Of a stretch of DNA of 64,000 nt, positions 1 to 64,000 are shown one piece after another (position 1 is the stretch's first letter; each line of letters opens with the position of its first letter). This DNA comes from Methylomarinovum caldicuralii (GTDB taxonomy: Bacteria > Pseudomonadota > Gammaproteobacteria > Methylococcales > Methylothermaceae): assembly GCF_033126985.1 (NCBI RefSeq), contig NZ_AP024714.1, forward strand, positions 1,938,990 to 2,002,989, in the 5' to 3' direction. A program made the translations under genes and the position numbers. The notes beneath the pieces are model-generated. The model was not told where the DNA came from, made no database searches, and saw only the letters and a program-made list of their open reading frames with translations.

Positions 1-412
1 CCAGCATACAGCGATCCCGAAGTCCCAGGGGATCGGTCACGTCCTGCGCCTCCAGCAGCCGCTCCACTTCAGCCTCGCTCAGGGAAGCCGGCAGGCTGCG
101 CCCCAGATAGGGAGATTCGATCCCGGAACAGGGATCGGCCTCCAGCAGACGTTCGCGCACCAGATAGCGGTAGAACTTGCGCAGGCTCGACAACAGGCGG
201 GCGCTGGTCCGGCGGCTGGCGCCGTCGTGGAGACGCTGGCCCAGATAGGCGGCGATGTCGCCCTGGCCCGCCTCGGGCAAGGGCTTGTCGAGCCAGGCGG
301 CGAACCGCTTCAGGTCGCTGCGGTAGGCCGCCAGGGTGTTGGCGCTCAGCCCCTCCTCCAGCCACAGGGCATCGACGAAACGCTGGATCAGTGCCGCATT
401 GTCTTCAGCCAT
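1..412 (-). CDS. xerD: Tyrosine recombinase XerD, N-terminal part (cut by window edge)
   Basis: XerD works with XerC to resolve chromosome dimers at dif in the cytoplasm. Reading the minus strand from the ATG at 412 gives about 137 residues with the N-terminal SAM-like core-binding domain: an early [20 protein letters not shown] stretch, then [12 protein letters not shown] and [16 protein letters not shown]. The catalytic domain lies beyond position 1. The start overlaps the stop of the upstream ogt gene by 8 bases, which suggests translational coupling. A XerC assignment is possible, but the early sequence fits XerD better. Confidence 0.85.
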
Positions 413-875
413 GCCAGCCCTCGTGTGCAAGCAACCATTTCTTGATTTTAAGGTGCGGACCCCGCGTGGCGCCACAATAGCCCCCCGGCCCGGTGGCGGC
501 GACCACCCGGTGGCAGGGCACCACCACCGGACAGGGGTTGGCCCGGCAGGCGGCCGCCACCGCCCGGGGCGAAGTCCGCAGCTGCGCGGCCAACGCGCCG
601 TAGGTGCGCACCTGGCCGGCGGGGATGCCCAGCAGCGTGCCCCAGACCCGGTGCTGAAAGGGGGTTCCGGTAAGCCGCAGGGGAAAGTCGAAACGGCAGG
701 CGGGATCGGTTTCGAAATAATACCGCAGCCCCTGCAGGATGCGATGAACCGAAGCGGTATCCACCGCCCTTTCCCTGCAGTCCGCCTGCGGCCGCCACGA
801 CAGGCCGGTCACGGCACCGCCCTCCACCTGGACTTGCAGCAGACCGCTGGGAGTCCGGAGAAGAAAGGCCGTCAC
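405..875 (-). CDS. ogt: Methylated-DNA--protein-cysteine methyltransferase
   Basis: A 156-residue DNA repair protein that transfers the O6-alkyl group of guanine to its own cysteine in a suicide reaction. The active-site motif PCHRVV lies near residue 120, preceded by [20 protein letters not shown], which is the helix-turn-helix entry of the DNA-binding domain. Length is normal for single-domain Ogt/MGMT. It lies just downstream of the rplS terminator and overlaps xerD, so it probably starts its own transcript or depends on terminator readthrough. Confidence 0.9.
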
Positions 876-880
876 TTACG

Positions 881-908
881 AAAAACGGGCGCCTGAGGCA
901 CCCGTTTT
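881..908 (-). terminator. Rho-independent terminator of the rpsP-rimM-trmD-rplS operon
   Basis: On the minus strand a perfect or near-perfect stem (AAAACGGGTGCC / GGCGCCCGTTTT, loop TCA) runs into a T-run. It sits directly after the rplS stop and before the ogt start. Confidence 0.8.
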
Positions 909-925
909 CACCTGCGAGCCGGCTT

Positions 926-1282
926 TCAGATCTTTTCCTTGATGCGGGCCGCCTTGCCGCGCCGTTCGCGCAGGTAGTACAGCTTGGCGCGGCGCACCTT
1001 ACCGCGGCGCTTGACGCTGATTTCCTGCACCAGCGGGCTGTAGAGCGGGAAGACCCGCTCGACCCCTTCGCCGTGGGAGACCTTGCGTACTGTGAAGGCA
1101 GAATTGAGGCCACGGTTGCGTTTGGCGATCACCACTCCTTCGAAGGCCTGCAGCCGCTCCCGGTTGCCTTCCTTCACCTTGACCTGCACCACCACGGTGT
1201 CGCCGGGACCGAATTCGGGAATCGGTTTGTTGCCCAGCTTCTCGCGCTGTTCCTGTTCCAGTTGTTCAATGATGTTGCTCAT
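926..1282 (-). CDS. rplS: 50S ribosomal protein L19
   Basis: A 118-residue ribosomal protein at the 30S-50S interface. Sequence marks include [20 protein letters not shown] and [13 protein letters not shown], both typical of L19. Length is normal. Its start overlaps the end of trmD by 17 bases, and a terminator follows, so it is the last gene of the rpsP operon. Confidence 0.96.
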
Positions 1283-2033
1283 CGTCGTCCCCTTGAGTTG
1301 TCATCTCTGTCTTGAATTCTTCCAAAAGCTGCCGCCGGGTTTCGTCCAGTTCCAGGCGCGCCAGCAGGTCAGGCCGCCGCAGCCAGGTCCGGCCCAGGGC
1401 CTGCTTGAGACGCCAGCGGGCGATGGCCTGGTGGTCGCCGCTGAGCAATACCTGCGGCACCCGCCGGCCGTCGATCTCCTCCGGGCGGGTGTAGTGGGGA
1501 TGATCCAGCAACCCCGCCACGTGCGAATCCTGCCGCGCCGACTCCTCGTGGTGCAGCACCCCCGGCAGCAGGCGGGTCACCGCATCGATCACCACCAGCG
1601 CCGCCAGCTCGCCGCCGGAGAGGACATAGTCGCCGATCGACCATTCCTCGTCGATCTCGCTTTCCACCAGGCGCTCGTCTACTCCCTCGTACCGCCCGGC
1701 CACCAGGATCATCCGTGCCCGCCGGGAGAAGGTCTCGACGGCGGCCTGATCCAGCTTCCGCCCCTGAGGCGAAAGGTAGACCACCCGGGCTGGCCTGGCG
1801 TCGGCTTCCCGCGCCGCGCGGATGGCCGCCCGCAGCGGCTCGGCCTTCATCACCATCCCTGGACCGCCTCCGTAGGGACGGTCGTCCACGGTGCGGTGGC
1901 GGTCGCGGGTGAAATCGCGCGGATTCCAAGTCACCAGTTCCGCCTGGCCCCGCTCCAGCGCCCGCCCGGTCACCCCGTAGCGGCTCGCCTCCACGATCAT
2001 CTGCGGAAACAGGGTGACGACGTCGAAACGCAT
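1266..2033 (-). CDS. trmD: tRNA (guanine-N1)-methyltransferase
   Basis: A 255-residue SPOUT-class enzyme that makes m1G37 in tRNAs and so prevents +1 frameshifting. Visible marks are [13 protein letters not shown] at the N-terminus, the [13 protein letters not shown] loop, and the AdoMet knot segment [16 protein letters not shown]. Third gene of rpsP-rimM-trmD-rplS, 15 bases after rimM. Confidence 0.97.
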
Positions 2034-2048
2034 CGGTCCGCTTCCGGC

Positions 2049-2600
2049 TCAGTAATCCGGATCCCAGTCCACCTCGATCACGCCGGCTTCCAGGTCCACC
2101 CGGCGGATGACTCGATCGCGAATCCAGGGAACCAGGATCTCCCGGCCTTCCGGCCCTTCCAGAACCAGGACGTCGTTGGCGCCGGTTTCCATCAGGCGGA
2201 TCACCCGCCCGAGCACCCGGCCTTCCACATCCCGCACTTCCAGGCCGATGAGGTCGTGCCAGTAGTATTCACCTGCCGGCAACGGCGGCAGCTGGCTGCG
2301 GGTCACGAAAACCCCGGCCCCGCGCAGGGCTTCGGCCTGTTCGCGGCTCTCGACACCCTCGAGGCGGGCCACCACCGTCTTTCCCTGGCACCGCCCCTCC
2401 AGCAGCCTGACCTGGCGGGTTTCACCGCGGTGGCGCAGGCGCCAGGGGGAATAGGACAAAATGTTTTCGCGCGGCTGGGTGTGGGAATAGACCTTCACCC
2501 ACCCGCGCACACCGAATACACCGGAGATCTCTCCGAGGAGGATCTCCCGATCCGCTGCCGCCCTCAAGCCTCCTGCTGGGCGCTTTGCATCTTGCGCCAT
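2049..2600 (-). CDS. rimM: Ribosome maturation factor RimM
   Basis: A 183-residue 16S rRNA processing factor that binds S19 during 30S assembly. An N-terminal RimM domain ([20 protein letters not shown]) is followed by a PRC-barrel segment ([20 protein letters not shown]). The ATG used overlaps the rpsP reading frame by 37 bases. The conserved homology begins about 18 residues in, so a slightly later non-ATG start is possible. Confidence 0.95.
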
Positions 2601-2830
2601 TCCTTGAGCAGGCTCTTGACCCGGTCGGTCAGCTGCGCGCCCTGGTTCTGCCAGTACGCCAGCCGTTCCATATCCAGCCGCAGGCGGTCGTCTCCGCCCT
2701 CGGCCAGTGGGTTGAAATAGCCGAGCCGCTCGATGTTGCGGCCGTCGCGCTTGGCCCGCTTGTCAGCCACCACCACGTGGTAGAAGGGCCGTTTCTTCGC
2801 GCCGCCGCGCGCCAGACGAATCGTCACCAT
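2564..2830 (-). CDS. rpsP: 30S ribosomal protein S16
   Basis: An 88-residue 30S assembly protein. The N-terminus [20 protein letters not shown] and the following [14 protein letters not shown] are diagnostic. First gene of the rpsP-rimM-trmD-rplS operon. Confidence 0.97.
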
Positions 2831-2897
2831 AAATCGCTGTCTCTCCCGTTAGTTCCGAAGGTTGAATCAAACTGTCAAGTCCCAGGTCAATCGGCGT

Positions 2898-2925
2898 ATT
2901 TTAACGATTTTCCCGGATAAGTTAA
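2898..2925 (-). promoter_or_regulatory. Candidate sigma-70 promoter for rpsP operon
   Basis: On the minus strand TTAACT is followed 16 bases later by TAAAAT in the AT-rich spacer upstream of rpsP. Other hexamer pairs (TTGACA and TTGACC nearer the gene) are possible, so this assignment is weak. Confidence 0.3.
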
Positions 2926-2939
2926 GCCTTTTCTGAGAC

Positions 2940-3134
2940 TTACTCCTCCAGAGGCTCGAAATCGTCCTTGGTCACGCCGCATTCCGGGCAGACCCAGTCG
3001 TCGGGAATGTCCTCGAAACGGGTTCCCGGCGGCAGGCCGCTGTCGGGGTCGCCTTCGGATTCGTCATAGATGTAGCCGCAGACCACACAGACGTATTTCT
3101 TGTATTCCACTTGCAGGGTCACCTCGCTATTCAT
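2940..3134 (-). CDS. Rubredoxin
   Basis: A small one-iron electron carrier of about 64 residues. The two metal knuckles are [18 protein letters not shown] and [14 protein letters not shown] chose the ATG at 3134; a GTG two codons earlier would add only two residues. It lies 45 bases downstream of the 1233-residue oxidoreductase on the same strand, so it is a plausible electron partner or product of that transcript (inference). Confidence 0.95.
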
Positions 3135-3179
3135 AACCACTTCACTCGCTCGTTGTGAACAAACATTCTTCGACCCGGT

Positions 3180-6100
3180 TCAGCCGGCCGGGTTCTCCAG
3201 CACATAATCCAGCCACAGGTCGGTGAGCTTCTCCTGCACCGTGTTCTGGCGCAGGCGGGCGTGGAGGTGGTCGAAGTCCACCCGATCCAGCTCCTGATCC
3301 TGGTTGTAGCAGGAATAGACGAAGTATTCCCTGCCGGTTTCCGGGTCCACGTGGCGGCACAGGCACTGGCCGCAGACGCCCTTGAGCATGCACTGCATCG
3401 GCGAGTTGATGGAGCCGATGGCGCTGTGCTGCCGCTTCAGGTACGGGGCCAGGACCCCGTAGCGGGCCTCCTTGACCGCCTTCATCATGCGGTCGGAACC
3501 GATGACGATCAGATGATCCACGTCGTCGAAGTGGATCGGCGTCGGTCCCAGATCGCCCTTGGCGTAAGCCAGCATGGCCTCGACGATGTTGCCCTTGAAG
3601 GTTTTGTCCTGGGGCCGGGTGGGCCGGATCGGCTCGTTGCCGGGAAGGTCGTCCACCGCCCAGACGATGACGTCGGAGGCCTCCTCGATCTCCCGCACCT
3701 TGAACACGTCAGAAGACCTGCGGTAACCGGCGAAGTACAGCACTTGGTTGCCCGCCGCCTTCAGGGCCTTGCCGATGGAGAACAGCACCGCGTTGCCCAG
3801 GCCACCGCCCACCAGCAGCACCGTGCGCCCGGAGGGGATCTCGGTGGGGGCGCCGGTCACCCCCATCACCACCAGGGAATCGCCCGGCTGCCACAGACCG
3901 CAGAGCTTGGAGGAGCTGCCCATCTCCAGCACGATCAGGGACACGATGCCCCGTTCCTTGTCCACCCAGGCGCCGGTCAGGGCCAGGCCCTCGGACGCCA
4001 GACGGGTGCCGTGGCGCAGCGGCGCCTGGGACTCGAAGTTCTGGATGCGGTAGAACTGCCCCGGAGCGAAATGCTTGGCCGCCATCGGCGCCTTGACCAC
4101 GATCTCGACGATGTTGGGGGTCAGGCGGATGACCTCGACGATGTGGGCCAGGAGGAGATCGTCCAGCTTGGCGCGGAACCCGGCCCAGGCCCGGTCGCGC
4201 TCGGGCTGGGCGGCTGGATCGAGCGTTTCCAGCTCACCCTGGAACAGGCGCACGATATGGGGATAGCTGTCTTTGGCCGAGGCCATCGCCCGCACCACGT
4301 TGCCGGCGTAGATCGGATTGTTGTCGCCGTAGAAGGTGATGAACTTGCCGTAACGCTGGTAGGAGGTGAAGGGCGCTGGCCGACTGATCTTGGGCCAGAG
4401 GAAATCGTCTTCCACCGGTTTGAGAGCCGGAACGTGATCGACCCATTCGGGCACGAAGGGTTTGTAGAACCTGCCCTGCATCTCGAAGGTGCCGGGATGC
4501 TCCTCCTCGTACAGGGTGTTGGGCGAGGTGCCGGCGGCGACCATCAGGGTACGCAGCGGCACTTCCACCACCTCGTCGGTGGCCTGCCAGCGGCCGTCGA
4601 CCTCGGCCATCTTCTGGAACTTGACTGCCTTGAGATGACCGTACTGGTCCGGCACCGCCTCCAGGGGGCTCATGCCCTCGGCCAGGAGGATGCCCTCCTC
4701 CAGGGCCTCGCGGATTTCCTCGTGGTTCTCGCGGTAGGCGGGCGAATTGCGCATGCCGCGGCGGTAGAACACCGTCACCCCGCCCCACCGGTTCAGCAGC
4801 GGCAGGAAATCCGGTTGCCTGCCTTCGGCCTCGGCGCGCTCACGCTCGGCGCGGACGGCGCGGCCGTGCTCCAGGAACTCGTCGAGGATTTGCAGCTCCT
4901 CGGCGTCGTAACAGCCGCGCACGGCCTCCTCGCCCCGCTCTGCCACCAGCTTTTCGTAGCGCTGCAGGATCTTCTCCACCTGCACCGGATAGTAGGCCAT
5001 CAGCTCGGTAGCGGTGTCGATGGCGGTCAGCCCCCCGCCGATGACCCCCGCCGGCAGGCGCACCTGCAGGTTGGCCAGGGAGGAGAACTTGGCCGCCCCG
5101 GACAGCTGCAGCGCCATGAGGAAATCGGAGGCCTTGCGGATGCCGCGGATGAGATTGTTCTTGAGGGGGATGATGGTAGGCTTGCCGGCCCCGGCAGCGA
5201 TGGCGATGTGGTCGAAGCCCAGATCCCAGGCCTCGTTGATGGTCAGGGTGCCGCCGAAGCGCACCCCGCCGTAGCAGCGGAAGGTGCGGCGCCGCGCCAG
5301 GCTCAGGTAGATCACCTTGAGGAAGTTTTTGTCCCAGCGCACGGTGATGCCGTACTCGGCCACCCCGCCGAAGCCGAGCATCACCCGGTCGGCCAGGTCC
5401 TCGTAGAGCGTATCGAAGTTCTCGATCGGCTGCGGCGGGGTTTCCAGATCCCCCACCAATTCCCTAGGCAAGGGCTCGATCTTGAGGCCGTCGACACCGA
5501 CCACCCCGAAGCCCTCGTTGGCCAGATAGTGGGCCAGGGTGTAGCCGGCCGGCCCCATCCCCACCACCAGCACGTTCTTGCCGTTGTAGGGCAGCTGGTA
5601 GGGACGCCTGACGTTGAGCGGGTTCCAGCGGGTCAACAGGTCGTAGATCTCGAAACCGTAGGGCAGGTGGAGGACGTCGGTGAGGACGTTGGTCTCGATC
5701 TCGGGGATATTGACCGGCTCGGTCTTCTGGTAGATGCAGCCCTTCATGCACTCGTTGCAGATGCGGTGGCCGGTGCCGGGGCACATGGGGTTGTCCACCA
5801 TGATCAGGGCCAGGGCGCCGATGTCGTCCCCCTGGCGCTTGACCCAGTGCATCTCGGAGATCTTCTCCCCCAGCGGGCAGCCGGTGACCGGGTTGCCGAA
5901 GGGGCCGGTCTTGTAACCGCCCTTCTTCTTGTCGCGCATCCCCTTGGCGCAGGAATCGGTGTCGCGCTCGTGGCAGTAGATGCAGTGGTCCACCTCGTAG
6001 AGCACCGGACGCAGGTTGCGGTAGCGGTTGTCGGTAAGGTGGAAGCCATCGCGGCGGCGATAATGGCCTTCTGGCGTGGCCCAGGCTTGATAGGCCCCCT

Positions 6101-6881
6101 TGTCCACCAGCGCGTGGGGGACCAGATGGTTGACGTCGGTGCGGGCCGGGGTCCGGAAGCTGATCCAGCCGGCCACTTCCCGTTGCAGTTCGGGATGACG
6201 GGTGGCGGCGAAGGTCCAGCGCAGCACCAGATCGTGGAGCGACTCGATCAAAGCCGCATCTTCCTGTCGCAATTCTTCGGCGAACAGGCGCGCAGCCCCG
6301 GGATGGGATTGGAGACGCCGGCGCAGGACGGCGACCTGATCTTCCAGCGGGCTGAGATCACCGCTTTCCGCCAGCCGCGCCGCTTCCTCGCTCAGATCCT
6401 GAAGCTGGAGCGCCAGCCCGGCCACGACCCGCTCGCGGTCTTTCAGGTCGTCGCCCAGGGCCTCCAGCAACGCCTGGAAACGGTCCCGGAGGGCGGCGAC
6501 GTCCCAGTTCTCCGGTTTCTCGCGCTTGAAGCGCTTGGGCGCGGCTTTGGTGACGATGGCATCGCGGTAGCGCAGCACGGTGCGCACCTCTTCCACCACC
6601 TTTTCCATCTGCCGCCTGCGGGCGTCCTCGATGTGGAACAGGCGGGCGACGAAACCCCCCAGGTAAGGAGCCATGCGCACCAGCAGGTCGGAAACCTGCT
6701 CCGGTGCCATGCCCTCCCCCCGACAGGCACGGTATTCGTCGAACTCGCGCAGCAGTCCCGGATCGCGCGCCTCCACGTGACGGTCGAAGGCGGCGGCGAG
6801 ATCCTTGAGACGGTGGGGGTCGTAGAGATCGGCGTAGGTGAAGCCTTCGATGCCCAGCTGCCAGCTTGCGTGTTCTGCCAT
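3180..6881 (-). CDS. Large multi-module FAD/Fe-S pyridine-nucleotide oxidoreductase
   Basis: A 1233-residue cytoplasmic protein with no signal peptide. Residues 1-295 form a helical region I do not recognise. A cysteine cluster follows (C300, C303, C311, C335, C367, C375, C378, C382), resembling the Fe-S entry of GltD/DPYD-type reductases. An FAD Rossmann motif VLVVGMGPAGYTLAHYL lies near 437, and a second nucleotide site GVIGGGLTAIDTATELM near 620. After about residue 930 comes an FNR/PyrK-like module (FAPGQFYRIQNF, then VLLVGGGLGNAVLFSIG). A C-terminal CMLKGVCGQC segment at 1164-1175, plus C1191, looks like the PyrK/DHOD 2Fe-2S site. The module order suggests electron bifurcation or transhydrogenation, but substrate and partner are unknown. 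The start is supported by GAAGGAG ahead of ATG. Rubredoxin follows directly. Confidence 0.8.
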   Translation of the reverse strand: MAEHASWQLGIEGFTYADLYDPHRLKDLAAAFDRHVEARDPGLLREFDEYRACRGEGMAPEQVSDLLVRMAPYLGGFVARLFHIEDARRRQMEKVVEEVRTVLRYRDAIVTKAAPKRFKREKPENWDVAALRDRFQALLEALGDDLKDRERVVAGLALQLQDLSEEAARLAESGDLSPLEDQVAVLRRRLQSHPGAARLFAEELRQEDAALIESLHDLVLRWTFAATRHPELQREVAGWISFRTPARTDVNHLVPHALVDKGAYQAWATPEGHYRRRDGFHLTDNRYRNLRPVLYEVDHCIYCHERDTDSCAKGMRDKKKGGYKTGPFGNPVTGCPLGEKISEMHWVKRQGDDIGALALIMVDNPMCPGTGHRICNECMKGCIYQKTEPVNIPEIETNVLTDVLHLPYGFEIYDLLTRWNPLNVRRPYQLPYNGKNVLVVGMGPAGYTLAHYLANEGFGVVGVDGLKIEPLPRELVGDLETPPQPIENFDTLYEDLADRVMLGFGGVAEYGITVRWDKNFLKVIYLSLARRRTFRCYGGVRFGGTLTINEAWDLGFDHIAIAAGAGKPTIIPLKNNLIRGIRKASDFLMALQLSGAAKFSSLANLQVRLPAGVIGGGLTAIDTATELMAYYPVQVEKILQRYEKLVAERGEEAVRGCYDAEELQILDEFLEHGRAVRAERERAEAEGRQPDFLPLLNRWGGVTVFYRRGMRNSPAYRENHEEIREALEEGILLAEGMSPLEAVPDQYGHLKAVKFQKMAEVDGRWQATDEVVEVPLRTLMVAAGTSPNTLYEEEHPGTFEMQGRFYKPFVPEWVDHVPALKPVEDDFLWPKISRPAPFTSYQRYGKFITFYGDNNPIYAGNVVRAMASAKDSYPHIVRLFQGELETLDPAAQPERDRAWAGFRAKLDDLLLAHIVEVIRLTPNIVEIVVKAPMAAKHFAPGQFYRIQNFESQAPLRHGTRLASEGLALTGAWVDKERGIVSLIVLEMGSSSKLCGLWQPGDSLVVMGVTGAPTEIPSGRTVLLVGGGLGNAVLFSIGKALKAAGNQVLYFAGYRRSSDVFKVREIEEASDVIVWAVDDLPGNEPIRPTRPQDKTFKGNIVEAMLAYAKGDLGPTPIHFDDVDHLIVIGSDRMMKAVKEARYGVLAPYLKRQHSAIGSINSPMQCMLKGVCGQCLCRHVDPETGREYFVYSCYNQDQELDRVDFDHLHARLRQNTVQEKLTDLWLDYVLENPAG

Positions 6882-6945
6882 GTCACTCCTTCAAGTCGGT
6901 TATGGAACCGCCCCACAAGGATGGAGGGCGCTGATCAAACAATCA

Positions 6946-6951
6946 ATTATA
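6946..6951 (-). promoter_or_regulatory. Candidate -10 box for the large oxidoreductase
   Basis: A perfect TATAAT on the minus strand lies 65 bases upstream of the ATG at 6881. No clear -35 is visible at 16-18 bases. Confidence 0.4.
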
Positions 6952-6989
6952 ACGCGTAGACCAGCCAGCGGCTCCGGCGGTACTGAAAT

Positions 6990-7367
6990 TCAACGTTCAC
7001 CTTCGTTGCCCAGGCGCTCGGCCAGCGCCTGCAGATAACGCTCCTGCAACAGCAGATTGCCCCCGCGCAGCTCCCCGAGCCGTTGCAGGAGCAGCTTCAG
7101 GCGGCGGCGGGCGTCGGTGGCGAGGGATTCACTGGCCAGTCCCTCGGCCAGCAGCCGGTGGACATCGGCGATCTCACGCCGCAGCTGCACTTCCTCCGGG
7201 ACGTAACCGGCGTTCTTGAGGATCCGGTAGGCCATGCGCAATTCCGGCGGCACTCCGGGCAAATCATCCTCCGGCAGCGGCTTTCCGGCACCGGGAAGGT
7301 CGTCGAACGCACCCTGGGCCATGGCCTCCTGAATGCGCTCCTCGGCGAGCCGATCCCAGAATCGCAT
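6990..7367 (-). CDS. DUF1992 (DnaJ-C28-like conserved domain) protein
   Basis: A 125-residue protein of unknown function. The family signature is clear: MRFWDRLAEERIQEAM, then GAFDDLPGAGKPLP, then ELRMAYRILKNAGYVPEEVQ. The rest is charged and helical. It lies 4 bases downstream of trpS on the same strand and is probably co-transcribed with it. Confidence 0.85.
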   Translation of the reverse strand: MRFWDRLAEERIQEAMAQGAFDDLPGAGKPLPEDDLPGVPPELRMAYRILKNAGYVPEEVQLRREIADVHRLLAEGLASESLATDARRRLKLLLQRLGELRGGNLLLQERYLQALAERLGNEGER

Positions 7368-7371
7368 AGCC

Positions 7372-8394
7372 TCAGGCCAGCGGCGCGATGCCCACCGCCT
7401 CGCGGATCTCGCGCATGAAGGGCCGGGCCACTTCCCGCGCCCGCTCGCCGCCCTGACGCAGCACCTGCTCGATCCGCTCCGGATGCTGGATCAGCGCCTC
7501 ATAGCGAGCCCGGGCATCCTTGATGTGCGCGTTGATATATTCGAACAGCAGCTGTTTCATCTCGCCCCAGGCAATGCCTTCCTGGTAGCGTTTGCGCAGC
7601 GCCTCGACCTCCTCCTTGGTGGCGAAGGCCTGGTAGATGCTGAACAGGGTGCAGGTGTCCGGGTCCTTGGGCGCCTCCGGCGGCAGGGAGTTGGTCTTGA
7701 TCTTCATGATCAGTTTGCGCAGGCGCTTTTCCCGGGCGAAGATCGGAATGGTGTTGTCGTAGCTTTTGCTCATCTTGCGCCCGTCCAGTCCCAGCAGCAC
7801 CGCGGTTTCCTCCTGGATCACCGCCTCGGGCAGCACGAAATAGCGGCCGTAGATGTGATTGAAACGGGCAGCGATGTCGCGGGCCATCTCGATGTGCTGG
7901 ATCTGGTCCTTTCCCACCGGGACCTTGTTGGCCTTGAACAGCAGGATATCGGCGGCCATGAGGATCGGGTAGCAGTACAGCCCCATGGTGATACCCTTGT
8001 CCGGGTCCTTCTCCCCCTTGTCTAAGTTCTCCTGCACCGCCGCCTTGTAGGCGTGGGCCCGGTTCATCAGCCCCTTGGCGGTGACGCAGCTGAGAATCCA
8101 GGCCAGCTCGGTGATCTCCGGCACGTCCGACTGGCGGTAGAACACCGCATTGTCGGTGTCGAGCCCCAGCGCCAACCAGGTGGCGGCGATCTCCAGGGTG
8201 GACTGTTTGATCCGCGCCGGTTCCTGGCATTTGATCAGGGCATGGTAGTCGGCGAGGAAATAGAACGGCTTGACGTTGGGATCACGGCTGGCCTCGATAG
8301 CCGGCCGGATGGCGCCCACGTAGTTGCCCAGGTGGGGGGTGCCGGTGGTGGTGATGCCGGTGAGAACGATTTCCTTTTCGCGTGTGTCGGTCAT
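7372..8394 (-). CDS. trpS: Tryptophanyl-tRNA synthetase
   Basis: A 340-residue class I aminoacyl-tRNA synthetase charging tRNA-Trp. The HIGH-like motif is TTTGTPHLGNYVGAI near residue 17, and the KMSKS motif GRKMSKSYDNTIP is near 205. The GKDQIQHIEMARDIA segment is typical of TrpRS. First gene of a pair with the DUF1992 gene. Confidence 0.96.
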   Translation of the reverse strand: MTDTREKEIVLTGITTTGTPHLGNYVGAIRPAIEASRDPNVKPFYFLADYHALIKCQEPARIKQSTLEIAATWLALGLDTDNAVFYRQSDVPEITELAWILSCVTAKGLMNRAHAYKAAVQENLDKGEKDPDKGITMGLYCYPILMAADILLFKANKVPVGKDQIQHIEMARDIAARFNHIYGRYFVLPEAVIQEETAVLLGLDGRKMSKSYDNTIPIFAREKRLRKLIMKIKTNSLPPEAPKDPDTCTLFSIYQAFATKEEVEALRKRYQEGIAWGEMKQLLFEYINAHIKDARARYEALIQHPERIEQVLRQGGERAREVARPFMREIREAVGIAPLA

Positions 8395-8423
8395 GATGGC
8401 CTCGGTTGCAAACGATCCGGCCT

Positions 8424-8429
8424 ATTATA
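8424..8429 (-). promoter_or_regulatory. Candidate -10 box for trpS
   Basis: TATAAT on the minus strand 30 bases upstream of the trpS ATG. It is part of a divergent pair with the plus-strand TATAAT at 8472-8477. No convincing -35. Confidence 0.4.
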
Positions 8430-8471
8430 ACCGCCGCCCGCAGCGCACGAATCCCCTGTCCTGCGGTCTGA

Positions 8472-8477
8472 TATAAT
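8472..8477 (+). promoter_or_regulatory. Candidate -10 box for the coiled-coil gene / speA
   Basis: TATAAT on the plus strand 29 bases before the ATG at 8506, in the divergent spacer with trpS. Confidence 0.4.
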
Positions 8478-8505
8478 CGCTCCAACGTTCAACGCTGTCA
8501 CCACC

Positions 8506-8928
8506 ATGGCGCTCGCTCACGAAGACCTCGAACAGATCCGCAAGCTGATCCGCGAAGAAGTCGATGCCCGGATCTCCCCGGTTCAGGCCACCGTGAGGCA
8601 CGACCTGGAACTGCGCGAACGGCTGGTGCGTCTGGAAGAGGAGCTCAAGCATCAACGGGAGCTGATGGAGCACGGCTTCCGGCTGATGGAACAGCGTTTC
8701 GAACAGGTCGAGAAGCGCTTCGAGCAAATCGAGAAGCGGATGGCGCTCATGGAAAACCGCATGGAGCTCATGGAGAAGCGCATGGAGCTCATGGAAACCC
8801 GCATGGATTCGCTGGAGCGGCACATGGAAAGCTGGGAAGCCCGCTTCGAACGCTTCATGCGCTGGTCCTTCGCCACCACCCTCACCGTCGGCGGCCTGGT
8901 GGTCGCGGCGATCAAATACCTGCCCTGA
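8506..8928 (+). CDS. Coiled-coil protein with C-terminal membrane anchor
   Basis: A 140-residue protein, mostly coiled coil, with a single C-terminal hydrophobic segment (FATTLTVGGLVVAAIKYL, about residues 121-138). Residues 60-105 contain a near-exact seven-residue repeat built on RMELME (RFEQVEK, RFEQIEK, RMALMEN, RMELMEK, RMELMET, RMDSLER). Function is unknown. A DUF1640/MCU-like or chemotaxis-independent membrane tether is possible, but nothing proves it. It ends 5 bases before speA and probably shares its transcript. Confidence 0.7.
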   Translation: MALAHEDLEQIRKLIREEVDARISPVQATVRHDLELRERLVRLEEELKHQRELMEHGFRLMEQRFEQVEKRFEQIEKRMALMENRMELMEKRMELMETRMDSLERHMESWEARFERFMRWSFATTLTVGGLVVAAIKYLP

Positions 8929-8933
8929 GGCCC

Positions 8934-10811
8934 ATGGGCTGGAGCCTGCGGGACACGAGCGAGACCTACGCCCTCCCCCACTGGAGCGACGGCTATTTCG
9001 ACATCGACGCCAAGGGTCGCCTGACCGCCCGTCCCTGGCGCGATCCGGCCCGAGGCGAGATCCCCCTGGCGGAGGTGGCCGCCGCCGCTGAGCGCGAGGG
9101 ACTGGCCCTGCCGGTGCTGGTACGCTTCACCGACATCCTCCGCGACCGGGTGGTACGGCTGTCGCAAGCCTTCGCCGCCGCCTGCGGCGAATACGGCTAT
9201 GGGGGAACCTACACGCCGGTCTATCCCATCAAGGTCAACCAGCAGCGCAGCGTGGTGGAGGCGATCCTCCACGCCCCCGTCCCCCGCATCGGCCTCGAGG
9301 CCGGCAGCAAACCGGAGCTGCTGGCCCTGCTGGCGCTGGCCCCCCGGGGCACGCGGGTCATCTGCAACGGCTACAAGGACCGCGCCTACGTCCGCCTGGC
9401 CCTCATCGGCCGCCAGCTGGGACTGGACATGCACATCGTGGTGGAAAAGTCCTCCGAGCTGGACCTGATCCTGGCCGAGAGCGAGGCCCTGGGCATCGAA
9501 CCGCGTCTGGGGGTGCGGCTGCGGCTGGCTTCGGTCACCTCCGGCAAATGGCAGAACAGCGGCGGCGAGAAGGCCAAGTTCGGACTGCCCCCCGCCGGGG
9601 TGCTGGCCCTGGTGGAAACGTTGCAAAGCCACGGCCGCCTGGACTGGCTCACCCTGATGCATTTCCACGTCGGCTCCCAGGTCACCGACATCCACGAGCT
9701 CAAGAAGGCCTTGCGCGAGGCCGGGCGTTACTATGCCGAGCTGCGCCGTCTCGGCGTTCCCGTCACCTGTGTCGATGGCGGCGGCGGCTTGGGGGTCGAC
9801 TACGAAGGCACGCGCTCCAACGACTTCTGCTCGGTCAACTACACCCTGGAGGAATACGCCCACACCCTGGTGCGCGCTTTCGCCGAGATCTGCGCCGAGG
9901 CGGATCTGCCCCATCCCGATCTCGTCACCGAATCGGGCCGGTCACTGACCGCCCATCACGCGGTGCTGATCACCGACGTCACTGAGGTGGAGACGGTTCC
10001 CGCCACGCCGCCACCGGCCACCGACGACACCCCGGCGGTGCTGGCGGACCTGCGCCGCGCCCTCGACCGCCTCGACCACGACGGTCCGGTGGCCACCTTC
10101 CACGACGCCTGGTTCGACCTCCAGGAGGCCCGCACCCTCTATACCCAGGGCAAGCTCACCCTGGCCCAGCTGGCCGAGGCCGAACAACTCAGCCAGATCG
10201 TCGCCCGCCGGGTGCGCGAACGCCTCGACATCCACCTGCGCGCCCACCGCGACCTCCTCGACCATCTCAACGACCGCCTCGCCGACAAGGTCTTCTGCAA
10301 CTTCTCGGTGTTCCAGTCCCTGCCCGACGCCTGGGCCATCGGCCAGATCTTCCCGGTGGTGCCGCTGCAGCGCCTGGACGAGCCGCCAACGCGCCGCGGC
10401 CGCATCATGGACCTGACCTGCGATTCCGACGGCACCCTGAACCGCTACGTGGACCGCCAGAGCGTCGAGACCACCCTGGCCCTGCACGCCATCGCCCCCG
10501 GCGAGCGCTATCTGCTCGGTTTCTTCCTGGTGGGCGCCTACCAGGAAATCCTCGGCGACATGCACAACCTGTTCGGGGACACCCACTCGGTCAACGTGGA
10601 ACTGGACGAAGAGGGCCACTGGCATTTGAAAGAACCGCTGCGGGGCGATCTGGCCTGCGACCTGCTCCGCTACGTCCACATTCCGCCCGAAGCCCTGCAA
10701 CGGGCCTTCCGCAAGAAACTGGCCGAGGCCGAACTGCCCCCGGCCCGGCGCCGCGCCTTCGAAAATGAACTGGTTTCCGGCCTCAACGGCTACACCTACC
10801 TGGAGGACTGA
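8934..10811 (+). CDS. speA: Biosynthetic arginine decarboxylase
   Basis: A 625-residue PLP enzyme (alanine-racemase fold, group IV) converting arginine to agmatine for polyamine synthesis. The PLP-lysine region is YPIKVNQQRSVVEAI near residue 98. Glycine-rich phosphate binding is at VDGGGGLGVDYEGT, and the C-terminal active-site segment is CDSDGTLNRYVD. Length matches SpeA (about 630). The next gene starts 2 bases after its stop. Confidence 0.95.
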   Translation: MGWSLRDTSETYALPHWSDGYFDIDAKGRLTARPWRDPARGEIPLAEVAAAAEREGLALPVLVRFTDILRDRVVRLSQAFAAACGEYGYGGTYTPVYPIKVNQQRSVVEAILHAPVPRIGLEAGSKPELLALLALAPRGTRVICNGYKDRAYVRLALIGRQLGLDMHIVVEKSSELDLILAESEALGIEPRLGVRLRLASVTSGKWQNSGGEKAKFGLPPAGVLALVETLQSHGRLDWLTLMHFHVGSQVTDIHELKKALREAGRYYAELRRLGVPVTCVDGGGGLGVDYEGTRSNDFCSVNYTLEEYAHTLVRAFAEICAEADLPHPDLVTESGRSLTAHHAVLITDVTEVETVPATPPPATDDTPAVLADLRRALDRLDHDGPVATFHDAWFDLQEARTLYTQGKLTLAQLAEAEQLSQIVARRVRERLDIHLRAHRDLLDHLNDRLADKVFCNFSVFQSLPDAWAIGQIFPVVPLQRLDEPPTRRGRIMDLTCDSDGTLNRYVDRQSVETTLALHAIAPGERYLLGFFLVGAYQEILGDMHNLFGDTHSVNVELDEEGHWHLKEPLRGDLACDLLRYVHIPPEALQRAFRKKLAEAELPPARRRAFENELVSGLNGYTYLED

Positions 10812-10813
10812 AG

Positions 10814-11698
10814 ATGACGCTGCAAACCGGTTTCATCGGCCTCGGCGCCATGGGCGCCCCCATGGCCCGCAACTTGGCCCGGGCCGGGCTGCTGACCGCG
10901 GTGTGGAACCGCACCCCGGCCAAGGCGGCCGAGCTGGCGAAGGAACTGGACGTGACCAAAGCTGCCGATCCGGACGATCTGGCCCGCCGCTGTGACGTGG
11001 TCTGCCTGTGCGTCTCCGCCAACGCCGACGTGCTCGAAAGCATCGCCGCCCTGCTGCCGGGGCTGCGACCGGGCACGGTGGTGATCGACTACTCCACCGT
11101 CAGCAGCGAGACCGCCCGTCTGGCGGCGGCGAAGATCCGCGCCGGCGGCGGCGATTTTCTCGACGCCCCGGTTTCCGGCGGCGTCGAGGGCGCCAGAGCC
11201 GGCACCCTGGCGGTCATGGTGGGCGGCGATGCGGACACCCTGGAAAAGGTCCGCCCGGTGCTGGAAGCGGTCGGCGGCCGCATCGCCCACATGGGCGACG
11301 TGGGTGCGGGACAGGCCACCAAGGCAGTCAACCAGGTGCTATGCGCCGGCATCAACCAGGCCGTGTGCGAGGCGCTGGCCTTCGGGCGCGCCCTGGGCCT
11401 GGATCTGGACAAGGTCATCGACGTGGTCTCCAAGGGCGCGGCGGGCAACTGGTTCCTGGAAAAGCGCGGCCCGACCATGATCCGCGGCAGCTTCGAGCCC
11501 GGCTTCAAGCTGTCCCTGCACCACAAGGATCTCAACATCTGCCGGGAGATGGCGCAAAACCTGGACGTTCCGCTGCCTTTGACCGAAAAGACCCTGGCAG
11601 ACTACCGCCGCCTGATGGCCGAGGGTCATGACGAAGAAGATATTTCCGCCCTGTTACGACTGTGGTTTCAGCTGGACAGGAATTGTCAGAAAAATTGA
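10814..11698 (+). CDS. NAD(P)-dependent beta-hydroxyacid dehydrogenase family protein
   Basis: A 294-residue 6-phosphogluconate/3-hydroxyisobutyrate dehydrogenase-like enzyme. An N-terminal Rossmann motif GFIGLGAMGAPMARNLARAG is followed by the substrate-binding signature FLDAPVSGGVEGARAGTLAV and the catalytic-lysine helix GQATKAVNQVL. It could be a tartronate semialdehyde, succinic semialdehyde (GlxR/GLYR-like) or hydroxyisobutyrate reductase; sequence alone does not decide. It follows speA by 2 bases. Confidence 0.85.
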   Translation: MTLQTGFIGLGAMGAPMARNLARAGLLTAVWNRTPAKAAELAKELDVTKAADPDDLARRCDVVCLCVSANADVLESIAALLPGLRPGTVVIDYSTVSSETARLAAAKIRAGGGDFLDAPVSGGVEGARAGTLAVMVGGDADTLEKVRPVLEAVGGRIAHMGDVGAGQATKAVNQVLCAGINQAVCEALAFGRALGLDLDKVIDVVSKGAAGNWFLEKRGPTMIRGSFEPGFKLSLHHKDLNICREMAQNLDVPLPLTEKTLADYRRLMAEGHDEEDISALLRLWFQLDRNCQKN

Positions 11699-11724
11699 CA
11701 AGCAGCTTGCTTGCCAGCAAAAAA

Positions 11725-11749
11725 TTACAAGCAAACCAATGCGTTGTAA
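11725..11749. repeat. Inverted repeat upstream of PEP-CTERM gene
   Basis: TTACAA and TTGTAA are perfect 6-bp arms separated by 13 bases, 81 bases before the PEP-CTERM gene at 11830. It could be an operator or a weak hairpin. No regulator is identified. Confidence 0.35.
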
Positions 11750-11829
11750 AGACGGCATAATTCATGCTTATTTGAAACTTGAGGATAGAGGGCACTCAGA
11801 GACTCAGGATGAATTTCTAGGAGTGCCAA

Positions 11830-12654
11830 ATGAAACACCATCACATAATCCGCTGGCTGACCGCGTTGCTTTTGTTGATGCAGACGCCGGTACGGGCCAT
11901 CACAATTGATGGCGATCTGAACGACTGGATCGCCACCCCCCAGGGCAAAGCCGGCGACTGGCAGCCGCTACGCAATACGACCTCGTCCACTATCGAGGAT
12001 CAAAACACGAATTACCTGAACCCGGGCTATGGCGGCCAGAATTACGATGCCGAAGCCATCTATGTGGAACTCGACAGTGGCACGCTGTACGTCGCCATCG
12101 TGACCGGGTTGGGCCCGTATTCCAGTAAATGGCCCGCCGGCGACATCGCCATCGATTTCGGTGACGACGACAGCTTCGAATACGGCATCGTGGTCCTGGG
12201 AGATATGAGCAATCCCCGCGGCGGGCTGGGCTCAGCCGGCGAGATATATCAGGTCACCGAATGGAATTACGGGCTCTGGACCGCCCCTGACAACCACGAT
12301 CCATCCGGCAGCTCATCGTACAAATCCGCGCATCCGGCGACTGTCAAATCGGGGGAACACAAAGGAACTGCCAGAATGGTTTATCAGAAGGCCCTTTACA
12401 ACGACAACGAGATCACCCAGTTAGGCAAATTCGCTGGCGATCATTATGTGATTGAAACCGCTATCGACGTTTCGGTCTTCGATCCCTCGCTGTGGGGACA
12501 GAAATTCAACGTCCACTGGACGATGGCCTGCGCCAACGACTGGATCGAAGTCGATCCGGTTCCGGAACCACCAGTAGCTTTTCTGTTTGGCGCTGGCCTC
12601 GGCTTGCTGGGATGGTCCCGGTATCAGGGCAGAAGCCGCGCCCACAGATCGTGA
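11830..12654 (+). CDS. PEP-CTERM sorted exported protein
   Basis: A 274-residue exported protein. An N-terminal signal peptide ([16 protein letters not shown]) precedes a mature domain starting [10 protein letters not shown], which resembles DOMON/CBM9-type beta-sandwich openings. The C-terminus carries [19 protein letters not shown] followed by basic residues, the PEP-CTERM sorting signal recognised by exosortase. AGGAGTG lies just ahead of the ATG. No exosortase gene is in the window. The upstream region is AT-rich compared with neighbours. Its 3' end overlaps rimO on the opposite strand by 31 bases. Confidence 0.8.
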
Positions 12655-13949
12655 TCGCCGGAAGCGGTGATCTCCACCTTCACGAACCGGCCGGGGCGCA
12701 GCTCCCGGCCGTCTTCGATTACCACCACCCCGTCGATTTCCGGGGCATCGCCATAGCTTCGGGCGATGGCGCCTTCTTCGCCGACCTTGTCCACCAGCAC
12801 CGTCTCCACCCGGCCGACCCGTGCGGCCAGCTTTGCAGCGCTGATCTCCGCCTGCAGCGCCATCAGCCGTGCCAGCCGTTCCTCCTTGACCTGCTCCGGC
12901 ACCGCATCGGGCAGCGCGTTGGCGGCCGCTCCCTCCACCGGGGAATAGGTGAACGCCCCCACCCGGTCGATCCGGGCCTCCCGCAGGAAGTCCAGCAACT
13001 GCTCGAACTCGGCCTCGGTTTCCCCCGGGAAACCGACGATGAAGGTGCTGCGCAGCACCAAGTCAGGACACACCCGCCGCCACGCCTCGATCCGCCGCAG
13101 CGTGTCCTCGGCATCGGCCGGACGCTTCATCAACTTGAGAATCCGGGAGCTGGCGTGCTGCAGCGGCACGTCCAGATAGGGCAGGATCTTTCCCTCGGCC
13201 ATCAGGGGGATCACCTCGTCCACATGGGGATAGGGATAGACGTAGTGGAGCCGCACCCACACCCCCAGCTCCCCCAGCCCCCGGGCCAGATCGGTCAGGC
13301 GGGTCTGGAAGCGGCGCCCGCGCCAGTCGTCCTCTCGATACTTGAGATCGGCACCGTAGGCGCTGGTGTCCTGGGAGATCACCAGGATCTCCCGCACCCC
13401 CGCCGTCACCAGCCGCTCGGCCTCGCGCAGCATCTCGCCCACGGGCCGGCTGGCCAAAGGCCCGCGCAGGGAGGGGATGATGCAGAAGGTGCATTTGTGG
13501 TTGCAGCCCTCGGAGATCTTCAGATAGGCGTAGTGGCGCGGCGTCAGCCGGATTCCCTCCGGGGGCACCAGGCTGGTGAAGGGGTCGTGGGCCGGCGGCA
13601 GGTGTTTGTGGACCGCCGCCATCACCCCCTGGTAGTCGTGGGCACCGGTCACCTCCAGCACGCCGGGAAAGCGTTCCCGGATCCTGTCGGCCCGCTCCCC
13701 CAGACAGCCGGTGACGATCACCCGGCCGTGCTCGTCCAGGGCCTCGCCGATGGCCTCCAGGGATTCGGCCACCGCCTCCTCGATGAAACCGCAGGTGTTG
13801 ACCACCACCAGGTCGGCTTGGTCGTAAGTGGGGGAAATCTCGTACCCTTCCGCCCGCAGGCGGGTGAGGATGCGCTCGCTGTCCACCAGCGCCTTGGGGC
13901 AGCCGAGGCTGACGAAGCCGATGCGGGAAGAAGGGGATGTTGCAGGCAT
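12624..13949 (-). CDS. rimO: Ribosomal protein S12 methylthiotransferase RimO
   Basis: A 441-residue radical-SAM enzyme that methylthiolates Asp of ribosomal protein S12. The UPF0004 domain opens [20 protein letters not shown]. The radical-SAM cluster [11 protein letters not shown] is near residue 151, followed by [10 protein letters not shown], and a C-terminal TRAM domain ends near [17 protein letters not shown]. Length is normal. Confidence 0.96.
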
Positions 13950-13978
13950 GACCGAAGATCCAAATCAACGAGCCGGTT

Positions 13979-13984
13979 ATTATA
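13979..13984 (-). promoter_or_regulatory. Candidate -10 box for rimO
   Basis: TATAAT on the minus strand 29 bases upstream of the rimO ATG. The -35 is unclear. Confidence 0.4.
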
Positions 13985-14039
13985 TCGCAGTCCCCGTGAG
14001 CCTGATTTTCCGCTGGCTTTCATGCACCCAAGGAGGAAG

Positions 14040-14265
14040 ACCCGGACACTCAGGATCCGTCCCCGGCCACGAGGAGCGGGCAGGCTTGCCTGCCTGCGGC
14101 TCGGTTCGCCCCGGTCGCCCGGGCTCAAGAGCCTTGCCGTGTCGAATGTCACCATCGTCAAACCCTTCTTCCCGTCCGGCCCGCCTCGGGACCAGAGCCT
14201 GCGGCTGTTCAAAATCGCTCATGGCGGGACTTCCACCCGCAGGGGCGCACCCATGCCGGGCGCAC
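14040..14265 (-). other. Possible degenerate group II intron 5' region (class C-like), no ORF
   Basis: This non-coding stretch lies between rimO and the VWA gene. On the minus strand, directly after the terminator at 14271-14297, the sequence reads GTGCGCCCGGCATGGGTGCG, then a small hairpin containing GGGTGGAAGTCCC. That resembles, from memory, the first bases of domain I of bacterial group II introns, and class C introns are known to insert just after terminators. No reverse transcriptase frame and no domain V could be identified. The rest is GC-rich with several inverted repeats. The right boundary is arbitrary. Confidence 0.3.
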
Positions 14266-14270
14266 CACCC

Positions 14271-14297
14271 AAAAAAACGCCCGCCGGAGGGCGGGCG
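14271..14297 (-). terminator. Rho-independent terminator of the VWA/PEP-CTERM gene
   Basis: Minus strand: CGCCCGCC, loop CTCC, GGCGGGCG, then seven T. It lies 25 bases after the stop at 14322. Confidence 0.88.
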
Positions 14298-14321
14298 CTG
14301 TCGGTTCGTGTAAAGAAAATT

Positions 14322-15278
14322 TTACACTTGAGCCTTGCGGCGGCCGAAGCCCAGTCCGGCAAGACCCAGGCCGAACAGGGCCAGGGTGGCGGGTTCGGGG
14401 ACGGTTGGTTGACCGATCGGCGGCTGTTGCTGAATCTCGGCCACCTTGAGGTCCACGAAAGCCTTCGTGAACGAGTCAGCGGTCACCCCGCCGGCCCGGA
14501 GCTTTTGCAAATCCCAGGCGGCCCCGCCCGTATTCCAGGCGAGCTTTACATAGTCATCAAAGGTTGTTCTAGCACAGAAGCCTGACTTGCTACCGTTCCC
14601 TTCCTTGGTGAATCCGCCATTGCCGTCGGCAATATAGGCGTTGCGCTTGGAATCCACCCCCAAGGCGGCCCCGGAAGGTCCGGCAAAATTGCAGTTGACC
14701 ACGGCGTTCAGAAGGGAGTTGGCCCCGGTCAGCTGGTTCTGGATGCCGGCGAAGCTCAAAGTGTTATCGGTGTTGTCGCGGTCCTCGTCGGTGATGAGGA
14801 TGACGTTCAGGGCTGCGTTGGCCCGCGGGGTGTAGTTGTCGAAGAAAAAGTCGATCCCGGCCCAGCCGTCTTCGGTGGCGCCATCTGTGACAAGCGGGGT
14901 ATCAAGATTGGTGAAGCCAGAAGCCGCAAACCAGTCGTCGCTGCCGGACGTGTGCTTGTGAGGCTCCTGCACCAATCCGCCAGGTTGATCATGGCTGCTG
15001 CTCCCGAAGCCCACCAAAGCGTAGCGGTTGGGGTCGGCACCGGCCCCGACTCCGGCACTCTTCAGAGCGCTTTCCAGAGCCGAGACCATGTCTGGAATCC
15101 AGGCATGTTCACCACCCATACTGCCGGATTCGTCGACGATCAGTACTACATCGGCGGCGACAGGCACCGCCTCCGCCCCACCCCATGCCAGGGTCAGGGC
15201 AAGACTCGAGATGGCTACTGGCACGCGCCTTGGGCGCGGGGCATTTGCCTGCGGGACGGATGTAAAAAATTCTGACAA
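14322..15278 (-). CDS. Exported von Willebrand A domain protein with PEP-CTERM anchor
   Basis: About 318 residues. After a signal sequence (APRPRRVPVAISSLALTLAW), a VWA domain opens VVLIVDESGSMGG, the DxSxS metal-ion-dependent adhesion site. It ends with VPEPATLALFGLGLAGLGFG plus RRK, a textbook PEP-CTERM sorting signal. All candidate starts are non-ATG. I chose TTG at 15278, because it lies just outside the upstream gene and keeps the arginines before the hydrophobic core. GTG at 15224 or GTG at 15329 are alternatives. The close spacing suggests co-transcription with the YyaL-like gene. A surface adhesin-like role is inferred. Confidence 0.75.
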   Translation of the reverse strand: MSEFFTSVPQANAPRPRRVPVAISSLALTLAWGGAEAVPVAADVVLIVDESGSMGGEHAWIPDMVSALESALKSAGVGAGADPNRYALVGFGSSSHDQPGGLVQEPHKHTSGSDDWFAASGFTNLDTPLVTDGATEDGWAGIDFFFDNYTPRANAALNVILITDEDRDNTDNTLSFAGIQNQLTGANSLLNAVVNCNFAGPSGAALGVDSKRNAYIADGNGGFTKEGNGSKSGFCARTTFDDYVKLAWNTGGAAWDLQKLRAGGVTADSFTKAFVDLKVAEIQQQPPIGQPTVPEPATLALFGLGLAGLGFGRRKAQV

Positions 15279-15280
15279 AC

Positions 15281-17572
15281 TCAGGGAACCGCCGGCACCT
15301 GAAGCCGCACCGCCTCCGGCGCCAGGCACTGCCGGTCATCGCAGGCCTGCAGCCGCAGCTTCAGCGGCAACGGGCCCTGCCCGAGATTAGCCCGGAAACG
15401 CAGCTCGACCCGGCCCTGATACAGCGACAGCGGCCGGCGGCTGTCAAGCATTTCGACACCCCAGGGCGGAGGATAGGCGATCGGCCCCAGGCGCCAGCCG
15501 CAGGCGGGTGAGTCCAGGGTCAGGCGGGTGGGGATGCGGTCTTCGCCCGGTTCCGGGCCGTTGAGGTGCCAGCCGTCGGCGATCCTGAGCCAGACCACGC
15601 CTTTCCCTCTCTGTAAAAAGCCGCTGACACGGACATGGCCGCGGGCGGCCCACTGCACCGGGCCGGTTTCGCCCTGTTCGAACTCGCGCAGGGCCAGCAG
15701 CAGCCAGGCGAACCCCGTGGGACTGCGGCGAACTGAAAGCCCGAGGGCGGCGGCCAGCCGGCGCAGGCGGGTTCGGTATTCCAGCCGGGGGGCGCGGCGC
15801 TGGAGGCGGGCCAGCACCCGGGCGGCGGCGGCGTTGCCGGAGGGCTGGGCGCTGTCGTAGAGGTCCTTGGGCCGCACCATCAGCGGCTCTTCCCCGCCGC
15901 GGTTCATGAAGAAGCCGCCCTGCGCTCCGTCCCAGAACTCGGCCAGCATGGTGGCGGCAAGCTCCCGGGCGCGGTCGAGCCAGAGCGGATTGGCGCTCAT
16001 GTCGTAGAGGGCCAGCAGGCCCTCGGCGAGGAAGGCGTAGTCCTCCTGCAGGCCGTCGCCCCCGGCGCGGCCGTGCAGGGAGGCGCGCAGCAGCCGGCCG
16101 CCGCGGCGGTGGTGCTTCCACAGGAAATCGGCGGCGCGGCGGGCGGCGAGCAGGTATTCGGGTTCGTGGAGCAGGCGGGCGGCCTCGGCCAGGGCGGCGA
16201 TCATCATGCCGTTCCAGGCGGTGACGAGCTTGTCGTCGCGCAGGGGCGGCACCCGCCGTTGCCGCACCCGGTACAGCCGCTGGAGGACATGGTCGAGCCG
16301 GGTCAGCAGTTCGTCTTCGGTCATTCCCCTGGCCCGGGCGATTTCTGCCAGGGGCCGGGGCAGGTGAAGCACGTTCTTGCCCTCGAAATTGCCGGCTTCG
16401 GTGATGCCGAAGACTTCGATGGCCAGCTCGGCATCGGCCGGCGGCAGGGCGGCGCGGATTTCGGCTGGGGTCCAGAGGAAGAACTTGCCCTCCTCCCCTT
16501 CGCTGTCGGCGTCGGTGGCCGAATAGAAGCCGCCGCCGGGGGCAGTCAGCTCCCGCAGGACGTAGTCGAAGGTTAGGCGGGCGGTGCGTTCGAAAAAGCG
16601 GTCGCCGGTGATCGCGGCGGCGTGGGTGTAGATGCGGCCGAGCTGGGCCTGGTTGTAGAGCATCTTCTCGAAGTGGGGCACCTGCCAGGCGGCATCGGTG
16701 CTGTAACGGTGAAAGCCGCCGCCGACCTGGTCGCAGAGGCCGCCGCGGGCCATGGCGCCGAGGGTCTTGCGCACCACTTCCAGCACCTTGGGATCGTCAC
16801 TGCGCCACAGTTCGTCGATGAGCAGGGCCAGCCACGGCTCGTTGGGAAACTTGGGGGCATCGCCAAAACCCCCGTGGCGGGGATCGAAGCGGGCGACGAT
16901 TTCGTCGATGGCGCGATGAACCAGGGATGCGTCGATCTCCGCCTGCCCCTCCGGCTGCTGCAGCCGCGCCACTTCCTCGGCGACGCTGCCGGCCTGGGCC
17001 TCGATCTCCCGACGCCGGGATTTCCAGGCCTCGGCGACGCGCAGCAACAACGTTTTGAATTGCCCCGGCGGGAAATAGGTGCCGCCGAAGAACAGCCTGC
17101 CGTCCGGGGTCAGGAAGGCCGACAGGGGCCAGCCGCCGTGGCCGGTGAGCAGCTGGACCGCGCTCATGTAGGCGGCGTCCACGTCGGGACGCTGCTCCCG
17201 GTCCACCTTGACCGGCACGAAACGGCGGTTGAGGATGGCGGCGATTTCCGGGTCCTCGAAGCTCTGTTCCTCCATCACGTGGCACCAGTGGCAGGTGGCG
17301 TAGCCGATGGAGAGAAAGACCGGCTTGTCCTCCCTTTTGGCCTTTGCGAAGGCTTCCGGCCCCCAGGGATACCAATCCACCGGGTTATGGGCGTGCTGGA
17401 GCAGGTAGGGGGAGTCTTCGAGGATCAGGCGGTTGGTGTATCGGGGGCTGCCGTCGGGGTTCAGGTGGCGGGTGCGGGGACGGTAACCGGGCCCTTTGGC
17501 CTGGAGGGCCGCCTGCAGTTTTCGCTGTAGTTCGGCCGGGTAGGTGATGCCCTCGGCGTGGGGAAGGGACAT
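15281..17572 (-). CDS. YyaL/DUF255 thioredoxin-fold protein with C-terminal DsbD-like domain
   Basis: A 763-residue protein. The N-terminal thioredoxin-like DUF255 domain has the motif [19 protein letters not shown] near residue 95, followed by [14 protein letters not shown]. The middle is an (alpha/alpha)6 glycoside-hydrolase-like barrel as in YyaL/SPATA20. Residues about 637-763 look like an added domain: [16 protein letters not shown], then [15 protein letters not shown], which resembles the N-terminal reductase-binding domain of DsbD. The start at 17572 has GAGG 8 bases upstream. An in-frame TTG at 17635 would add [14 protein letters not shown], a poor signal peptide. Biological role is unknown. 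Confidence 0.8.
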
Positions 17573-17689
17573 GGCACTGGCCTCGAAGGTGAGGAAAAGA
17601 GCGGTTCTACGCCAGGGCCGATAATGCCACCACAATCACAACAAAAAAGAAACAATTGCGGGAACAAATCCATATTTATGCAGTCTATG

Positions 17690-17783
17690 GAAACGAGTGT
17701 TCATCACTTACCTCCTTCTTAGGGTCCTCCTCATGGGTATTGCTCCCATGCCTTGGCCCGCCCTTCCCGGCGGGCCTTTTTTT
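17690..17783 (+). ncRNA. Candidate trans-acting small RNA with two anti-Shine-Dalgarno motifs
   Basis: This gap between two minus-strand genes contains, on the plus strand, CCTCCTT (17711-17717), TCCTCCT (17725-17731), a perfect 6-bp hairpin CATGGG/CCCATG (17732-17750) and a strong Rho-independent terminator. No plus-strand gene precedes it, so an independent RNA is the simplest reading. The 5' end is estimated. Unstructured C-rich motifs that pair with ribosome-binding sites are known from other bacterial small RNAs. The complementary strand could instead encode a 22-residue peptide behind a perfect Shine-Dalgarno. Confidence 0.5.
17755..17783 (+). terminator. Rho-independent terminator, plus strand
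   Basis: GGCCCGCC, loop CTTCCC, GGCGGGCC, then seven T. The T-run is only on the plus strand, so it cannot serve the minus-strand gene ending at 17786. Confidence 0.85.
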
Positions 17784-17785
17784 GT

Positions 17786-18532
17786 CTAGCCCTCGTCCCC
17801 GAGGCGCAGCCGGCCCATGCCGACGGCGGCGTCGATGACCCGCTCGGCCAGGCGCGAGAACGGCAGGCTCTGAATCCACACGCTGCCGGTGCCCGAAAGC
17901 GTGGCCAGAAACATCCCTTCGCCGCCGAAGAACATGCTCCTGAGCCCGCCGGCCAGGCCGATGCCGTAGTCGATCCCCGGCCCGAAGGCCACCAGGCAGC
18001 CGGTGTCGATGCGGATCGTCCCCCCCGCCAGATCCTTCTTCACCACCTTGCCGCCGGCATGGAGGAAGGCCATGCCGTCCCCCTCCAGGCGCTCGAGGAT
18101 GAAGCCCTCGCCGCCGAAGAAGCCGGTGCCCAGGCGCTTCTGGAACACCACGTCGATCTTCGTCCCCTTGGCGGCGGCGAGGAAGGCGTCCTTCTGGCAG
18201 GTGACCTCCCCGCCCAATTGGGCCAGATCGACGGGAATGATGGAGCCGGGATAGGGGGCGGCGAAGGCGACGGTACGCGGGCGCTGCCCCTCGTTGGTGA
18301 AATGGGTCAAAAACAGCGACTCGCCGGTGAGCATGCGCTTTCCCAGGGACCACAGCTTGCCCATAACCCCGGCCTCGGAGCCGTCCCCGAGGCGGGTTTC
18401 GAAGGCGATGTCCTCCTCCATGTAGAGCATCATCCCCGCCTCGGCCACCACGGTCTCGCCGGGATCGAGGACGATCTCCACCAGCTGCAGGTCCTCACCG
18501 ACGATGCGGTAATCGACTTCGTGGCTTTGCAT
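17786..18532 (-). CDS. AIM24 / TIGR00266 family protein
   Basis: A 248-residue beta-sandwich protein of the AIM24 family with no assigned reaction. Signature segments are [20 protein letters not shown], then the repeated [16 protein letters not shown] and [15 protein letters not shown]. It is 7 bases downstream of dapE on the same strand and probably co-transcribed. A link to diaminopimelate synthesis is not implied by the family. Confidence 0.85.
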
Positions 18533-18539
18533 GGTCTTT

Positions 18540-19673
18540 TCACCTTCGCAACAACAGATTCCCCAGCACCCGCTCGTACACTTCGGTCAGGGCGTCGAGA
18601 TCGGCCACCGCCACGTGCTCGTTGACCTGGTGGATGGTGGCGTTGACCGGCCCCAGCTCCAGCACCTGGGCGCCGGTGGGGGCGATGAAGCGGCCGTCGG
18701 AGGTGCCGCCGGCGGTGGACAGTTCGGCCTCGTGGCCCAGCACCTCCCTGAGAGCCTGCTGTACCGCGCCGATGATCTCGTCGCCGGCAGTCAGGAAGGG
18801 ATTGCCCGACAGGCGCCAGTCCAGTTCGTAGTCGAGGCCATAGTGGTCGAGGATCTCGGTCACCCGGCGCTGGATCTCCCCGGCGCTCAGCTCGGTGGAG
18901 AAGCGGAAGTTGAACTGGACGTCAAGATGGCCGGGGATGACGTTCTCGGCCCCGGTGCCGGCTTCGATATTGGCGATCTGGAAGGTGGTGAGGGGAAAGT
19001 GGTCGTTGCCCTCGTCCCAGACCTCGTTGACCAAGTGGTTCAGGGCCGGGGCGAACTGGTGGATGGGGTTTCTGGCCTTGTGGGGATAGGCCACGTGCCC
19101 CTGGACGCCGAAGACCCGCAGCATGCCGGTGAGGGAGCCGCGGCGCCCGATCTTGACCATATCCCCCAGCTTCGCCTCGCTGGAGGGCTCCCCCACCAGG
19201 CACCAGTCGATGGTTTCGTCGCGGGCCTGGAGCACCTCCACCACCTTCACCACCCCGTTGACGGCGATCCCCTCCTCGTCGGAGGTCAGCAGCACGGCGA
19301 TGGAACCGGCGTGATCCGGGTGCTTCTCCACGAAGCGGCGACAGGCGACGGTGAAGGCCGCCACCGCCCCCTTCATGTCGGCGGCGCCGCGGCCGTACAG
19401 TTTGCCCTCGTGGACGTGGGGCTCGAAGGGCGGGAAGGTCCAGTCAGCAAGATCGCCGGGGGGCACCACGTCAGTGTGGCCGAGGAACACCAACAGGGGC
19501 CGGGTGCTGCCGCGGCGCAGCCACAGGTTGCGGGTGTCGCCGAAGTCGAGGAATTCCGCCTCGAATCCCGAAGGCTCAAGCTTCTCCACGACCAGCTCCA
19601 TGCAGCCGGCGTCCTCCGGCGTCAGCGACGGGCGGGCGATCAGGGCCTTGGCTAGCTCCAGGGTTTCGCTCAC
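18540..19673 (-). CDS. dapE: Succinyl-diaminopimelate desuccinylase
   Basis: A 377-residue M20-family zinc peptidase that hydrolyses N-succinyl-LL-diaminopimelate in lysine and peptidoglycan synthesis. Metal-binding segments are [12 protein letters not shown] near residue 67, [14 protein letters not shown] near 95 and [13 protein letters not shown]. Two bases separate it from dapD, which acts two steps earlier. Confidence 0.95.
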
Positions 19674-19675
19674 GG

Positions 19676-20494
19676 TCAGTCCCTAAGCAGCTCGTTGATC
19701 CCCACCTTGCTACGGGTGCGCTCGTCCACCTGCTTGATGATGACCGCGCAGTAGAGGCTGTGGCTGCCGTCCTTGGCCGGCAGGCTGCCGGGCACCACCA
19801 CTGAGCCGGCGGGCACGCGGCCATAGCTGATCTCGCCGGTCTGGCGGTTGTAGATCTTGGTGGACTGGCCGATGTAGACCCCCATGGAGATCACCGCACC
19901 TTCCTCGACGATCACCCCCTCGACGATTTCCGAGCGGGCGCCGATGAAGCAGTTGTCCTCGATGATGGTGGGATTGGCCTGCAGCGGTTCCAGCACCCCG
20001 CCGATGCCGACCCCGCCGGACAGATGCACGTTCTTGCCGATCTGGGCGCAGGAACCCACCGTGGCCCAGGTGTCCACCATGGTGCCGGAATCCACGTAAG
20101 CGCCGATGTTGACGTAGGACGGCATCAGCACCGCCCCCGGCGCCACGTAGGCCCCGCGGCGGACATTGGCGAAGGGCACCACCCGCACCCCGTCGCGGCG
20201 GAAGTCCTCGGGGCGGTAGCCGGCGTATTTCAGCTCCACCTTGTCGTAGAAGTTGGTCGGCGCCCCGTCCATCATGCGGTTGTCGTTGAGGCGGAACGAC
20301 AGCAACACCGCCTTCTTGAGCCACTGGTTCACCACCCACTGGCCGTCCTTTTTCTCCGCTACCCGCGCCTGGCCGGAATCAAGCAGGCACAATGCCTGCT
20401 CCACCGCCTCGCGGATTTCCGCCGGGGCGCTTTGGGGGCTCAATTCGGTCCGCTTTTCGAAGGCGTCCTCGATGACACGCGCCAGTTCACTCAT
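19676..20494 (-). CDS. dapD: 2,3,4,5-tetrahydropyridine-2,6-dicarboxylate N-succinyltransferase
   Basis: A 272-residue left-handed beta-helix acyltransferase that succinylates tetrahydrodipicolinate. Hexapeptide-repeat region: [20 protein letters not shown], then [15 protein letters not shown]. The ATG at 20494 gives the normal N-terminus [15 protein letters not shown] and has AGGGA 8 bases upstream; a longer frame upstream is not needed. First gene of dapD-dapE-AIM24. Confidence 0.95.
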
Positions 20495-20532
20495 TGCGAT
20501 TTCCCTGCCATGGTTGTCGATGGAAACGGCAA

Positions 20533-20562
20533 AGCATACCCGCCATGCGCCAGCGGATTCAA
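20533..20562 (-). promoter_or_regulatory. Candidate sigma-70 promoter for dapD
   Basis: Minus strand TTGAAT (20557-20562), 18-base spacer, TATGCT (20533-20538). It overlaps the start of the divergent NlpC/P60 gene. Confidence 0.4.
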
Positions 20563-21009
20563 GCACAGCTCATTGGACTGGGGATTCTGGCTGCCGTGCT
20601 GGGCGGATGCGCAAACCATCCGCCCTAGCCCGCTGCTTCGGCAACACATCTGGGGGCGAGGATCGCCGCCACCGCACTGCGGTATCAGGGCGTGCCTTAC
20701 CGTTACGGCGGCAACGACCCCAGCGGCTTCGATTGCAGCGGCCTGGTCCAGTTCACCCACCGCCGCTTCGGCCTGGGCGTTCCCCGCACCGCCAGGCAAC
20801 AATGGCGCCACGCCTGCAAGATACCGGCCGAGGCGCTAAAGCCGGGCGACCTGCTGTTCTTCCGCCCCGCGCGCAAAGGCTGGCACGTGGGCATCTACGT
20901 AGGCGACGGCCATTTCGTCCACGCCCCTTCCGAGGGCAAGCGCATCCAACGCACCCGGCTCAACCGCTACTGGTGGCGGCATTTCATCGGGGCCGGGCGG
21001 TACTGGTGA
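20545..21009 (+). pseudogene. NlpC/P60 lipoprotein endopeptidase interrupted by an in-frame amber codon
   Basis: From ATG 20545 a lipoprotein signal peptide is read: basic start MRQRIQ, hydrophobic core, lipobox LGGC (cysteine 22). Codon 28 is TAG (20626-20628). The same frame continues into a complete NlpC/P60 domain: PYRYGGNDPSGFDCSGLVQF with the catalytic Cys, then KGWHVGIYVGDGHFVHAPSE with the catalytic His. Without the TAG it would be a 154-residue periplasmic peptidoglycan hydrolase. A GTG at 20692 could restart translation but would give a cytosolic fragment. Nonsense mutation, readthrough and sequencing error are all open. Confidence 0.8.
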
Positions 21010-21012
21010 GCT

Positions 21013-21441
21013 TCAGGCCCAGTACTTGCGCAGCCGCTTGAACCTTTCCAGTGCCGCCTTGACCTTGGCGGCGGTTTCCGGATCCTGAAGTTCGTTGTTG
21101 CGGTAGATGCGGTCGAGCAGGCCCTCCTTGACCAGGGCCTCCTTGATCCAGCGCTTGGCGAAGCGGTAGTTGGTGGGCACGGCGGCCAGTTCGCCGGTTT
21201 CCGGATTTTTGAACTGCTTGACCTGGGCGACTTCCTCGTCGCTGGGTTCGGGTTCGGCTGTGGCAGGCGCGGTTTCGGCGGCCGCCTCCGGCGCTTCAGG
21301 CTGGACCGGGGGCTGCGGCGGTGTCGGGGCAGTGGCTTCAGGTCCTTCCTCGTGGGGACAGCCCTTGACGGCCACGCTGATGAAAATGTACAGCGTGTAG
21401 ACTACGAACAACACGGTCAAAGCGACTAACAGTTCGAACAT
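21013..21441 (-). CDS. Small membrane-anchored protein with Pro/Ala linker, downstream of fhcC
   Basis: A 142-residue protein I do not recognise. An N-terminal transmembrane helix (residues 2-25, LLVALTVLFVVYTLYIFISV) is followed by a Pro/Ala/Glu-rich linker (about 30-72) and a compact charged C-terminal domain containing YRFAKRWIKEALVKEGLLD and AALERFKRLRKYW. GGAGG precedes the ATG. It follows fhcC by 31 bases on the same strand and may be the last gene of the fhc operon. A link to C1 metabolism is inferred only from position. Confidence 0.7.
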   Translation of the reverse strand: MFELLVALTVLFVVYTLYIFISVAVKGCPHEEGPEATAPTPPQPPVQPEAPEAAAETAPATAEPEPSDEEVAQVKQFKNPETGELAAVPTNYRFAKRWIKEALVKEGLLDRIYRNNELQDPETAAKVKAALERFKRLRKYWA

Positions 21442-21472
21442 GCATTTTCCTCCCCTCGTATCGTTATTCTAA

Positions 21473-22285
21473 CTAAGCGGCGCGGACCAGAATTTCCCCT
21501 CTCCCCACCGAGGCCAGGTCCCCGCCGTAGCGGCGCACCCGGTTGAAGGCGTTAGCCGGATCGGCAAAGCGGCTGTCGAGGTGGCGCAGGCCGGCGAACC
21601 ACAGCGGCAGGAATCCCAGGGTGTGGGTGCCGCAGTCACCATAGGTGGGAGGGACGGCTGCCGGCTGACGCCACAACAGCAGGGTGCCGCGGCGCAGGCC
21701 GTAACCGGGATTTTCCCCTACCTGTCCCATCACCGCGATGGTGCCGGCGATCAGGCGCGAACCGCAGTAAGCGCCGGCGTTCCCTTCCACCAAAATGATC
21801 CCGCGGCGCAACTGATCGCCGCAGCGGTCGCCGGCATCCCCCTTCACCAGCACGATGCCGCCGCGCATGCCGCGTTTGTCCCCGGGCAGGGCGGCGCCGA
21901 GGAAATCTCCGGCGTTGCCGTCGATCTGCCCCAGGCCGCCGCGCAGCTCGCAGGCGGCGAAAAGATCGACATCGCCCTTGACATGCAGCCGGCCCGAACG
22001 CATCCCCATGCCGGCATAGGCGCCCGCATTCCCTTCCACGGTGATGTCGAGATCGCGGGCATCGCGGCCGATGTAGTCGAGCTTGCGGCAGTCGCCGCGC
22101 AGCACCAGGCGGGCGGTGTCCTCCCCTTCCAGCGTGAACAGCTCGTCCACACGCCAGCGGCGTTTTCCAGCCCAGAGCCTGAGGGCGGCGATTTCCGCCG
22201 GGGTCAGTTCCCGGGCTGCCGACAACGGGCTCATATCCACCCGCTGGCGGGGTTCTTCCTTCAGGGTCAAAGTCAGCGCGCTCAT
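21473..22285 (-). CDS. fhcC: Formyltransferase/hydrolase complex subunit C (formylmethanofuran dehydrogenase C-like)
   Basis: A 270-residue subunit of the formyltransferase/hydrolase complex. It has the beta-helical FmdC/GltB C-terminal fold made of repeated G-x-x-x-G-x-x-x-G turns: AGAYAGMGMRSGRLHVKGDV, GDAGDRCGDQLRRGIILVEG and AGAYCGSRLIAGTIAVMGQ. The ATG at 22285 overlaps the fhcD stop (ATGA), supporting this start over a longer frame. The complex releases formate from formyl-methanofuran-like carrier. Confidence 0.92.
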   Translation of the reverse strand: MSALTLTLKEEPRQRVDMSPLSAARELTPAEIAALRLWAGKRRWRVDELFTLEGEDTARLVLRGDCRKLDYIGRDARDLDITVEGNAGAYAGMGMRSGRLHVKGDVDLFAACELRGGLGQIDGNAGDFLGAALPGDKRGMRGGIVLVKGDAGDRCGDQLRRGIILVEGNAGAYCGSRLIAGTIAVMGQVGENPGYGLRRGTLLLWRQPAAVPPTYGDCGTHTLGFLPLWFAGLRHLDSRFADPANAFNRVRRYGGDLASVGRGEILVRAA

Positions 22286-23178
22286 GTCATGATCTCCCGC
22301 AGGTGAAAGTGGAAGGGCCCCAGTTTGCCGCCGTAGTTGCCGGCGCTGATGCGGCGGATGCCGGCCCCGGCCCCCAGCTGGCACACCGCCTCGATGCCGG
22401 CGCGCATGGCCCTGTCGATGTCTTCCTTGGTCAGACCGTCGATGACGATCTCCATCACCGATTCGATCTCCGGCGACAGCTGGGTTTTCGTCACCCCTTT
22501 CAGGGTCGGGCAGAAGGCGTCGTTGGTGGAGGCGTTGAGGGCTTTGTACTTGGATCCCACCTTGGAACCGGAGCGCACCACCCCGCCGGGAAACGGCATG
22601 ATGACGTTGGGGATCTCTTTCATCGCCGCCACCGCCGCCTCACACGCCGCCAGGGCCTGGGGCTGGGATTCGGCCAGGATCAGGAAATTGCCGCCGCCGA
22701 CCGCATCCACCATGCCAGTGGTCTCCTCGGCCAAAAATTCGCCGTCCATCACCGGGATGCGCCAGTAGCGTTTGCCGCCGATCTTCTTCGACATCTGGAA
22801 GCCGTCACCGAAGAAGCGCAGGTTCTTGCCCAGGGGAATCGGCTTGCCCCCCTCGATGCCGGCGAACAGGGCCGAGGTGGGCGAGGTCAGCACGCACTGG
22901 CCGGCGCGGGTTTCCAGCTGCTTGGCCAGCCCCTTGCCGCCCATGGCGAAGATCAGCACCGCCACCCCGGGGCGGCCGTCCGGCGTCTCCTCCGGGCTCA
23001 GCTCGCGCTCGATGCCGGCCTCGCAGCCGCAGGCGATCACCGAGGTGGCGAAACCCGTCATGGCGCGGGCGCTGTGGTAGGCCCACTCCAGGTTCTGGGC
23101 GGTGATGATGGCGCGGGTGGCCTTCATGGGGAAGGCTTCGGCGAAGGTGTCGTCGATGTGGATGCCGTTGATGACCAT
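22282..23178 (-). CDS. fhcD: Formylmethanofuran--tetrahydromethanopterin formyltransferase
   Basis: A 298-residue formyltransferase (Ftr family) that moves the formyl group from formyl-H4MPT to the methanofuran analogue bound by the Fhc complex. Visible marks are the N-terminus MVINGIHIDDTFAEAFPMKA, MPFPGGVVRSGSKVGSKYK, and the C-terminal GAGAGIRRISAGNYGGKLG. Starts at the ATG at 23178, overlapping the fhcA stop by one base (TGATG). Confidence 0.95.
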   Translation of the reverse strand: MVINGIHIDDTFAEAFPMKATRAIITAQNLEWAYHSARAMTGFATSVIACGCEAGIERELSPEETPDGRPGVAVLIFAMGGKGLAKQLETRAGQCVLTSPTSALFAGIEGGKPIPLGKNLRFFGDGFQMSKKIGGKRYWRIPVMDGEFLAEETTGMVDAVGGGNFLILAESQPQALAACEAAVAAMKEIPNVIMPFPGGVVRSGSKVGSKYKALNASTNDAFCPTLKGVTKTQLSPEIESVMEIVIDGLTKEDIDRAMRAGIEAVCQLGAGAGIRRISAGNYGGKLGPFHFHLREIMT

Positions 23179-24839
23179 CAGCCCTGCCCTCCGCACGGAT
23201 GCACGGTGACGCTGCCACGGCCGTCCTCGGCGATCTCCTCGTCACGGAGGATGAAGTTGTCCAGTTTCATGGTCATGTAGCGGTCGAAGTAATCGGCCAG
23301 TTGCTTTTCGATGCCGGCATCGTAGTCCGGCTTGACGGTGTGGGTGGTGCCCCAGGTGACGCCGACCACCCGGCCGTCCTTCACCACCAGCTCGCCGTTC
23401 TTGAACACGTAGGCCGGCCTGGAGAACATGGCCTCCACGTCCTCGTTGGGGGTATAGACGGTGATGTCGGCCGCCGCCCCCGCCCCCAGATGGCCGCGGT
23501 CGTCCAGGCCCACCAGCCTGGCGGCCCCGGCGCGGGTCATGATGGCGATTTCGTAGAGGCTGTATTCGCGCTCGATGGAGGCCAGGGTGGTCATCTTCTG
23601 CGCCTCCGGGTGCAGGCGCGAGAGCTGCGCGTTGCGGAAGGTCCGGTCCATGAGCAGGCGGATCAGGTGCGGGTAGCTGGTGAACGGCGCCCCGTTGGGG
23701 TGGTCGGTGGTGAGAAACACCCGCCACGGGTCGTCCACCAGCAGGAAGATCTCCAGACCGATGGCCCACTGCAGGGCGTTGACGAAGTTCTGGTCCCGGT
23801 ACTTGAACGGCACCACCCCGCAGCCGGCGTCGCACTCGATGTCCATGCATACCCACTTCTTCGGATGGGCGTGACCGGCGTTGGCATGCTGGTGCATGTT
23901 GTCGCCGGAGGCGGTGACCGTCTGCCCGAACAGGACCTGGCCCACGTCCACGGTGATGTTGGGATTGGCGTTGACCGCCTCGGCGATCCGCGCCGCCCCG
24001 GAGGAGAACTTGAAATCCCCCTCGGTGCCGTAGCTGTGGAACTGGATGTGGGTCAGGTGCATGGGCAGGCCCTCGATGCCGGAAATGGTCTTGAGGCTGG
24101 TTTCCACGTTGCCCGGCACCCCCAGGTTGCAGCCGTGGACGTGGAGCGGATGGGGCACGCCCAGTTCATGCACTGCGGTGGCCAGGGTTTTGAGCACCTG
24201 GCGCGGGGTGACGCCGTAGTAGGCGTGTTGCTCGTCCAGGTCCAGGGCCCGCTGGTTGAACTTGAAGGCACTGATACCGCCGGGGTTGACCACCTTGATA
24301 CCGATGCACTGGGTGGCGTTCAGGGTCCAGGCGACGTAATCGTTGATGATCTGCTGATCGGCGCCGTCGCGCAGCAGCCGCAGCAGGAAATCGTCGCTGC
24401 CGAGCATGGCGTAGCCGCCCTTGTCGAGGATGGGAATGTCGCCCATCTCCATGTGGGCCTGGCGGGCGTTGACCGGAAGCACTGCCGGTTCGAAGGCGGC
24501 GGTAAAGCCCATCTCGGCGTAACGATAGCCGGTGGTCAGGGTGCTGGGGGCGGCATGGCCGCAACCGGAACGCAGCCGCTCGGTATGGTACTGGGGATCG
24601 GCGCGGTGGTCCTCCGGCAGCATCGTACGGGCGATGTTGACCTTGCCGCCGCCGATGTGGGTGTGCATGTCGATGGCGCCGGCCATGACGATCTTGCCGG
24701 ACAGGTCGTATTCCCGATCGACCCGTGCTCCCGGCGGCGGCTCGACGATGCGGCCGTCCTGGACGTAGAGGTCGCGCACCTGGCCGTCGATGCCGTGGGC
24801 CGGATCGTAAACGGTGCCTCCCTTGAGTTCGATCAGCAT
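23178..24839 (-). CDS. fhcA: Formyltransferase/hydrolase complex subunit A (formylmethanofuran dehydrogenase A-like)
   Basis: A 553-residue amidohydrolase-fold subunit that hydrolyses the formyl carrier to formate. The metal-binding HxH is in GAIDMHTHIGGG near residue 57. Further conserved segments are PHPLHVHGCNLGVPGNVE, AGHAHPKKWVCMDIECDAG and VFLTTDHPNGAPFTSYPHLI, with the metal-site aspartate. Transcribed after the DUF3592-like gene with a 28-base gap. Confidence 0.95.
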   Translation of the reverse strand: MLIELKGGTVYDPAHGIDGQVRDLYVQDGRIVEPPPGARVDREYDLSGKIVMAGAIDMHTHIGGGKVNIARTMLPEDHRADPQYHTERLRSGCGHAAPSTLTTGYRYAEMGFTAAFEPAVLPVNARQAHMEMGDIPILDKGGYAMLGSDDFLLRLLRDGADQQIINDYVAWTLNATQCIGIKVVNPGGISAFKFNQRALDLDEQHAYYGVTPRQVLKTLATAVHELGVPHPLHVHGCNLGVPGNVETSLKTISGIEGLPMHLTHIQFHSYGTEGDFKFSSGAARIAEAVNANPNITVDVGQVLFGQTVTASGDNMHQHANAGHAHPKKWVCMDIECDAGCGVVPFKYRDQNFVNALQWAIGLEIFLLVDDPWRVFLTTDHPNGAPFTSYPHLIRLLMDRTFRNAQLSRLHPEAQKMTTLASIEREYSLYEIAIMTRAGAARLVGLDDRGHLGAGAAADITVYTPNEDVEAMFSRPAYVFKNGELVVKDGRVVGVTWGTTHTVKPDYDAGIEKQLADYFDRYMTMKLDNFILRDEEIAEDGRGSVTVHPCGGQG

Positions 24840-24867
24840 ATCGGCTCCCTGTTCGTTGGGTTGAAGA

Positions 24868-25350
24868 TCATTGCCCGGCTCCCGCGTATTGCGCCACCAT
24901 CTCCACCAGCACCGCGAACACCGCCAGCATGAAGACCACCGCCAGGGCCACCAACTCCAGCAGCACCTTGGGAATGCCCAGCTCCAGATAGGCTTCGGTG
25001 GGATTTTTGGGATTGTAAAGCACGGTGACCTGCTTGCCTTCCTGATAGCGCTTCAGGATCTCGCGGTGGAAGGCTTCGCGGTTGGTGTAGATGTAATCGG
25101 GGTGGATGCGGTGGCCGTGATAGGTACGCCCGCCGCCCTGGTATTCGTAACTGACGTGGACGCCGAACAGCCTGGCGCCGGTGCGGGGATGTTCGTCAGC
25201 ATCCAGCCGGGTGGCGACGATCCGCCCCGAGGCCTTGCGCCAGGTGGCCGAGCGCAGCACGTAGTGGCGGATCACGTAGATCGCCAGAGCGACGGCGATG
25301 CCGACGACCAGAACGGCGGCGATCAGGGTGGCGAGCAATTGGGTCGTCAT
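24868..25350 (-). CDS. DUF3592-like two-helix membrane protein inside the fhc operon
   Basis: A 160-residue membrane protein. An N-terminal transmembrane helix (about residues 6-28) and a C-terminal one (about 130-153) flank a soluble domain with WRKASGRIVATRLD, VHVSYEYQGGGRTYHGHRI and VTVLYNPKNPTEAYLELG, which is the DUF3592 pattern. Its ATG at 25350 overlaps the fhcB stop by one base (TGATG). Role unknown; the tight coupling between fhcB and fhcA suggests a function linked to the Fhc complex or its membrane association (inference). Confidence 0.8.
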   Translation of the reverse strand: MTTQLLATLIAAVLVVGIAVALAIYVIRHYVLRSATWRKASGRIVATRLDADEHPRTGARLFGVHVSYEYQGGGRTYHGHRIHPDYIYTNREAFHREILKRYQEGKQVTVLYNPKNPTEAYLELGIPKVLLELVALAVVFMLAVFAVLVEMVAQYAGAGQ

Positions 25351-26624
25351 CACCGCAGCCGGGCCTCGATGGCCTGCAGCACCTCGGCGGCGCTGGGCAG
25401 TTCCGTCTCCCGCAGGCGGTACAGCCGCACCGCCACCACGTTGTCGGTGCGGTAGGTGTGGCCGGCGTGGTCGATGCCGGGGCAACCCACCGGAATGAAC
25501 ACCTCCGGCTCCCGATCCAGGGTCATGCCGCAGCGGCCGACGACCACCTGGGGAATGTCGGCTGCCGGCGGCGTCTGGGTGGCGTCGAAGGCCGCCAGCC
25601 ACAGCAGGGCGTCGGCCTCACCGCCCGCCAGCAGCCGGCCGGCGGCGTTGAGCCAAGGATCGTAGTTGGGCGCCCCGCGGCGGAAATCCACCCGCAGCGG
25701 GAAGCCTGTCTGCCAGCCGCACACCTGGGTGACGGTCTGATCCCCATTCTTGCCGCCCAGAGGCAGACCGCTGCAGCGGGTGGTGCGGTTGATTTCCTTG
25801 ACCAGCTCGCACAGGTTCTGCACCGTCAGCTCGGCGTGATCCCAGGCCAACGCCCCGGCGGCCCAGACCACCACCCCGTAGCGGGCTGCCTTGAGCGCCT
25901 CGGCCAAATTCCGCAGCTCGGCGACATTGATGCCGCCGACGCTTTCGGCCGTCACCGGGGCGTCCTTGGCCAGGGCCCGCAAGGCCGCCACCACTTGGGG
26001 CAGGTCGCTGTCTTCACAGGCCAGTACCCGGGGCGGCGTTCCATCCGGCGCAGTGGCGCTGGTTCCCGAAGGCGCCCTGCCCAGGAATGTCACTTGGCGC
26101 TCACCGGCGGCAACGAACATGCCGTCCTGCCATACGTGGCGTTCGAAGAAGCGGGGAAAGGCGGCATCGATGTCGCAGCCGACCACCACGATCAAGTCGG
26201 CGCGGTTCTTCACTTCCGCCAGGGTGCAGGTCATCCAGCCGGAATCCTGCAGCACCAGCAGGTTGCGGAGGCTGGCCTCGGCGTTGACGGTATCGACCAC
26301 CGCCCCCAGCCGGTCGGCCAGGGACAGGGCGGCGCGGACACCGTTGACGTCGGCGGCCATGCCGGCAAACAGCGGCGCCTCGGCCCTGCCCAGAATCCCC
26401 GCCGCCTCGGCGACGGCGGTTTCCAGATCCACCGGTTTTCCCCGAACCCGGGGGCGGGTATCCCCCAACGGCTGCTCGAAACCGGCCCGGGTGACGGCAT
26501 CGCCGTTTTCCACCACCTCGACCCGGCCGTCGTCCCCGACCCGGAGGGTCAGGTCATCGGCGGCGATTCCACAGAAGGGACTGGGCACCTCCGTCCACAA
26601 TCCCGGCTCGATCCTCTTAGCCAT
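25350..26624 (-). CDS. fhcB: Formyltransferase/hydrolase complex subunit B (formylmethanofuran dehydrogenase B-like)
   Basis: A 424-residue homologue of the molybdopterin/tungsten subunit of formylmethanofuran dehydrogenase. In methylotrophs it is thought to be structural, because the complex works as a hydrolase rather than a redox enzyme. Visible segments are PSPFCGIAADDLTLRV at the N-terminus, CTLAEVKNRADLIVVVGCDI and VFIPVGCPGIDHAGHTYRTD. First gene of the operon, with TATAAT upstream. Confidence 0.93.
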   Translation of the reverse strand: MAKRIEPGLWTEVPSPFCGIAADDLTLRVGDDGRVEVVENGDAVTRAGFEQPLGDTRPRVRGKPVDLETAVAEAAGILGRAEAPLFAGMAADVNGVRAALSLADRLGAVVDTVNAEASLRNLLVLQDSGWMTCTLAEVKNRADLIVVVGCDIDAAFPRFFERHVWQDGMFVAAGERQVTFLGRAPSGTSATAPDGTPPRVLACEDSDLPQVVAALRALAKDAPVTAESVGGINVAELRNLAEALKAARYGVVVWAAGALAWDHAELTVQNLCELVKEINRTTRCSGLPLGGKNGDQTVTQVCGWQTGFPLRVDFRRGAPNYDPWLNAAGRLLAGGEADALLWLAAFDATQTPPAADIPQVVVGRCGMTLDREPEVFIPVGCPGIDHAGHTYRTDNVVAVRLYRLRETELPSAAEVLQAIEARLR

Positions 26625-26656
26625 CGGCGCTCCCTGTACTGTTGGGTATTCGCCGC

Positions 26657-26662
26657 ATTATA
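26657..26662 (-). promoter_or_regulatory. Candidate -10 box of the fhc operon
   Basis: TATAAT on the minus strand 32 bases upstream of the fhcB ATG; TTCCCC lies 16 bases further upstream. The truncated ISAs1 copy begins only about 40 bases beyond it. Confidence 0.45.
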
Positions 26663-26703
26663 GCAACTGAACCTGCGGGGGGAAGGCCGGATCACCATTC
26701 CCG

Positions 26704-27860
26704 CAGGGCAATCGCATGAACGCTACGTCCATCCAAGCAACTGAGCCCGATAATGGTCACTGGAGGCGGCCAGGAGCCGTCTTGCCTTGATACCCCCGCG
26801 GCGTTTGGTGGAGTCGAGGCGAAAGAGATTGAGCACCATCTGTTTGAGCAGCGCCAGGTTATGAGCCGCATGTCGGGTTCGAAGGCGCATCTGATCATCG
26901 TTGAATACGACATCCATACACCAGTGAAGCGGGTTCTCCACCGCCCAATGCTGGCGCACCGCCGAGTCAAGCCGTTCGGCATCGGCCGGCAGGCTGCTGA
27001 TGTAGAAACGCCGTTCCCGGGTGGTTTTGCCGGCGACGGTGCGTTCGGACTCGACCACGGCAAAGCAGGCCAGATCCGGCCAGCGCTGGGGCCGGTCCAG
27101 GCCGTCGAGCTGGTCGAACACATAGCAGCGGCGCACTTCCAGGCGACCATGCGCCTTGTCGACCGTCTCGCATTGCTGATGCGGGGTTTTGTCCGGCGCG
27201 TCCTGAAAGGCCTGGAAGAAATCCCGGATCGATTCGGCCAGACCTTTCTGGTTGTCCTTGACCGCCAGTACATAGTCGGCCCCCCGGTCACGGATGGCCT
27301 TGGCAATCTTGGGATCGGTCCCCATGGCATCGAGGGTCACCACGCATCCTTTCAAGGCCAGGGTCTCCAGCAGGGCGGGAATGGCCGTCTTCTCGTTGGA
27401 TTTGTCGGCCACCGCCTCTTGACCGACCACCAACCGGTACTGAGCCGCAAAGGCACTGACCCGATGCAGGGGATCCTGCCCCTTGGACCGGCTACGCCGA
27501 CTGGTCTTGCCGTCGATGGCGATCACCTGACCTTCCAATGCCGGAACCACGCTCACCGCCCAGCGCTGGAAGGCCGATCCGAACGCTTCCGGATCGATCA
27601 TCGCCAAAATCCTCCCCAGGGTGTCGTGGGACGGAATCCCATGCGGCAAGGGCACGTATCGACGCAGCCAATCCAGCTTCTCTTTGCCCCAAAGTTCAAT
27701 CTCCACCAACGTATCGGTACCGCAGATCACCGCGCACACCACAACCACCAGCACTTCCACCAGATCGTAGGTTACCTTCGATGATTGTCGCTGGTCCGGA
27801 ATCGATACGAACACCTCGCTCAGCGCCAGGGGCTTTTCCAACATCTGTGCCTCCCACAAA
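26704..27860 (-). mobile_element. ISAs1-family insertion sequence, truncated copy (copy 1)
   Basis: This segment matches the complete copy at 33648-34909 almost base for base from the left inverted repeat (CAGGGCAATCGCATGAA, 26704-26720) to position 27860. The last 105 bases, including the right inverted repeat and upstream region, are missing. The element is therefore probably immobile, although the transposase frame is intact. Confidence 0.9.
26723..27844 (-). CDS. ISAs1-family transposase (copy 1)
   Basis: A 373-residue DDE transposase. The segments IPSHDTLGRILAMIDPEAF, GQVIAIDGKTSRRS (first catalytic Asp), CVVTLDAMGTDPKIAKAI (second Asp region) and the C-terminal VENPLHWCMDVVFNDD (Glu region) mark the ISAs1/H-repeat family. 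I chose the ATG at 27844 (MLEKPLALSEVF); the longer frame upstream is foreign sequence. It differs from copy 2 at five residues that I can see (T/A, A/G, D/A, S/P, L/V). Confidence 0.92.
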   Translation of the reverse strand: MLEKPLALSEVFVSIPDQRQSSKVTYDLVEVLVVVVCAVICGTDTLVEIELWGKEKLDWLRRYVPLPHGIPSHDTLGRILAMIDPEAFGSAFQRWAVSVVPALEGQVIAIDGKTSRRSRSKGQDPLHRVSAFAAQYRLVVGQEAVADKSNEKTAIPALLETLALKGCVVTLDAMGTDPKIAKAIRDRGADYVLAVKDNQKGLAESIRDFFQAFQDAPDKTPHQQCETVDKAHGRLEVRRCYVFDQLDGLDRPQRWPDLACFAVVESERTVAGKTTRERRFYISSLPADAERLDSAVRQHWAVENPLHWCMDVVFNDDQMRLRTRHAAHNLALLKQMVLNLFRLDSTKRRGGIKARRLLAASSDHYRAQLLGWT

Positions 27861-27948
27861 GCGCCGGCTGCTCTTTTTCCAACCACGAGGTGGTGAGCAG
27901 CACCAGGAATCCGAGGACACCGAAGAGAAATATCTGAGCCAAATCCAC
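27820..27948 (-). pseudogene. YidC-like N-terminal gene fragment fused to the truncated IS
   Basis: On the minus strand a GTG at 27948 opens a frame reading DLAQIFLFGVLGFLVLL then TTSWLEKEQPA, a short acidic start followed by one membrane helix and a Trp. This resembles the first helix of the YidC/Oxa1 insertase. After 29 codons it runs into IS sequence at 27860 and stops at 27820. No further yidC sequence is in the window. The identification rests on pattern only. Confidence 0.4.
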
Positions 27949-27987
27949 TGGCAGCCGCACCTGCAAACCGTTAAAATTTGCCCATCC

Positions 27988-28064
27988 GCCCCGATAGCTC
28001 AGCTGGATAGAGCGTCCCCCTCCTAAGGGGAAGGCCCCAGGTTCGAATCCTGGTCGGGGCGCCA
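27988..28064 (+). tRNA. tRNA-Arg (anticodon CCU)
   Basis: A full cloverleaf: acceptor GCCCCGA/TCGGGGC, D arm GCTC...GAGC, anticodon stem TCCCC/GGGGA with loop CTCCTAA (CCT), T arm CCAGG TTCGAAT CCTGG, discriminator G and encoded CCA. It reads AGG codons. Confidence 0.95.
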
Positions 28065-28171
28065 TCGTTCAATCGCTTTATTTCCTTTGTATCCGCCAGC
28101 CTAGGCGACACAGGCACCGATTCTGCCACTCCACCCGCTTTCCCCACCACCATGTCCCGCATCATCCGCAT

Positions 28172-28196
28172 GTGTGCGCCCATGCTGGGCGCACAC
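28172..28196. repeat. Perfect 10-bp palindrome next to a terminator
   Basis: GTGTGCGCCC and GGGCGCACAC flank a 5-base loop. Read on the minus strand it begins GTGTGCGCCCAGCATGGGCG, very like the block at 14245-14265, and it also lies directly after a terminator. The remaining 28065-28171 stretch carries no gene that I can see. Confidence 0.6.
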
Positions 28197-28197
28197 G

Positions 28198-28221
28198 AAA
28201 AAGGCCGGTGCTGGGCCGGCC
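28198..28221 (-). terminator. Rho-independent terminator beyond the tRNA-Ile fragment
   Basis: Minus strand: GGCCGG, loop CCCAGCA, CCGGCC, then TTTTT. It lies 25 bases beyond the 3' end of the partial tRNA-Ile(CAU) sequence, so it was probably the original terminator of that tRNA transcript before element insertion. Confidence 0.75.
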
Positions 28222-28245
28222 CTTTCAATCGACATTTGTTTTAAG

Positions 28246-28294
28246 TTGGTGGGCCCTGTAGGATTCGAACCTACGACCAATGGATTATGAGTCC
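28246..28294 (-). repeat. Left attachment-site repeat (partial tRNA-Ile 3' half)
   Basis: It carries anticodon loop CTCATAA, T arm and acceptor 3' strand with CCA, but the 5' half of a tRNA is absent. The anticodon stem (GTGGA/TCCAT) differs slightly from the intact copy yet still pairs. ACCGC and GCGGT arms at 28294-28307 form a small inverted repeat just inside the element. Confidence 0.75.
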
Positions 28295-28388
28295 ACCGCA
28301 TTAGCGGTTGATGCAGTTAGACGTGGTTCGCTTGCCATTGATTTTTCAGCGGTTTACCATTGCCGGAAATTGACGAAAATCGCTGGAA

Positions 28389-29633
28389 ATGGACACCGAA
28401 CATAGCACCGGCATAGCACCGCCCGACAAATGGACCCTCACCAAGCGGCTGCTAGAATCCATAGCACCGCCTAGCACCGGTCGCCGGTTCGTCTATGACG
28501 CCAAGGTGCCCGGCCTGCGGGTGCAGGTGACCGCCGCCGGCACCAAGTCCTTCCAGTTATACCGCTGGTACCAGGGCAAGCCCGTCAAGGTGACGCTGGG
28601 CCGCTTCCCAGTCATGACCGTTGAGCAGGCCCGCCAGGCCGCAAGGAAGCTGCTGGGCGAAATGGCCGAAGGCAAGAATCCGCAGACCGAGAAACGCCGC
28701 CGCCAGGCCGAGGCCGTCACCCTGGCCCAGACGGTGGACGACTATCTGTCCATCCGCGACCTGAAGCCCAGTACTGTGGCCGACGTGCGCAAGATGATGG
28801 CCTGGGGGCTGGCCGACTGGCAGGACAAGCGCCTGACCGCCATCCGTCAGGACATGGTGGAGCGCCGCTATCAGGCCCTGTGCGAGAAGTCGCCAGCCTG
28901 CGCCAACCGGACCATGCGCTACCTGCGGGCGGTGCTGAACTTCGCCATGGCCCGCTACAGCGCCCCCGACGGATCGCCGATCCTGCCGGCCAATCCCGTC
29001 CAGCGCCTGACCCTCACCCGCGCCTGGAAGCGAGTGGACCGCCGCCGCACCCTGATCAAGCCGCATGAGCTGCCCGCCTGGTGGCAGGCCCTGGAGCAGA
29101 TCAACCCGCTGCACGCCGACTTCTTCCGCCTGGTGCTGCTCACCGGCTTGCGAAAGTCCGAGGCCCTGGAGCTGACCTGGGCCGACATTGACTTGAGGGG
29201 CCGCCTGCTCACCGTCACCGACACCAAGGCCAGACGACCGCACGCCCTGCCGCTGACCGACTACCTGGCCGGGATGCTAGAACGGCGCCGCTGCCTGGCG
29301 GTGGCCGATCACGTCTTCGCCGACCACCGCGGCCGGGTGGTTTCCAATTTCCGCTATTCCCAGGCCAAGGTGGAGGCCGTCAGCAGCGTGAAGTTCTGCA
29401 TCCATGACCTGCGCCGAACCTTCATCACCATCGCCGAAAGCCTGGACATTCCGGCCTACGCCCTCAAGCGCCTGCTCAACCACGCCACCGGCAGTGACGT
29501 GACCGCTGGCTACATCGTCATCGACACCGAGCGACTGCGGGGGCCCATGCAGCAGGTGACCGACTACGTGCTGAAGGCGGTGGGAGAGAAGGAAAGCGCC
29601 GCCGTCATGCCATTGCGACAGAAGGAGGCTTGA
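28389..29633 (+). CDS. Tyrosine-type site-specific integrase
   Basis: A 414-residue phage/island integrase. An N-terminal arm-binding DUF4102-like domain (FVYDAKVPGLRVQVTAAGTK) is followed by a SAM-like core-binding domain (about 110-205) and a catalytic domain with Arg in LLTGLRKSEALELTW (about 265), His-Leu-Arg-Arg in CIHDLRRTFITIAE (about 340) and the Tyr in TAGYIVIDTERL (about 378). It lies 95 bases from the left attachment repeat. Overlap with the antitoxin region is minimal, and AAGGAGG in its last codons serves the next gene. Confidence 0.93.
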   Translation: MDTEHSTGIAPPDKWTLTKRLLESIAPPSTGRRFVYDAKVPGLRVQVTAAGTKSFQLYRWYQGKPVKVTLGRFPVMTVEQARQAARKLLGEMAEGKNPQTEKRRRQAEAVTLAQTVDDYLSIRDLKPSTVADVRKMMAWGLADWQDKRLTAIRQDMVERRYQALCEKSPACANRTMRYLRAVLNFAMARYSAPDGSPILPANPVQRLTLTRAWKRVDRRRTLIKPHELPAWWQALEQINPLHADFFRLVLLTGLRKSEALELTWADIDLRGRLLTVTDTKARRPHALPLTDYLAGMLERRRCLAVADHVFADHRGRVVSNFRYSQAKVEAVSSVKFCIHDLRRTFITIAESLDIPAYALKRLLNHATGSDVTAGYIVIDTERLRGPMQQVTDYVLKAVGEKESAAVMPLRQKEA

Positions 29634-29635
29634 CC

Positions 29636-29872
29636 ATGTGCCGACAAGAGACCGCCGAACGCATCCGGGAGATGGCCCAGGAGCTGCCGGAGGAAGACGC
29701 CATCGAGGTGCTGAAGTTCATCGAATACCTGCGATTCCGTCGCCTGGCCGGAGAAGACGAGACCAGCTATCTGTTGAAGGAGCCAGCCAACCGCCGCCGC
29801 CTGCTGGAGGCAGTGGAGAAAATCCGCAAGGGACGCGACATCGAGGCCAAGGAGCTGCTGCCGGATGATTAG
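29636..29872 (+). CDS. Antitoxin of a YoeB-type toxin-antitoxin pair
   Basis: A 78-residue protein. The N-terminal half (RIREMAQELPEEDAIEVLKF) resembles DUF2281/small helical antitoxins rather than the Phd/YefM DNA-binding fold. The C-terminal half (SYLLKEPANRRRLLEAVEKI) closely follows the toxin-wrapping tail of YefM. The ATG at 29636 has AAGGAGG 7 bases upstream, inside the integrase 3' end. Its stop overlaps the toxin start by 8 bases, the usual antitoxin-first coupling. Confidence 0.85.
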   Translation: MCRQETAERIREMAQELPEEDAIEVLKFIEYLRFRRLAGEDETSYLLKEPANRRRLLEAVEKIRKGRDIEAKELLPDD

Positions 29873-30119
29873 CTTCGAGCGCCAGGCCTGGGAGGATTAC
29901 CTGTACTGGCAGAAACACGACAAGGCCAAACTCAGGCGCATCAACCAGCTGATCCGGGACATCCAGCGCGATCCATTCACCGGCCTTGGCAAACCCGAAC
30001 CGCTCAAGCATGAACTGGCCGGCTTCTGGTCCCGCCGGATCTACCACGAGCACCGCCTGGTTTACACCGTCCAGGGCAATCACGTCATCATTGCCCAATG
30101 CCGGTACCACTATGACTGA
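29865..30119 (+). CDS. yoeB: Txe/YoeB-family mRNA interferase toxin
   Basis: An 84-residue ribosome-dependent endoribonuclease that cleaves mRNA in the A site. It matches the family over its whole length: MISFERQAWEDYLYWQKHDK, then LKHELAGFWSRRIYHEHRLV and the C-terminal CRYHYD with the catalytic His. The conserved Glu and Arg of the active site are present. Paired with the overlapping antitoxin gene; it probably stabilises the integrated element. Confidence 0.93.
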   Translation: MISFERQAWEDYLYWQKHDKAKLRRINQLIRDIQRDPFTGLGKPEPLKHELAGFWSRRIYHEHRLVYTVQGNHVIIAQCRYHYD

Positions 30120-30218
30120 GTGACCGAGTTCCGCCGCGCCTAGGCTGATCACCGAAAGCCGGGGATCCCTTGCCCGGTTGGCGCGGCGATCCTTTGAGGG
30201 AATGCCTGGAGGGAGGCG

Positions 30219-30503
30219 ATGAAGATTCCCGATTGGGTGCCGAAGGAAGGCGTCGACTATCTGGCTGAATACCACAAATCAATGACAGCGCTTGCAGATT
30301 CTCATCCGATTGATGAGGAGGTGCTCAGGCAAAAAATCCAAGTATTGGAAAGACTGGCCATTTCTGAGGAGATACGAACCGATGCCGTTGAACCGCTGAA
30401 ACAGATGGGATTCACCCGGTGGCGGGATTTCTATGGTGTTGGGTCCCGTGTGATCATACCCCCAAAAGGAGCTATCCTTTGTTCCGTGCCTGGGATGTTC
30501 TGA
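30219..30503 (+). CDS. Hypothetical protein, possibly frameshifted at its 3' end
   Basis: A 94-residue frame with no family I recognise: MKIPDWVPKEGVDYLAEYHK, then a helical middle and GFTRWRDFYGVGSRVIIPPK. GGAGG precedes the ATG. After the C5-A4 run near 30459-30469 another frame reads FRAWDVLSELMAEAQAGKK to a stop at 30550 and looks more natural than the frame's own end. The gene may be frameshifted or cut by the adjacent IS481 insertion. The spacer 30120-30218 holds nothing recognisable. Confidence 0.5.
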   Translation: MKIPDWVPKEGVDYLAEYHKSMTALADSHPIDEEVLRQKIQVLERLAISEEIRTDAVEPLKQMGFTRWRDFYGVGSRVIIPPKGAILCSVPGMF

Positions 30504-30567
30504 GCGAGCTGATGGCAGAGGCTCAGGCCGGAAAGAAGGTGCAAGTTTGACGGAGAAGGAGGAAGCC

Positions 30568-31632
30568 ATGGTCATCCGTCTTCACAAGAAAGCCCGCACC
30601 ACCCCTGAGATCCGCCGGGAGATCCAGAACTCCGATCTGCCGGCCACGGTCCTGGCCAGGAAATACGGCGTTCATCGTCATACCATCCGCAAGTGGCGCC
30701 AGCGCGATTCGGTCGAGGACGCCTCGCACCGGCCCCATCGCATCCATGCCACCCTGACCCCGCAGCAGGAAGCGATCGTGGTCTGTCTGCGCGAAACCCT
30801 GCTGCTGCCCCTGGACGACCTGCTGGCGGTCGTTCACCGCTTCATCCATCCCAAGATGTCCCGCTCGGCTCTGGACCGGCTGCTGCGCCGCCATGGGGTC
30901 TCCAATCTCAAGGAACTGATCGCTGCCAAGGAAGGGGAGAACGCCCCCGCCAAGGCCAAAAAGAAAGGCTTCAAGGACTACGAGCCCGGGTTTGTCCACA
31001 TCGACATCAAGTACCTGCCCAAGATGCCCGATGAGACTCGGGGCCGTTACCTCTTCGTCGCCATCGACCGCGCCAGTCGCCGGGTCTACCTGGAAATCCA
31101 TCCCACCAAGGAAGCCCAGGTCGCCGCCGCCTTCCTCGACCGCCTGATCGCCAAGGCTCCCTTAAAAATCACCAAGGTCCTGACCGACAACGGCAAAGAC
31201 AAATCCGCCGGGAGCGGATTTGGACCGCGCAGCGGGCCCCGAAGGGGCGAACCCCAGGGATGGGGTGAGCAATTCACTGACCGCTTCTGGGCCACCGGGG
31301 AACGCGAACCGACCGGCCGTCACCTTTTCGACCCGGCCTGCCAACGCCATGGCATCGAGCACCGCCTCATCCCACCCAAACACCCGCAGACCAATGGGAT
31401 GGTAGAACGTTTCAACGGTCGGATCGCCGAGATCCTCAAAACCACCCGCTTCCGCAGCAGCCAGGATCTGGAACGGACCTTGATGCAGTATGCCAGTGTC
31501 TACAACCATCAGATCCCCCAGAAGGCCCTGGGACACATATCACCAGTACAGGCCCTCAAAGACTGGCAGAAGAAGCGGCCGGAGCTCTTCAAAAAACGTG
31601 TATACAATCTCACGGGGCTTGACACCCAGTAA
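30568..31632 (+). CDS. IS481-family transposase with an in-frame palindromic insertion
   Basis: A 354-residue DDE transposase. An N-terminal helix-turn-helix (LPATVLARKYGVHRHTIRKW) precedes an integrase-core domain: FVHIDIKYLPKMP (first Asp), KVLTDNGK (second Asp) and HPQTNGMVERFNGRIAEIL (Glu). Between the second Asp and FTDRFWATGEREPTGRH the protein has about 24 extra residues (KSAGSGFGPRSGPRRGEPQG and so on) encoded by a palindrome-rich insert. AAGGAGG precedes the ATG at 30568; an upstream TTG is less likely. Confidence 0.88.
   Translation: MVIRLHKKARTTPEIRREIQNSDLPATVLARKYGVHRHTIRKWRQRDSVEDASHRPHRIHATLTPQQEAIVVCLRETLLLPLDDLLAVVHRFIHPKMSRSALDRLLRRHGVSNLKELIAAKEGENAPAKAKKKGFKDYEPGFVHIDIKYLPKMPDETRGRYLFVAIDRASRRVYLEIHPTKEAQVAAAFLDRLIAKAPLKITKVLTDNGKDKSAGSGFGPRSGPRRGEPQGWGEQFTDRFWATGEREPTGRHLFDPACQRHGIEHRLIPPKHPQTNGMVERFNGRIAEILKTTRFRSSQDLERTLMQYASVYNHQIPQKALGHISPVQALKDWQKKRPELFKKRVYNLTGLDTQ
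31198..31275. repeat. REP-like palindromic element inside the IS481 transposase
   Basis: Three successive inverted repeats: AAATCCGC/GCGGATTT with 5-base loop (31201-31221), GCCCC/GGGGC (about 31235-31248) and ACCCC/GGGGT (about 31250-31266). Length is a multiple of three with no stop in the transposase frame. Confidence 0.6.
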
Positions 31633-31665
31633 AAAAGCCCGGCCAGAGCGATCCGGTAGGGCTTT
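31631..31665 (-). terminator. Rho-independent terminator downstream of tRNA-Ile(CAU)
   Basis: Minus strand: AAAGCCC and GGGCTTT arms enclosing an 18-base loop, followed by TTTTTT. It lies 8 bases beyond the tRNA CCA. It is on the element side of the junction, so the element seems to restore termination after integrating. Confidence 0.6.
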
Positions 31666-31672
31666 GATTTTG

Positions 31673-31750
<78 letters not shown>

Positions 31751-31758
31751 ATGCGGAA

Positions 31759-33552
<1,794 letters not shown>

Positions 33553-33601
33553 ATATTCTTCAACCTTGATCGATGGGTCGTCTCGACGAAGAAAACATTA
33601 C

Positions 33602-33632
33602 ATTATATCTTGTCCTACGCAAAGATTCACAA
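33602..33632 (-). promoter_or_regulatory. Candidate own promoter of rpoD
   Basis: Minus strand TTGTGA (33627-33632), 19-base spacer and perfect TATAAT (33602-33607), 50 bases upstream of the ATG and downstream of the IS insertion point. It could keep rpoD expressed despite the insertion. The TTGTGA also contains the former end of dnaG. Confidence 0.5.
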
Positions 33633-33647
33633 CGATTCCTTGCTCAG

Positions 33648-34909
33648 CAGGGCAATCGCATGAACGCTACGTCCATCCAAGCACCTGAGCCCGATAGTGG
33701 TCACTGGAGGCGGCCAGGAGCCGTCTTGCCTTGATACCCCCGCGGCGTTTGGTGGGGTCGAGGCGAAAGAGATTGAGCACCATCTGTTTGAGCAGCGCCA
33801 GGTTATGAGCCGCATGTCGGGTTCGAAGGCGCATCTGATCATCGTTGAATACGACATCCATACACCAGTGAAGCGGGTTCTCCACCGCCCAATGCTGGCG
33901 CACCGCCGAGGCCAGCCGTTCGGCATCGCCCGGCAGGCTGCTGATGTAGAAACGCCGTTCCCGGGTGGTTTTGCCGGCGACGGTGCGTTCGGACTCGACC
34001 ACGGCAAAGCAGGCCAGATCCGGCCAGCGCTGGGGCCGGTCCAGGCCGTCGAGCTGGTCGAACACATAGCAGCGGCGCACTTCCAGGCGACCATGCGCCT
34101 TGTCGACCGTCTCGCATTGCTGATGCGGGGTTTTGTCCGGCGCGTCCTGGAAGGCCTGGAAGAAATCCCGGATCGATTCGGCCAGACCTTTCTGGTTGTC
34201 CTTGACCGCCAGTACATAGTCGGCCCCCCGGTCACGGATGGCCTTGGCAATCTTGGGATCGGTCCCCATGGCATCGAGGGTCACCACGCATCCTTTCAAG
34301 GCCAGGGTCTCCAGCAGGGCGGGAATGGCCGTCTTCTCGTTGGATTTGTCGGCCACCGCCTCTTGACCGACCACCAACCGGTACTGAGCCGCAAAGGCAC
34401 TGACCCGATGCAGGGGATCCTGCCCCTTGGACCGGCTGCGCCGACTGGTCTTGCCGTCGATGGCGATCACCTGACCTTCCAATGCCGGAACCACGCTCAC
34501 CGCCCAGCGCTGGAAGGCCGATCCGAACGCTTCCGGATCGATCATCGCCAAAATCCGCCCCAGGGTGTCGTGGGACGGAATCCCATGCGGCAAGGGCACG
34601 TATCGACGCAGCCAATCCAGCTTCTCTTTGCCCCAAAGTTCAATCTCCACCAACGTATCGGCACCGCAGATCACCGCGCACACCACAACCACCAGCACTT
34701 CCACCAGATCGTAGGTTACCTTCGATGATTGTCGCTGGTCCGGAATCGATACGAACACCTCGCTCAGCGCCAGGGGCTTTTCCAACATCTGTGCCTCCCA
34801 CAAAAAGCATGCTCCTCAGAGAAGAAGTCTCTAATCTGCAAGTAATCTGCTGCAAGTCATCGAATCTTAAACCATCATCTTCGTGGGGTATATTCATGCG
34901 ATTGCCCTG
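33648..34909 (-). mobile_element. ISAs1-family insertion sequence, complete copy (copy 2)
   Basis: A 1262-bp element with perfect 17-bp terminal inverted repeats (CAGGGCAATCGCATGAA at 33648-33664, TTCATGCGATTGCCCTG at 34893-34909). It is flanked by a 10-bp target duplication with one mismatch: CCTTGCTCAG (33638-33647) and CCTTTCTCAG (34910-34919). It carries one transposase gene and sits at the dnaG stop codon. Confidence 0.93.
33667..34788 (-). CDS. ISAs1-family transposase (copy 2)
   Basis: A 373-residue DDE transposase, same family and start (MLEKPLALSEVF) as copy 1. The catalytic segments are GQVIAIDGKTSRRS and CVVTLDAMGTDPK; the C-terminus VENPLHWCMDVVFNDD carries the Glu region. Unlike copy 1 it keeps its own upstream region (34789-34909), so transposition competence is plausible. 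Confidence 0.92.
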   Translation of the reverse strand: MLEKPLALSEVFVSIPDQRQSSKVTYDLVEVLVVVVCAVICGADTLVEIELWGKEKLDWLRRYVPLPHGIPSHDTLGRILAMIDPEAFGSAFQRWAVSVVPALEGQVIAIDGKTSRRSRSKGQDPLHRVSAFAAQYRLVVGQEAVADKSNEKTAIPALLETLALKGCVVTLDAMGTDPKIAKAIRDRGADYVLAVKDNQKGLAESIRDFFQAFQDAPDKTPHQQCETVDKAHGRLEVRRCYVFDQLDGLDRPQRWPDLACFAVVESERTVAGKTTRERRFYISSLPGDAERLASAVRQHWAVENPLHWCMDVVFNDDQMRLRTRHAAHNLALLKQMVLNLFRLDPTKRRGGIKARRLLAASSDHYRAQVLGWT

Positions 34910-36584
34910 CCTTTCTCAGGAGCCGGCGCAATTCGGCCTTTTCTTCGTGTGTCAATTGGGTCTTGCGGCTCAGCTGCTCGATGCGCCGGCGGCGAAAACG
35001 CTGCTGCAGGGCAGTGGCTGCCGCCTGCAATTCTCCTTCCGGGCTGGGCAACTGGCGATAGGCTTCGTCCTCCCGCCACGCCTGGAACCGTTCCCGATAG
35101 GCGCCCTCCAGCAGGGCCGTCAGGCCCTCCTCGCCGCGCTCGAACGCCGCCGCCAGCACCGCCAGCCATTCACCGTGATGACCGCCGGCGGCGGCCTGGC
35201 GAAAATCCTGCGGCAGTTGCGGCCACAGGGAAGGATAATGGACCAGTAACGCGGCGGCCCGCTCGTCCAGGGTCGGTTGCGGCAGTTCCGCCCGCCGACG
35301 CCTGGCAGATACAGGAGATTCGACGCGGGATTCGCCGGCGAGTTCCACCAGGCGCGCCTGCATCATGCGCCGGAACGCCCCCGGCGGCAGACGCTTCAGC
35401 AGCGGTCCGGCCCGGCGCGACAACTCCGCCCGGTCCTCCAGTCGCGACAGTTCCAGGTCCTCGGTCAACCGGGCGAAGAAATATTCCGACAACGGCTGGG
35501 CCCCGGCCAGGCGGCGGCGGAAGGCATCCGCCCCTTCACGGCGCACCAGGGAGTCGGGATCCTCGCCTTCGGGCAGCCACAGAAAGGCAAGGCGGCGGCC
35601 CTCTTCCAGCAGCGGCAGCGCCGCCTCCAGGGCGCGCCAGGCGGCCTTGCGGCCGGCGGCATCGCCGTCGAAGCAGCAGACCAGCGAGGTACTGTGGCGG
35701 AACAGCAGACGCAGATGCTCGGCGGTCACCGCCGTGCCCAGGGTCGCCACCGCCGCATCGATGCCATGCTGGGCCAGGGCGACCACATCCATGTACCCCT
35801 CCACCAACAAGATCCATTCCGGCCGGGCGTTGGCCTGGAGCAGCTCGTACAGGCCGTAGACTTCCCGGCCCTTGTGGAACACGGGGGTCTCCGGCGAATT
35901 GAGGTACTTGGCCCCCTCGCCTTCCCGCAGGGCCCGGCCGCCGAAGCCGATCACCTGCCCCCTGCGGTTGCGGATGGGAAACATCAGACGATGGCGGAAG
36001 CGGTCGTAGATCCCGCCGCGCTCCCGCTCGATGGCCAGCCCCGCCTCCACCAGCAGCCGGGGATCGAACTGGCGGCTCAGGTTGTCCCAGGCATCGGGGG
36101 CATATCCCAGACCGTAACGCTTCGCCACCGCGGCATCGACGCCGCGCCGCTGGAGATAGTCCCTGGCCGCCCGGCCGCCTGGCGCCCGCAGGCGCTGCAC
36201 ATAGAAGCGCGCGGCCTGACGGTTGAGTTCCAGCAGTGCCTCCAGCTGCCGGCGGCGGGACGGATCCTCATCCCCGCCACCCCCTTCCCGGGGAACGGTG
36301 AGGCCGTATTGCGCCGCCAGCGTCTCCACCGCCTCGGGAAAGCTGAGATGCTCGTAGGCCATCAGAAAACCGATGGCGGAACCGGAGGCACCGCAGCCGA
36401 AACAATAATAGAACTGTTTGTGGGGGCTGACGCTGAAGCTGGGGGTTTTCTCGTCGTGGAAAGGACAACAGGCCACGTAGTTGCGGCCCGTCTTCTTCAA
36501 GGGTACCCGGGCATTGATGACATCGACGATGTCCACCCGGGCCAGCAGTTCGTCGATGAAGCTTTGCGGAATCCGCCCTGCCAT
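34875..36584 (-). CDS. dnaG: DNA primase, 3' end rewritten by an IS insertion
   Basis: A 569-residue primase that makes RNA primers at the replication fork. The CHC2 zinc finger is CPFHDEKTPSFSVSPHKQFY followed by YCFGCG (residues 41-66). The TOPRIM motif is LLVEGYMDVVALAQ near 265. A C-terminal DnaB-binding region follows. The last residues AGQSHEYTPRR come from the right end of ISAs1 copy 2. Joining across the duplicated target gives an original end LRKESL and stop, so only a few terminal residues changed. ATG at 36584 chosen. Confidence 0.95.
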   Translation of the reverse strand: MAGRIPQSFIDELLARVDIVDVINARVPLKKTGRNYVACCPFHDEKTPSFSVSPHKQFYYCFGCGASGSAIGFLMAYEHLSFPEAVETLAAQYGLTVPREGGGGDEDPSRRRQLEALLELNRQAARFYVQRLRAPGGRAARDYLQRRGVDAAVAKRYGLGYAPDAWDNLSRQFDPRLLVEAGLAIERERGGIYDRFRHRLMFPIRNRRGQVIGFGGRALREGEGAKYLNSPETPVFHKGREVYGLYELLQANARPEWILLVEGYMDVVALAQHGIDAAVATLGTAVTAEHLRLLFRHSTSLVCCFDGDAAGRKAAWRALEAALPLLEEGRRLAFLWLPEGEDPDSLVRREGADAFRRRLAGAQPLSEYFFARLTEDLELSRLEDRAELSRRAGPLLKRLPPGAFRRMMQARLVELAGESRVESPVSARRRRAELPQPTLDERAAALLVHYPSLWPQLPQDFRQAAAGGHHGEWLAVLAAAFERGEEGLTALLEGAYRERFQAWREDEAYRQLPSPEGELQAAATALQQRFRRRRIEQLSRKTQLTHEEKAELRRLLRKAGQSHEYTPRR

Positions 36585-36609
36585 CACGATGGCCGGAGGG
36601 CTGAAAGAA

Positions 36610-37056
36610 TCACGAACTCAGGGCAGCCTTGACCTTGGCGCTCACCTGCGCCATGTCCGCCCGCCCCTGGACCCGGGGCTTGAGCCAGGCCATGACCTTG
36701 CCCATGTCGCGCATGCCGCCGGCCCCGGTTTCCTCGATGGCCCGGGCGATGAGCGCGTCGATCTCGGCGTCGCTCAAGGCGGCGGGAAGATAGGACTGGA
36801 TGATCGCCAGTTCGGTTTCTTCTTTCTGGGCCAGGTCCTCACGGCCGGCGTCGCGGTACTGGGTGATGGACTCGCGCCGCTGTTTGGCCATCTTGTCGAG
36901 AACCTCGACGATCTGCGCGTCGTTGAGCGCGATGCGCTCGTCCACCTCGCGCTGCTTGACCGCCGCCATGATGAGGCGGATCGTCCCCAAGCGCGCCTTG
37001 TCACCGGCGCGCATGGCGGCTTTCATATCTTCCTGGATGCGGGCTTTGAGGCTCAT
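36610..37056 (-). CDS. GatB/YqeY domain protein
   Basis: A 148-residue YqeY-family protein related to the tail of amidotransferase subunit GatB; its function is not established. N-terminus [20 protein letters not shown], then IRLIMAAVKQREVDERI and GAGGMRDMGKVMAWLKPRVQ are typical. It overlaps the rpsU stop by one base (TGATG) and precedes dnaG by 25 bases. Confidence 0.92.
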   Translation of the reverse strand: MSLKARIQEDMKAAMRAGDKARLGTIRLIMAAVKQREVDERIALNDAQIVEVLDKMAKQRRESITQYRDAGREDLAQKEETELAIIQSYLPAALSDAEIDALIARAIEETGAGGMRDMGKVMAWLKPRVQGRADMAQVSAKVKAALSS

Positions 37057-37289
37057 CAGGCGATCGAGCGGCCTTTGCGCAGGTTTTCCAGGGCGTAACG
37101 TTCGCGGGCCAGACGCTTGAGATGGCGCTTGATGGCCGCAGCCTGTTTGCGCTTGCGGGCTTCGGTGGGCTTCTCGTAGTATTCACGGCGGCGCACTTCC
37201 GACAGCACACCGGCTTTTTCGCAGGCGCGCTTGAAGCGGCGCAGGGCGATATCGAAGGGTTCGTTCTCTTTCACGCGAATGGCAGGCAT
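37056..37289 (-). CDS. rpsU: 30S ribosomal protein S21
   Basis: A 77-residue basic ribosomal protein: [20 protein letters not shown], then [18 protein letters not shown]. Slightly longer than the enterobacterial protein (71). First gene of the rpsU-yqeY-dnaG-rpoD macromolecular synthesis operon. The ATG at 37289 has GGAGAATCG just upstream. Confidence 0.95.
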
Positions 37290-37340
37290 CGATTCTCCTT
37301 TGGTGTCAGGTTGAAACAGTCGGTTTTGAATAAACGTTAA

Positions 37341-37346
37341 ATTATA
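37341..37346 (-). promoter_or_regulatory. Candidate -10 box of the rpsU operon
   Basis: TATAAT on the minus strand 51 bases upstream of the rpsU ATG, in the divergent spacer with tsaD. The plus strand of the same stretch reads TATACT and may serve tsaD. Neither has a strong -35. Confidence 0.45.
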
Positions 37347-37375
37347 CTCGTAAAATTCCATTGGCAGAAGCAAAC

Positions 37376-38395
37376 ATGCGCGTTCTCGGCATCGAAACCT
37401 CCTGCGACGAGACCGGGGTCGCCGTCTACGACGCCCATCGAGGTCTCCTCGCCCACCGTCTCCACAGCCAGGTGGCACTGCACGCCCCCTACGGCGGCAT
37501 CGTCCCGGAGCTGGCCTCGCGCGACCACATCCGCCGCCTGACGCCGCTCATCCACGCCACCCTGGACGATGCCGGGCTGACGCTTTCCCAGCTCGACGGC
37601 ATCGCCTACACCGCCGGCCCCGGCCTGATCGGAGCATTGCTGGTGGGGGCCTCGGTGGGCCACAGCCTGGCCTGGAGCCTCGGCCGTCCGGTGGTCGCGG
37701 TCCACCACCTGGAGGGCCACCTGCTCGCGCCGCTGCTGGAAAGCCCTGCCCTGACCCCGCCCTTCCTGGCCCTCCTGATCTCCGGCGGCCACACCCTGCT
37801 GGTGGAAGTCCGCGAACTGGGGCGCTACCGCATCCTGGGCGAGTCCATCGACGATGCCGTCGGCGAGGCCTTCGACAAGGTCGCCAAGATGCTGGGGCTG
37901 GGCTACCCCGGCGGCCCGGCCCTGGAAAAGCTGGCACGGGCGGGCGATCCGGCGCGCTTCCGCTTTCCCCGCCCCATGACCGAACGGCCGGGCCTGGACT
38001 TCAGTTTCAGCGGCCTCAAGACTTGCGTCATGAACACCTTGGCCAAAACCGCCGCCACGGATCAGGACAAGGCCGACATCGCCCGCGCCTTTCAGGAGGC
38101 GGTCGCCGACACCCTGGCGATCAAGTGCCGTCGGGCCCTGCGGCAGACGGGCCTCAAAACCCTGGTGGCCGCCGGCGGCGTCTGCGCCAATCAGACCATC
38201 CGCCAGCGCCTGCAGACGGTGGCCGAAACGGAAGGCGCCCGGCTGTTTCTGCCGCGGCCGGAATTCTGCACCGACAACGGCGCCATGATCGCTTTCGCCG
38301 GGTGTCTGCGCCTGCAGGCCGGCCAGCGCGAGGGCCTGGCGATCCAGGCCCGGGCCCGCTGGTCGCTGGAGGCGCTGGCGCCGATCAGGTCCTAA
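37376..38395 (+). CDS. tsaD: tRNA N6-adenosine threonylcarbamoyltransferase
   Basis: A 339-residue ASKHA-fold enzyme that transfers threonylcarbamoyl to A37 of ANN-reading tRNAs. N-terminus [20 protein letters not shown]; metal-site motif [12 protein letters not shown] near residue 110; [20 protein letters not shown] is characteristic. ATG at 37376 chosen over an upstream TTG. Divergent from rpsU, a classic arrangement. Confidence 0.97.
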
Positions 38396-38969
38396 TGCGG
38401 TCCTCCTCGCCCCGCAGCAGCCGGCGGATGTTTTCCCGGTGGCGCCAGAACAGCAGCCCCGCCATCACCGTCACCACGGCGACCGTCCTGACATCGCCCA
38501 CCAGCCAGTAGACGTAGAACGGCGACAGCGCGGCGGCGGTCAACGCCGACAGGGAGGAAATCCGGCTGACCCTGGCCACCGCCAGCCAGGTGGCCGCCAG
38601 CAGCAATCCCACCCCCCAGTGAAGACCGGTGAGCACCCCCAGCGCGGTCGCCACCCCTTTGCCGCCCTGAAAACCGAAGAAGACCGGGTACAGATGCCCC
38701 AGGAAAGCCGCCAGACCGGTGGCCGCCACCACGGTCTGATCGGCCCCGGCCCAGCGCGCCAGCAGGACCGGGATCAGGCCTTTGAGCACATCCCCCAGCA
38801 GGGTCACGGCGGCGGCCTGCTTGTTGCCGACCCGCAGCACATTGGTGGCCCCCGGATTGCGGGAGCCGGTGGTCCTGGGATCGGGCAGCCCCCAGAGCCT
38901 ACAGACGATCACCGCACTCGACACCGAACCGAGCAGATACCCCAGCAAAACCCAAGCCCATTGCCACAC
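38385..38969 (-). CDS. plsY: Glycerol-3-phosphate acyltransferase PlsY
   Basis: A 194-residue inner-membrane enzyme that acylates glycerol-3-phosphate from acyl-phosphate. Motif 1 [14 protein letters not shown] is near residue 36; motif 2 [20 protein letters not shown] is near 90. Several hydrophobic helices fit five membrane spans. It overlaps the tsaD 3' end by 11 bases. Confidence 0.95.
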
Positions 38970-39044
38970 CTTGCCATCCCCCGTGTCTCTGTGTCACTCT
39001 GTTGGCTGCACTTCCCGGAAACAACGCCCGAACAGAACAAAAGG

Positions 39045-39407
39045 ATGGACATTATATTTCTGAGCGGTCTCGAGATCGAGACGATCATCGGCATCTACGA
39101 ATGGGAACGGGAGGTCCGCCAGAGCGTGATCCTCGACCTGGAAATGGCCACCGACATCCGCAAGGCGGCGGAAACCGACGACATCCAGTACACGGTGGAT
39201 TACAAGGCAGTGGCCAAACGCCTGATCCACTTCGTGGAGAACAGCGACTTCTATCTGGTGGAAACCCTGGCGGAAAAGATCGCCGAAATCGTCCTGAGCG
39301 AATTCGACATTCCCTGGGTCAGGCTGCGCCTCAACAAGAAGGGGGCCATCCGCGGCGCCAGCGACGTGGGCATCCTCATCGAACGGGGCCGCAAACCCGA
39401 TGCCTAA
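39045..39407 (+). CDS. folB: Dihydroneopterin aldolase
   Basis: A 120-residue enzyme of folate synthesis. N-terminus MDIIFLSGLEIETIIGIYEW, then the middle TDDIQYTVDYKAVAKRLIHF and C-terminal LNKKGAIRGASDVGILIERG. AAAAGG precedes the ATG at 39045. Overlaps folK by 8 bases. Confidence 0.94.
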   Translation: MDIIFLSGLEIETIIGIYEWEREVRQSVILDLEMATDIRKAAETDDIQYTVDYKAVAKRLIHFVENSDFYLVETLAEKIAEIVLSEFDIPWVRLRLNKKGAIRGASDVGILIERGRKPDA

Positions 39408-39894
39408 GGTCTTCGTCAGCATCGGCAGCAATGTGGACCGGGAACACCATATCCCGGAGGCCCTGAAGGAACTGGAGGCCGAGTTCGGTCCCCTGACCGC
39501 CTCCAGCATCTACGAAAGCGAGGCGGAGGGTTTCGAGGGCCCGCCGTTTCACAACCTGGTGGTGGCCTTCGACACCGCCAGGCCCATGGATCAGGTGCAG
39601 CAGATCCTGAAGCGGATCGAGCGCAGGCACGGCCGCGGTGAACGGGACCGCAAGTTCACCTCCCGCACCCTGGATCTGGACCTGATTCTCTACGGCGACG
39701 AGATCATCCGGGATCCGGTCACTGGCAAGATCATCGTCCCCCGCGACGACATCCTCAAATACGCCTTCGTCCTGGAACCGCTGGCGGAAATCGCCCCGGA
39801 TCTGCACCATCCCCTGACGGGCAAGGCTTATCGCCAGCTGTGGGCCAAATTCGACCGCAGTCAGGCCAGGCAGCGCCGACTGCCGCGCTCATAG
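39400..39894 (+). CDS. folK: 2-amino-4-hydroxy-6-hydroxymethyldihydropteridine pyrophosphokinase
   Basis: A 164-residue kinase that pyrophosphorylates 6-hydroxymethyl-dihydropterin. Signature segments KVFVSIGSNVDREHHIPEAL and the HPPK core FTSRTLDLDLILYGDEII, then VPRDDILKYAFVLEPLAEIA. Follows folB in folate synthesis and in position; converges on the pteridine-reductase-like gene, overlapping it by 6 bases. Confidence 0.94.
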   Translation: MPKVFVSIGSNVDREHHIPEALKELEAEFGPLTASSIYESEAEGFEGPPFHNLVVAFDTARPMDQVQQILKRIERRHGRGERDRKFTSRTLDLDLILYGDEIIRDPVTGKIIVPRDDILKYAFVLEPLAEIAPDLHHPLTGKAYRQLWAKFDRSQARQRRLPRS

Positions 39895-40614
39895 ACTGCG
39901 CCCGCCGTCCACCGCCAGCACCTGGCCGGTGACGTAATCGGCCTCACACGCCAGATAACGCACCGCCCTGGCGATGTCCTCAGGCCGCCCCATGCGGGCG
40001 AGGGGAATCACCGCCAGCACCGCCTGCTTCTCCGCTTCGTCGAGCGGCCCTTCCGGCCACAGGATCGCCCCGGGGGCCACGGCGTTGACCCGAACGTGGG
40101 GCGCCATCTCCAGCGCCAGCGCCCGGGTCAGGGCCACCAGACCGGCCTTGGCGACGCTGTAGACGGGATAGCCCTTGCGGGGGCGCAAACCGTAGATATC
40201 CGCCAGATTGACGATACAGCCCCGGCGCCGCCGCAATTCGGGAAACGCCGCCTGGGCGAGAGAGAACGGGGCCTTGAGATTGCTGGCGGTCAGCTCCTCC
40301 CACTGGACCTCGGTCACGCTTCCCAAAGGAGTGGGATAAAAGGCCGAGGCATTGTTGACCAGCACGTCAAGCCGCTCCCAGAATCCCAACGTCTCCGCCA
40401 TGAGGGCGTCGATGGCGCCCGCCGAGGCTAGATCGGCATGGATCAGGCGCACGGAATCGGGCCGCCGCGCCTCCAGCCGCTCCCGCAGCGCCACGGCGGC
40501 CTCCTTGGAGCGGCGGAAGTGGACCACGAGGTTGAAGCCTTCCCGGTGGAGACAGTCGGCGATCGCCGCGCCGATGCGGCGACCACCGCCGGTGATGAGC
40601 GCGACCTTAGCCAC
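39889..40614 (-). CDS. folM: Pteridine reductase-like short-chain dehydrogenase
   Basis: A 241-residue NADPH-dependent SDR. The cofactor motif is TGGGRRIG, the TGxxxRxG form that separates pteridine reductases from ordinary SDRs (TGxxxGxG). NNASAFYPTPLGSV, the catalytic Tyr-Lys YPVYSVAKAGLVALTRALAL and the C-terminal GQVLAVDGGRSL follow. It could reduce dihydrofolate or dihydrobiopterin/monapterin. Its position beside folB-folK supports a pterin role; a plain SDR cannot be excluded. Confidence 0.82.
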   Translation of the reverse strand: MAKVALITGGGRRIGAAIADCLHREGFNLVVHFRRSKEAAVALRERLEARRPDSVRLIHADLASAGAIDALMAETLGFWERLDVLVNNASAFYPTPLGSVTEVQWEELTASNLKAPFSLAQAAFPELRRRRGCIVNLADIYGLRPRKGYPVYSVAKAGLVALTRALALEMAPHVRVNAVAPGAILWPEGPLDEAEKQAVLAVIPLARMGRPEDIARAVRYLACEADYVTGQVLAVDGGRSL

Positions 40615-41419
40615 GCAGCAGAATCCTGAGCGCGATCAGCGCCAGAATCACCGCGAACAGGCGCTTGAGGGTCTGTGCCGGCACCTGGTGGGCCAGCCTC
40701 GCCCCCACCGGGGCAGTCAGGGTGCTGGTGGCGACGATACCGAGAAACGCCGGCAGATAAATATAGCCCAGGCTCCCCGGCGGCAATCCCGGCGCATCCC
40801 ACCCCAGCACCCCGTAACTGGCGGTGCCGGTGGCCGCCAGCGGCAAGCCAGCGGCGCTGGAGACCGCCACCGCGGTCCGCATCGGCAGGGCCCAGCGCAC
40901 CAGCAACGGCACCGTCAGGGTGCCGCCACCGATTCCCAGCATCGCCGCCACCAGGCCGATGACACCGCCAGCCCCAGCCAGCCACGGGGCGCTGGGTGGT
41001 TCGGCCCCCGGCTGCGGCTGCCAGCGCCAGGCCATCTGCAACGCCACCAGCAGCAGATAAAGGGCGAAGGCCGTCTCCAGCCAGGCCCCCGGCAACCGGT
41101 CGGCCACCCAAGCACCCAGGATCGCGCCCGCCACGATGCCGGGAATCAGCGCCCGGGCCACGGCCCAGTCCAGCGATCCCAGGCGGTGATGGGCCAGCAC
41201 CGATGACAGGCCGGTCACCACGATGGTGGCCAGGGAAGTGGCTACCGCGGTCACGGCGATGGTTTGCGGCGGAAAGCCCTGCCAGGCGAACAGCCACAGC
41301 AGCACCGGCACCAGGATCACCCCGCCACCGAGGCCGAACAGCCCCGCCAGCAGCCCGGCCACGGCGCCGGCGATCACATAGAGGGGCACATAGAGAACGA
41401 GGCCGTCCACACGAATCAC
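40607..41419 (-). CDS. TauE/SafE family transporter
   Basis: A 270-residue membrane protein with eight or so hydrophobic segments and the family's duplicated motif: GLLAGLFGLGGGVILVPVLL near residue 23 and GLVAAMLGIGGGTLTVPLLV near 155. The family exports sulfite, sulfonates or related anions; the substrate is unknown here. It overlaps gspG by 4 bases (ATGA) and the SDR gene by 8, so it sits at the end of a long same-strand chain. Confidence 0.88.
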   Translation of the reverse strand: MIRVDGLVLYVPLYVIAGAVAGLLAGLFGLGGGVILVPVLLWLFAWQGFPPQTIAVTAVATSLATIVVTGLSSVLAHHRLGSLDWAVARALIPGIVAGAILGAWVADRLPGAWLETAFALYLLLVALQMAWRWQPQPGAEPPSAPWLAGAGGVIGLVAAMLGIGGGTLTVPLLVRWALPMRTAVAVSSAAGLPLAATGTASYGVLGWDAPGLPPGSLGYIYLPAFLGIVATSTLTAPVGARLAHQVPAQTLKRLFAVILALIALRILLRG

Positions 41420-41835
41420 CAGTTGCCGATGTCGGCGTTTTCCCCTTCCCCGCCTTCGGCGTTGTCAGCCCCCAGGGAATAGAGATCGTAATCGACGCCA
41501 CCGCGGCGGGGGGGAATCTCGTAGTGGAAGGGATTGCCCCAGCCGTCGACCGGAATCTTGTTCTTGCGCAGATAAGGCCCGTTCCAGTTGGGCAGCCCCT
41601 CAGGCTGCTTGATCAGCGCCTCCAGACCCTCTTCCTGGGTCGGATAACGGCCGTTGTCGAGGCGGAAGGCGTCGAGGGCGGTGGCCAGCATTTCTATCTG
41701 GGACTGGGTGGTCTTGACCTGTCCTTTCCCCAGGGCGTTCATGACCCGGGGGGCGACGAACGCCGCCAGCATCCCCAGGATGGCCAGGACGATCAGCAGT
41801 TCGATCAGGGTAAAGCCGCTGTGTTTCGTTTTCAT
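41416..41835 (-). CDS. gspG: Type II secretion major pseudopilin GspG
   Basis: A 139-residue prepilin-like protein. The type III signal KTKHSGFTLIELLIVLAILG is cleaved after Gly by prepilin peptidase. The C-terminal region NGRYPTQEEGLEALIKQPEG and VDGWGNPFHYEIP is the GspG calcium-binding fold. No other gsp gene is in the window, so it is an orphan here. It follows tatC by 18 bases. Confidence 0.93.
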   Translation of the reverse strand: MKTKHSGFTLIELLIVLAILGMLAAFVAPRVMNALGKGQVKTTQSQIEMLATALDAFRLDNGRYPTQEEGLEALIKQPEGLPNWNGPYLRKNKIPVDGWGNPFHYEIPPRRGGVDYDLYSLGADNAEGGEGENADIGNW

Positions 41836-41853
41836 GGTGACAGTTTCTCGGTT

Positions 41854-42615
41854 TCAGGTGGTTTGACGGGATTCGGCCGCCCGGGCGAAGGGGCGGGAGA
41901 ACAACAGGCCCAGTTCGTACAGCAGCCACATGGGCAGGGCCAGCAGGGTCTGGGAGATCACGTCCGGCGGGGTCAGCAACATGCCGATGACGAAGGCGGC
42001 GACGATGACGTAGGGCCGCGCCCGCGCAAGCTTTTCCCGGGTGGTGATGCCGCTCCATACCAGAACGATGGTGACGATGGGCACCTGGAAGGCCACCCCG
42101 AAGGCGAAAAACAGAGTCAGGACGAAATCCAGATAGCGGGCGATGTCGGTCATCACCGCCACCCCTTCCGGGGCCGTGGCGGTCATGAAGCGGAACACCA
42201 GCGGCAGCACCACGAAATAGGCAAACGCCGCCCCGGCATAGAACAGCACGGTGCTGAAAAACAGCAGCGGCAGCAGCAGGCGCTTCTCGTGGCGGTACAG
42301 GCCGGGGGCGATGAAGGCCCAGACCTGATACAAGCTGAACGGCAGGGTGAGGAAGATCGCCACCACCAGCGCCAGCTTGAAGGGAGTCAGAAACGGCGAG
42401 GCCACGTCGATGGCGATCATGGTGCTGGATTCAGGCAGGTGCCTGAGCAGCGGGCCGGCCAGATAAGTGTAGATGCGGTCGGCGAAGGGCGCCAGCCCCG
42501 CAAACGCCAGCAGCACCACGGCGATGCTTTTGAGCAGCCGGCTGCGCAGTTCGATCAGGTGCTCGATGAAGGGCATCTCCCGGTCGCCGGAACCGGGCTC
42601 AGGCGGTGCGGTCAT
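41854..42615 (-). CDS. tatC: Sec-independent protein translocase TatC
   Basis: A 253-residue six-helix inner-membrane receptor for twin-arginine signal peptides. MPFIEHLIELRSRLLKSIAV near residue 14, then FLTPFKLALVVAIFLTLPFS and GVAFQVPIVTIVLVWSGI are typical. Its start overlaps tatB by 17 bases. Confidence 0.95.
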   Translation of the reverse strand: MTAPPEPGSGDREMPFIEHLIELRSRLLKSIAVVLLAFAGLAPFADRIYTYLAGPLLRHLPESSTMIAIDVASPFLTPFKLALVVAIFLTLPFSLYQVWAFIAPGLYRHEKRLLLPLLFFSTVLFYAGAAFAYFVVLPLVFRFMTATAPEGVAVMTDIARYLDFVLTLFFAFGVAFQVPIVTIVLVWSGITTREKLARARPYVIVAAFVIGMLLTPPDVISQTLLALPMWLLYELGLLFSRPFARAAESRQTT

Positions 42616-42901
42616 CCTCCCCCTTGAGGGCGGCTTTGGGAGGCTCCGGCGCCAACGGCCGGCGCAGTTCCTGTTCCAGGGATTTCAGTTCCCCCATGGG
42701 AACCTGGTCGCGCAGCGCGGCCTTGGTTTCCTCCAGGGCCAGCTCGCGCTCGACCTCGGCCCGCACCGTGGCGGCCACGTTGCGGGCCCGCCGCACCCAG
42801 TAGGCGGTGGTGCGGATCGCCCCCGGCAGCCGCTCGGGACCGAGCACCAGCAGGGCGATGAGGCCGACCAGGGTCAGTTCCCAAAAGCCGATGTCGAACA
42901 T
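42599..42901 (-). CDS. tatB: Sec-independent protein translocase TatB
   Basis: A 100-residue protein with the N-terminal helix MFDIGFWELTLVGLIALLVL, the hinge GPERLPGAIRT and a charged amphipathic helix. This GFWEL start and PERLP motif separate TatB from TatA. Confidence 0.94.
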   Translation of the reverse strand: MFDIGFWELTLVGLIALLVLGPERLPGAIRTTAYWVRRARNVAATVRAEVERELALEETKAALRDQVPMGELKSLEQELRRPLAPEPPKAALKGEDDRTA

Positions 42902-42907
42902 GGCCGG

Positions 42908-43159
42908 TTACAACTCTTCCCGTTCCGGTTTGGCGGGTCTGTCTTCTTGGACCGTGGCTTCCCCCTCGGGTTCGGTGCGCGCCGCGGCCAGTTTTTCCTT
43001 CGGGGCCGTCTCCCCTGCCTCCTCCTCGCCGTGCAGGGCCTGCTTGAAGCCGCGGATCGCCCCGCCCAGATCGGAACCCAGATTGCGCAGTTTGCGGGTG
43101 CCGAACAACAACAGCACGATCACCAGCACGATCAACAGTTGCCAGATACTGATTCCCAT
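42908..43159 (-). CDS. tatA: Sec-independent protein translocase TatA
   Basis: An 83-residue pore-forming subunit: [20 protein letters not shown], then [20 protein letters not shown]. First of tatA-tatB-tatC, 8 bases after hisE on the same strand. Confidence 0.95.
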
Positions 43160-43167
43160 CGCTCACC

Positions 43168-43491
43168 TCATTGGTTTTGCCGCGCGGCCTTCTCCTCCAG
43201 GCCGGAAAGCCCGAAGCGCCGCGCCAGTTCCGCCAGCACATCCTCCGGCCCCAGCCCCTGATGGGCCAAAAGCACCAGGGTATGGAACCACAGATCGGCG
43301 GTTTCATAAATCAATTGTTCCCGGTCACCGCCCTTGGCGGCGATGACCGTCTCGGTGGCCTCCTCACCCACCTTCTTCAGAATCGCATCCAATCCCTTGG
43401 CATAGAGCGAGGCGACGTAGGAACTTTGCGGATCGGCCTGCTTGCGGGCCTCCAGCACCGCCGCCAGGCGTTGCAACACGTCATCGGCCAT
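43168..43491 (-). CDS. hisE: Phosphoribosyl-ATP pyrophosphatase
   Basis: A 107-residue enzyme for the second step of histidine synthesis. Marks are [20 protein letters not shown] and [20 protein letters not shown], holding the metal-binding glutamates. Separate from HisI here, unlike the fused enterobacterial form; it overlaps hisI by 11 bases. Confidence 0.95.
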
Positions 43492-43867
43492 AGATGTCCT
43501 CCGGTGCCTTGATCACGGGCGCCGCCGTGACCCAGCCGCCGTCTTCCAGGCGGCGGTAGAAACAGCTACGGCGTCCGGTATGGCAGGCGACGCCGCCCGC
43601 CTGCTCGACCTTGAGCAGCACCGTGTCACCGTCGCAGTCGAGGCGGAGTTCGCGCACCTTCTGCACGTGGCCGGACGTCTCGCCCTTGCGCCACAGCCGA
43701 TTCCGGGAACGCGACCAGTACACCGCCACCCCTTCGGCCGCGGTGGCCGCCAGCGCCTCACGGTTCATCCACGCCAGCATCAGCACCTCGCCGCTGTCGG
43801 CATCCTGGGCGATGGCCGGCACCAGGCCGTCGGTGTTCCACTTGACCTGATCGAGCCAGCCGCTCAC
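43481..43867 (-). CDS. hisI: Phosphoribosyl-AMP cyclohydrolase
   Basis: A 128-residue zinc enzyme for the third step of histidine synthesis. [20 protein letters not shown] and [20 protein letters not shown] are family signatures; the zinc cysteines are in [12 protein letters not shown] and [13 protein letters not shown]. The start is the GTG at 43867, overlapping the hisF stop (GTGA). Confidence 0.94.
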
Positions 43868-44622
43868 AGGCGCACCTCGATGCCTCGGGCCGCCAGGTAT
43901 TCCTTGGCCTCGCGGATGCTGTACTCGCCGAAGTGAAAGATGCTGGCCGCCAGCACCGCGTCGGCCCTGCCATCCAGGATACCCTCGGCCAGGTGTTCCA
44001 GATTGCCGACCCCGCCGGAGGCGATCACCGGGATCCCCACCCGCTCGCTCACCGCCCGGGTCAGGGGGATGTCGAAGCCTTCCTTGGTGCCGTCGCGGTC
44101 CATGCTGGTAAGCAGGATCTCCCCGGCGCCCAGAGCTTCCATCTTCCCGGCCCATGTGACCGCGTCGATTCCGGTGGGCTTACGGCCGCCGTGGGTGAAG
44201 ATCTCCCAGTGATCACCGACGCGCTTGGCGTCGATGGCGACCACGATGCACTGGGAACCGAAGCGGCGGGCGGCCCGGCGGACGAATTCGGGATCGAACA
44301 CCGCCGCGGTGTTGATAGCCACCTTGTCGGCCCCGGCGTTGAGCAGGCGGCGGATGTCGTCGAGGCTGCGGATGCCGCCACCCACCGTCAGGGGGATGAA
44401 GACACAGCCGGCCACCGCCTCCACCACGTGGACCATGGTTTCCCGGCCCTCGTGGCTGGCGGTGATGTCGAGGAAGGTCAGCTCGTCGGCGCCCTCGGCA
44501 TCGTAGCGGCGGGCGATTTCCACCGGATCGCCGGCGTCGCGGATGTCCACGAACTTCACCCCCTTGACCACACGGCCGGCATCGACGTCGAGGCAGGGAA
44601 TGATGCGCTTGGCCAGCCCCAT
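43864..44622 (-). CDS. hisF: Imidazole glycerol phosphate synthase cyclase subunit
   Basis: A 252-residue TIM-barrel enzyme that makes IGP and AICAR with ammonia from His[21 protein letters not shown] at the start, [17 protein letters not shown] for phosphate binding and [20 protein letters not shown] with catalytic Asp. The ATG at 44622 overlaps the hisA stop by one base. Confidence 0.96.
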
Positions 44623-45353
44623 CAATACTGCTCCGCCAGCTTGGCCGCTGCGGCGAAATCCAGGGTGCCCTCGTAGATGGCCCGGCCGGTGATGGCCCCC
44701 ATAATGCCTTTGTCGGCGACCTCGCCCAGGGCGCGGATGTCGTCGAGGCTGCGGATGCCGCCGGAGGCGATCACCGGAATGTGGACAGCCTCGGCCAGTC
44801 TGGCGGTCGCTTCCACGTTGACCCCTTCGAGCATGCCGTCGCGGCTGATGTCGGTGTAGACGATTGCCTCCACCCCCTCGCTCTCGAACTGCTGGGCCAG
44901 CTCGATGACGTTGTGGCGCGACAGCTTGGACCAGCCGTCGATGGCGGCCTTGTCACCCTTGGCGTCGAGGCCGACGATGATGTGACCGGGAAACTCCATC
45001 GCCGCATCCTCGACGAAGTGGGGCTCGGTCACCGCCTTGGTGCCGATGATGACGTAGCGGACCCCGGCATCCAGATAGACCTGGATGGTGTCCTCGTCAC
45101 GGATGCCGCCGCCCACCTGGATGTCGATGTCCGGAAAGGCCTCGACGATGGCCCGGATCACGTCGGCGTTCTTCGGCCGGCCGGCGAACGCCCCGTCCAG
45201 GTCCACCAGATGCAGGCGCCTAGCGCCCTGCGCCACCCAGCGGCCCGCCATCGCCACCGGATCGTCGGAAAACACGGTGTCGTCCTCCATCCGGCCCTGG
45301 CGCAGGCGGACGCATTTACCCTCTTTCAGATCGATTGCGGGGATCAGCAACAT
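44622..45353 (-). CDS. hisA: ProFAR isomerase
   Basis: A 243-residue TIM-barrel isomerase for the fourth step of histidine synthesis. [20 protein letters not shown], then the phosphate site [20 protein letters not shown], and catalytic Asp in [17 protein letters not shown]. It lies 13 bases after hisH. Confidence 0.96.
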
Positions 45354-45366
45354 GGTTCATCCACTC

Positions 45367-46005
45367 TCAGGGTGTCCAACGAAGAAAGTTCTGCAGTAAT
45401 CTGAGACCTGCCCACTGACTCTTTTCCGGATGGAACTGGACCGCGAACAGGTTGTCCCGCGCCAGGGCGCAGGCGAAGGGGTCGGGATAACGGCAAACCG
45501 CAGCGACGTCTTCGGCGCGCGCCGGCTTGGCATAATAGCTGTGCACGAAATAGAAACGGGTACCCGCGTCGATGCCCTCCCATAGAGGATGGGACCGCGT
45601 CGGCCACACCTGGTTCCAGCCCATGTGGGGAATCTTCAGCGGCAGGCCGTGTTCGTCGCGCAGGCCGGCGGAGAAACGCACCACCCGTCCCGGCAGCAGG
45701 CCGAGACAGCGCACCCGGCCGCCTTCCTCGCTTTCCTCCAGCAGGGCCTGCAACCCCAGGCAGATCCCCAGCAAAGGACGGTCGGCCGCCACCCGGCGGA
45801 TGACCTCGTCCAGCCCCAGGCGCTGCAGGGCCGCCATGCAGTCGGCGATGGCGCCGACGCCGGGGAACACCACCCGCTCGGCGGCCAGAATCACCTCGGG
45901 TTCGGCGCTGACCACCACCTCGACATCCTCCCCCACGTGCTGCAGCGCCTTGGCGATGGAGTGGAGGTTGCCCATGCCGTAGTCGATGACCGCCACCTGC
46001 CTCAT
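45367..46005 (-). CDS. hisH: Imidazole glycerol phosphate synthase glutaminase subunit
   Basis: A 212-residue class I glutamine amidotransferase supplying ammonia to HisF. The nucleophile Cys lies in [20 protein letters not shown] near residue 80; His and Glu are in [20 protein letters not shown]. It overlaps hisB by 4 bases (ATGA). Confidence 0.96.
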
Positions 46006-46601
46006 ACCAGCGTCCCCTTGGTGGAAGGCACCTCGGAAGCGCGGCGTTCATCGACGCTCAGCGCCATGCGCAGCGCCCGGCCAAAGGCCTTGAACACGGT
46101 CTCGGCGATGTGGTGGGCATTGCGGCCGCGCAGGTTGTCGACATGCAGCGTCACCTGGGCGTGGTTGACGAAGCCCTGGAAAAATTCCCGCAGCAGATCG
46201 ACGTCGAACCGGCCGATCATGGCGCGGGGAAAGTCCACTTCGTAGACCAGACCGGGACGGCCGGAGAAATCCACCACCACCCGCGACAGCGCCTCGTCCA
46301 GAGGCACGTAGGCGTGGCCGTAGCGGTAGATGCCCTTCTTGTCCCCCACCGCCTCGGCGAAGGCCATCCCCAAGGTGATGCCGATGTCCTCCACGGTGTG
46401 ATGGGCGTCGATGTGGAGATCGCCCTCGGCTTCCACTTCCAGGTCGATGACGCCGTGGCGGGCCACCTGGTCGAGCATGTGATCGAGGAAGGGAACGCCG
46501 GTTTCGAACTTGCCCTGGCCGCTGCCGTCGAGATCGACGCGAACGCGGACCCGGGTTTCCAAAGTTTTGCGCTGCACTGCAGCCTGACGGGAGGGTTTCA
46601 T
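46002..46601 (-). CDS. hisB: Imidazoleglycerol-phosphate dehydratase
   Basis: A 199-residue monofunctional dehydratase for the sixth step. Metal-binding segments [31 protein letters not shown] and [20 protein letters not shown]. It lacks the phosphatase domain of enterobacterial HisB. ATG at 46601 chosen because it gives the normal length and follows GAGAGG. First gene of hisB-H-A-F-I-E. Confidence 0.95.
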
Positions 46602-46611
46602 TGAGCCTCTC

Positions 46612-46633
46612 AGCTCCCTATTGACAGGGAGCT
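46612..46633 (-). promoter_or_regulatory. Leader hairpin upstream of hisB
   Basis: AGCTCCCT and AGGGAGCT form a perfect 8-bp stem with a 6-base loop, 11-32 bases before the hisB ATG; a TATGAT hexamer lies just upstream of it. It could shield the ribosome-binding site or stabilise the mRNA. No histidine-rich leader peptide is seen. Confidence 0.4.
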
Positions 46634-46774
46634 TATCATACCCTGCCCCTCGGCCGGTGCCAATCCATCCCGGCCGTTGTCGGAAATCCATTACAGAAAT
46701 CTCAATCGTTTCCGATTCCACTCGCCCGCCCGATTGCCATACTGTCAGCACCAAAGCCAACCAAGCAGGCATTT

Positions 46775-46800
46775 GCCCCGGACTTGCGCCGGGGCGCTTT

Positions 46801-46802
<2 letters not shown>
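46775..46802 (+). terminator. Terminator-like hairpin in the hisB-typA spacer
   Basis: GCCCCGG, loop ACTTGCG, CCGGGGC, then GCTTTTT on the plus strand, overlapping the typA stop codon. The T-run favours plus-strand termination, although both flanking genes are on the minus strand; on the minus strand it is a hairpin without a T-run just after typA. Confidence 0.55.
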
Positions 46803-48618
<1,816 letters not shown>

Positions 48619-48640
48619 ACGGTCTCCCAAAGGTATTGAA

Positions 48641-49039
48641 TCAGTTTTGCTCCCACGGCAGGCCGTGGAAACGCCAGCCACCGAGGGTGCTGCGGTGTTT
48701 GTCGGCGTCCAGCGGCCCCTCAAAGCCCTCGTCGATGTTGACCAGGGTCTGGTAGCCTTCGGCGGCCATCAGTCTGGCCGCTTCCAGGGAACGGTGGCCG
48801 CTGCGGCACAGGAACAGGATGGGGGTGGCCGGGTCGGGGACGATCTCTTTGACCGACGGCACGAAATTGGGATTGGACTGCATCGGCAGACCGTCCTTCA
48901 GGGGCACCAGCACCGCGCCGACCGGCCGGCCGACGAACAGATGCTCGCAGGTGGTGCGCACATCGATCAGCACCGCGTCGGGGTGCTCCTGCATGAACTG
49001 CCAGGCGGCAGGGGGCTTGAGATTCAGAATCTCGCTCAT
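48641..49039 (-). CDS. Rhodanese-domain protein
   Basis: A 132-residue single rhodanese domain. Asp-Val-Arg motif [20 protein letters not shown] near residue 24 and active-site loop [20 protein letters not shown] near 75, with the sulfur-carrying Cys. No signal peptide, so cytoplasmic. It overlaps the methyltransferase gene by 4 bases (ATGA), suggesting a shared transcript. The physiological sulfur donor is unknown. Confidence 0.88.
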
Positions 49040-49626
49040 GGTGCTTTCTCCTTCGGTTTCTGGGCCACCAGACAGGCTTCGTCACGCCAACCCTGGCGGA
49101 GGTCGCCACAACGGCCTTCTTCCCGATAAACCCGCACGATCAGATCGGGAAACAGCCGCAGCAACGCGTTCTCCGCCAGCAGGTAGGCGGGGTTGGACGG
49201 TCCCCGCCTGGGATCGGCCCGCTCGCGTATAAACGTCTGATAATATAACAGACCACCAGGCTTCAGGGCGGCCTGAAGCCGCGGACACAGCGGCCGGCTC
49301 AGAAACCGGCTGACGACGATGACATCGAAGGCCGCCTGCGGCCAGGGCCCGGTTTCCACGTCGCGGACCTCGGCGGTGACCGCCGCCCCGGTTTCGACCG
49401 CCCGCCGGCGCAGGCGTTCGATCGCCACCGGGGAGATGTCCCAGGCGGTCACCGCCAGCCCGTGACGGGCCAGCAGCAGGGCGTTGCCGCCCAGGCCGCA
49501 GGCCACTTCCAGCGCCTCTCCCCGGGCCGGGAGCAGATGGGCGAAATCGCGCAATACCCGCGCCGGCGGCGGCCATTCGGCCTCGGCATGAATGCGGTCC
49601 CATTTTTGCCACACGTTCTGGTCCAT
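49036..49626 (-). CDS. Class I SAM-dependent methyltransferase
   Basis: A 196-residue TehB-like methyltransferase. The AdoMet motif I is [20 protein letters not shown] near residue 39; motif [22 protein letters not shown]; motif for the acidic loop [15 protein letters not shown]. The substrate cannot be told; tellurite/thiol methylation is only one option. Lies between trkH and the rhodanese gene on the same strand. Confidence 0.82.
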
Positions 49627-49627
49627 G

Positions 49628-51094
49628 TCAGCTGCGCCAGTAGGCCGGAGTCAGCAGCACCAGGAGGGTGAAAATCTCCAGCCGTCCCAGCAGCATGGCG
49701 AAACACGCCAGCCACTTGACCCCGTCGGGCATGGTCATGAAGCCGGAGGTGACTTCTCCCAGCCCCGGCCCCAGGTTGTTAAGGCAGGCGGCTACGGCGG
49801 AAAACGCGGTCACCTGATCGAGGCCGAAGGCCATCATCGCCGCCATGATGGCCGCAAACGATACCACATACAGGGAGAAGAAACCCCATACTGCCTCCAC
49901 CACCCGGGGGGAAACCGGCATTTTGCCGACCTTGACCGGAATCTCCGCCTGGGGATGGATCAGGCGCAGGATCTCGCGGATGCCCTGCTTGTAGAGCAAC
50001 AACACCCGAATGACCTTGAGACCGCCGGCGGTGGAACCAGCACAGCCGCCGACAAAGGCAGCGAAGATCAGCAACACCTGCACGAAAGGCGGCCAGACGC
50101 TGTAGTCGGTGCTGGTGAAACCGGTGGTGGTCAGAAAGGAAACGGTCTGGAACAGGCCGTAACGCACCGCCGCTTCCGGCCCGAGCCCGCCATGCCACCA
50201 CAGATAACCGGACACCCCCATCGCCACCATCGCGATCACGCCCAGATAGACCCGCATTTCGCTGTCGCTCAGATAGACGCGCGGCCGCCGCTTGCGGAGG
50301 GCTTCGAAATGGAGGGTAAAATTGACGCCGGCAAGCAGCATGAACAGCGTCGCCATCACCTCGATTTCCGGGCTGCGAAAATATGCCAGGCTGGCGTCGT
50401 GGGTGGAAAAGCCCCCGATAGCCACTGTGGCAAAGGCGTGGGCGACGGCATCGAACAGGGACATGCCTGCCCCCCAGTAGCTTAGGACGCAGAGCAGCGT
50501 CAGCCCCAGATACCCCCCCCAGAGCGCTTTGGCGGTTTCGGCGATGCGCGGCGTCAGCTTGGTGTCCTTCATCGGCCCCGGGGCCTCGGCGCGATACAGC
50601 TGCATCCCCCCGACCCGCAGCAGCGGCAGCACGGCCACCGCCAGCACCACGATCCCCATGCCGCCGAGCCACTGCAGCTGCTGACGGTAGTAGAGGAGCG
50701 AGCGCGGCAGCGTGTCGAGACCGGTGACGACCGTGGCTCCGGTGGTGGTCAGACCCGAGACCGCCTCGAACACGGCATCGGTGAGGCTGAGATGGGGGCG
50801 GGTCGCCAGCGCCAGCGGCACCGCACCGGTGAGGCTGAGCATGATCCAAAGCAGCGCCACCACCAGAAAGCCGTCGCGCACCCGCAGCTCGCTGCGGGCC
50901 TGCCGGAACGGCCACCAGACCAGCAATCCGCAGCCAAACACGATGAGGAAACCGAGCACAAACGGCAGCTGGGCGCCGTCGCGGTAATACAGCGACACCC
51001 CCAGGGGCGGCAGCAGGGTGAAGCTGAAGAACACCAGCAGCGCACCGATGATGCGCAGCACCACCCGCACCTGGACCACGGTGGGAAGGGTCAT
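49628..51094 (-). CDS. trkH: Trk potassium uptake protein TrkH
   Basis: A 488-residue membrane protein forming the K+ path. Repeated P-loop segments are visible: FEAVSGLTTTGATVVTGLDT, AHAFATVAIGGFSTHDASLA, FQTVSFLTTTGFTSTDYSVW and SAVAACLNNLGPGLGEVTSG. The start at 51094 overlaps the trkA stop (ATGA). Confidence 0.95.
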   Translation of the reverse strand: MTLPTVVQVRVVLRIIGALLVFFSFTLLPPLGVSLYYRDGAQLPFVLGFLIVFGCGLLVWWPFRQARSELRVRDGFLVVALLWIMLSLTGAVPLALATRPHLSLTDAVFEAVSGLTTTGATVVTGLDTLPRSLLYYRQQLQWLGGMGIVVLAVAVLPLLRVGGMQLYRAEAPGPMKDTKLTPRIAETAKALWGGYLGLTLLCVLSYWGAGMSLFDAVAHAFATVAIGGFSTHDASLAYFRSPEIEVMATLFMLLAGVNFTLHFEALRKRRPRVYLSDSEMRVYLGVIAMVAMGVSGYLWWHGGLGPEAAVRYGLFQTVSFLTTTGFTSTDYSVWPPFVQVLLIFAAFVGGCAGSTAGGLKVIRVLLLYKQGIREILRLIHPQAEIPVKVGKMPVSPRVVEAVWGFFSLYVVSFAAIMAAMMAFGLDQVTAFSAVAACLNNLGPGLGEVTSGFMTMPDGVKWLACFAMLLGRLEIFTLLVLLTPAYWRS

Positions 51095-52467
51095 GCCGCT
51101 CTGACGAGGGGATGGGCGAACAGCCTCTCCACCACCGGGATCAGCGTTTTGTCCAGCAGGAACATGATCAGATGGTCGCCTTCCTGGATGCGGGTATCGT
51201 GGTGGGCCTGGATCACCTCCTTGCCGCGCACGATCACCCCCGGCACCACCCCGCCGGGCAGGCCGAGCTTCTCGATGGTGCGCCCCACCACCTTGGACCG
51301 CCCCGGACAACCGTGCGCCACCGACTCCAGGGCCTCGGCCGCACCCCGGCGCAGGGAATGGACCTGCACCACGTCGCCCCGGCGCACGTGACGCAGCAGG
51401 CTGCCGATGGTGGCCTCCTGGGGGGAGATCACCAGATCCACCAGATTGCGCTCCACCAGATCGGCGTAATCCGGGCGGTTGATGAGGCTGATGACCCGCC
51501 GCGCCCCCAGTTTTTTGGCCAGCATCGCCGAGAGGATGTTGGCCTCGTCATCGTTGGTGATGGCGCAGAAGACATCGACGTTCTCGATGTTCTCGTTAAG
51601 AAGCAGTTCGCGGTCGGCCGCATCCCCCACCAGCACCACGGTGTTCTCCAGATCGGCGGCCAGCTTGGTGGCCCGCTGCGGATCCTTTTCGATCAGCTTG
51701 ACCTGGAAGCGGTGCTCCAGACTCTGGGCCACCCGCTTGCCGATGTGGCCGCCGCCGGCGAACATGAGCCGTTTGTAGGCGTAGTCCCTGCCCCGCAGTT
51801 CGCTCATCACCGCTTTGATCTCGGCGGGTGGGGCAACGAAGAATACTTCATCCCCCGGCTCGATGATCTGGTCACCGCTGGGAACGAGGGGGTGTCCCTG
51901 CCGGAAGATGGCGGTGATGCGGGCGTGCACCCGCGGCATGTGCTGGTGCAGCTCGCGGATCGGATGGGACACCAGTGGCCCACCGGCAACCGCCTGCACC
52001 GACACCAGCCGCACCCGCCCGCGGGCGAAGTCGAGCACCTGGGAGGCGCCGGGATACTTCAACAGGCCGCTGATGAAGTCGCTAATGATCTGCTCCGGGC
52101 TGATGACCACGTCCACCGCCAGCCCCTGGGGTCCGAACAGGCGGGCGTTGCGGGTGTATTCGATGGCGCGGATGCGGGCGATCTTCTTGGGAACCCGGTA
52201 CAGGGTATGGGCCACCTGGCAGGCCAGGATGTTGGTTTCGTCGTCGCTGGTGACCGCCACGATCAGATCGGCGCCCGCCACCCCGGCCCGTTCCAACACC
52301 GGCGGGTGGGCGGCGTTGCCGCTGACGGTGCCGATATCGAAGCGGTCGCGTAATGTCCGCAGGATGGCTGGATCCTTGTCCACCACCACCACATCGTAGT
52401 TCTCCTGGGCCAGATTGCTGACCACGCTGGTACCGACCCGGCCGGCACCGAGTACCAGAATCCTCAT
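51091..52467 (-). CDS. trkA: Trk potassium uptake regulatory protein TrkA
   Basis: A 458-residue cytoplasmic NAD(H)-binding gate of the Trk system, with two RCK-N/RCK-C repeats: MRILVLGAGRVGTSVVSNLA at the start and KRLMFAGGGHIGKRVAQSLE near residue 233. Overlaps ntrX by 4 bases. Confidence 0.95.
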   Translation of the reverse strand: MRILVLGAGRVGTSVVSNLAQENYDVVVVDKDPAILRTLRDRFDIGTVSGNAAHPPVLERAGVAGADLIVAVTSDDETNILACQVAHTLYRVPKKIARIRAIEYTRNARLFGPQGLAVDVVISPEQIISDFISGLLKYPGASQVLDFARGRVRLVSVQAVAGGPLVSHPIRELHQHMPRVHARITAIFRQGHPLVPSGDQIIEPGDEVFFVAPPAEIKAVMSELRGRDYAYKRLMFAGGGHIGKRVAQSLEHRFQVKLIEKDPQRATKLAADLENTVVLVGDAADRELLLNENIENVDVFCAITNDDEANILSAMLAKKLGARRVISLINRPDYADLVERNLVDLVISPQEATIGSLLRHVRRGDVVQVHSLRRGAAEALESVAHGCPGRSKVVGRTIEKLGLPGGVVPGVIVRGKEVIQAHHDTRIQEGDHLIMFLLDKTLIPVVERLFAHPLVRAA

Positions 52468-53822
52468 CCACGCTTGTCCTTGAACTTGATTCCCAGAGAA
52501 TGCAGCTTGCGGTACAGATGGGTCCGCTCCATCCCGATCGCCTGGGACAGGCGCGCCACGCTGCCGCCGTGCTTTTCCAGATGATATTCGAGATAGGCCT
52601 TCTCGAAGCGCTCGCGCGCCTCCTTCAAAGGCAGGTCGTAGAATTCCGGCGCGTCGCTGGCCTCCCGGGTGACGATCTCGCCCAGGGCGGTCTTGACCTC
52701 GTCCAGCTCCACTTCCTCACCGCTGCCGAGGATCAGCAGGCGGTGGACCAGATTCTTGAGCTCGCGCACGTTGCCGGGCCAGGCGTAATTGCGCAGGAAG
52801 TTCTGCACCGCCACCGGGAAACGGCGGAAGGCCAGCTTCTCCCGGGTGACGAAGCGATCGACATAGAAGTTAAGCAGTTCCGGCACATCCTCGCTGTGCT
52901 GACGCAGGGGCGGGAGGGTCAGCACCACCTCGTTGAGCAGGTAATACAGATCCTTGCGGAAACGACCGGCCTTGACCTCGTCTTCCAGATTGCGCCGGGT
53001 CGAGGCCACCACCCGCACATCCACCTGGACCTGCGCGCTGCCGCCGACCCGCAGGAAGGTCTTGGATTCCAGGGCGCTGACCAGACGCAACTGGGTTTCC
53101 GGGTCCATGTCCCCCACCTCGTCGAGGAACAGGATGCCACCGTGGGCCTGTTCCAGCAGCCCCCGGTGGACGGCGCCGCCCTCCTCCTTGCCGAAGAACT
53201 CCACCGCGGAAAACTCCGGGGCGATGGTGCCGACGCCGACCGCCACGAACGGCCCTTCGCGGCGCAGACTGTGATGGTGCAGATAGCGGGCGAAGGTTTC
53301 CTTGCCGGTTCCCGGCTCCCCCACCAGCAGCACCCGGGTGTCGTACTGGGCCAGGCGTTTGACCTGGTCGCGCAGCTGGGCCATCACCGCGCTTTTCCCC
53401 ACCGGCTCGATGTATCCGGTTTCCGCCGGGGAAGCCGGCTGGCGGCGGCTGCGGGCCGATTCCAGCGCCCGTTCCACGGTAGCCAGGATCTTGCCCATCG
53501 ACAGCGGCTTCTCCAGATAGTCAAAGGCCCCCAGGCGGGTGGCCTCCACCGCCGTCTCCACCGTGCCGTGTCCCGACATCATTACCACCGGGCCGGGATT
53601 GTCATCCGCCTCCATCCATTCCTTGAGGAGGGTGACGCCGTCCACGTCCGGCATCCAGATGTCGAGCAGCACCAGGTCCGGACGCACCTCGCGCCACCGC
53701 CTGCGGGCCTCGGCGCCGTTGGCGGCGGTCACCACCTGGTAGCCCTCGTCTTCCAGGATGTCCTGCAGCAGTTGGCAGATGTCCGGTTCGTCGTCGACGA
53801 CGAGAATGGTCGTGTCATGCAT
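52464..53822 (-). CDS. ntrX: NtrX-type response regulator without a GAFTGA loop
   Basis: A 452-residue regulator: receiver domain with phosphoacceptor Asp in PDLVLLDIWMPDVDGVTLL (about residue 54), an AAA+ domain with Walker A LLVGEPGTGKETFARYLHHH, and a Fis-type helix-turn-helix GGSVARLSQAIGMERTHLYR. Where sigma-54 activators have GAFTGA, this protein reads FFGKEEGGAVHRGLLEQAHG. The loop is degenerate, so it may act on sigma-70 promoters, as reported for some NtrX proteins. Walker B is GILFLDEVGDMDPETQ. Partner kinase is the upstream ntrY, with 8 bases of overlap. Confidence 0.93.
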   Translation of the reverse strand: MHDTTILVVDDEPDICQLLQDILEDEGYQVVTAANGAEARRRWREVRPDLVLLDIWMPDVDGVTLLKEWMEADDNPGPVVMMSGHGTVETAVEATRLGAFDYLEKPLSMGKILATVERALESARSRRQPASPAETGYIEPVGKSAVMAQLRDQVKRLAQYDTRVLLVGEPGTGKETFARYLHHHSLRREGPFVAVGVGTIAPEFSAVEFFGKEEGGAVHRGLLEQAHGGILFLDEVGDMDPETQLRLVSALESKTFLRVGGSAQVQVDVRVVASTRRNLEDEVKAGRFRKDLYYLLNEVVLTLPPLRQHSEDVPELLNFYVDRFVTREKLAFRRFPVAVQNFLRNYAWPGNVRELKNLVHRLLILGSGEEVELDEVKTALGEIVTREASDAPEFYDLPLKEARERFEKAYLEYHLEKHGGSVARLSQAIGMERTHLYRKLHSLGIKFKDKRG

Positions 53823-55989
53823 GGCTGTGTTCCTGGTTCGCCGTAGCGATCGGCAGTCTTATGATGAATCTGGCCCCCTGCCGCCAGGCCGGGTCGAGCT
53901 GGATCGAGCCGCCGTGTTCCTCGATGATCTTGCGCACGATCGCCAGCCCCAGCCCCGTTCCCTTGGACTTGGTGGTCACGTAGGGATCGAAGATCTGCTG
54001 GGCGCGCTGCGGCGCGATACCCGGGCCGTTGTCGCTTACCCACCATTCCAGCCAGGGCTGCCCCTGGGATTCGGTCACGCGGGCGCCGATTTCCACATGG
54101 ACCGGCGGCTGGCCGGCTTCCAGGGCGTTCTTGATCAGATTGTGAAGCACCTGGCGCAAACGCAACGGGTCGGCCTGCAACACCGGCAACTCCGGCGACA
54201 GATCCACGTCGATTTCGACGCCGGAGGTCGGGGGATACAGGGTCACCACCTCGTCTATCAGTATACCCAGATCCACCGGTTGGCGTTTGAGCTTCGGCAG
54301 CCGGGCATATTCGGAAAAAGCGTTGACCATGTCCTTGAGCGCCTCTACCTGTTGGACGATGGTGCGGGTTGAACGTTCAAGCACCTGCCCGCCGCGTTCG
54401 TCCACCTGGGGACCGAGCTTGTGCTGCAGGCGTTCGGCTGCCAGCTGGATCGGCGTCAGGGGATTTTTGATTTCGTGGGCCAGCCGCCGGGCCATCTCGC
54501 TCCAGGCGGCGTGTTTCTGCGCCTGCACCAGGGCGGTGATGTCGTCGAACACCAGCACCGCCCCCAGGCGACGGCCGTCGGCGCCGAGCAGGCAGCTGCC
54601 GCGGCACAACAGCACCTTCTGGCCGTGCCCGGTGTCGAGATGGATCTCCTCCTGCCAGACGCCGTCCCGTTCCAGCAGGTGGTCGCGGATACGCCTGACC
54701 AGATCCTTCAGCGCCGGATTGGCTTCCCCCAGGGCACGGAGGGGCTGGCCGCGGACGGTCTGAAAGTCAATGCCGAGGATCTTTTGTGCCGCTTGATTGG
54801 CGGTGTTGAGACGGGTCTGCTCGTTGAGGGTCAGCACCCCGGAGGACAGATGCCCCAATACCGTCTCCAGATAGGCACGCTGGTCCTCGACTTCGCGACG
54901 CGAGCGCTCCGCCTCGTCACGGGCGCGAGCCAGGTGGGCGGTCATGGTGTTGAAGGAGCTGACCAGAAAACCCATGTCGTCCTTCTGCAGAATCGGCAGG
55001 CGTTTGTCCAGGTTGCCCTGAGCCACCGCCCGGGTTCCCTGGACCAGCATCTTCACCGGCGCGACGATGCGGCGGATGCTCAGGAAAGCCGCCCAGATCG
55101 CCGCCAGCATGCTCAGCGACAGGATCAGGGCCAGGGTCAGGGAGAAGCTGAACTTGAGCGACCGGCGCAAGTAAACCATCTGCTGATAGTGGGCGTAGGC
55201 CTGCTCCACGGTGTGCGCCAGTTCGTTGAGGCGCGCCGGCAACGGGTAGAGGGCCTGGAGGAAATAGGGCGCATCCAGATCGACCGGCACCAGCACCCGG
55301 ATCTGCAGCAACGAGGTCGCCTTGCGGTCCGCCACCGGCCCCGGCGCCGGATCCAGCCCCACATAGCCGAAATCCCGCGCCAGCGTCAGCAGGGAGATGT
55401 CCGGCAGGCTCGGCAGGATCAGATCGGCGCTGCCGCTGCTGACGGCGACGATGCGCCCCTGACGGGTCAACAGGGTCAGTTCCGCCGCATCGCTGCGGGC
55501 GCGCAGGCGGTCCAGCTCGATGATCCGCACCTCCTCCGGCACCTGCGCCAGCGCCTCGCCCAGGTGCCGGGTGCGTTCGAGCAGGGTACGCATGCGCTGG
55601 GCCAGCGCCGCCTTGCTCAGTTCGAGGGAACTGTCCATGGCGCGGTCGATCTCCACGTCGAACCAGCTGTCGATGCTGCGGTGGAGGAACTGGAACGAGT
55701 AGTAGAACACGATGGTCGCCGGGGTCAGGGCCAGGAACACGAACAGCAGCATCATCCTGAGCGCCAGCCGCGAACCGGCCGCCCGCCTGCGGAACTGGCG
55801 CACCAGCCACCAGAGGTTGGCCGCCACCAGCCCCAGCAGCAGCAGGCTGCCGACGACGTTGATGAGCAGCAGCCACGAATACCAGCGGTTGAGTTCGGAA
55901 GCCGCCTGGGTGGCCGAGCTCATCAGGTGCAGGGGCACCAGGATGATGGCGAACAGCGCCACCAGCCCGAGGCTTAAGGGGATCTTCAT
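53815..55989 (-). CDS. ntrY: NtrY-type membrane sensor histidine kinase
   Basis: A 724-residue kinase. N-terminal membrane helices (SLGLVALFAIILVPLHL, LLLINVVGSLLLLGLVAANL, MLLFVFLALTPATIVFYYSF), a periplasmic domain to about residue 285, another helix, then HAMP (FLSIRRIVAPVKMLVQGTRA), PAS, and the phosphoacceptor His in EMARRLAHEIKNPLTPIQLA. The ATP-binding boxes are LIKNALEAG, DNGPGIAPQ and KGTGLGLAIVRKIIEEHGGS. Starts at the ATG at 55989, overlapping the DUF4390 stop (ATGA). Confidence 0.94.
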   Translation of the reverse strand: MKIPLSLGLVALFAIILVPLHLMSSATQAASELNRWYSWLLLINVVGSLLLLGLVAANLWWLVRQFRRRAAGSRLALRMMLLFVFLALTPATIVFYYSFQFLHRSIDSWFDVEIDRAMDSSLELSKAALAQRMRTLLERTRHLGEALAQVPEEVRIIELDRLRARSDAAELTLLTRQGRIVAVSSGSADLILPSLPDISLLTLARDFGYVGLDPAPGPVADRKATSLLQIRVLVPVDLDAPYFLQALYPLPARLNELAHTVEQAYAHYQQMVYLRRSLKFSFSLTLALILSLSMLAAIWAAFLSIRRIVAPVKMLVQGTRAVAQGNLDKRLPILQKDDMGFLVSSFNTMTAHLARARDEAERSRREVEDQRAYLETVLGHLSSGVLTLNEQTRLNTANQAAQKILGIDFQTVRGQPLRALGEANPALKDLVRRIRDHLLERDGVWQEEIHLDTGHGQKVLLCRGSCLLGADGRRLGAVLVFDDITALVQAQKHAAWSEMARRLAHEIKNPLTPIQLAAERLQHKLGPQVDERGGQVLERSTRTIVQQVEALKDMVNAFSEYARLPKLKRQPVDLGILIDEVVTLYPPTSGVEIDVDLSPELPVLQADPLRLRQVLHNLIKNALEAGQPPVHVEIGARVTESQGQPWLEWWVSDNGPGIAPQRAQQIFDPYVTTKSKGTGLGLAIVRKIIEEHGGSIQLDPAWRQGARFIIRLPIATANQEHSHA

Positions 55990-56531
55990 CCGCTGAGCGG
56001 CCATCGGTAGCGCTCGGAACGCAGGAACCAGTCGGGAGAGAAATAGGCCTGGGGACGCAACGCCCAGGGAAGCCGTTCGATGTTCAGCCGCACCCGGACG
56101 CTGGCGTAACCGCGGCGGGGAAACCGGGGCGACGGTGGCGGCAGCGCGATGGCCTCCAGCCGTCCCAGCGCCGCCAGGGCGGCATCGAGACGGGGAAAAC
56201 TGCGCTGGAAACGGTGGGTTTCGTCCACCACCCGGTAAACCTGGGCCAGCGGATAGTATTGCAGCCGGAAGTCCAGCGCCCGGCACCACAGGGTTTGGTC
56301 CCAGAGGCTGCGGCGGGACCGGTGGATGCAGGTATCGACGGTCAGCACCAGGGGAACTCCGTGACGCAGGGCGTCGATCAGGGTGGGACTGAAGCGGTAG
56401 TCGATGGCGGCGCTCAACAGCGTCAGCTCCCCTTCGCGCGCCAGGCTGGCCTGGCGGATGCGGAAGCCGTAGTCCCCGGCCGCCGTTACCGACAGCGTCC
56501 ACACGCCCAGGAGCAGTCCAATCAGGCGCAT
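55986..56531 (-). CDS. DUF4390 exported protein
   Basis: A 181-residue protein with a signal peptide ([18 protein letters not shown]). The mature part has FSPTLIDALRHGVPLVLTVD and FSPDWFLRSERYRWPL, the DUF4390 pattern. Function unknown. Wedged between rsmB and ntrY with overlaps on both sides, as in many proteobacteria; a role in the NtrY signal is possible but unproved. Confidence 0.88.
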   Translation of the reverse strand: MRLIGLLLGVWTLSVTAAGDYGFRIRQASLAREGELTLLSAAIDYRFSPTLIDALRHGVPLVLTVDTCIHRSRRSLWDQTLWCRALDFRLQYYPLAQVYRVVDETHRFQRSFPRLDAALAALGRLEAIALPPPSPRFPRRGYASVRVRLNIERLPWALRPQAYFSPDWFLRSERYRWPLSG

Positions 56532-57820
56532 CGCTCCAGGCGGGCGTAGTAGAAACCGTCCATTTCCCGTTCCCCCGGCAGGATCTGGCGGCCGGGATCG
56601 CTTTCCCGGCCCCAGTCGGCATTGATGGGGATGACCCGGGCATCCTCCCGGGCAGCGAGGAAGGCGGTCAGCCGGCCGGCGTTTTCCTCGGGCAGGATCG
56701 AGCAGGTGGCGTAAACCAGACAGCCGCCCTCCCGCAGCAGGGGCCAGCACGCCGCCAGCATCTCCGCCTGGGTGCGCGCCAGCGCGGCGATGTCGGCATC
56801 CCGGCGCAGCAACTTGATGTCCGGATGACGGCGGATCACCCCGGTGGCGGAACAGGGGGCGTCGATGAGGATGCGGTCGAAGGGGCGGCTGTCCCACCAG
56901 TCCCGGGGACGGCGGGCATCGCCGCAAACCAGGGTCACCGGGGTGTCGAAGCCTCCGCGCTGAAGGTTCTCCCGCACTTTTTCCAGGCGTTCGGCCGCGG
57001 CATCGACGGCGACCAGCTCCGCCAGACCGGGGCAGATCTCGAGCATGTGCGCGCTCTTGCCGCCGGGGGCGGCACACAGGTCGAGCACCCGCTGCCCGGG
57101 GCGCAGATCCAGCAGCGAGGCGGCCAGCTGGGCGGCGGCGTCCTGCACCGAAACCCAGCCTTCCGCGAATCCCGGCAGGGCTTCCACCGGCACCGGCCGG
57201 GAAAGGATCAGCGCCGCTGGTACGCCGGGCACGGGCCGGGCCTCCAGGCCCGCCTGGGCCAGGTGCCGCCGATAGGCATCCGGCTCGATGCGCTGCAGGT
57301 TGACCCGCAGGGTCATCGGCGCCTGGCGGTTGTTGGCCTGGAGGATGCTCAAGGCATCCTCCGGCCAGGCCGCCTCGATCCGCCGCCGCAGCCAGGCCGG
57401 ATGGCTGTAGGCAGCTTCGTAATCACCGTCGGCGGCCGCCTCCAATTCGTCGCGGCGGCGCAGATAATTTCGCAGCACGGCGTTGAGCAACGACCGGGCC
57501 CAGGCCTTGCGGCGGCCGGCGGCGGCCACGCTTTCGGCCACAGCTGCATGGGGCTTGACCGCCATGTGACCCAGCTGGGCCAATCCTACCAGCGCCAGAG
57601 CCCGGATCCGACGGTCTTTCAGCGGCTTGGCGAGCAGCTGGCGGAGGATGAAATCGAGACGGTGATACCAGCGCACCGTGGTGTAGCACGCCGCCTGCAC
57701 CCAGGCGCGGTCGCGCCCGCCCAGATCCTGCGGCACGATCGCCGCCAGCGCTTCGTCCAGTGCTTGGCCTTCCTCGACCCGGCGCACCACATCGGCCGCA
57801 AGGCGGCGCAGACGGCTCAC
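56522..57820 (-). CDS. rsmB: 16S rRNA (cytosine-967-C5)-methyltransferase
   Basis: A 432-residue rRNA methyltransferase. An N-terminal NusB-like helical domain precedes the catalytic domain: AdoMet site [20 protein letters not shown], catalytic Cys in [20 protein letters not shown] and the second Cys in [20 protein letters not shown]. The start is the GTG at 57820 overlapping the fmt stop (GTGA). Confidence 0.95.
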
Positions 57821-58740
57821 TGCAGTTGCAACCCCTGGCACGGGTGGGCATTGACGAAAGCGGCGGCCGGCAGACGGCGGCCGCCGGGAAGCTGAACCTC
57901 CAGCAGCCGCAGGCGCCCTTCCCCGCACGCCACCTCCAGCCCCTTGCGGGCGAGGACGACGGTGCCCGGCTCGGCCCCGGCGGGCCGGTCCAAGGGTTCC
58001 GCCTGCCAGATGCGCAGCACCTGATCCTGAAACCGGGTCCAGGCCACCGGCCAGGTATTGAAGGCCCGCACCGCCCGGTCCAGTTCCCAGGCCGAACGCC
58101 GCCAGTCCAGACGGGCTTCCTCTTTGGTGATCTTGGCCGCATACGTGGCTTCGGCCTCGTTCTGCGGTTCCGCCTCGATCCGGCCGGCGGCCAGCGCCGG
58201 CAGGACTTCCCGCAGCGCCTCGGCCCCCAGGCGGGCCAGGCGATCGTGCAATCGCCCGGCGGTTTCCCGCAGGCCGATGGGCGTGGCCTTCTTCAACAGC
58301 ATCGGCCCGGCATCCAGGGCCTCGACCACCTGCATGATGGTGACGCCGGTTTCCCGGTCGCCGGCGAGGATGGCGCGCTGGATCGGCGCCGCGCCGCGCC
58401 AGCGCGGCAGCAGGGAGGCATGGACGTTGATGGCTCCCAGGGTGGGGATCTCCAGCACTTCCCGGGGCAGGATCAGGCCATAGGCGGCGACCACCAGCAG
58501 GTCCGGCCTGAGGCAGGCGAAAGTTTCGATGGCATCCGGATCGCGCAGGGTCCGGGGCTGATGCAGCGGGAGCCGGTGCTGCAGGGCCAGCTGCTTGACC
58601 GGGCTCGGACGCAGCCGGCGCCCGCGCCCGGCAGGGCGGTCCGGCTGGGTATAGACGGCGACGACCTCATGCCCCGAGGCCAGCAAAGCCTCGAGGCTGG
58701 GGACGGCGAACTGCGGCGTGCCGGCGAAGACGATACGCAT
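57817..58740 (-). CDS. fmt: Methionyl-tRNA formyltransferase
   Basis: A 307-residue enzyme that formylates initiator Met-t[23 protein letters not shown] at the start, formyl-THF site [20 protein letters not shown] with the following [18 protein letters not shown]. The ATG at 58740 overlaps the def stop by one base. Confidence 0.97.
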
Positions 58741-59270
58741 CAGATGACGGCGGCCGCCGGGGTTTTCTCGCGGCTTTGGCGTTTGGCCTTGATCAGTTTC
58801 TTGCGGATGCGCTGGCGCTTGAGGGGCGAGAGATAATCGACGAACAGCTTGCCGTCCAGGTGGTCGATCTCGTGCTGGATGCACACCGCAAGCAAACCGT
58901 CGGCCTCCAGTTCGAAGGGATTTCCCTCACGATCGAGGGCCTTCACCTTGATGCGCTCGGCGCGGCGCACCTTCTCGAAGATCCCCGGCACCGACAGGCA
59001 ACCCTCCTCCTGCTCACAGGCCCCGTCGCGTTCGAGGATCTCCGGATTGATGAGACACAGGGGCCGATCCTTGTCCTCGGAGACGTCGATGACGATCACC
59101 CGCTTGGGCACGTTCACCTGGGTCGCCGCCAGGCCCACGCCGGGCGCCGCATACATGGTTTCGAACATGTCGTCCACCAGACGGCGGATCTCGCCGTCCA
59201 CCGCCGCCACCGGCAGCGCCTTCTTGCGCAGGCGCTCGTCGGGAAATTCCAGAATCTCCAAGCGGGCCAT
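58740..59270 (-). CDS. def: Peptide deformylase
   Basis: A 176-residue metalloprotease that removes the formyl group from nascent peptides. All three motifs are present: GVGLAATQV near residue 43, EEGCLSVPG with the metal Cys, and [12 protein letters not shown] with the two His and catalytic Glu. First gene of def-fmt-rsmB-DUF4390-ntrYX-trkAH. Confidence 0.97.
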
Positions 59271-59328
59271 GGTTTGAATCCTCACAGTGCTGTTTGCCTG
59301 GCATTCTAGCCGAATTGATCTAGACTTT

Positions 59329-59351
59329 GAACGACACCCTTGGAGTCGTTC
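59329..59351. repeat. Inverted repeat in the def/LysM divergent spacer
   Basis: GAACGAC and GTCGTTC, 7-bp perfect arms with a 9-base loop, just upstream of the LysM gene. A leader hairpin or an operator is possible. Confidence 0.4.
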
Positions 59352-59412
59352 CTGAATACGGACCGGAGCCATGAACCAAAGTTTCTTCGCCCGCACTGGA
59401 GGGATCGCCGTC

Positions 59413-60465
59413 ATGCACCGCCTTCGCCGTTTCTGTCTCGTCCTCGTGCTCGGCTGCTGTATTGCCGCCATCCAGGCCGCCGAGGTGCCCCTGGCGGCTG
59501 ACCATCCGCAGCGCTACACCGTCGTCAAGGGCGATACCCTGTGGGACATCGCCGCCCGGTTTCTGAAAAATCCCTGGGACTGGCCCAAAATTTGGAAGGC
59601 CAACCCCCAAATCAAGAACCCGCACTGGATCTATCCCGGCGATGTCCTGGTGCTGCAATTCGACAACGGCCGCCCCTATCTGACCCTGCAGCGGGGAAAT
59701 CCGCCGCCCGGGGTGGAGAAGCTGGAACCTGCCATCCGCGAGCGTCCCGTCACACAGGCGATCCCGACCATCCCTTACGAGGCGGTGCGCCAGTTCCTCA
59801 CCACCCCCAAGGTGGTCAGCCGGGAGGAGCTGGAGACCGCGCCTTACATCATCAGCCTGGCGGACAATCGCCTCATCGGCGGCAGCGGTGACACCCTCTA
59901 CGTCCGCCGCTTCCCTAAAAACGCCGCCGAGGGCAGTTACACCGTGTTCCGCCCTGACGATGCCATCCGCGACCCGGAAACCGAGGAAATCCTCGGCTAC
60001 AACGCCCTCTACGTCGCCGACAGCCACCTGCGGCAGCGAGGTGATCCGGCCGTGCTGGAGGTGGACCGCAGCGTCCGCGAGATCCTGGTGGGTGACCGGC
60101 TGCTGCCGGTGGGCACCGCGCAGCTGGCGCTGGACTACTATCCACAGCCGGCCCCGAAATCGGTGCGCGGCCACATCGTCAAGGTGCTCGACGGCGTCTC
60201 CCAGATCGGTCAGTACGCGCTGGTGGTCATCGACCGCGGCACGCACGACGGCCTACAAAAGGGGCATGTCCTGAAGGTCTGGCGCCACGGGGTCAAGGTG
60301 CTGGACAATCTGGAGCGCCGTGCGTCGGAATGGGTCACCCTGCCGGACGAGGAAGAGGGCTGGGTGATGGTCTTCCGTCCCTTCGAACGGGTCAGTTACG
60401 GTATCGTCATGAAAGCGACGCGCGCCATTCACCTCGGCGATCTGGTCACCGCCCCGGACGCTTGA
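59413..60465 (+). CDS. Exported LysM-domain protein
   Basis: A 350-residue secreted or periplasmic protein. The signal peptide is [20 protein letters not shown], followed by a LysM peptidoglycan-binding domain ([20 protein letters not shown], then [19 protein letters not shown]). The C-terminal 230 residues are a conserved domain of unknown role found with LysM beside dprA. I prefer the ATG at 59413 (GGAGG 10 bases upstream); an ATG at 59371 would add 14 residues. Divergent from def and overlapping dprA. Confidence 0.88.
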
Positions 60466-61559
60466 ACCAAGACGACCTGCGCTGCTGGCTCGCCCTGACC
60501 CAGACCCCGGGTCTGGGCGGCCAGCGCATCACCGCCCTGCTGCGCCATTTCCCCTCCCCGGCGGCGGTCTTCCAGCAGCCCGCCGCCGTCCTGCGGGAAC
60601 TGGGCCTGCCCCACGCCACCATCGACGCCCTCTTGTCTCCCCGCTGGGAACAGGTCGAACGCAGCCTGCAGTGGGGACAGCAACCCGGCTGCCACATCCT
60701 GCCGTTGCCGGATCCGCGCTATCCGCCGCAGCTGAGAACCATCCCCTCCCCGCCGCCGGTGCTGTTCGTGCGCGGCGATGCGGCACTGCTGCAACGGCCC
60801 CAGATCGCCATCGTCGGCAGCCGCCATCCCACCGCCGGCGGCCGCCGGACCGCCGAATCCTTCGCCACCGAGCTGGCCGCCCTGGGGCTGGTGGTCACCA
60901 GCGGCCTGGCCTTGGGGATCGATGCCGCCGCCCATCGCGGGGCCCTGCGCGGCGGCACCACCGTCGCTGTCATCGGCACCGGACCCGACCGCGTCTATCC
61001 CGCCCGCCACAAGCAGTTGGCAGGCGAAATTGCCAGCGGCGGGGCGATCGTGTCAGAATTCCCGCCTGGCACGCCGGTGCGGGCCCAGCATTTTCCCCGG
61101 CGCAACCGGATCATGGCCGGTCTCTCCCTCGGCACCCTGGTGGTGGAGGCAGCCCGCCACAGCGGTTCCCTGATCACCGCCCGCTGCGCCCTGGAACAGG
61201 GCCGCGAGGTGCTGGCGGTCCCCGGCGACATTCACAATCCCCAGACCAAGGGCTGCAATGCACTGATCCGCGACGGCGCCCACCTGGTGGAAACCGTGGA
61301 GGACATCATCACCGCCCTCGGCCTGCTTGCCACATCCCCACCGATCGCCGACAATCCCCCGGCGGTGACGCCCAGCGATGAACTTGACGACGATTATCGG
61401 GACTTATTGGCTAAAATCGATTACGCTCCCACCTCAGTGGACCAATTGGTGGAACGCACCGGCATGACGCCGGAGGATCTGGCCTCGATGCTGCTGATCC
61501 TCGAACTGGAAGGTCACATCGCCGCGGCTGCAGGCGGGTGTTATCAACGGATTCGTTAA
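60462..61559 (+). CDS. dprA: DNA processing protein DprA
   Basis: A 365-residue Rossmann-like protein that loads RecA on incoming single-stranded DNA during transformation. [20 protein letters not shown] near residue 115, [19 protein letters not shown] and the phosphate loop [20 protein letters not shown]; a C-terminal winged-helix domain follows ([20 protein letters not shown]). The start is the TTG at 60462, overlapping the LysM stop (TTGA). No other competence gene is in the window. Confidence 0.94.
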
Positions 61560-61586
61560 TCGGCCCACGGCCCAGGAAAAAATGCC

Positions 61587-62051
61587 ATGAAAGAAAACGT
61601 GTTTGACGTGTTGCTGTACCTGTTCGAGAACTACATGGACGAAGATCCGGAACGCATGCCCGATCCGGATTCGCTCCGCAACGAACTGGTCGCCGCCGGT
61701 TTTCCCGAGCGCGACATCGACAAGGCGTTCGGATGGCTGGAATCGCTCACCTGCGGCCAGCCGATCCAGACCACCATGCCCACCTTCCGCATCTACGCGC
61801 CGGAGGAACAGGCCAAACTGAATCAGGAATGCCGCGGGCTGCTGCTGTTTCTGGAACAAACCGGTATCCTCACCCCGTCTAACCGGGAACTGGTGATCGA
61901 CCGGGCCATGGCGCTCAGCGCCGAGGAACTGACCCTGGAAAACCTCAAATGGATCGTCCTCATGGTGCTGTTCAGCCAGCCGGACCAGGAGGCGGCCTTC
62001 GCCCGCATGGAAGACCTGGTCTACGGCACCACGCCGGTCGCCCTGCACTGA
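61587..62051 (+). CDS. smg: Smg family protein (DUF494)
   Basis: A 154-residue protein of unknown function, conserved next to dprA and topA. The start MKENVFDVLLYLFENYMDED and the middle CRGLLLFLEQTGILTPSNRE are characteristic. Normal length and position. Confidence 0.92.
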   Translation: MKENVFDVLLYLFENYMDEDPERMPDPDSLRNELVAAGFPERDIDKAFGWLESLTCGQPIQTTMPTFRIYAPEEQAKLNQECRGLLLFLEQTGILTPSNRELVIDRAMALSAEELTLENLKWIVLMVLFSQPDQEAAFARMEDLVYGTTPVALH

Positions 62052-62079
62052 TTTTTTCAACCGAACCCATCCGAACCGA

Positions 62080-64000
62080 ATGGCTCAGAATCTCGTCATC
62101 GTCGAATCGCCCGCCAAGGCGAAAACCATCGCCAAATACCTGGGGCCCGGCTTCAAGGTCCTGGCCTCCTACGGGCACGTGCGCGATCTCGTCCCCAAGG
62201 AGGGGGCGGTCGATCCCGAGCGCGATTTCGCGATGAAATACGAACTCATCGACAAGAACAAAAAGCACGTCCAGACCCTGAAGCAGGCGGCCAAGCAGGC
62301 CGACGCCCTCTTCCTTGCCACCGACCCGGACCGCGAGGGCGAGGCGATCTCCTGGCACATTCTGGAGATCCTCAAGCAGGACAAGTCCATCAAGGACAAA
62401 CCCGCCCACCGCATCGTGTTCCACGAGATCACCCAGCGGGCGGTGCAGGAGGCGCTGAAAAATCCCGGCGAGATCTCCATGAATCTGGTCAACGCCCAGC
62501 AGGCGCGCCGGGCGCTGGACTATCTGGTGGGCTTCAACCTGTCGCCACTGCTGTGGCGCAAGATCCGCCGCGGACTTTCCGCCGGCCGGGTGCAGAGCCC
62601 GGCGCTGCGGATGATCGTCGAACGCGAGATCGAGATCGAGAACTTCGAGCCCCAGGAATACTGGACCATCGAAGCCGCCTGCAAAGCCGAGGAAAAGCCC
62701 TTCAAAGCCCGCCTGCTGCAGTACCAGGGCGAAAAGGTCAAGCAGTTCAGTTTCACCGACGCCGACCAGGCCCATCAGGTGCGCCGGACCCTGCTGGATC
62801 TGGCCCAGGGCCGGCTCACCGTGGTCAAGGTGGAAAAGAAGCAGCGCCGCCGCAACCCGGCGCCGCCCTTCATTACCTCCACCCTGCAGCAGGAGGCGGC
62901 GCGCAAGCTCGGCTTCACCACCCGCCGCACCATGTCGGTGGCCCAGCAGCTGTACGAGGGCATCGACATCGGCGGCGAGACCGTCGGTCTCATCACCTAC
63001 ATGCGTACCGACTCCACCCAGCTGGCCCAGGAGGCGGTGGCGGAGATCCGCGACCTGATCGCTTCAGTGTACGGCAAGGACAACCTGCCGCCCAAGCCGC
63101 GGGTGTTCAAGGCCAAATCCAAGAACGCCCAGGAGGCCCACGAGGCCATCCGTCCCACCTCGGTGGGGCGCTTGCCGGAGCAGGTCAAGCCGTACCTGAC
63201 GGCGGAGCAGTACAAGCTCTACGATCTGATCTGGAAGCGCACCGTCGCCTGCCAGATGATCCACGCCACCCTGAACACCGTAGCGGTGGACCTGGCCTGT
63301 GGCAACGAGGACAACCTGTTCCGCGCCACCGGCTCCACCATCGCCCATCCGGGCTTCATGGCGGTGTACCAGGAAGGCAAGGACGACGGCAGCGGAGAGG
63401 ACGGTGACAAAATCCTGCCGCCGCTGCGGGAAGGCCAGCAGGTGGCCCTGGAGGACATCCTCGCCGACCAGCACTTCACCGAACCGCCGCCCCGCTACAC
63501 CGAGGCCAGTCTGGTGAAGGCGCTGGAGGAATACGGCATCGGCCGTCCCTCCACCTACGCCAGCATCATCTCCACCCTGCTCAACCGCGAATACGTGGTG
63601 CTGGAGAACAAGCGCTTCAAGCCCACCGACATCGGCCGCATCGTCAACAAGTTCCTGACCGAGCACTTCACCCGCTACGTGGACTATCACTTCACCGCCG
63701 GATTGGAGGACGAGCTCGATGCGGTGTCGCGCGGCGAGAAGAAGTGGATCGGGCTGCTGAAGCACTTCTGGGAACCCTTCAAGCGCCTGGTGCTGGACAA
63801 GGACAGCAGCGTCCAGCGCAAGGACGTCACCCAGGAGGCCCTGGACGAAAAGTGCCCCGAGTGCGGCGGCCAGCTGTCCATCCGCCTGGGACGCAACGGC
63901 CGTTTCATCGGCTGCACCAACTTCCCCGAGTGCAAGTACACCCGCAACCTGGACAGCGACGGCAAGGCCCAGGAACCGGAAACCCTGGACCGCCAGTGCC
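62080..64000 (+). CDS. topA: DNA topoisomerase I (5' part, cut by window edge)
   Basis: About 640 residues are present from the ATG at 62080. TOPRIM domain: LVIVESPAKAKTIAKYLGPG at the start and ATDPDREGEAISWHILEIL near residue 85. The catalytic Tyr is in GLITYMRTDSTQLAQEAV near 309. The first C-terminal zinc-ribbon begins CPECGGQLSIRLGRNGRFIG with CTNFPECKYT. The type IA enzyme relaxes negative supercoils. The remaining zinc domains lie beyond the window. Confidence 0.97.
   Translation, partial: MAQNLVIVESPAKAKTIAKYLGPGFKVLASYGHVRDLVPKEGAVDPERDFAMKYELIDKNKKHVQTLKQAAKQADALFLATDPDREGEAISWHILEILKQDKSIKDKPAHRIVFHEITQRAVQEALKNPGEISMNLVNAQQARRALDYLVGFNLSPLLWRKIRRGLSAGRVQSPALRMIVEREIEIENFEPQEYWTIEAACKAEEKPFKARLLQYQGEKVKQFSFTDADQAHQVRRTLLDLAQGRLTVVKVEKKQRRRNPAPPFITSTLQQEAARKLGFTTRRTMSVAQQLYEGIDIGGETVGLITYMRTDSTQLAQEAVAEIRDLIASVYGKDNLPPKPRVFKAKSKNAQEAHEAIRPTSVGRLPEQVKPYLTAEQYKLYDLIWKRTVACQMIHATLNTVAVDLACGNEDNLFRATGSTIAHPGFMAVYQEGKDDGSGEDGDKILPPLREGQQVALEDILADQHFTEPPPRYTEASLVKALEEYGIGRPSTYASIISTLLNREYVVLENKRFKPTDIGRIVNKFLTEHFTRYVDYHFTAGLEDELDAVSRGEKKWIGLLKHFWEPFKRLVLDKDSSVQRKDVTQEALDEKCPECGGQLSIRLGRNGRFIGCTNFPECKYTRNLDSDGKAQEPETLDRQC

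What the first reader, a model, noticed from the sequence alone, without database searches (positions are those of the whole stretch)
17690..17783. Candidate small RNA with two ribosome-binding-site-complementary motifs
Seen in sequence: an orphan plus-strand terminator preceded by a 6-bp perfect hairpin and two exposed pyrimidine motifs, CCTCCTT and TCCTCCT, in a gap between two minus-strand genes. That layout (unpaired anti-Shine-Dalgarno motifs, stem-loop, terminator) is typical of trans-acting translational repressors. With the many AAGGAGG-type sites in this genome it could have broad targets.
Basis: partly seen in the sequence, partly recalled or inferred. Interest (0 to 1): 0.66.

Follow-up and report, generated by a model that had tools for sequence, protein, structure and literature searches.

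The report
Stress-type small RNA blocking ribosome sites
A short RNA gene, found in all ten examined genomes of this methane-oxidising bacterium's genus, looks as if an envelope-stress sigma factor switches it on and as if it blocks protein synthesis by covering ribosome-binding sites; it is a new family of a known kind of regulator.

Summary
Plus strand 17690-17783 has ACCUCCUU, UCCUCCUC, a 6-bp hairpin and an 8-bp all-G-C terminator with seven T; it folds far better than shuffles (z -4.62, 0 of 200). The RNA was found in 10 of 10 genomes of the genus (family Methylothermaceae by record titles), four of them not used in the model. Eight of 14 base pairs change on both sides, against 0-2 when partners are slid. 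It lies divergent from a yyaL/DUF255 gene in 10 of 10, while the far neighbour changes. Conservation does not follow the minus-strand frame (2 to 124 codons).

New: all ten have GGAAC-N16/17-GTC just upstream, the pattern (recalled) of RpoE/sigma-E promoters. In this genome the same pattern precedes a second conserved RNA with a UUUCCUCCC loop, between polA and engB, a locus of known C-rich sRNAs.

Best reading: an envelope-stress-controlled, trans-acting anti-Shine-Dalgarno repressor; new family, known kind. Transcription, sigma factor and targets are untested; no specific target was found. Motif 2 is exposed (0.88), motif 1 only half (0.52), and motif number varies.

The parts
17661..17686 (+). 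promoter-like element GGAAC-N17-GTCT (sigma-E/ECF type by recalled consensus)
   Evidence: GGAAC and GTC invariant in 10 of 10 genus genomes, spacer 17 in eight and 16 in two; pattern alone is not enriched in the genome (56 hits against 85 for its backwards control)
17690..17783 (+). predicted small RNA, about 94 nt; the 5' end is inferred from the promoter-like element
   Evidence: fold z -4.62; covariance model match in 10 of 10 genus genomes; covariation
17702..17717 (+). CAT-N7-CTCC(TT): motif 1, complement of an SD-spacer-ATG start site
   Evidence: CAT-N7-CTCC in 9 of 10 genomes, CAT-N7-CCTC in G001; motif 1 mean unpaired 0.52
17725..17732 (+). motif 2, UCCUCCUC, anti-Shine-Dalgarno, mostly single-stranded
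   Evidence: mean unpaired 0.88 for its CUCCU
17732..17750 (+). hairpin CAUGGG-UAUUGCU-CCCAUG
   Evidence: 4 of 6 pairs with changes on both sides, 93.3% of cells paired
17755..17783 (+). intrinsic terminator, 8 G-C pairs and seven T
   Evidence: 4 of 8 pairs with changes on both sides, 98.7% of cells paired
15281..17572 (-). yyaL-like gene (PF03190, DUF255), divergent neighbour kept in the genus; linked, not part of the RNA
   Evidence: divergent in 10 of 10 loci

Best explanation
It is an independent small-RNA gene. An ECF sigma factor, most likely RpoE (sigma-E/AlgU type), transcribes it from the GGAAC-N17-GTCT element, probably under envelope stress (inferred). The roughly 94-nt RNA ends at its own terminator and its U-tail may bind Hfq (inferred). 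Its single-stranded UCCUCCUC, helped by ACCUCCUU, pairs with Shine-Dalgarno sequences of mRNAs and keeps ribosomes off (inferred). Shown by comparison: conservation of the RNA in the genus, covarying stems, terminator, fixed promoter-like blocks and its place beside yyaL.
For: 10 of 10 genus genomes, four of them not in the model, at E 8.4e-14 to 1.8e-9. 8 of 14 pairs with changes on both sides, 0 of 500 shuffles and 0-2 in slid versions. GGAAC-N16/17-GTC in 10 of 10. An RpoE equivalog in this genome (TIGR02939), with a match in all ten at E <= 1e-60. A second conserved RNA with a UUUCCUCCC loop under the same kind of element between polA and engB; ErsA, which I recall lies at that locus, is sigma22-driven (passages of PMC5819304 and PMC8575079). 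An Hfq gene. The architecture matches NmsRA, whose two anti-SD motifs were shown to repress translation (PMC5362039 section 8).
Against: No transcript data. The promoter pattern is not enriched in this genome (56 against 85), and rpoE itself is preceded by a sigma70-like region rather than by this pattern, so the sigma factor rests on consensus and on the sibling RNA. Motif 1 is only half exposed here and 0.31 in G009. The covariation alignment was fitted to the model's structure. Pairing with predicted start regions does not separate them by threshold (46 of 48 starts and 226 of 240 gene-interior pieces reach -14 kcal/mol), and the difference in means is partly circular. No specific target was found.
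Confidence: 0.68

Rival explanations
1. A real sRNA with C-rich motifs, but driven by another sigma factor and acting on one or a few specific mRNAs (perhaps the linked yyaL) rather than as an envelope-stress repressor of many.
For: The link to yyaL holds in 10 of 10. The genome encodes several other sigma-70-family factors (8 matches to PF04542). The GGAAC pattern is not enriched, and rpoE lacks it.
Against: G009 has lost the middle of yyaL yet keeps the RNA. The same promoter type stands before the polA-engB RNA. The SD-complementary letters are generic, not gene-specific.
Confidence: 0.2
2. A minus-strand element: leader peptide or small protein with the strong start GGAGG-N6-ATG, or a cis element of yyaL, that only looks like an sRNA on the plus strand.
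For: On the minus strand GGAG-N7-ATG is kept in 9 of 10 genomes and ATG AAC ACT in 8 of 10, always upstream of yyaL.
Against: Frame length 2 to 124 codons, three genomes stopping after 10 and one after 2. It does not explain the plus-strand T-run terminator, the covarying stems or the GGAAC/GTC blocks.
Confidence: 0.07
3. A chance terminator and chance C-rich runs in a gap; no functional RNA.
For: Terminator-like sites as a class are no commoner in this 7 kb than in shuffles, and no sigma70-type promoter-like site was found.
Against: Ten-genome conservation, covariation and fixed upstream blocks, although five of the ten lack AIM24 beyond the RNA.
Confidence: 0.03

Closest known systems
NmsRA/NmsRB sibling sRNAs of Neisseria meningitidis
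   Same: Short sRNA with stem-loops and two UC-rich anti-SD motifs that repress translation (PMC5362039 abstract, passages and section 8 seen)
   Different: Second motif lies in a hairpin loop, not in a linker; under stringent-response (RelA) control, not a sigma-E-type promoter; single genes here, no tandem; no sequence homology shown
Betaproteobacteria toxic small RNA (RF02278)
   Same: UCCUCC, then hairpin, then terminator, in the same order (alignment)
   Different: 23.8 bits against a gathering score of 50; its hairpin loop is itself C-rich
suhB / mmgR / alpha-R8 sRNAs (RF00519)
   Same: Anti-SD 10-mer and terminator; SisA of Caulobacter represses many targets (PMC12559287, passages)
   Different: 29.1 bits against 41; the alignment rests on the terminator and does not match the CCUCC motifs to each other
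ErsA (RF01719) and sX13 (RF02232), C-rich sRNAs; sX13 beside polA
   Same: ErsA is sigma22-driven and Hfq-assisted (PMC5819304, PMC8575079, passages); sX13 represses through C-rich loops (PMC3771888, passages). The sibling RNA of this genome sits between polA and engB
   Different: The window RNA is shorter, beside yyaL, with motifs in linkers; sX13 12.2 bits against 50, ErsA not among its listed matches. The sibling too is below threshold (ErsA 28.5, sX13 31.4, both against 50)

Membership tests
Any Rfam 15 family | score at or above the family's gathering score | tested here: not met
   No match at this place at gathering; best below it suhB 29.1 of 41, RF02278 23.8 of 50
trans-acting anti-Shine-Dalgarno sRNAs (functional kind) | single-stranded CCUCC-type motif kept across relatives | tested here: met
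   At least one CUCC motif before the terminator hairpin in 10 of 10; best-exposed such motif 0.87-0.94 in eight genomes, 0.80 in G002, 0.47 in the fused motif of G005 (for G005 the count covers only part of its run)
trans-acting anti-Shine-Dalgarno sRNAs (functional kind) | represses translation by pairing with SD sites | not testable with these tools
   Only energy estimates, partly circular
sigma-E/RpoE-dependent sRNAs (functional kind) | sigma-E-type promoter at the right distance | tested here: inconclusive
   GGAAC-N16/17-GTC in 10 of 10 against a recalled consensus; pattern not enriched genome-wide, rpoE lacks it
sigma-E/RpoE-dependent sRNAs (functional kind) | loss of expression without RpoE | not testable with these tools
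   Needs an experiment; an RpoE gene is present
Hfq-dependent sRNAs | Hfq encoded; U-tail | tested here: met
   Hfq 105.3 bits; seven T after the stem
Hfq-dependent sRNAs | binding to Hfq | not testable with these tools
   Needs co-precipitation

The most novel reading that the evidence does not exclude
The 5' part is the complement of a whole translation start site: CAU, seven bases, then CUCC (9 of 10 genomes; CCUC in G001), so that the RNA would clamp Shine-Dalgarno and AUG together on many mRNAs. With the C-rich polA-engB RNA under the same promoter type it would form a two-RNA, sigma-E-driven general brake on translation initiation.
Probability: 0.12. Interest if true: 0.7.

Novelty: new member of a known kind. 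Interest (0 to 1): 0.42.

Why it matters
It adds a defined, lineage-specific sRNA family to the methanotrophs; my two searches on this (listings only) showed no paper describing such an RNA in this family or order. If true, anti-Shine-Dalgarno RNAs have been put under envelope-stress control in these bacteria, perhaps more than once: a differently placed GGAACTT...TC / GTTCCTCC element turned up in 6 of the 7 searched genomes of another Methylococcales genus. That makes a simple question testable: does envelope stress here lower translation broadly through SD-binding RNAs?

Tried and rejected
Rfam membership: none at threshold; the best weaker hits rest mostly on the terminator.

Minus-strand small protein or leader peptide: not kept.

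Order-wide pattern GGAACTTN{15,17}TCN{4,34}TCCTCC: 55 places in 47 of 301 genomes, against roughly 80 for the backwards control by my hand count, so not enriched; it also misses the window RNA itself, whose letters are GGAACAA.

Autoregulated rpoE promoter as proof of the motif: not found in the ten genomes; a TTGAAC...GATAAT region is seen instead, by eye.

Targets of the 5' part: RGGN7ATGAACAC with one mismatch gave 90 hits against 11 for the backwards control. 16 are identical copies of one repeated sequence, two more are near copies, one is the locus itself. I judged the rest by their letters only and did not open the loci, so the excess (possibly codon usage) is unexplained and a real target could be among them.

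Homologs outside the genus: 75 more of 301 order genomes at E <= 1, best 1.1e-5; 44 more of 369 class genomes at E <= 0.01, best 1.6e-7. I read 15 of the 20 fetched order loci and 15 of the 18 listed class loci; the others were cut at contig ends. They share C-rich runs and terminators; apart from L090 and L095 (genus g16) I saw no GGAAC element at the right place, and I did not count them as family members.

BepA-like gene (388.7 bits, below its cut-off of 570) at L045 with GGAAC-N18-GTCT: left open.

Full report
OBSERVATION. The plus strand 17690-17783 reads as described: ACCTCCTT 17710-17717, TCCTCCTC 17725-17732, hairpin 17732-17750, terminator stem 17755-17776 and T7. The terminator has 8 G-C pairs and is the only one of five in 7 kb with that stem and seven T; as a class, terminator-like sites there are not above chance (5 against 5.5). 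The RNA folds at -33.7 kcal/mol, z -4.62, 0 of 200 shuffles as low. A simple scan of the window finds no other anti-SD motif followed by a perfect 7-9 bp stem and T-run. Motif 2 is well exposed (0.88), motif 1 half (0.52). The neighbours are yyaL/DUF255 (PF03190) and AIM24 (PF01987), both on the minus strand.

CONSERVATION. blastn with the locus found strong matches in six more genomes of the genus. A covariance model from six of these seven genomes (G005 left out) found the RNA in 10 of 10 genus genomes; the four not used in it scored E 8.4e-14 (G005), 4.6e-13 (G002), 1.4e-11 (G006) and 1.8e-9 (G001). A scan of named genome contigs with the core pattern gave five contigs, all titled Methylothermaceae; their lengths equal those of the contigs holding the RNA in G007, G006, G003, G008 and G004, which places the genus in that family. 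On the ten-sequence alignment 96.4% of cells pair and 8 of 14 pairs change on both sides (15 cells); 0 of 500 shuffles reach this and slid versions give 0-2 such pairs. That alignment was fitted to the model's structure, which favours it. Folds of seven of the genomes have z from -2.78 to -4.62, with 0-2 of 200 shuffles as good; in G008 the best fold differs.

CONTEXT. yyaL lies divergent beside the RNA in 10 of 10 (in G007 only its first 92 residues are on the contig); AIM24 lies beyond it in 5 of 10, in G004 as a 33-residue piece at the contig end. In G009 yyaL appears to have lost about residues 37-487, yet the RNA is intact. CAU-N7-CUCC on the plus strand is kept in 9 of 10, CCUC in G001; I read it as a property of the RNA, with less certainty than the rest.

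PROMOTER. GGAAC and GTC are invariant in ten of ten, 17 nt apart in eight and 16 in two; G002 and G006 read GGAACTTT...GTCTAAG. The sigma-E consensus (GGAACTT, about 16 nt, TCnnA) is recalled, not looked up. An RpoE equivalog is encoded here (TIGR02939, 305.6 bits) and matches in all ten genomes. Against: the pattern GGAACN{16,18}GTCT has 56 hits in this genome and 85 for its backwards control, and rpoE has a sigma70-like upstream region instead. I accounted for the 56 hits crudely: 30 with loci, 18 by stretches, three in the window, and five not opened but letter-identical to a repeat already opened. Hits without a covering open frame were this RNA (only an 80-codon opposite frame), L042, L045 (63 nt before a BepA-like protease gene, spacer 18) and L049, upstream of a 16S rRNA gene; a second identical stretch, L213, had a 146-codon open frame. 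Some of the covering frames may be spurious.

SIBLING RNA. L042 carries GGAACTTTTGCC...GTCTTAA followed by an RNA of about 120 nt with loops holding UUUCCUCCC and CCCCC and a 12-bp terminator stem (127 nt folded, z -6.67). It was found in 9 of 10 genus genomes, not in G004, a draft in about 530 contigs. In the alignment of these nine GAACTTT and the TC of the second block are invariant; GTC is kept in seven, G005 and G001 have CTC, and G002 and G006 begin TGAAC. UUUCCUCCC is present in nine of nine. It lies between the end of polA (DNA polymerase I, 743 bits against 720) and engB/yihA (227 bits against 124). sX13 and Spot 42 lie at polA loci (PMC3771888, passages); that ErsA does is recalled. 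ErsA is sigma22-driven and Hfq-assisted (passages of PMC5819304 and PMC8575079). Rfam matches of the sibling are below threshold: ar14 33.4 of 58.8, sX13 31.4 of 50, ErsA 28.5 of 50.

ELSEWHERE. In the order the promoter-plus-motif pattern is not enriched overall, but 6 of the 7 searched genomes of genus g16 carry GGAACTTGCTT...TC...GTTCCTCC; in the five I printed, a terminator-like stem and T-run follow (read by eye). The g16 loci hold no yyaL or AIM24 match. Weak model hits in other orders show C-rich runs before terminators; I claim no homology.

MECHANISM. Best reading: an ECF/sigma-E-controlled sRNA that covers Shine-Dalgarno sites. The nearest tested parallel is NmsRA, where changing either of two anti-SD motifs abolished repression of all targets but GltA, which needed only the second (PMC5362039 section 8). 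Pairing of the RNA with 48 predicted start regions of the window is stronger on average than that of shuffled RNAs (-25.6 against -23.5 kcal/mol, 0 of 20 shuffles as low) and than with gene interiors (-21.8), but starts were picked by SD strength, so this is partly circular, and at -14 kcal/mol starts and interiors do not differ (46 of 48, 226 of 240). No specific target emerged. Hfq is encoded.

NOVELTY. A new family of a known kind. Searches of an open-access library on methanotroph or Methylococcales sRNAs and on Methylomarinovum listed nothing on it; only listings were seen.

Noticed in passing
G000:C1:60196-60376 minus (L042 about 1369-1526 minus; L194): A second conserved C-rich RNA (loop UUUCCUCCC) between polA and engB, behind a GGAACTT...GTCT element, in 9 of 10 genus genomes; below all Rfam thresholds.
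   Followed up: partly
L114, L115, L116, L117, L120 (genus g16): Another Methylococcales genus has a GGAACTT...TC element followed by GTTCCTCC and a terminator-like stem, at a place without yyaL; 6 of 7 searched genomes.
   Followed up: partly
L073 1648-2571 (G009): yyaL appears to lack about residues 37-487 in G009 although the RNA beside it is intact.
   Followed up: partly
L184-L193, upstream of rpoE: rpoE of this genus is preceded by a conserved TTGAAC...GATAAT region that looks like a housekeeping promoter rather than by a GGAAC...GTC element.
   Followed up: partly
L049 about 1525-1500 minus; L213: GGAACTT...GTCT occurs twice, identically, in this genome; at L049 it lies about 200 bases upstream of a 16S rRNA gene.
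   Followed up: no
L167, L175, L181: Three genomes of other families in the class share CTCCTCCG(A/G)CGCTGAAA followed by a terminator: perhaps a further anti-SD RNA family.
   Followed up: no
window 30133-30200 plus: int-alpA RNA (RF02996, 53.6 bits) with tRNA matches at 27988, 28258 and 31677, perhaps an integrated element.
   Followed up: no
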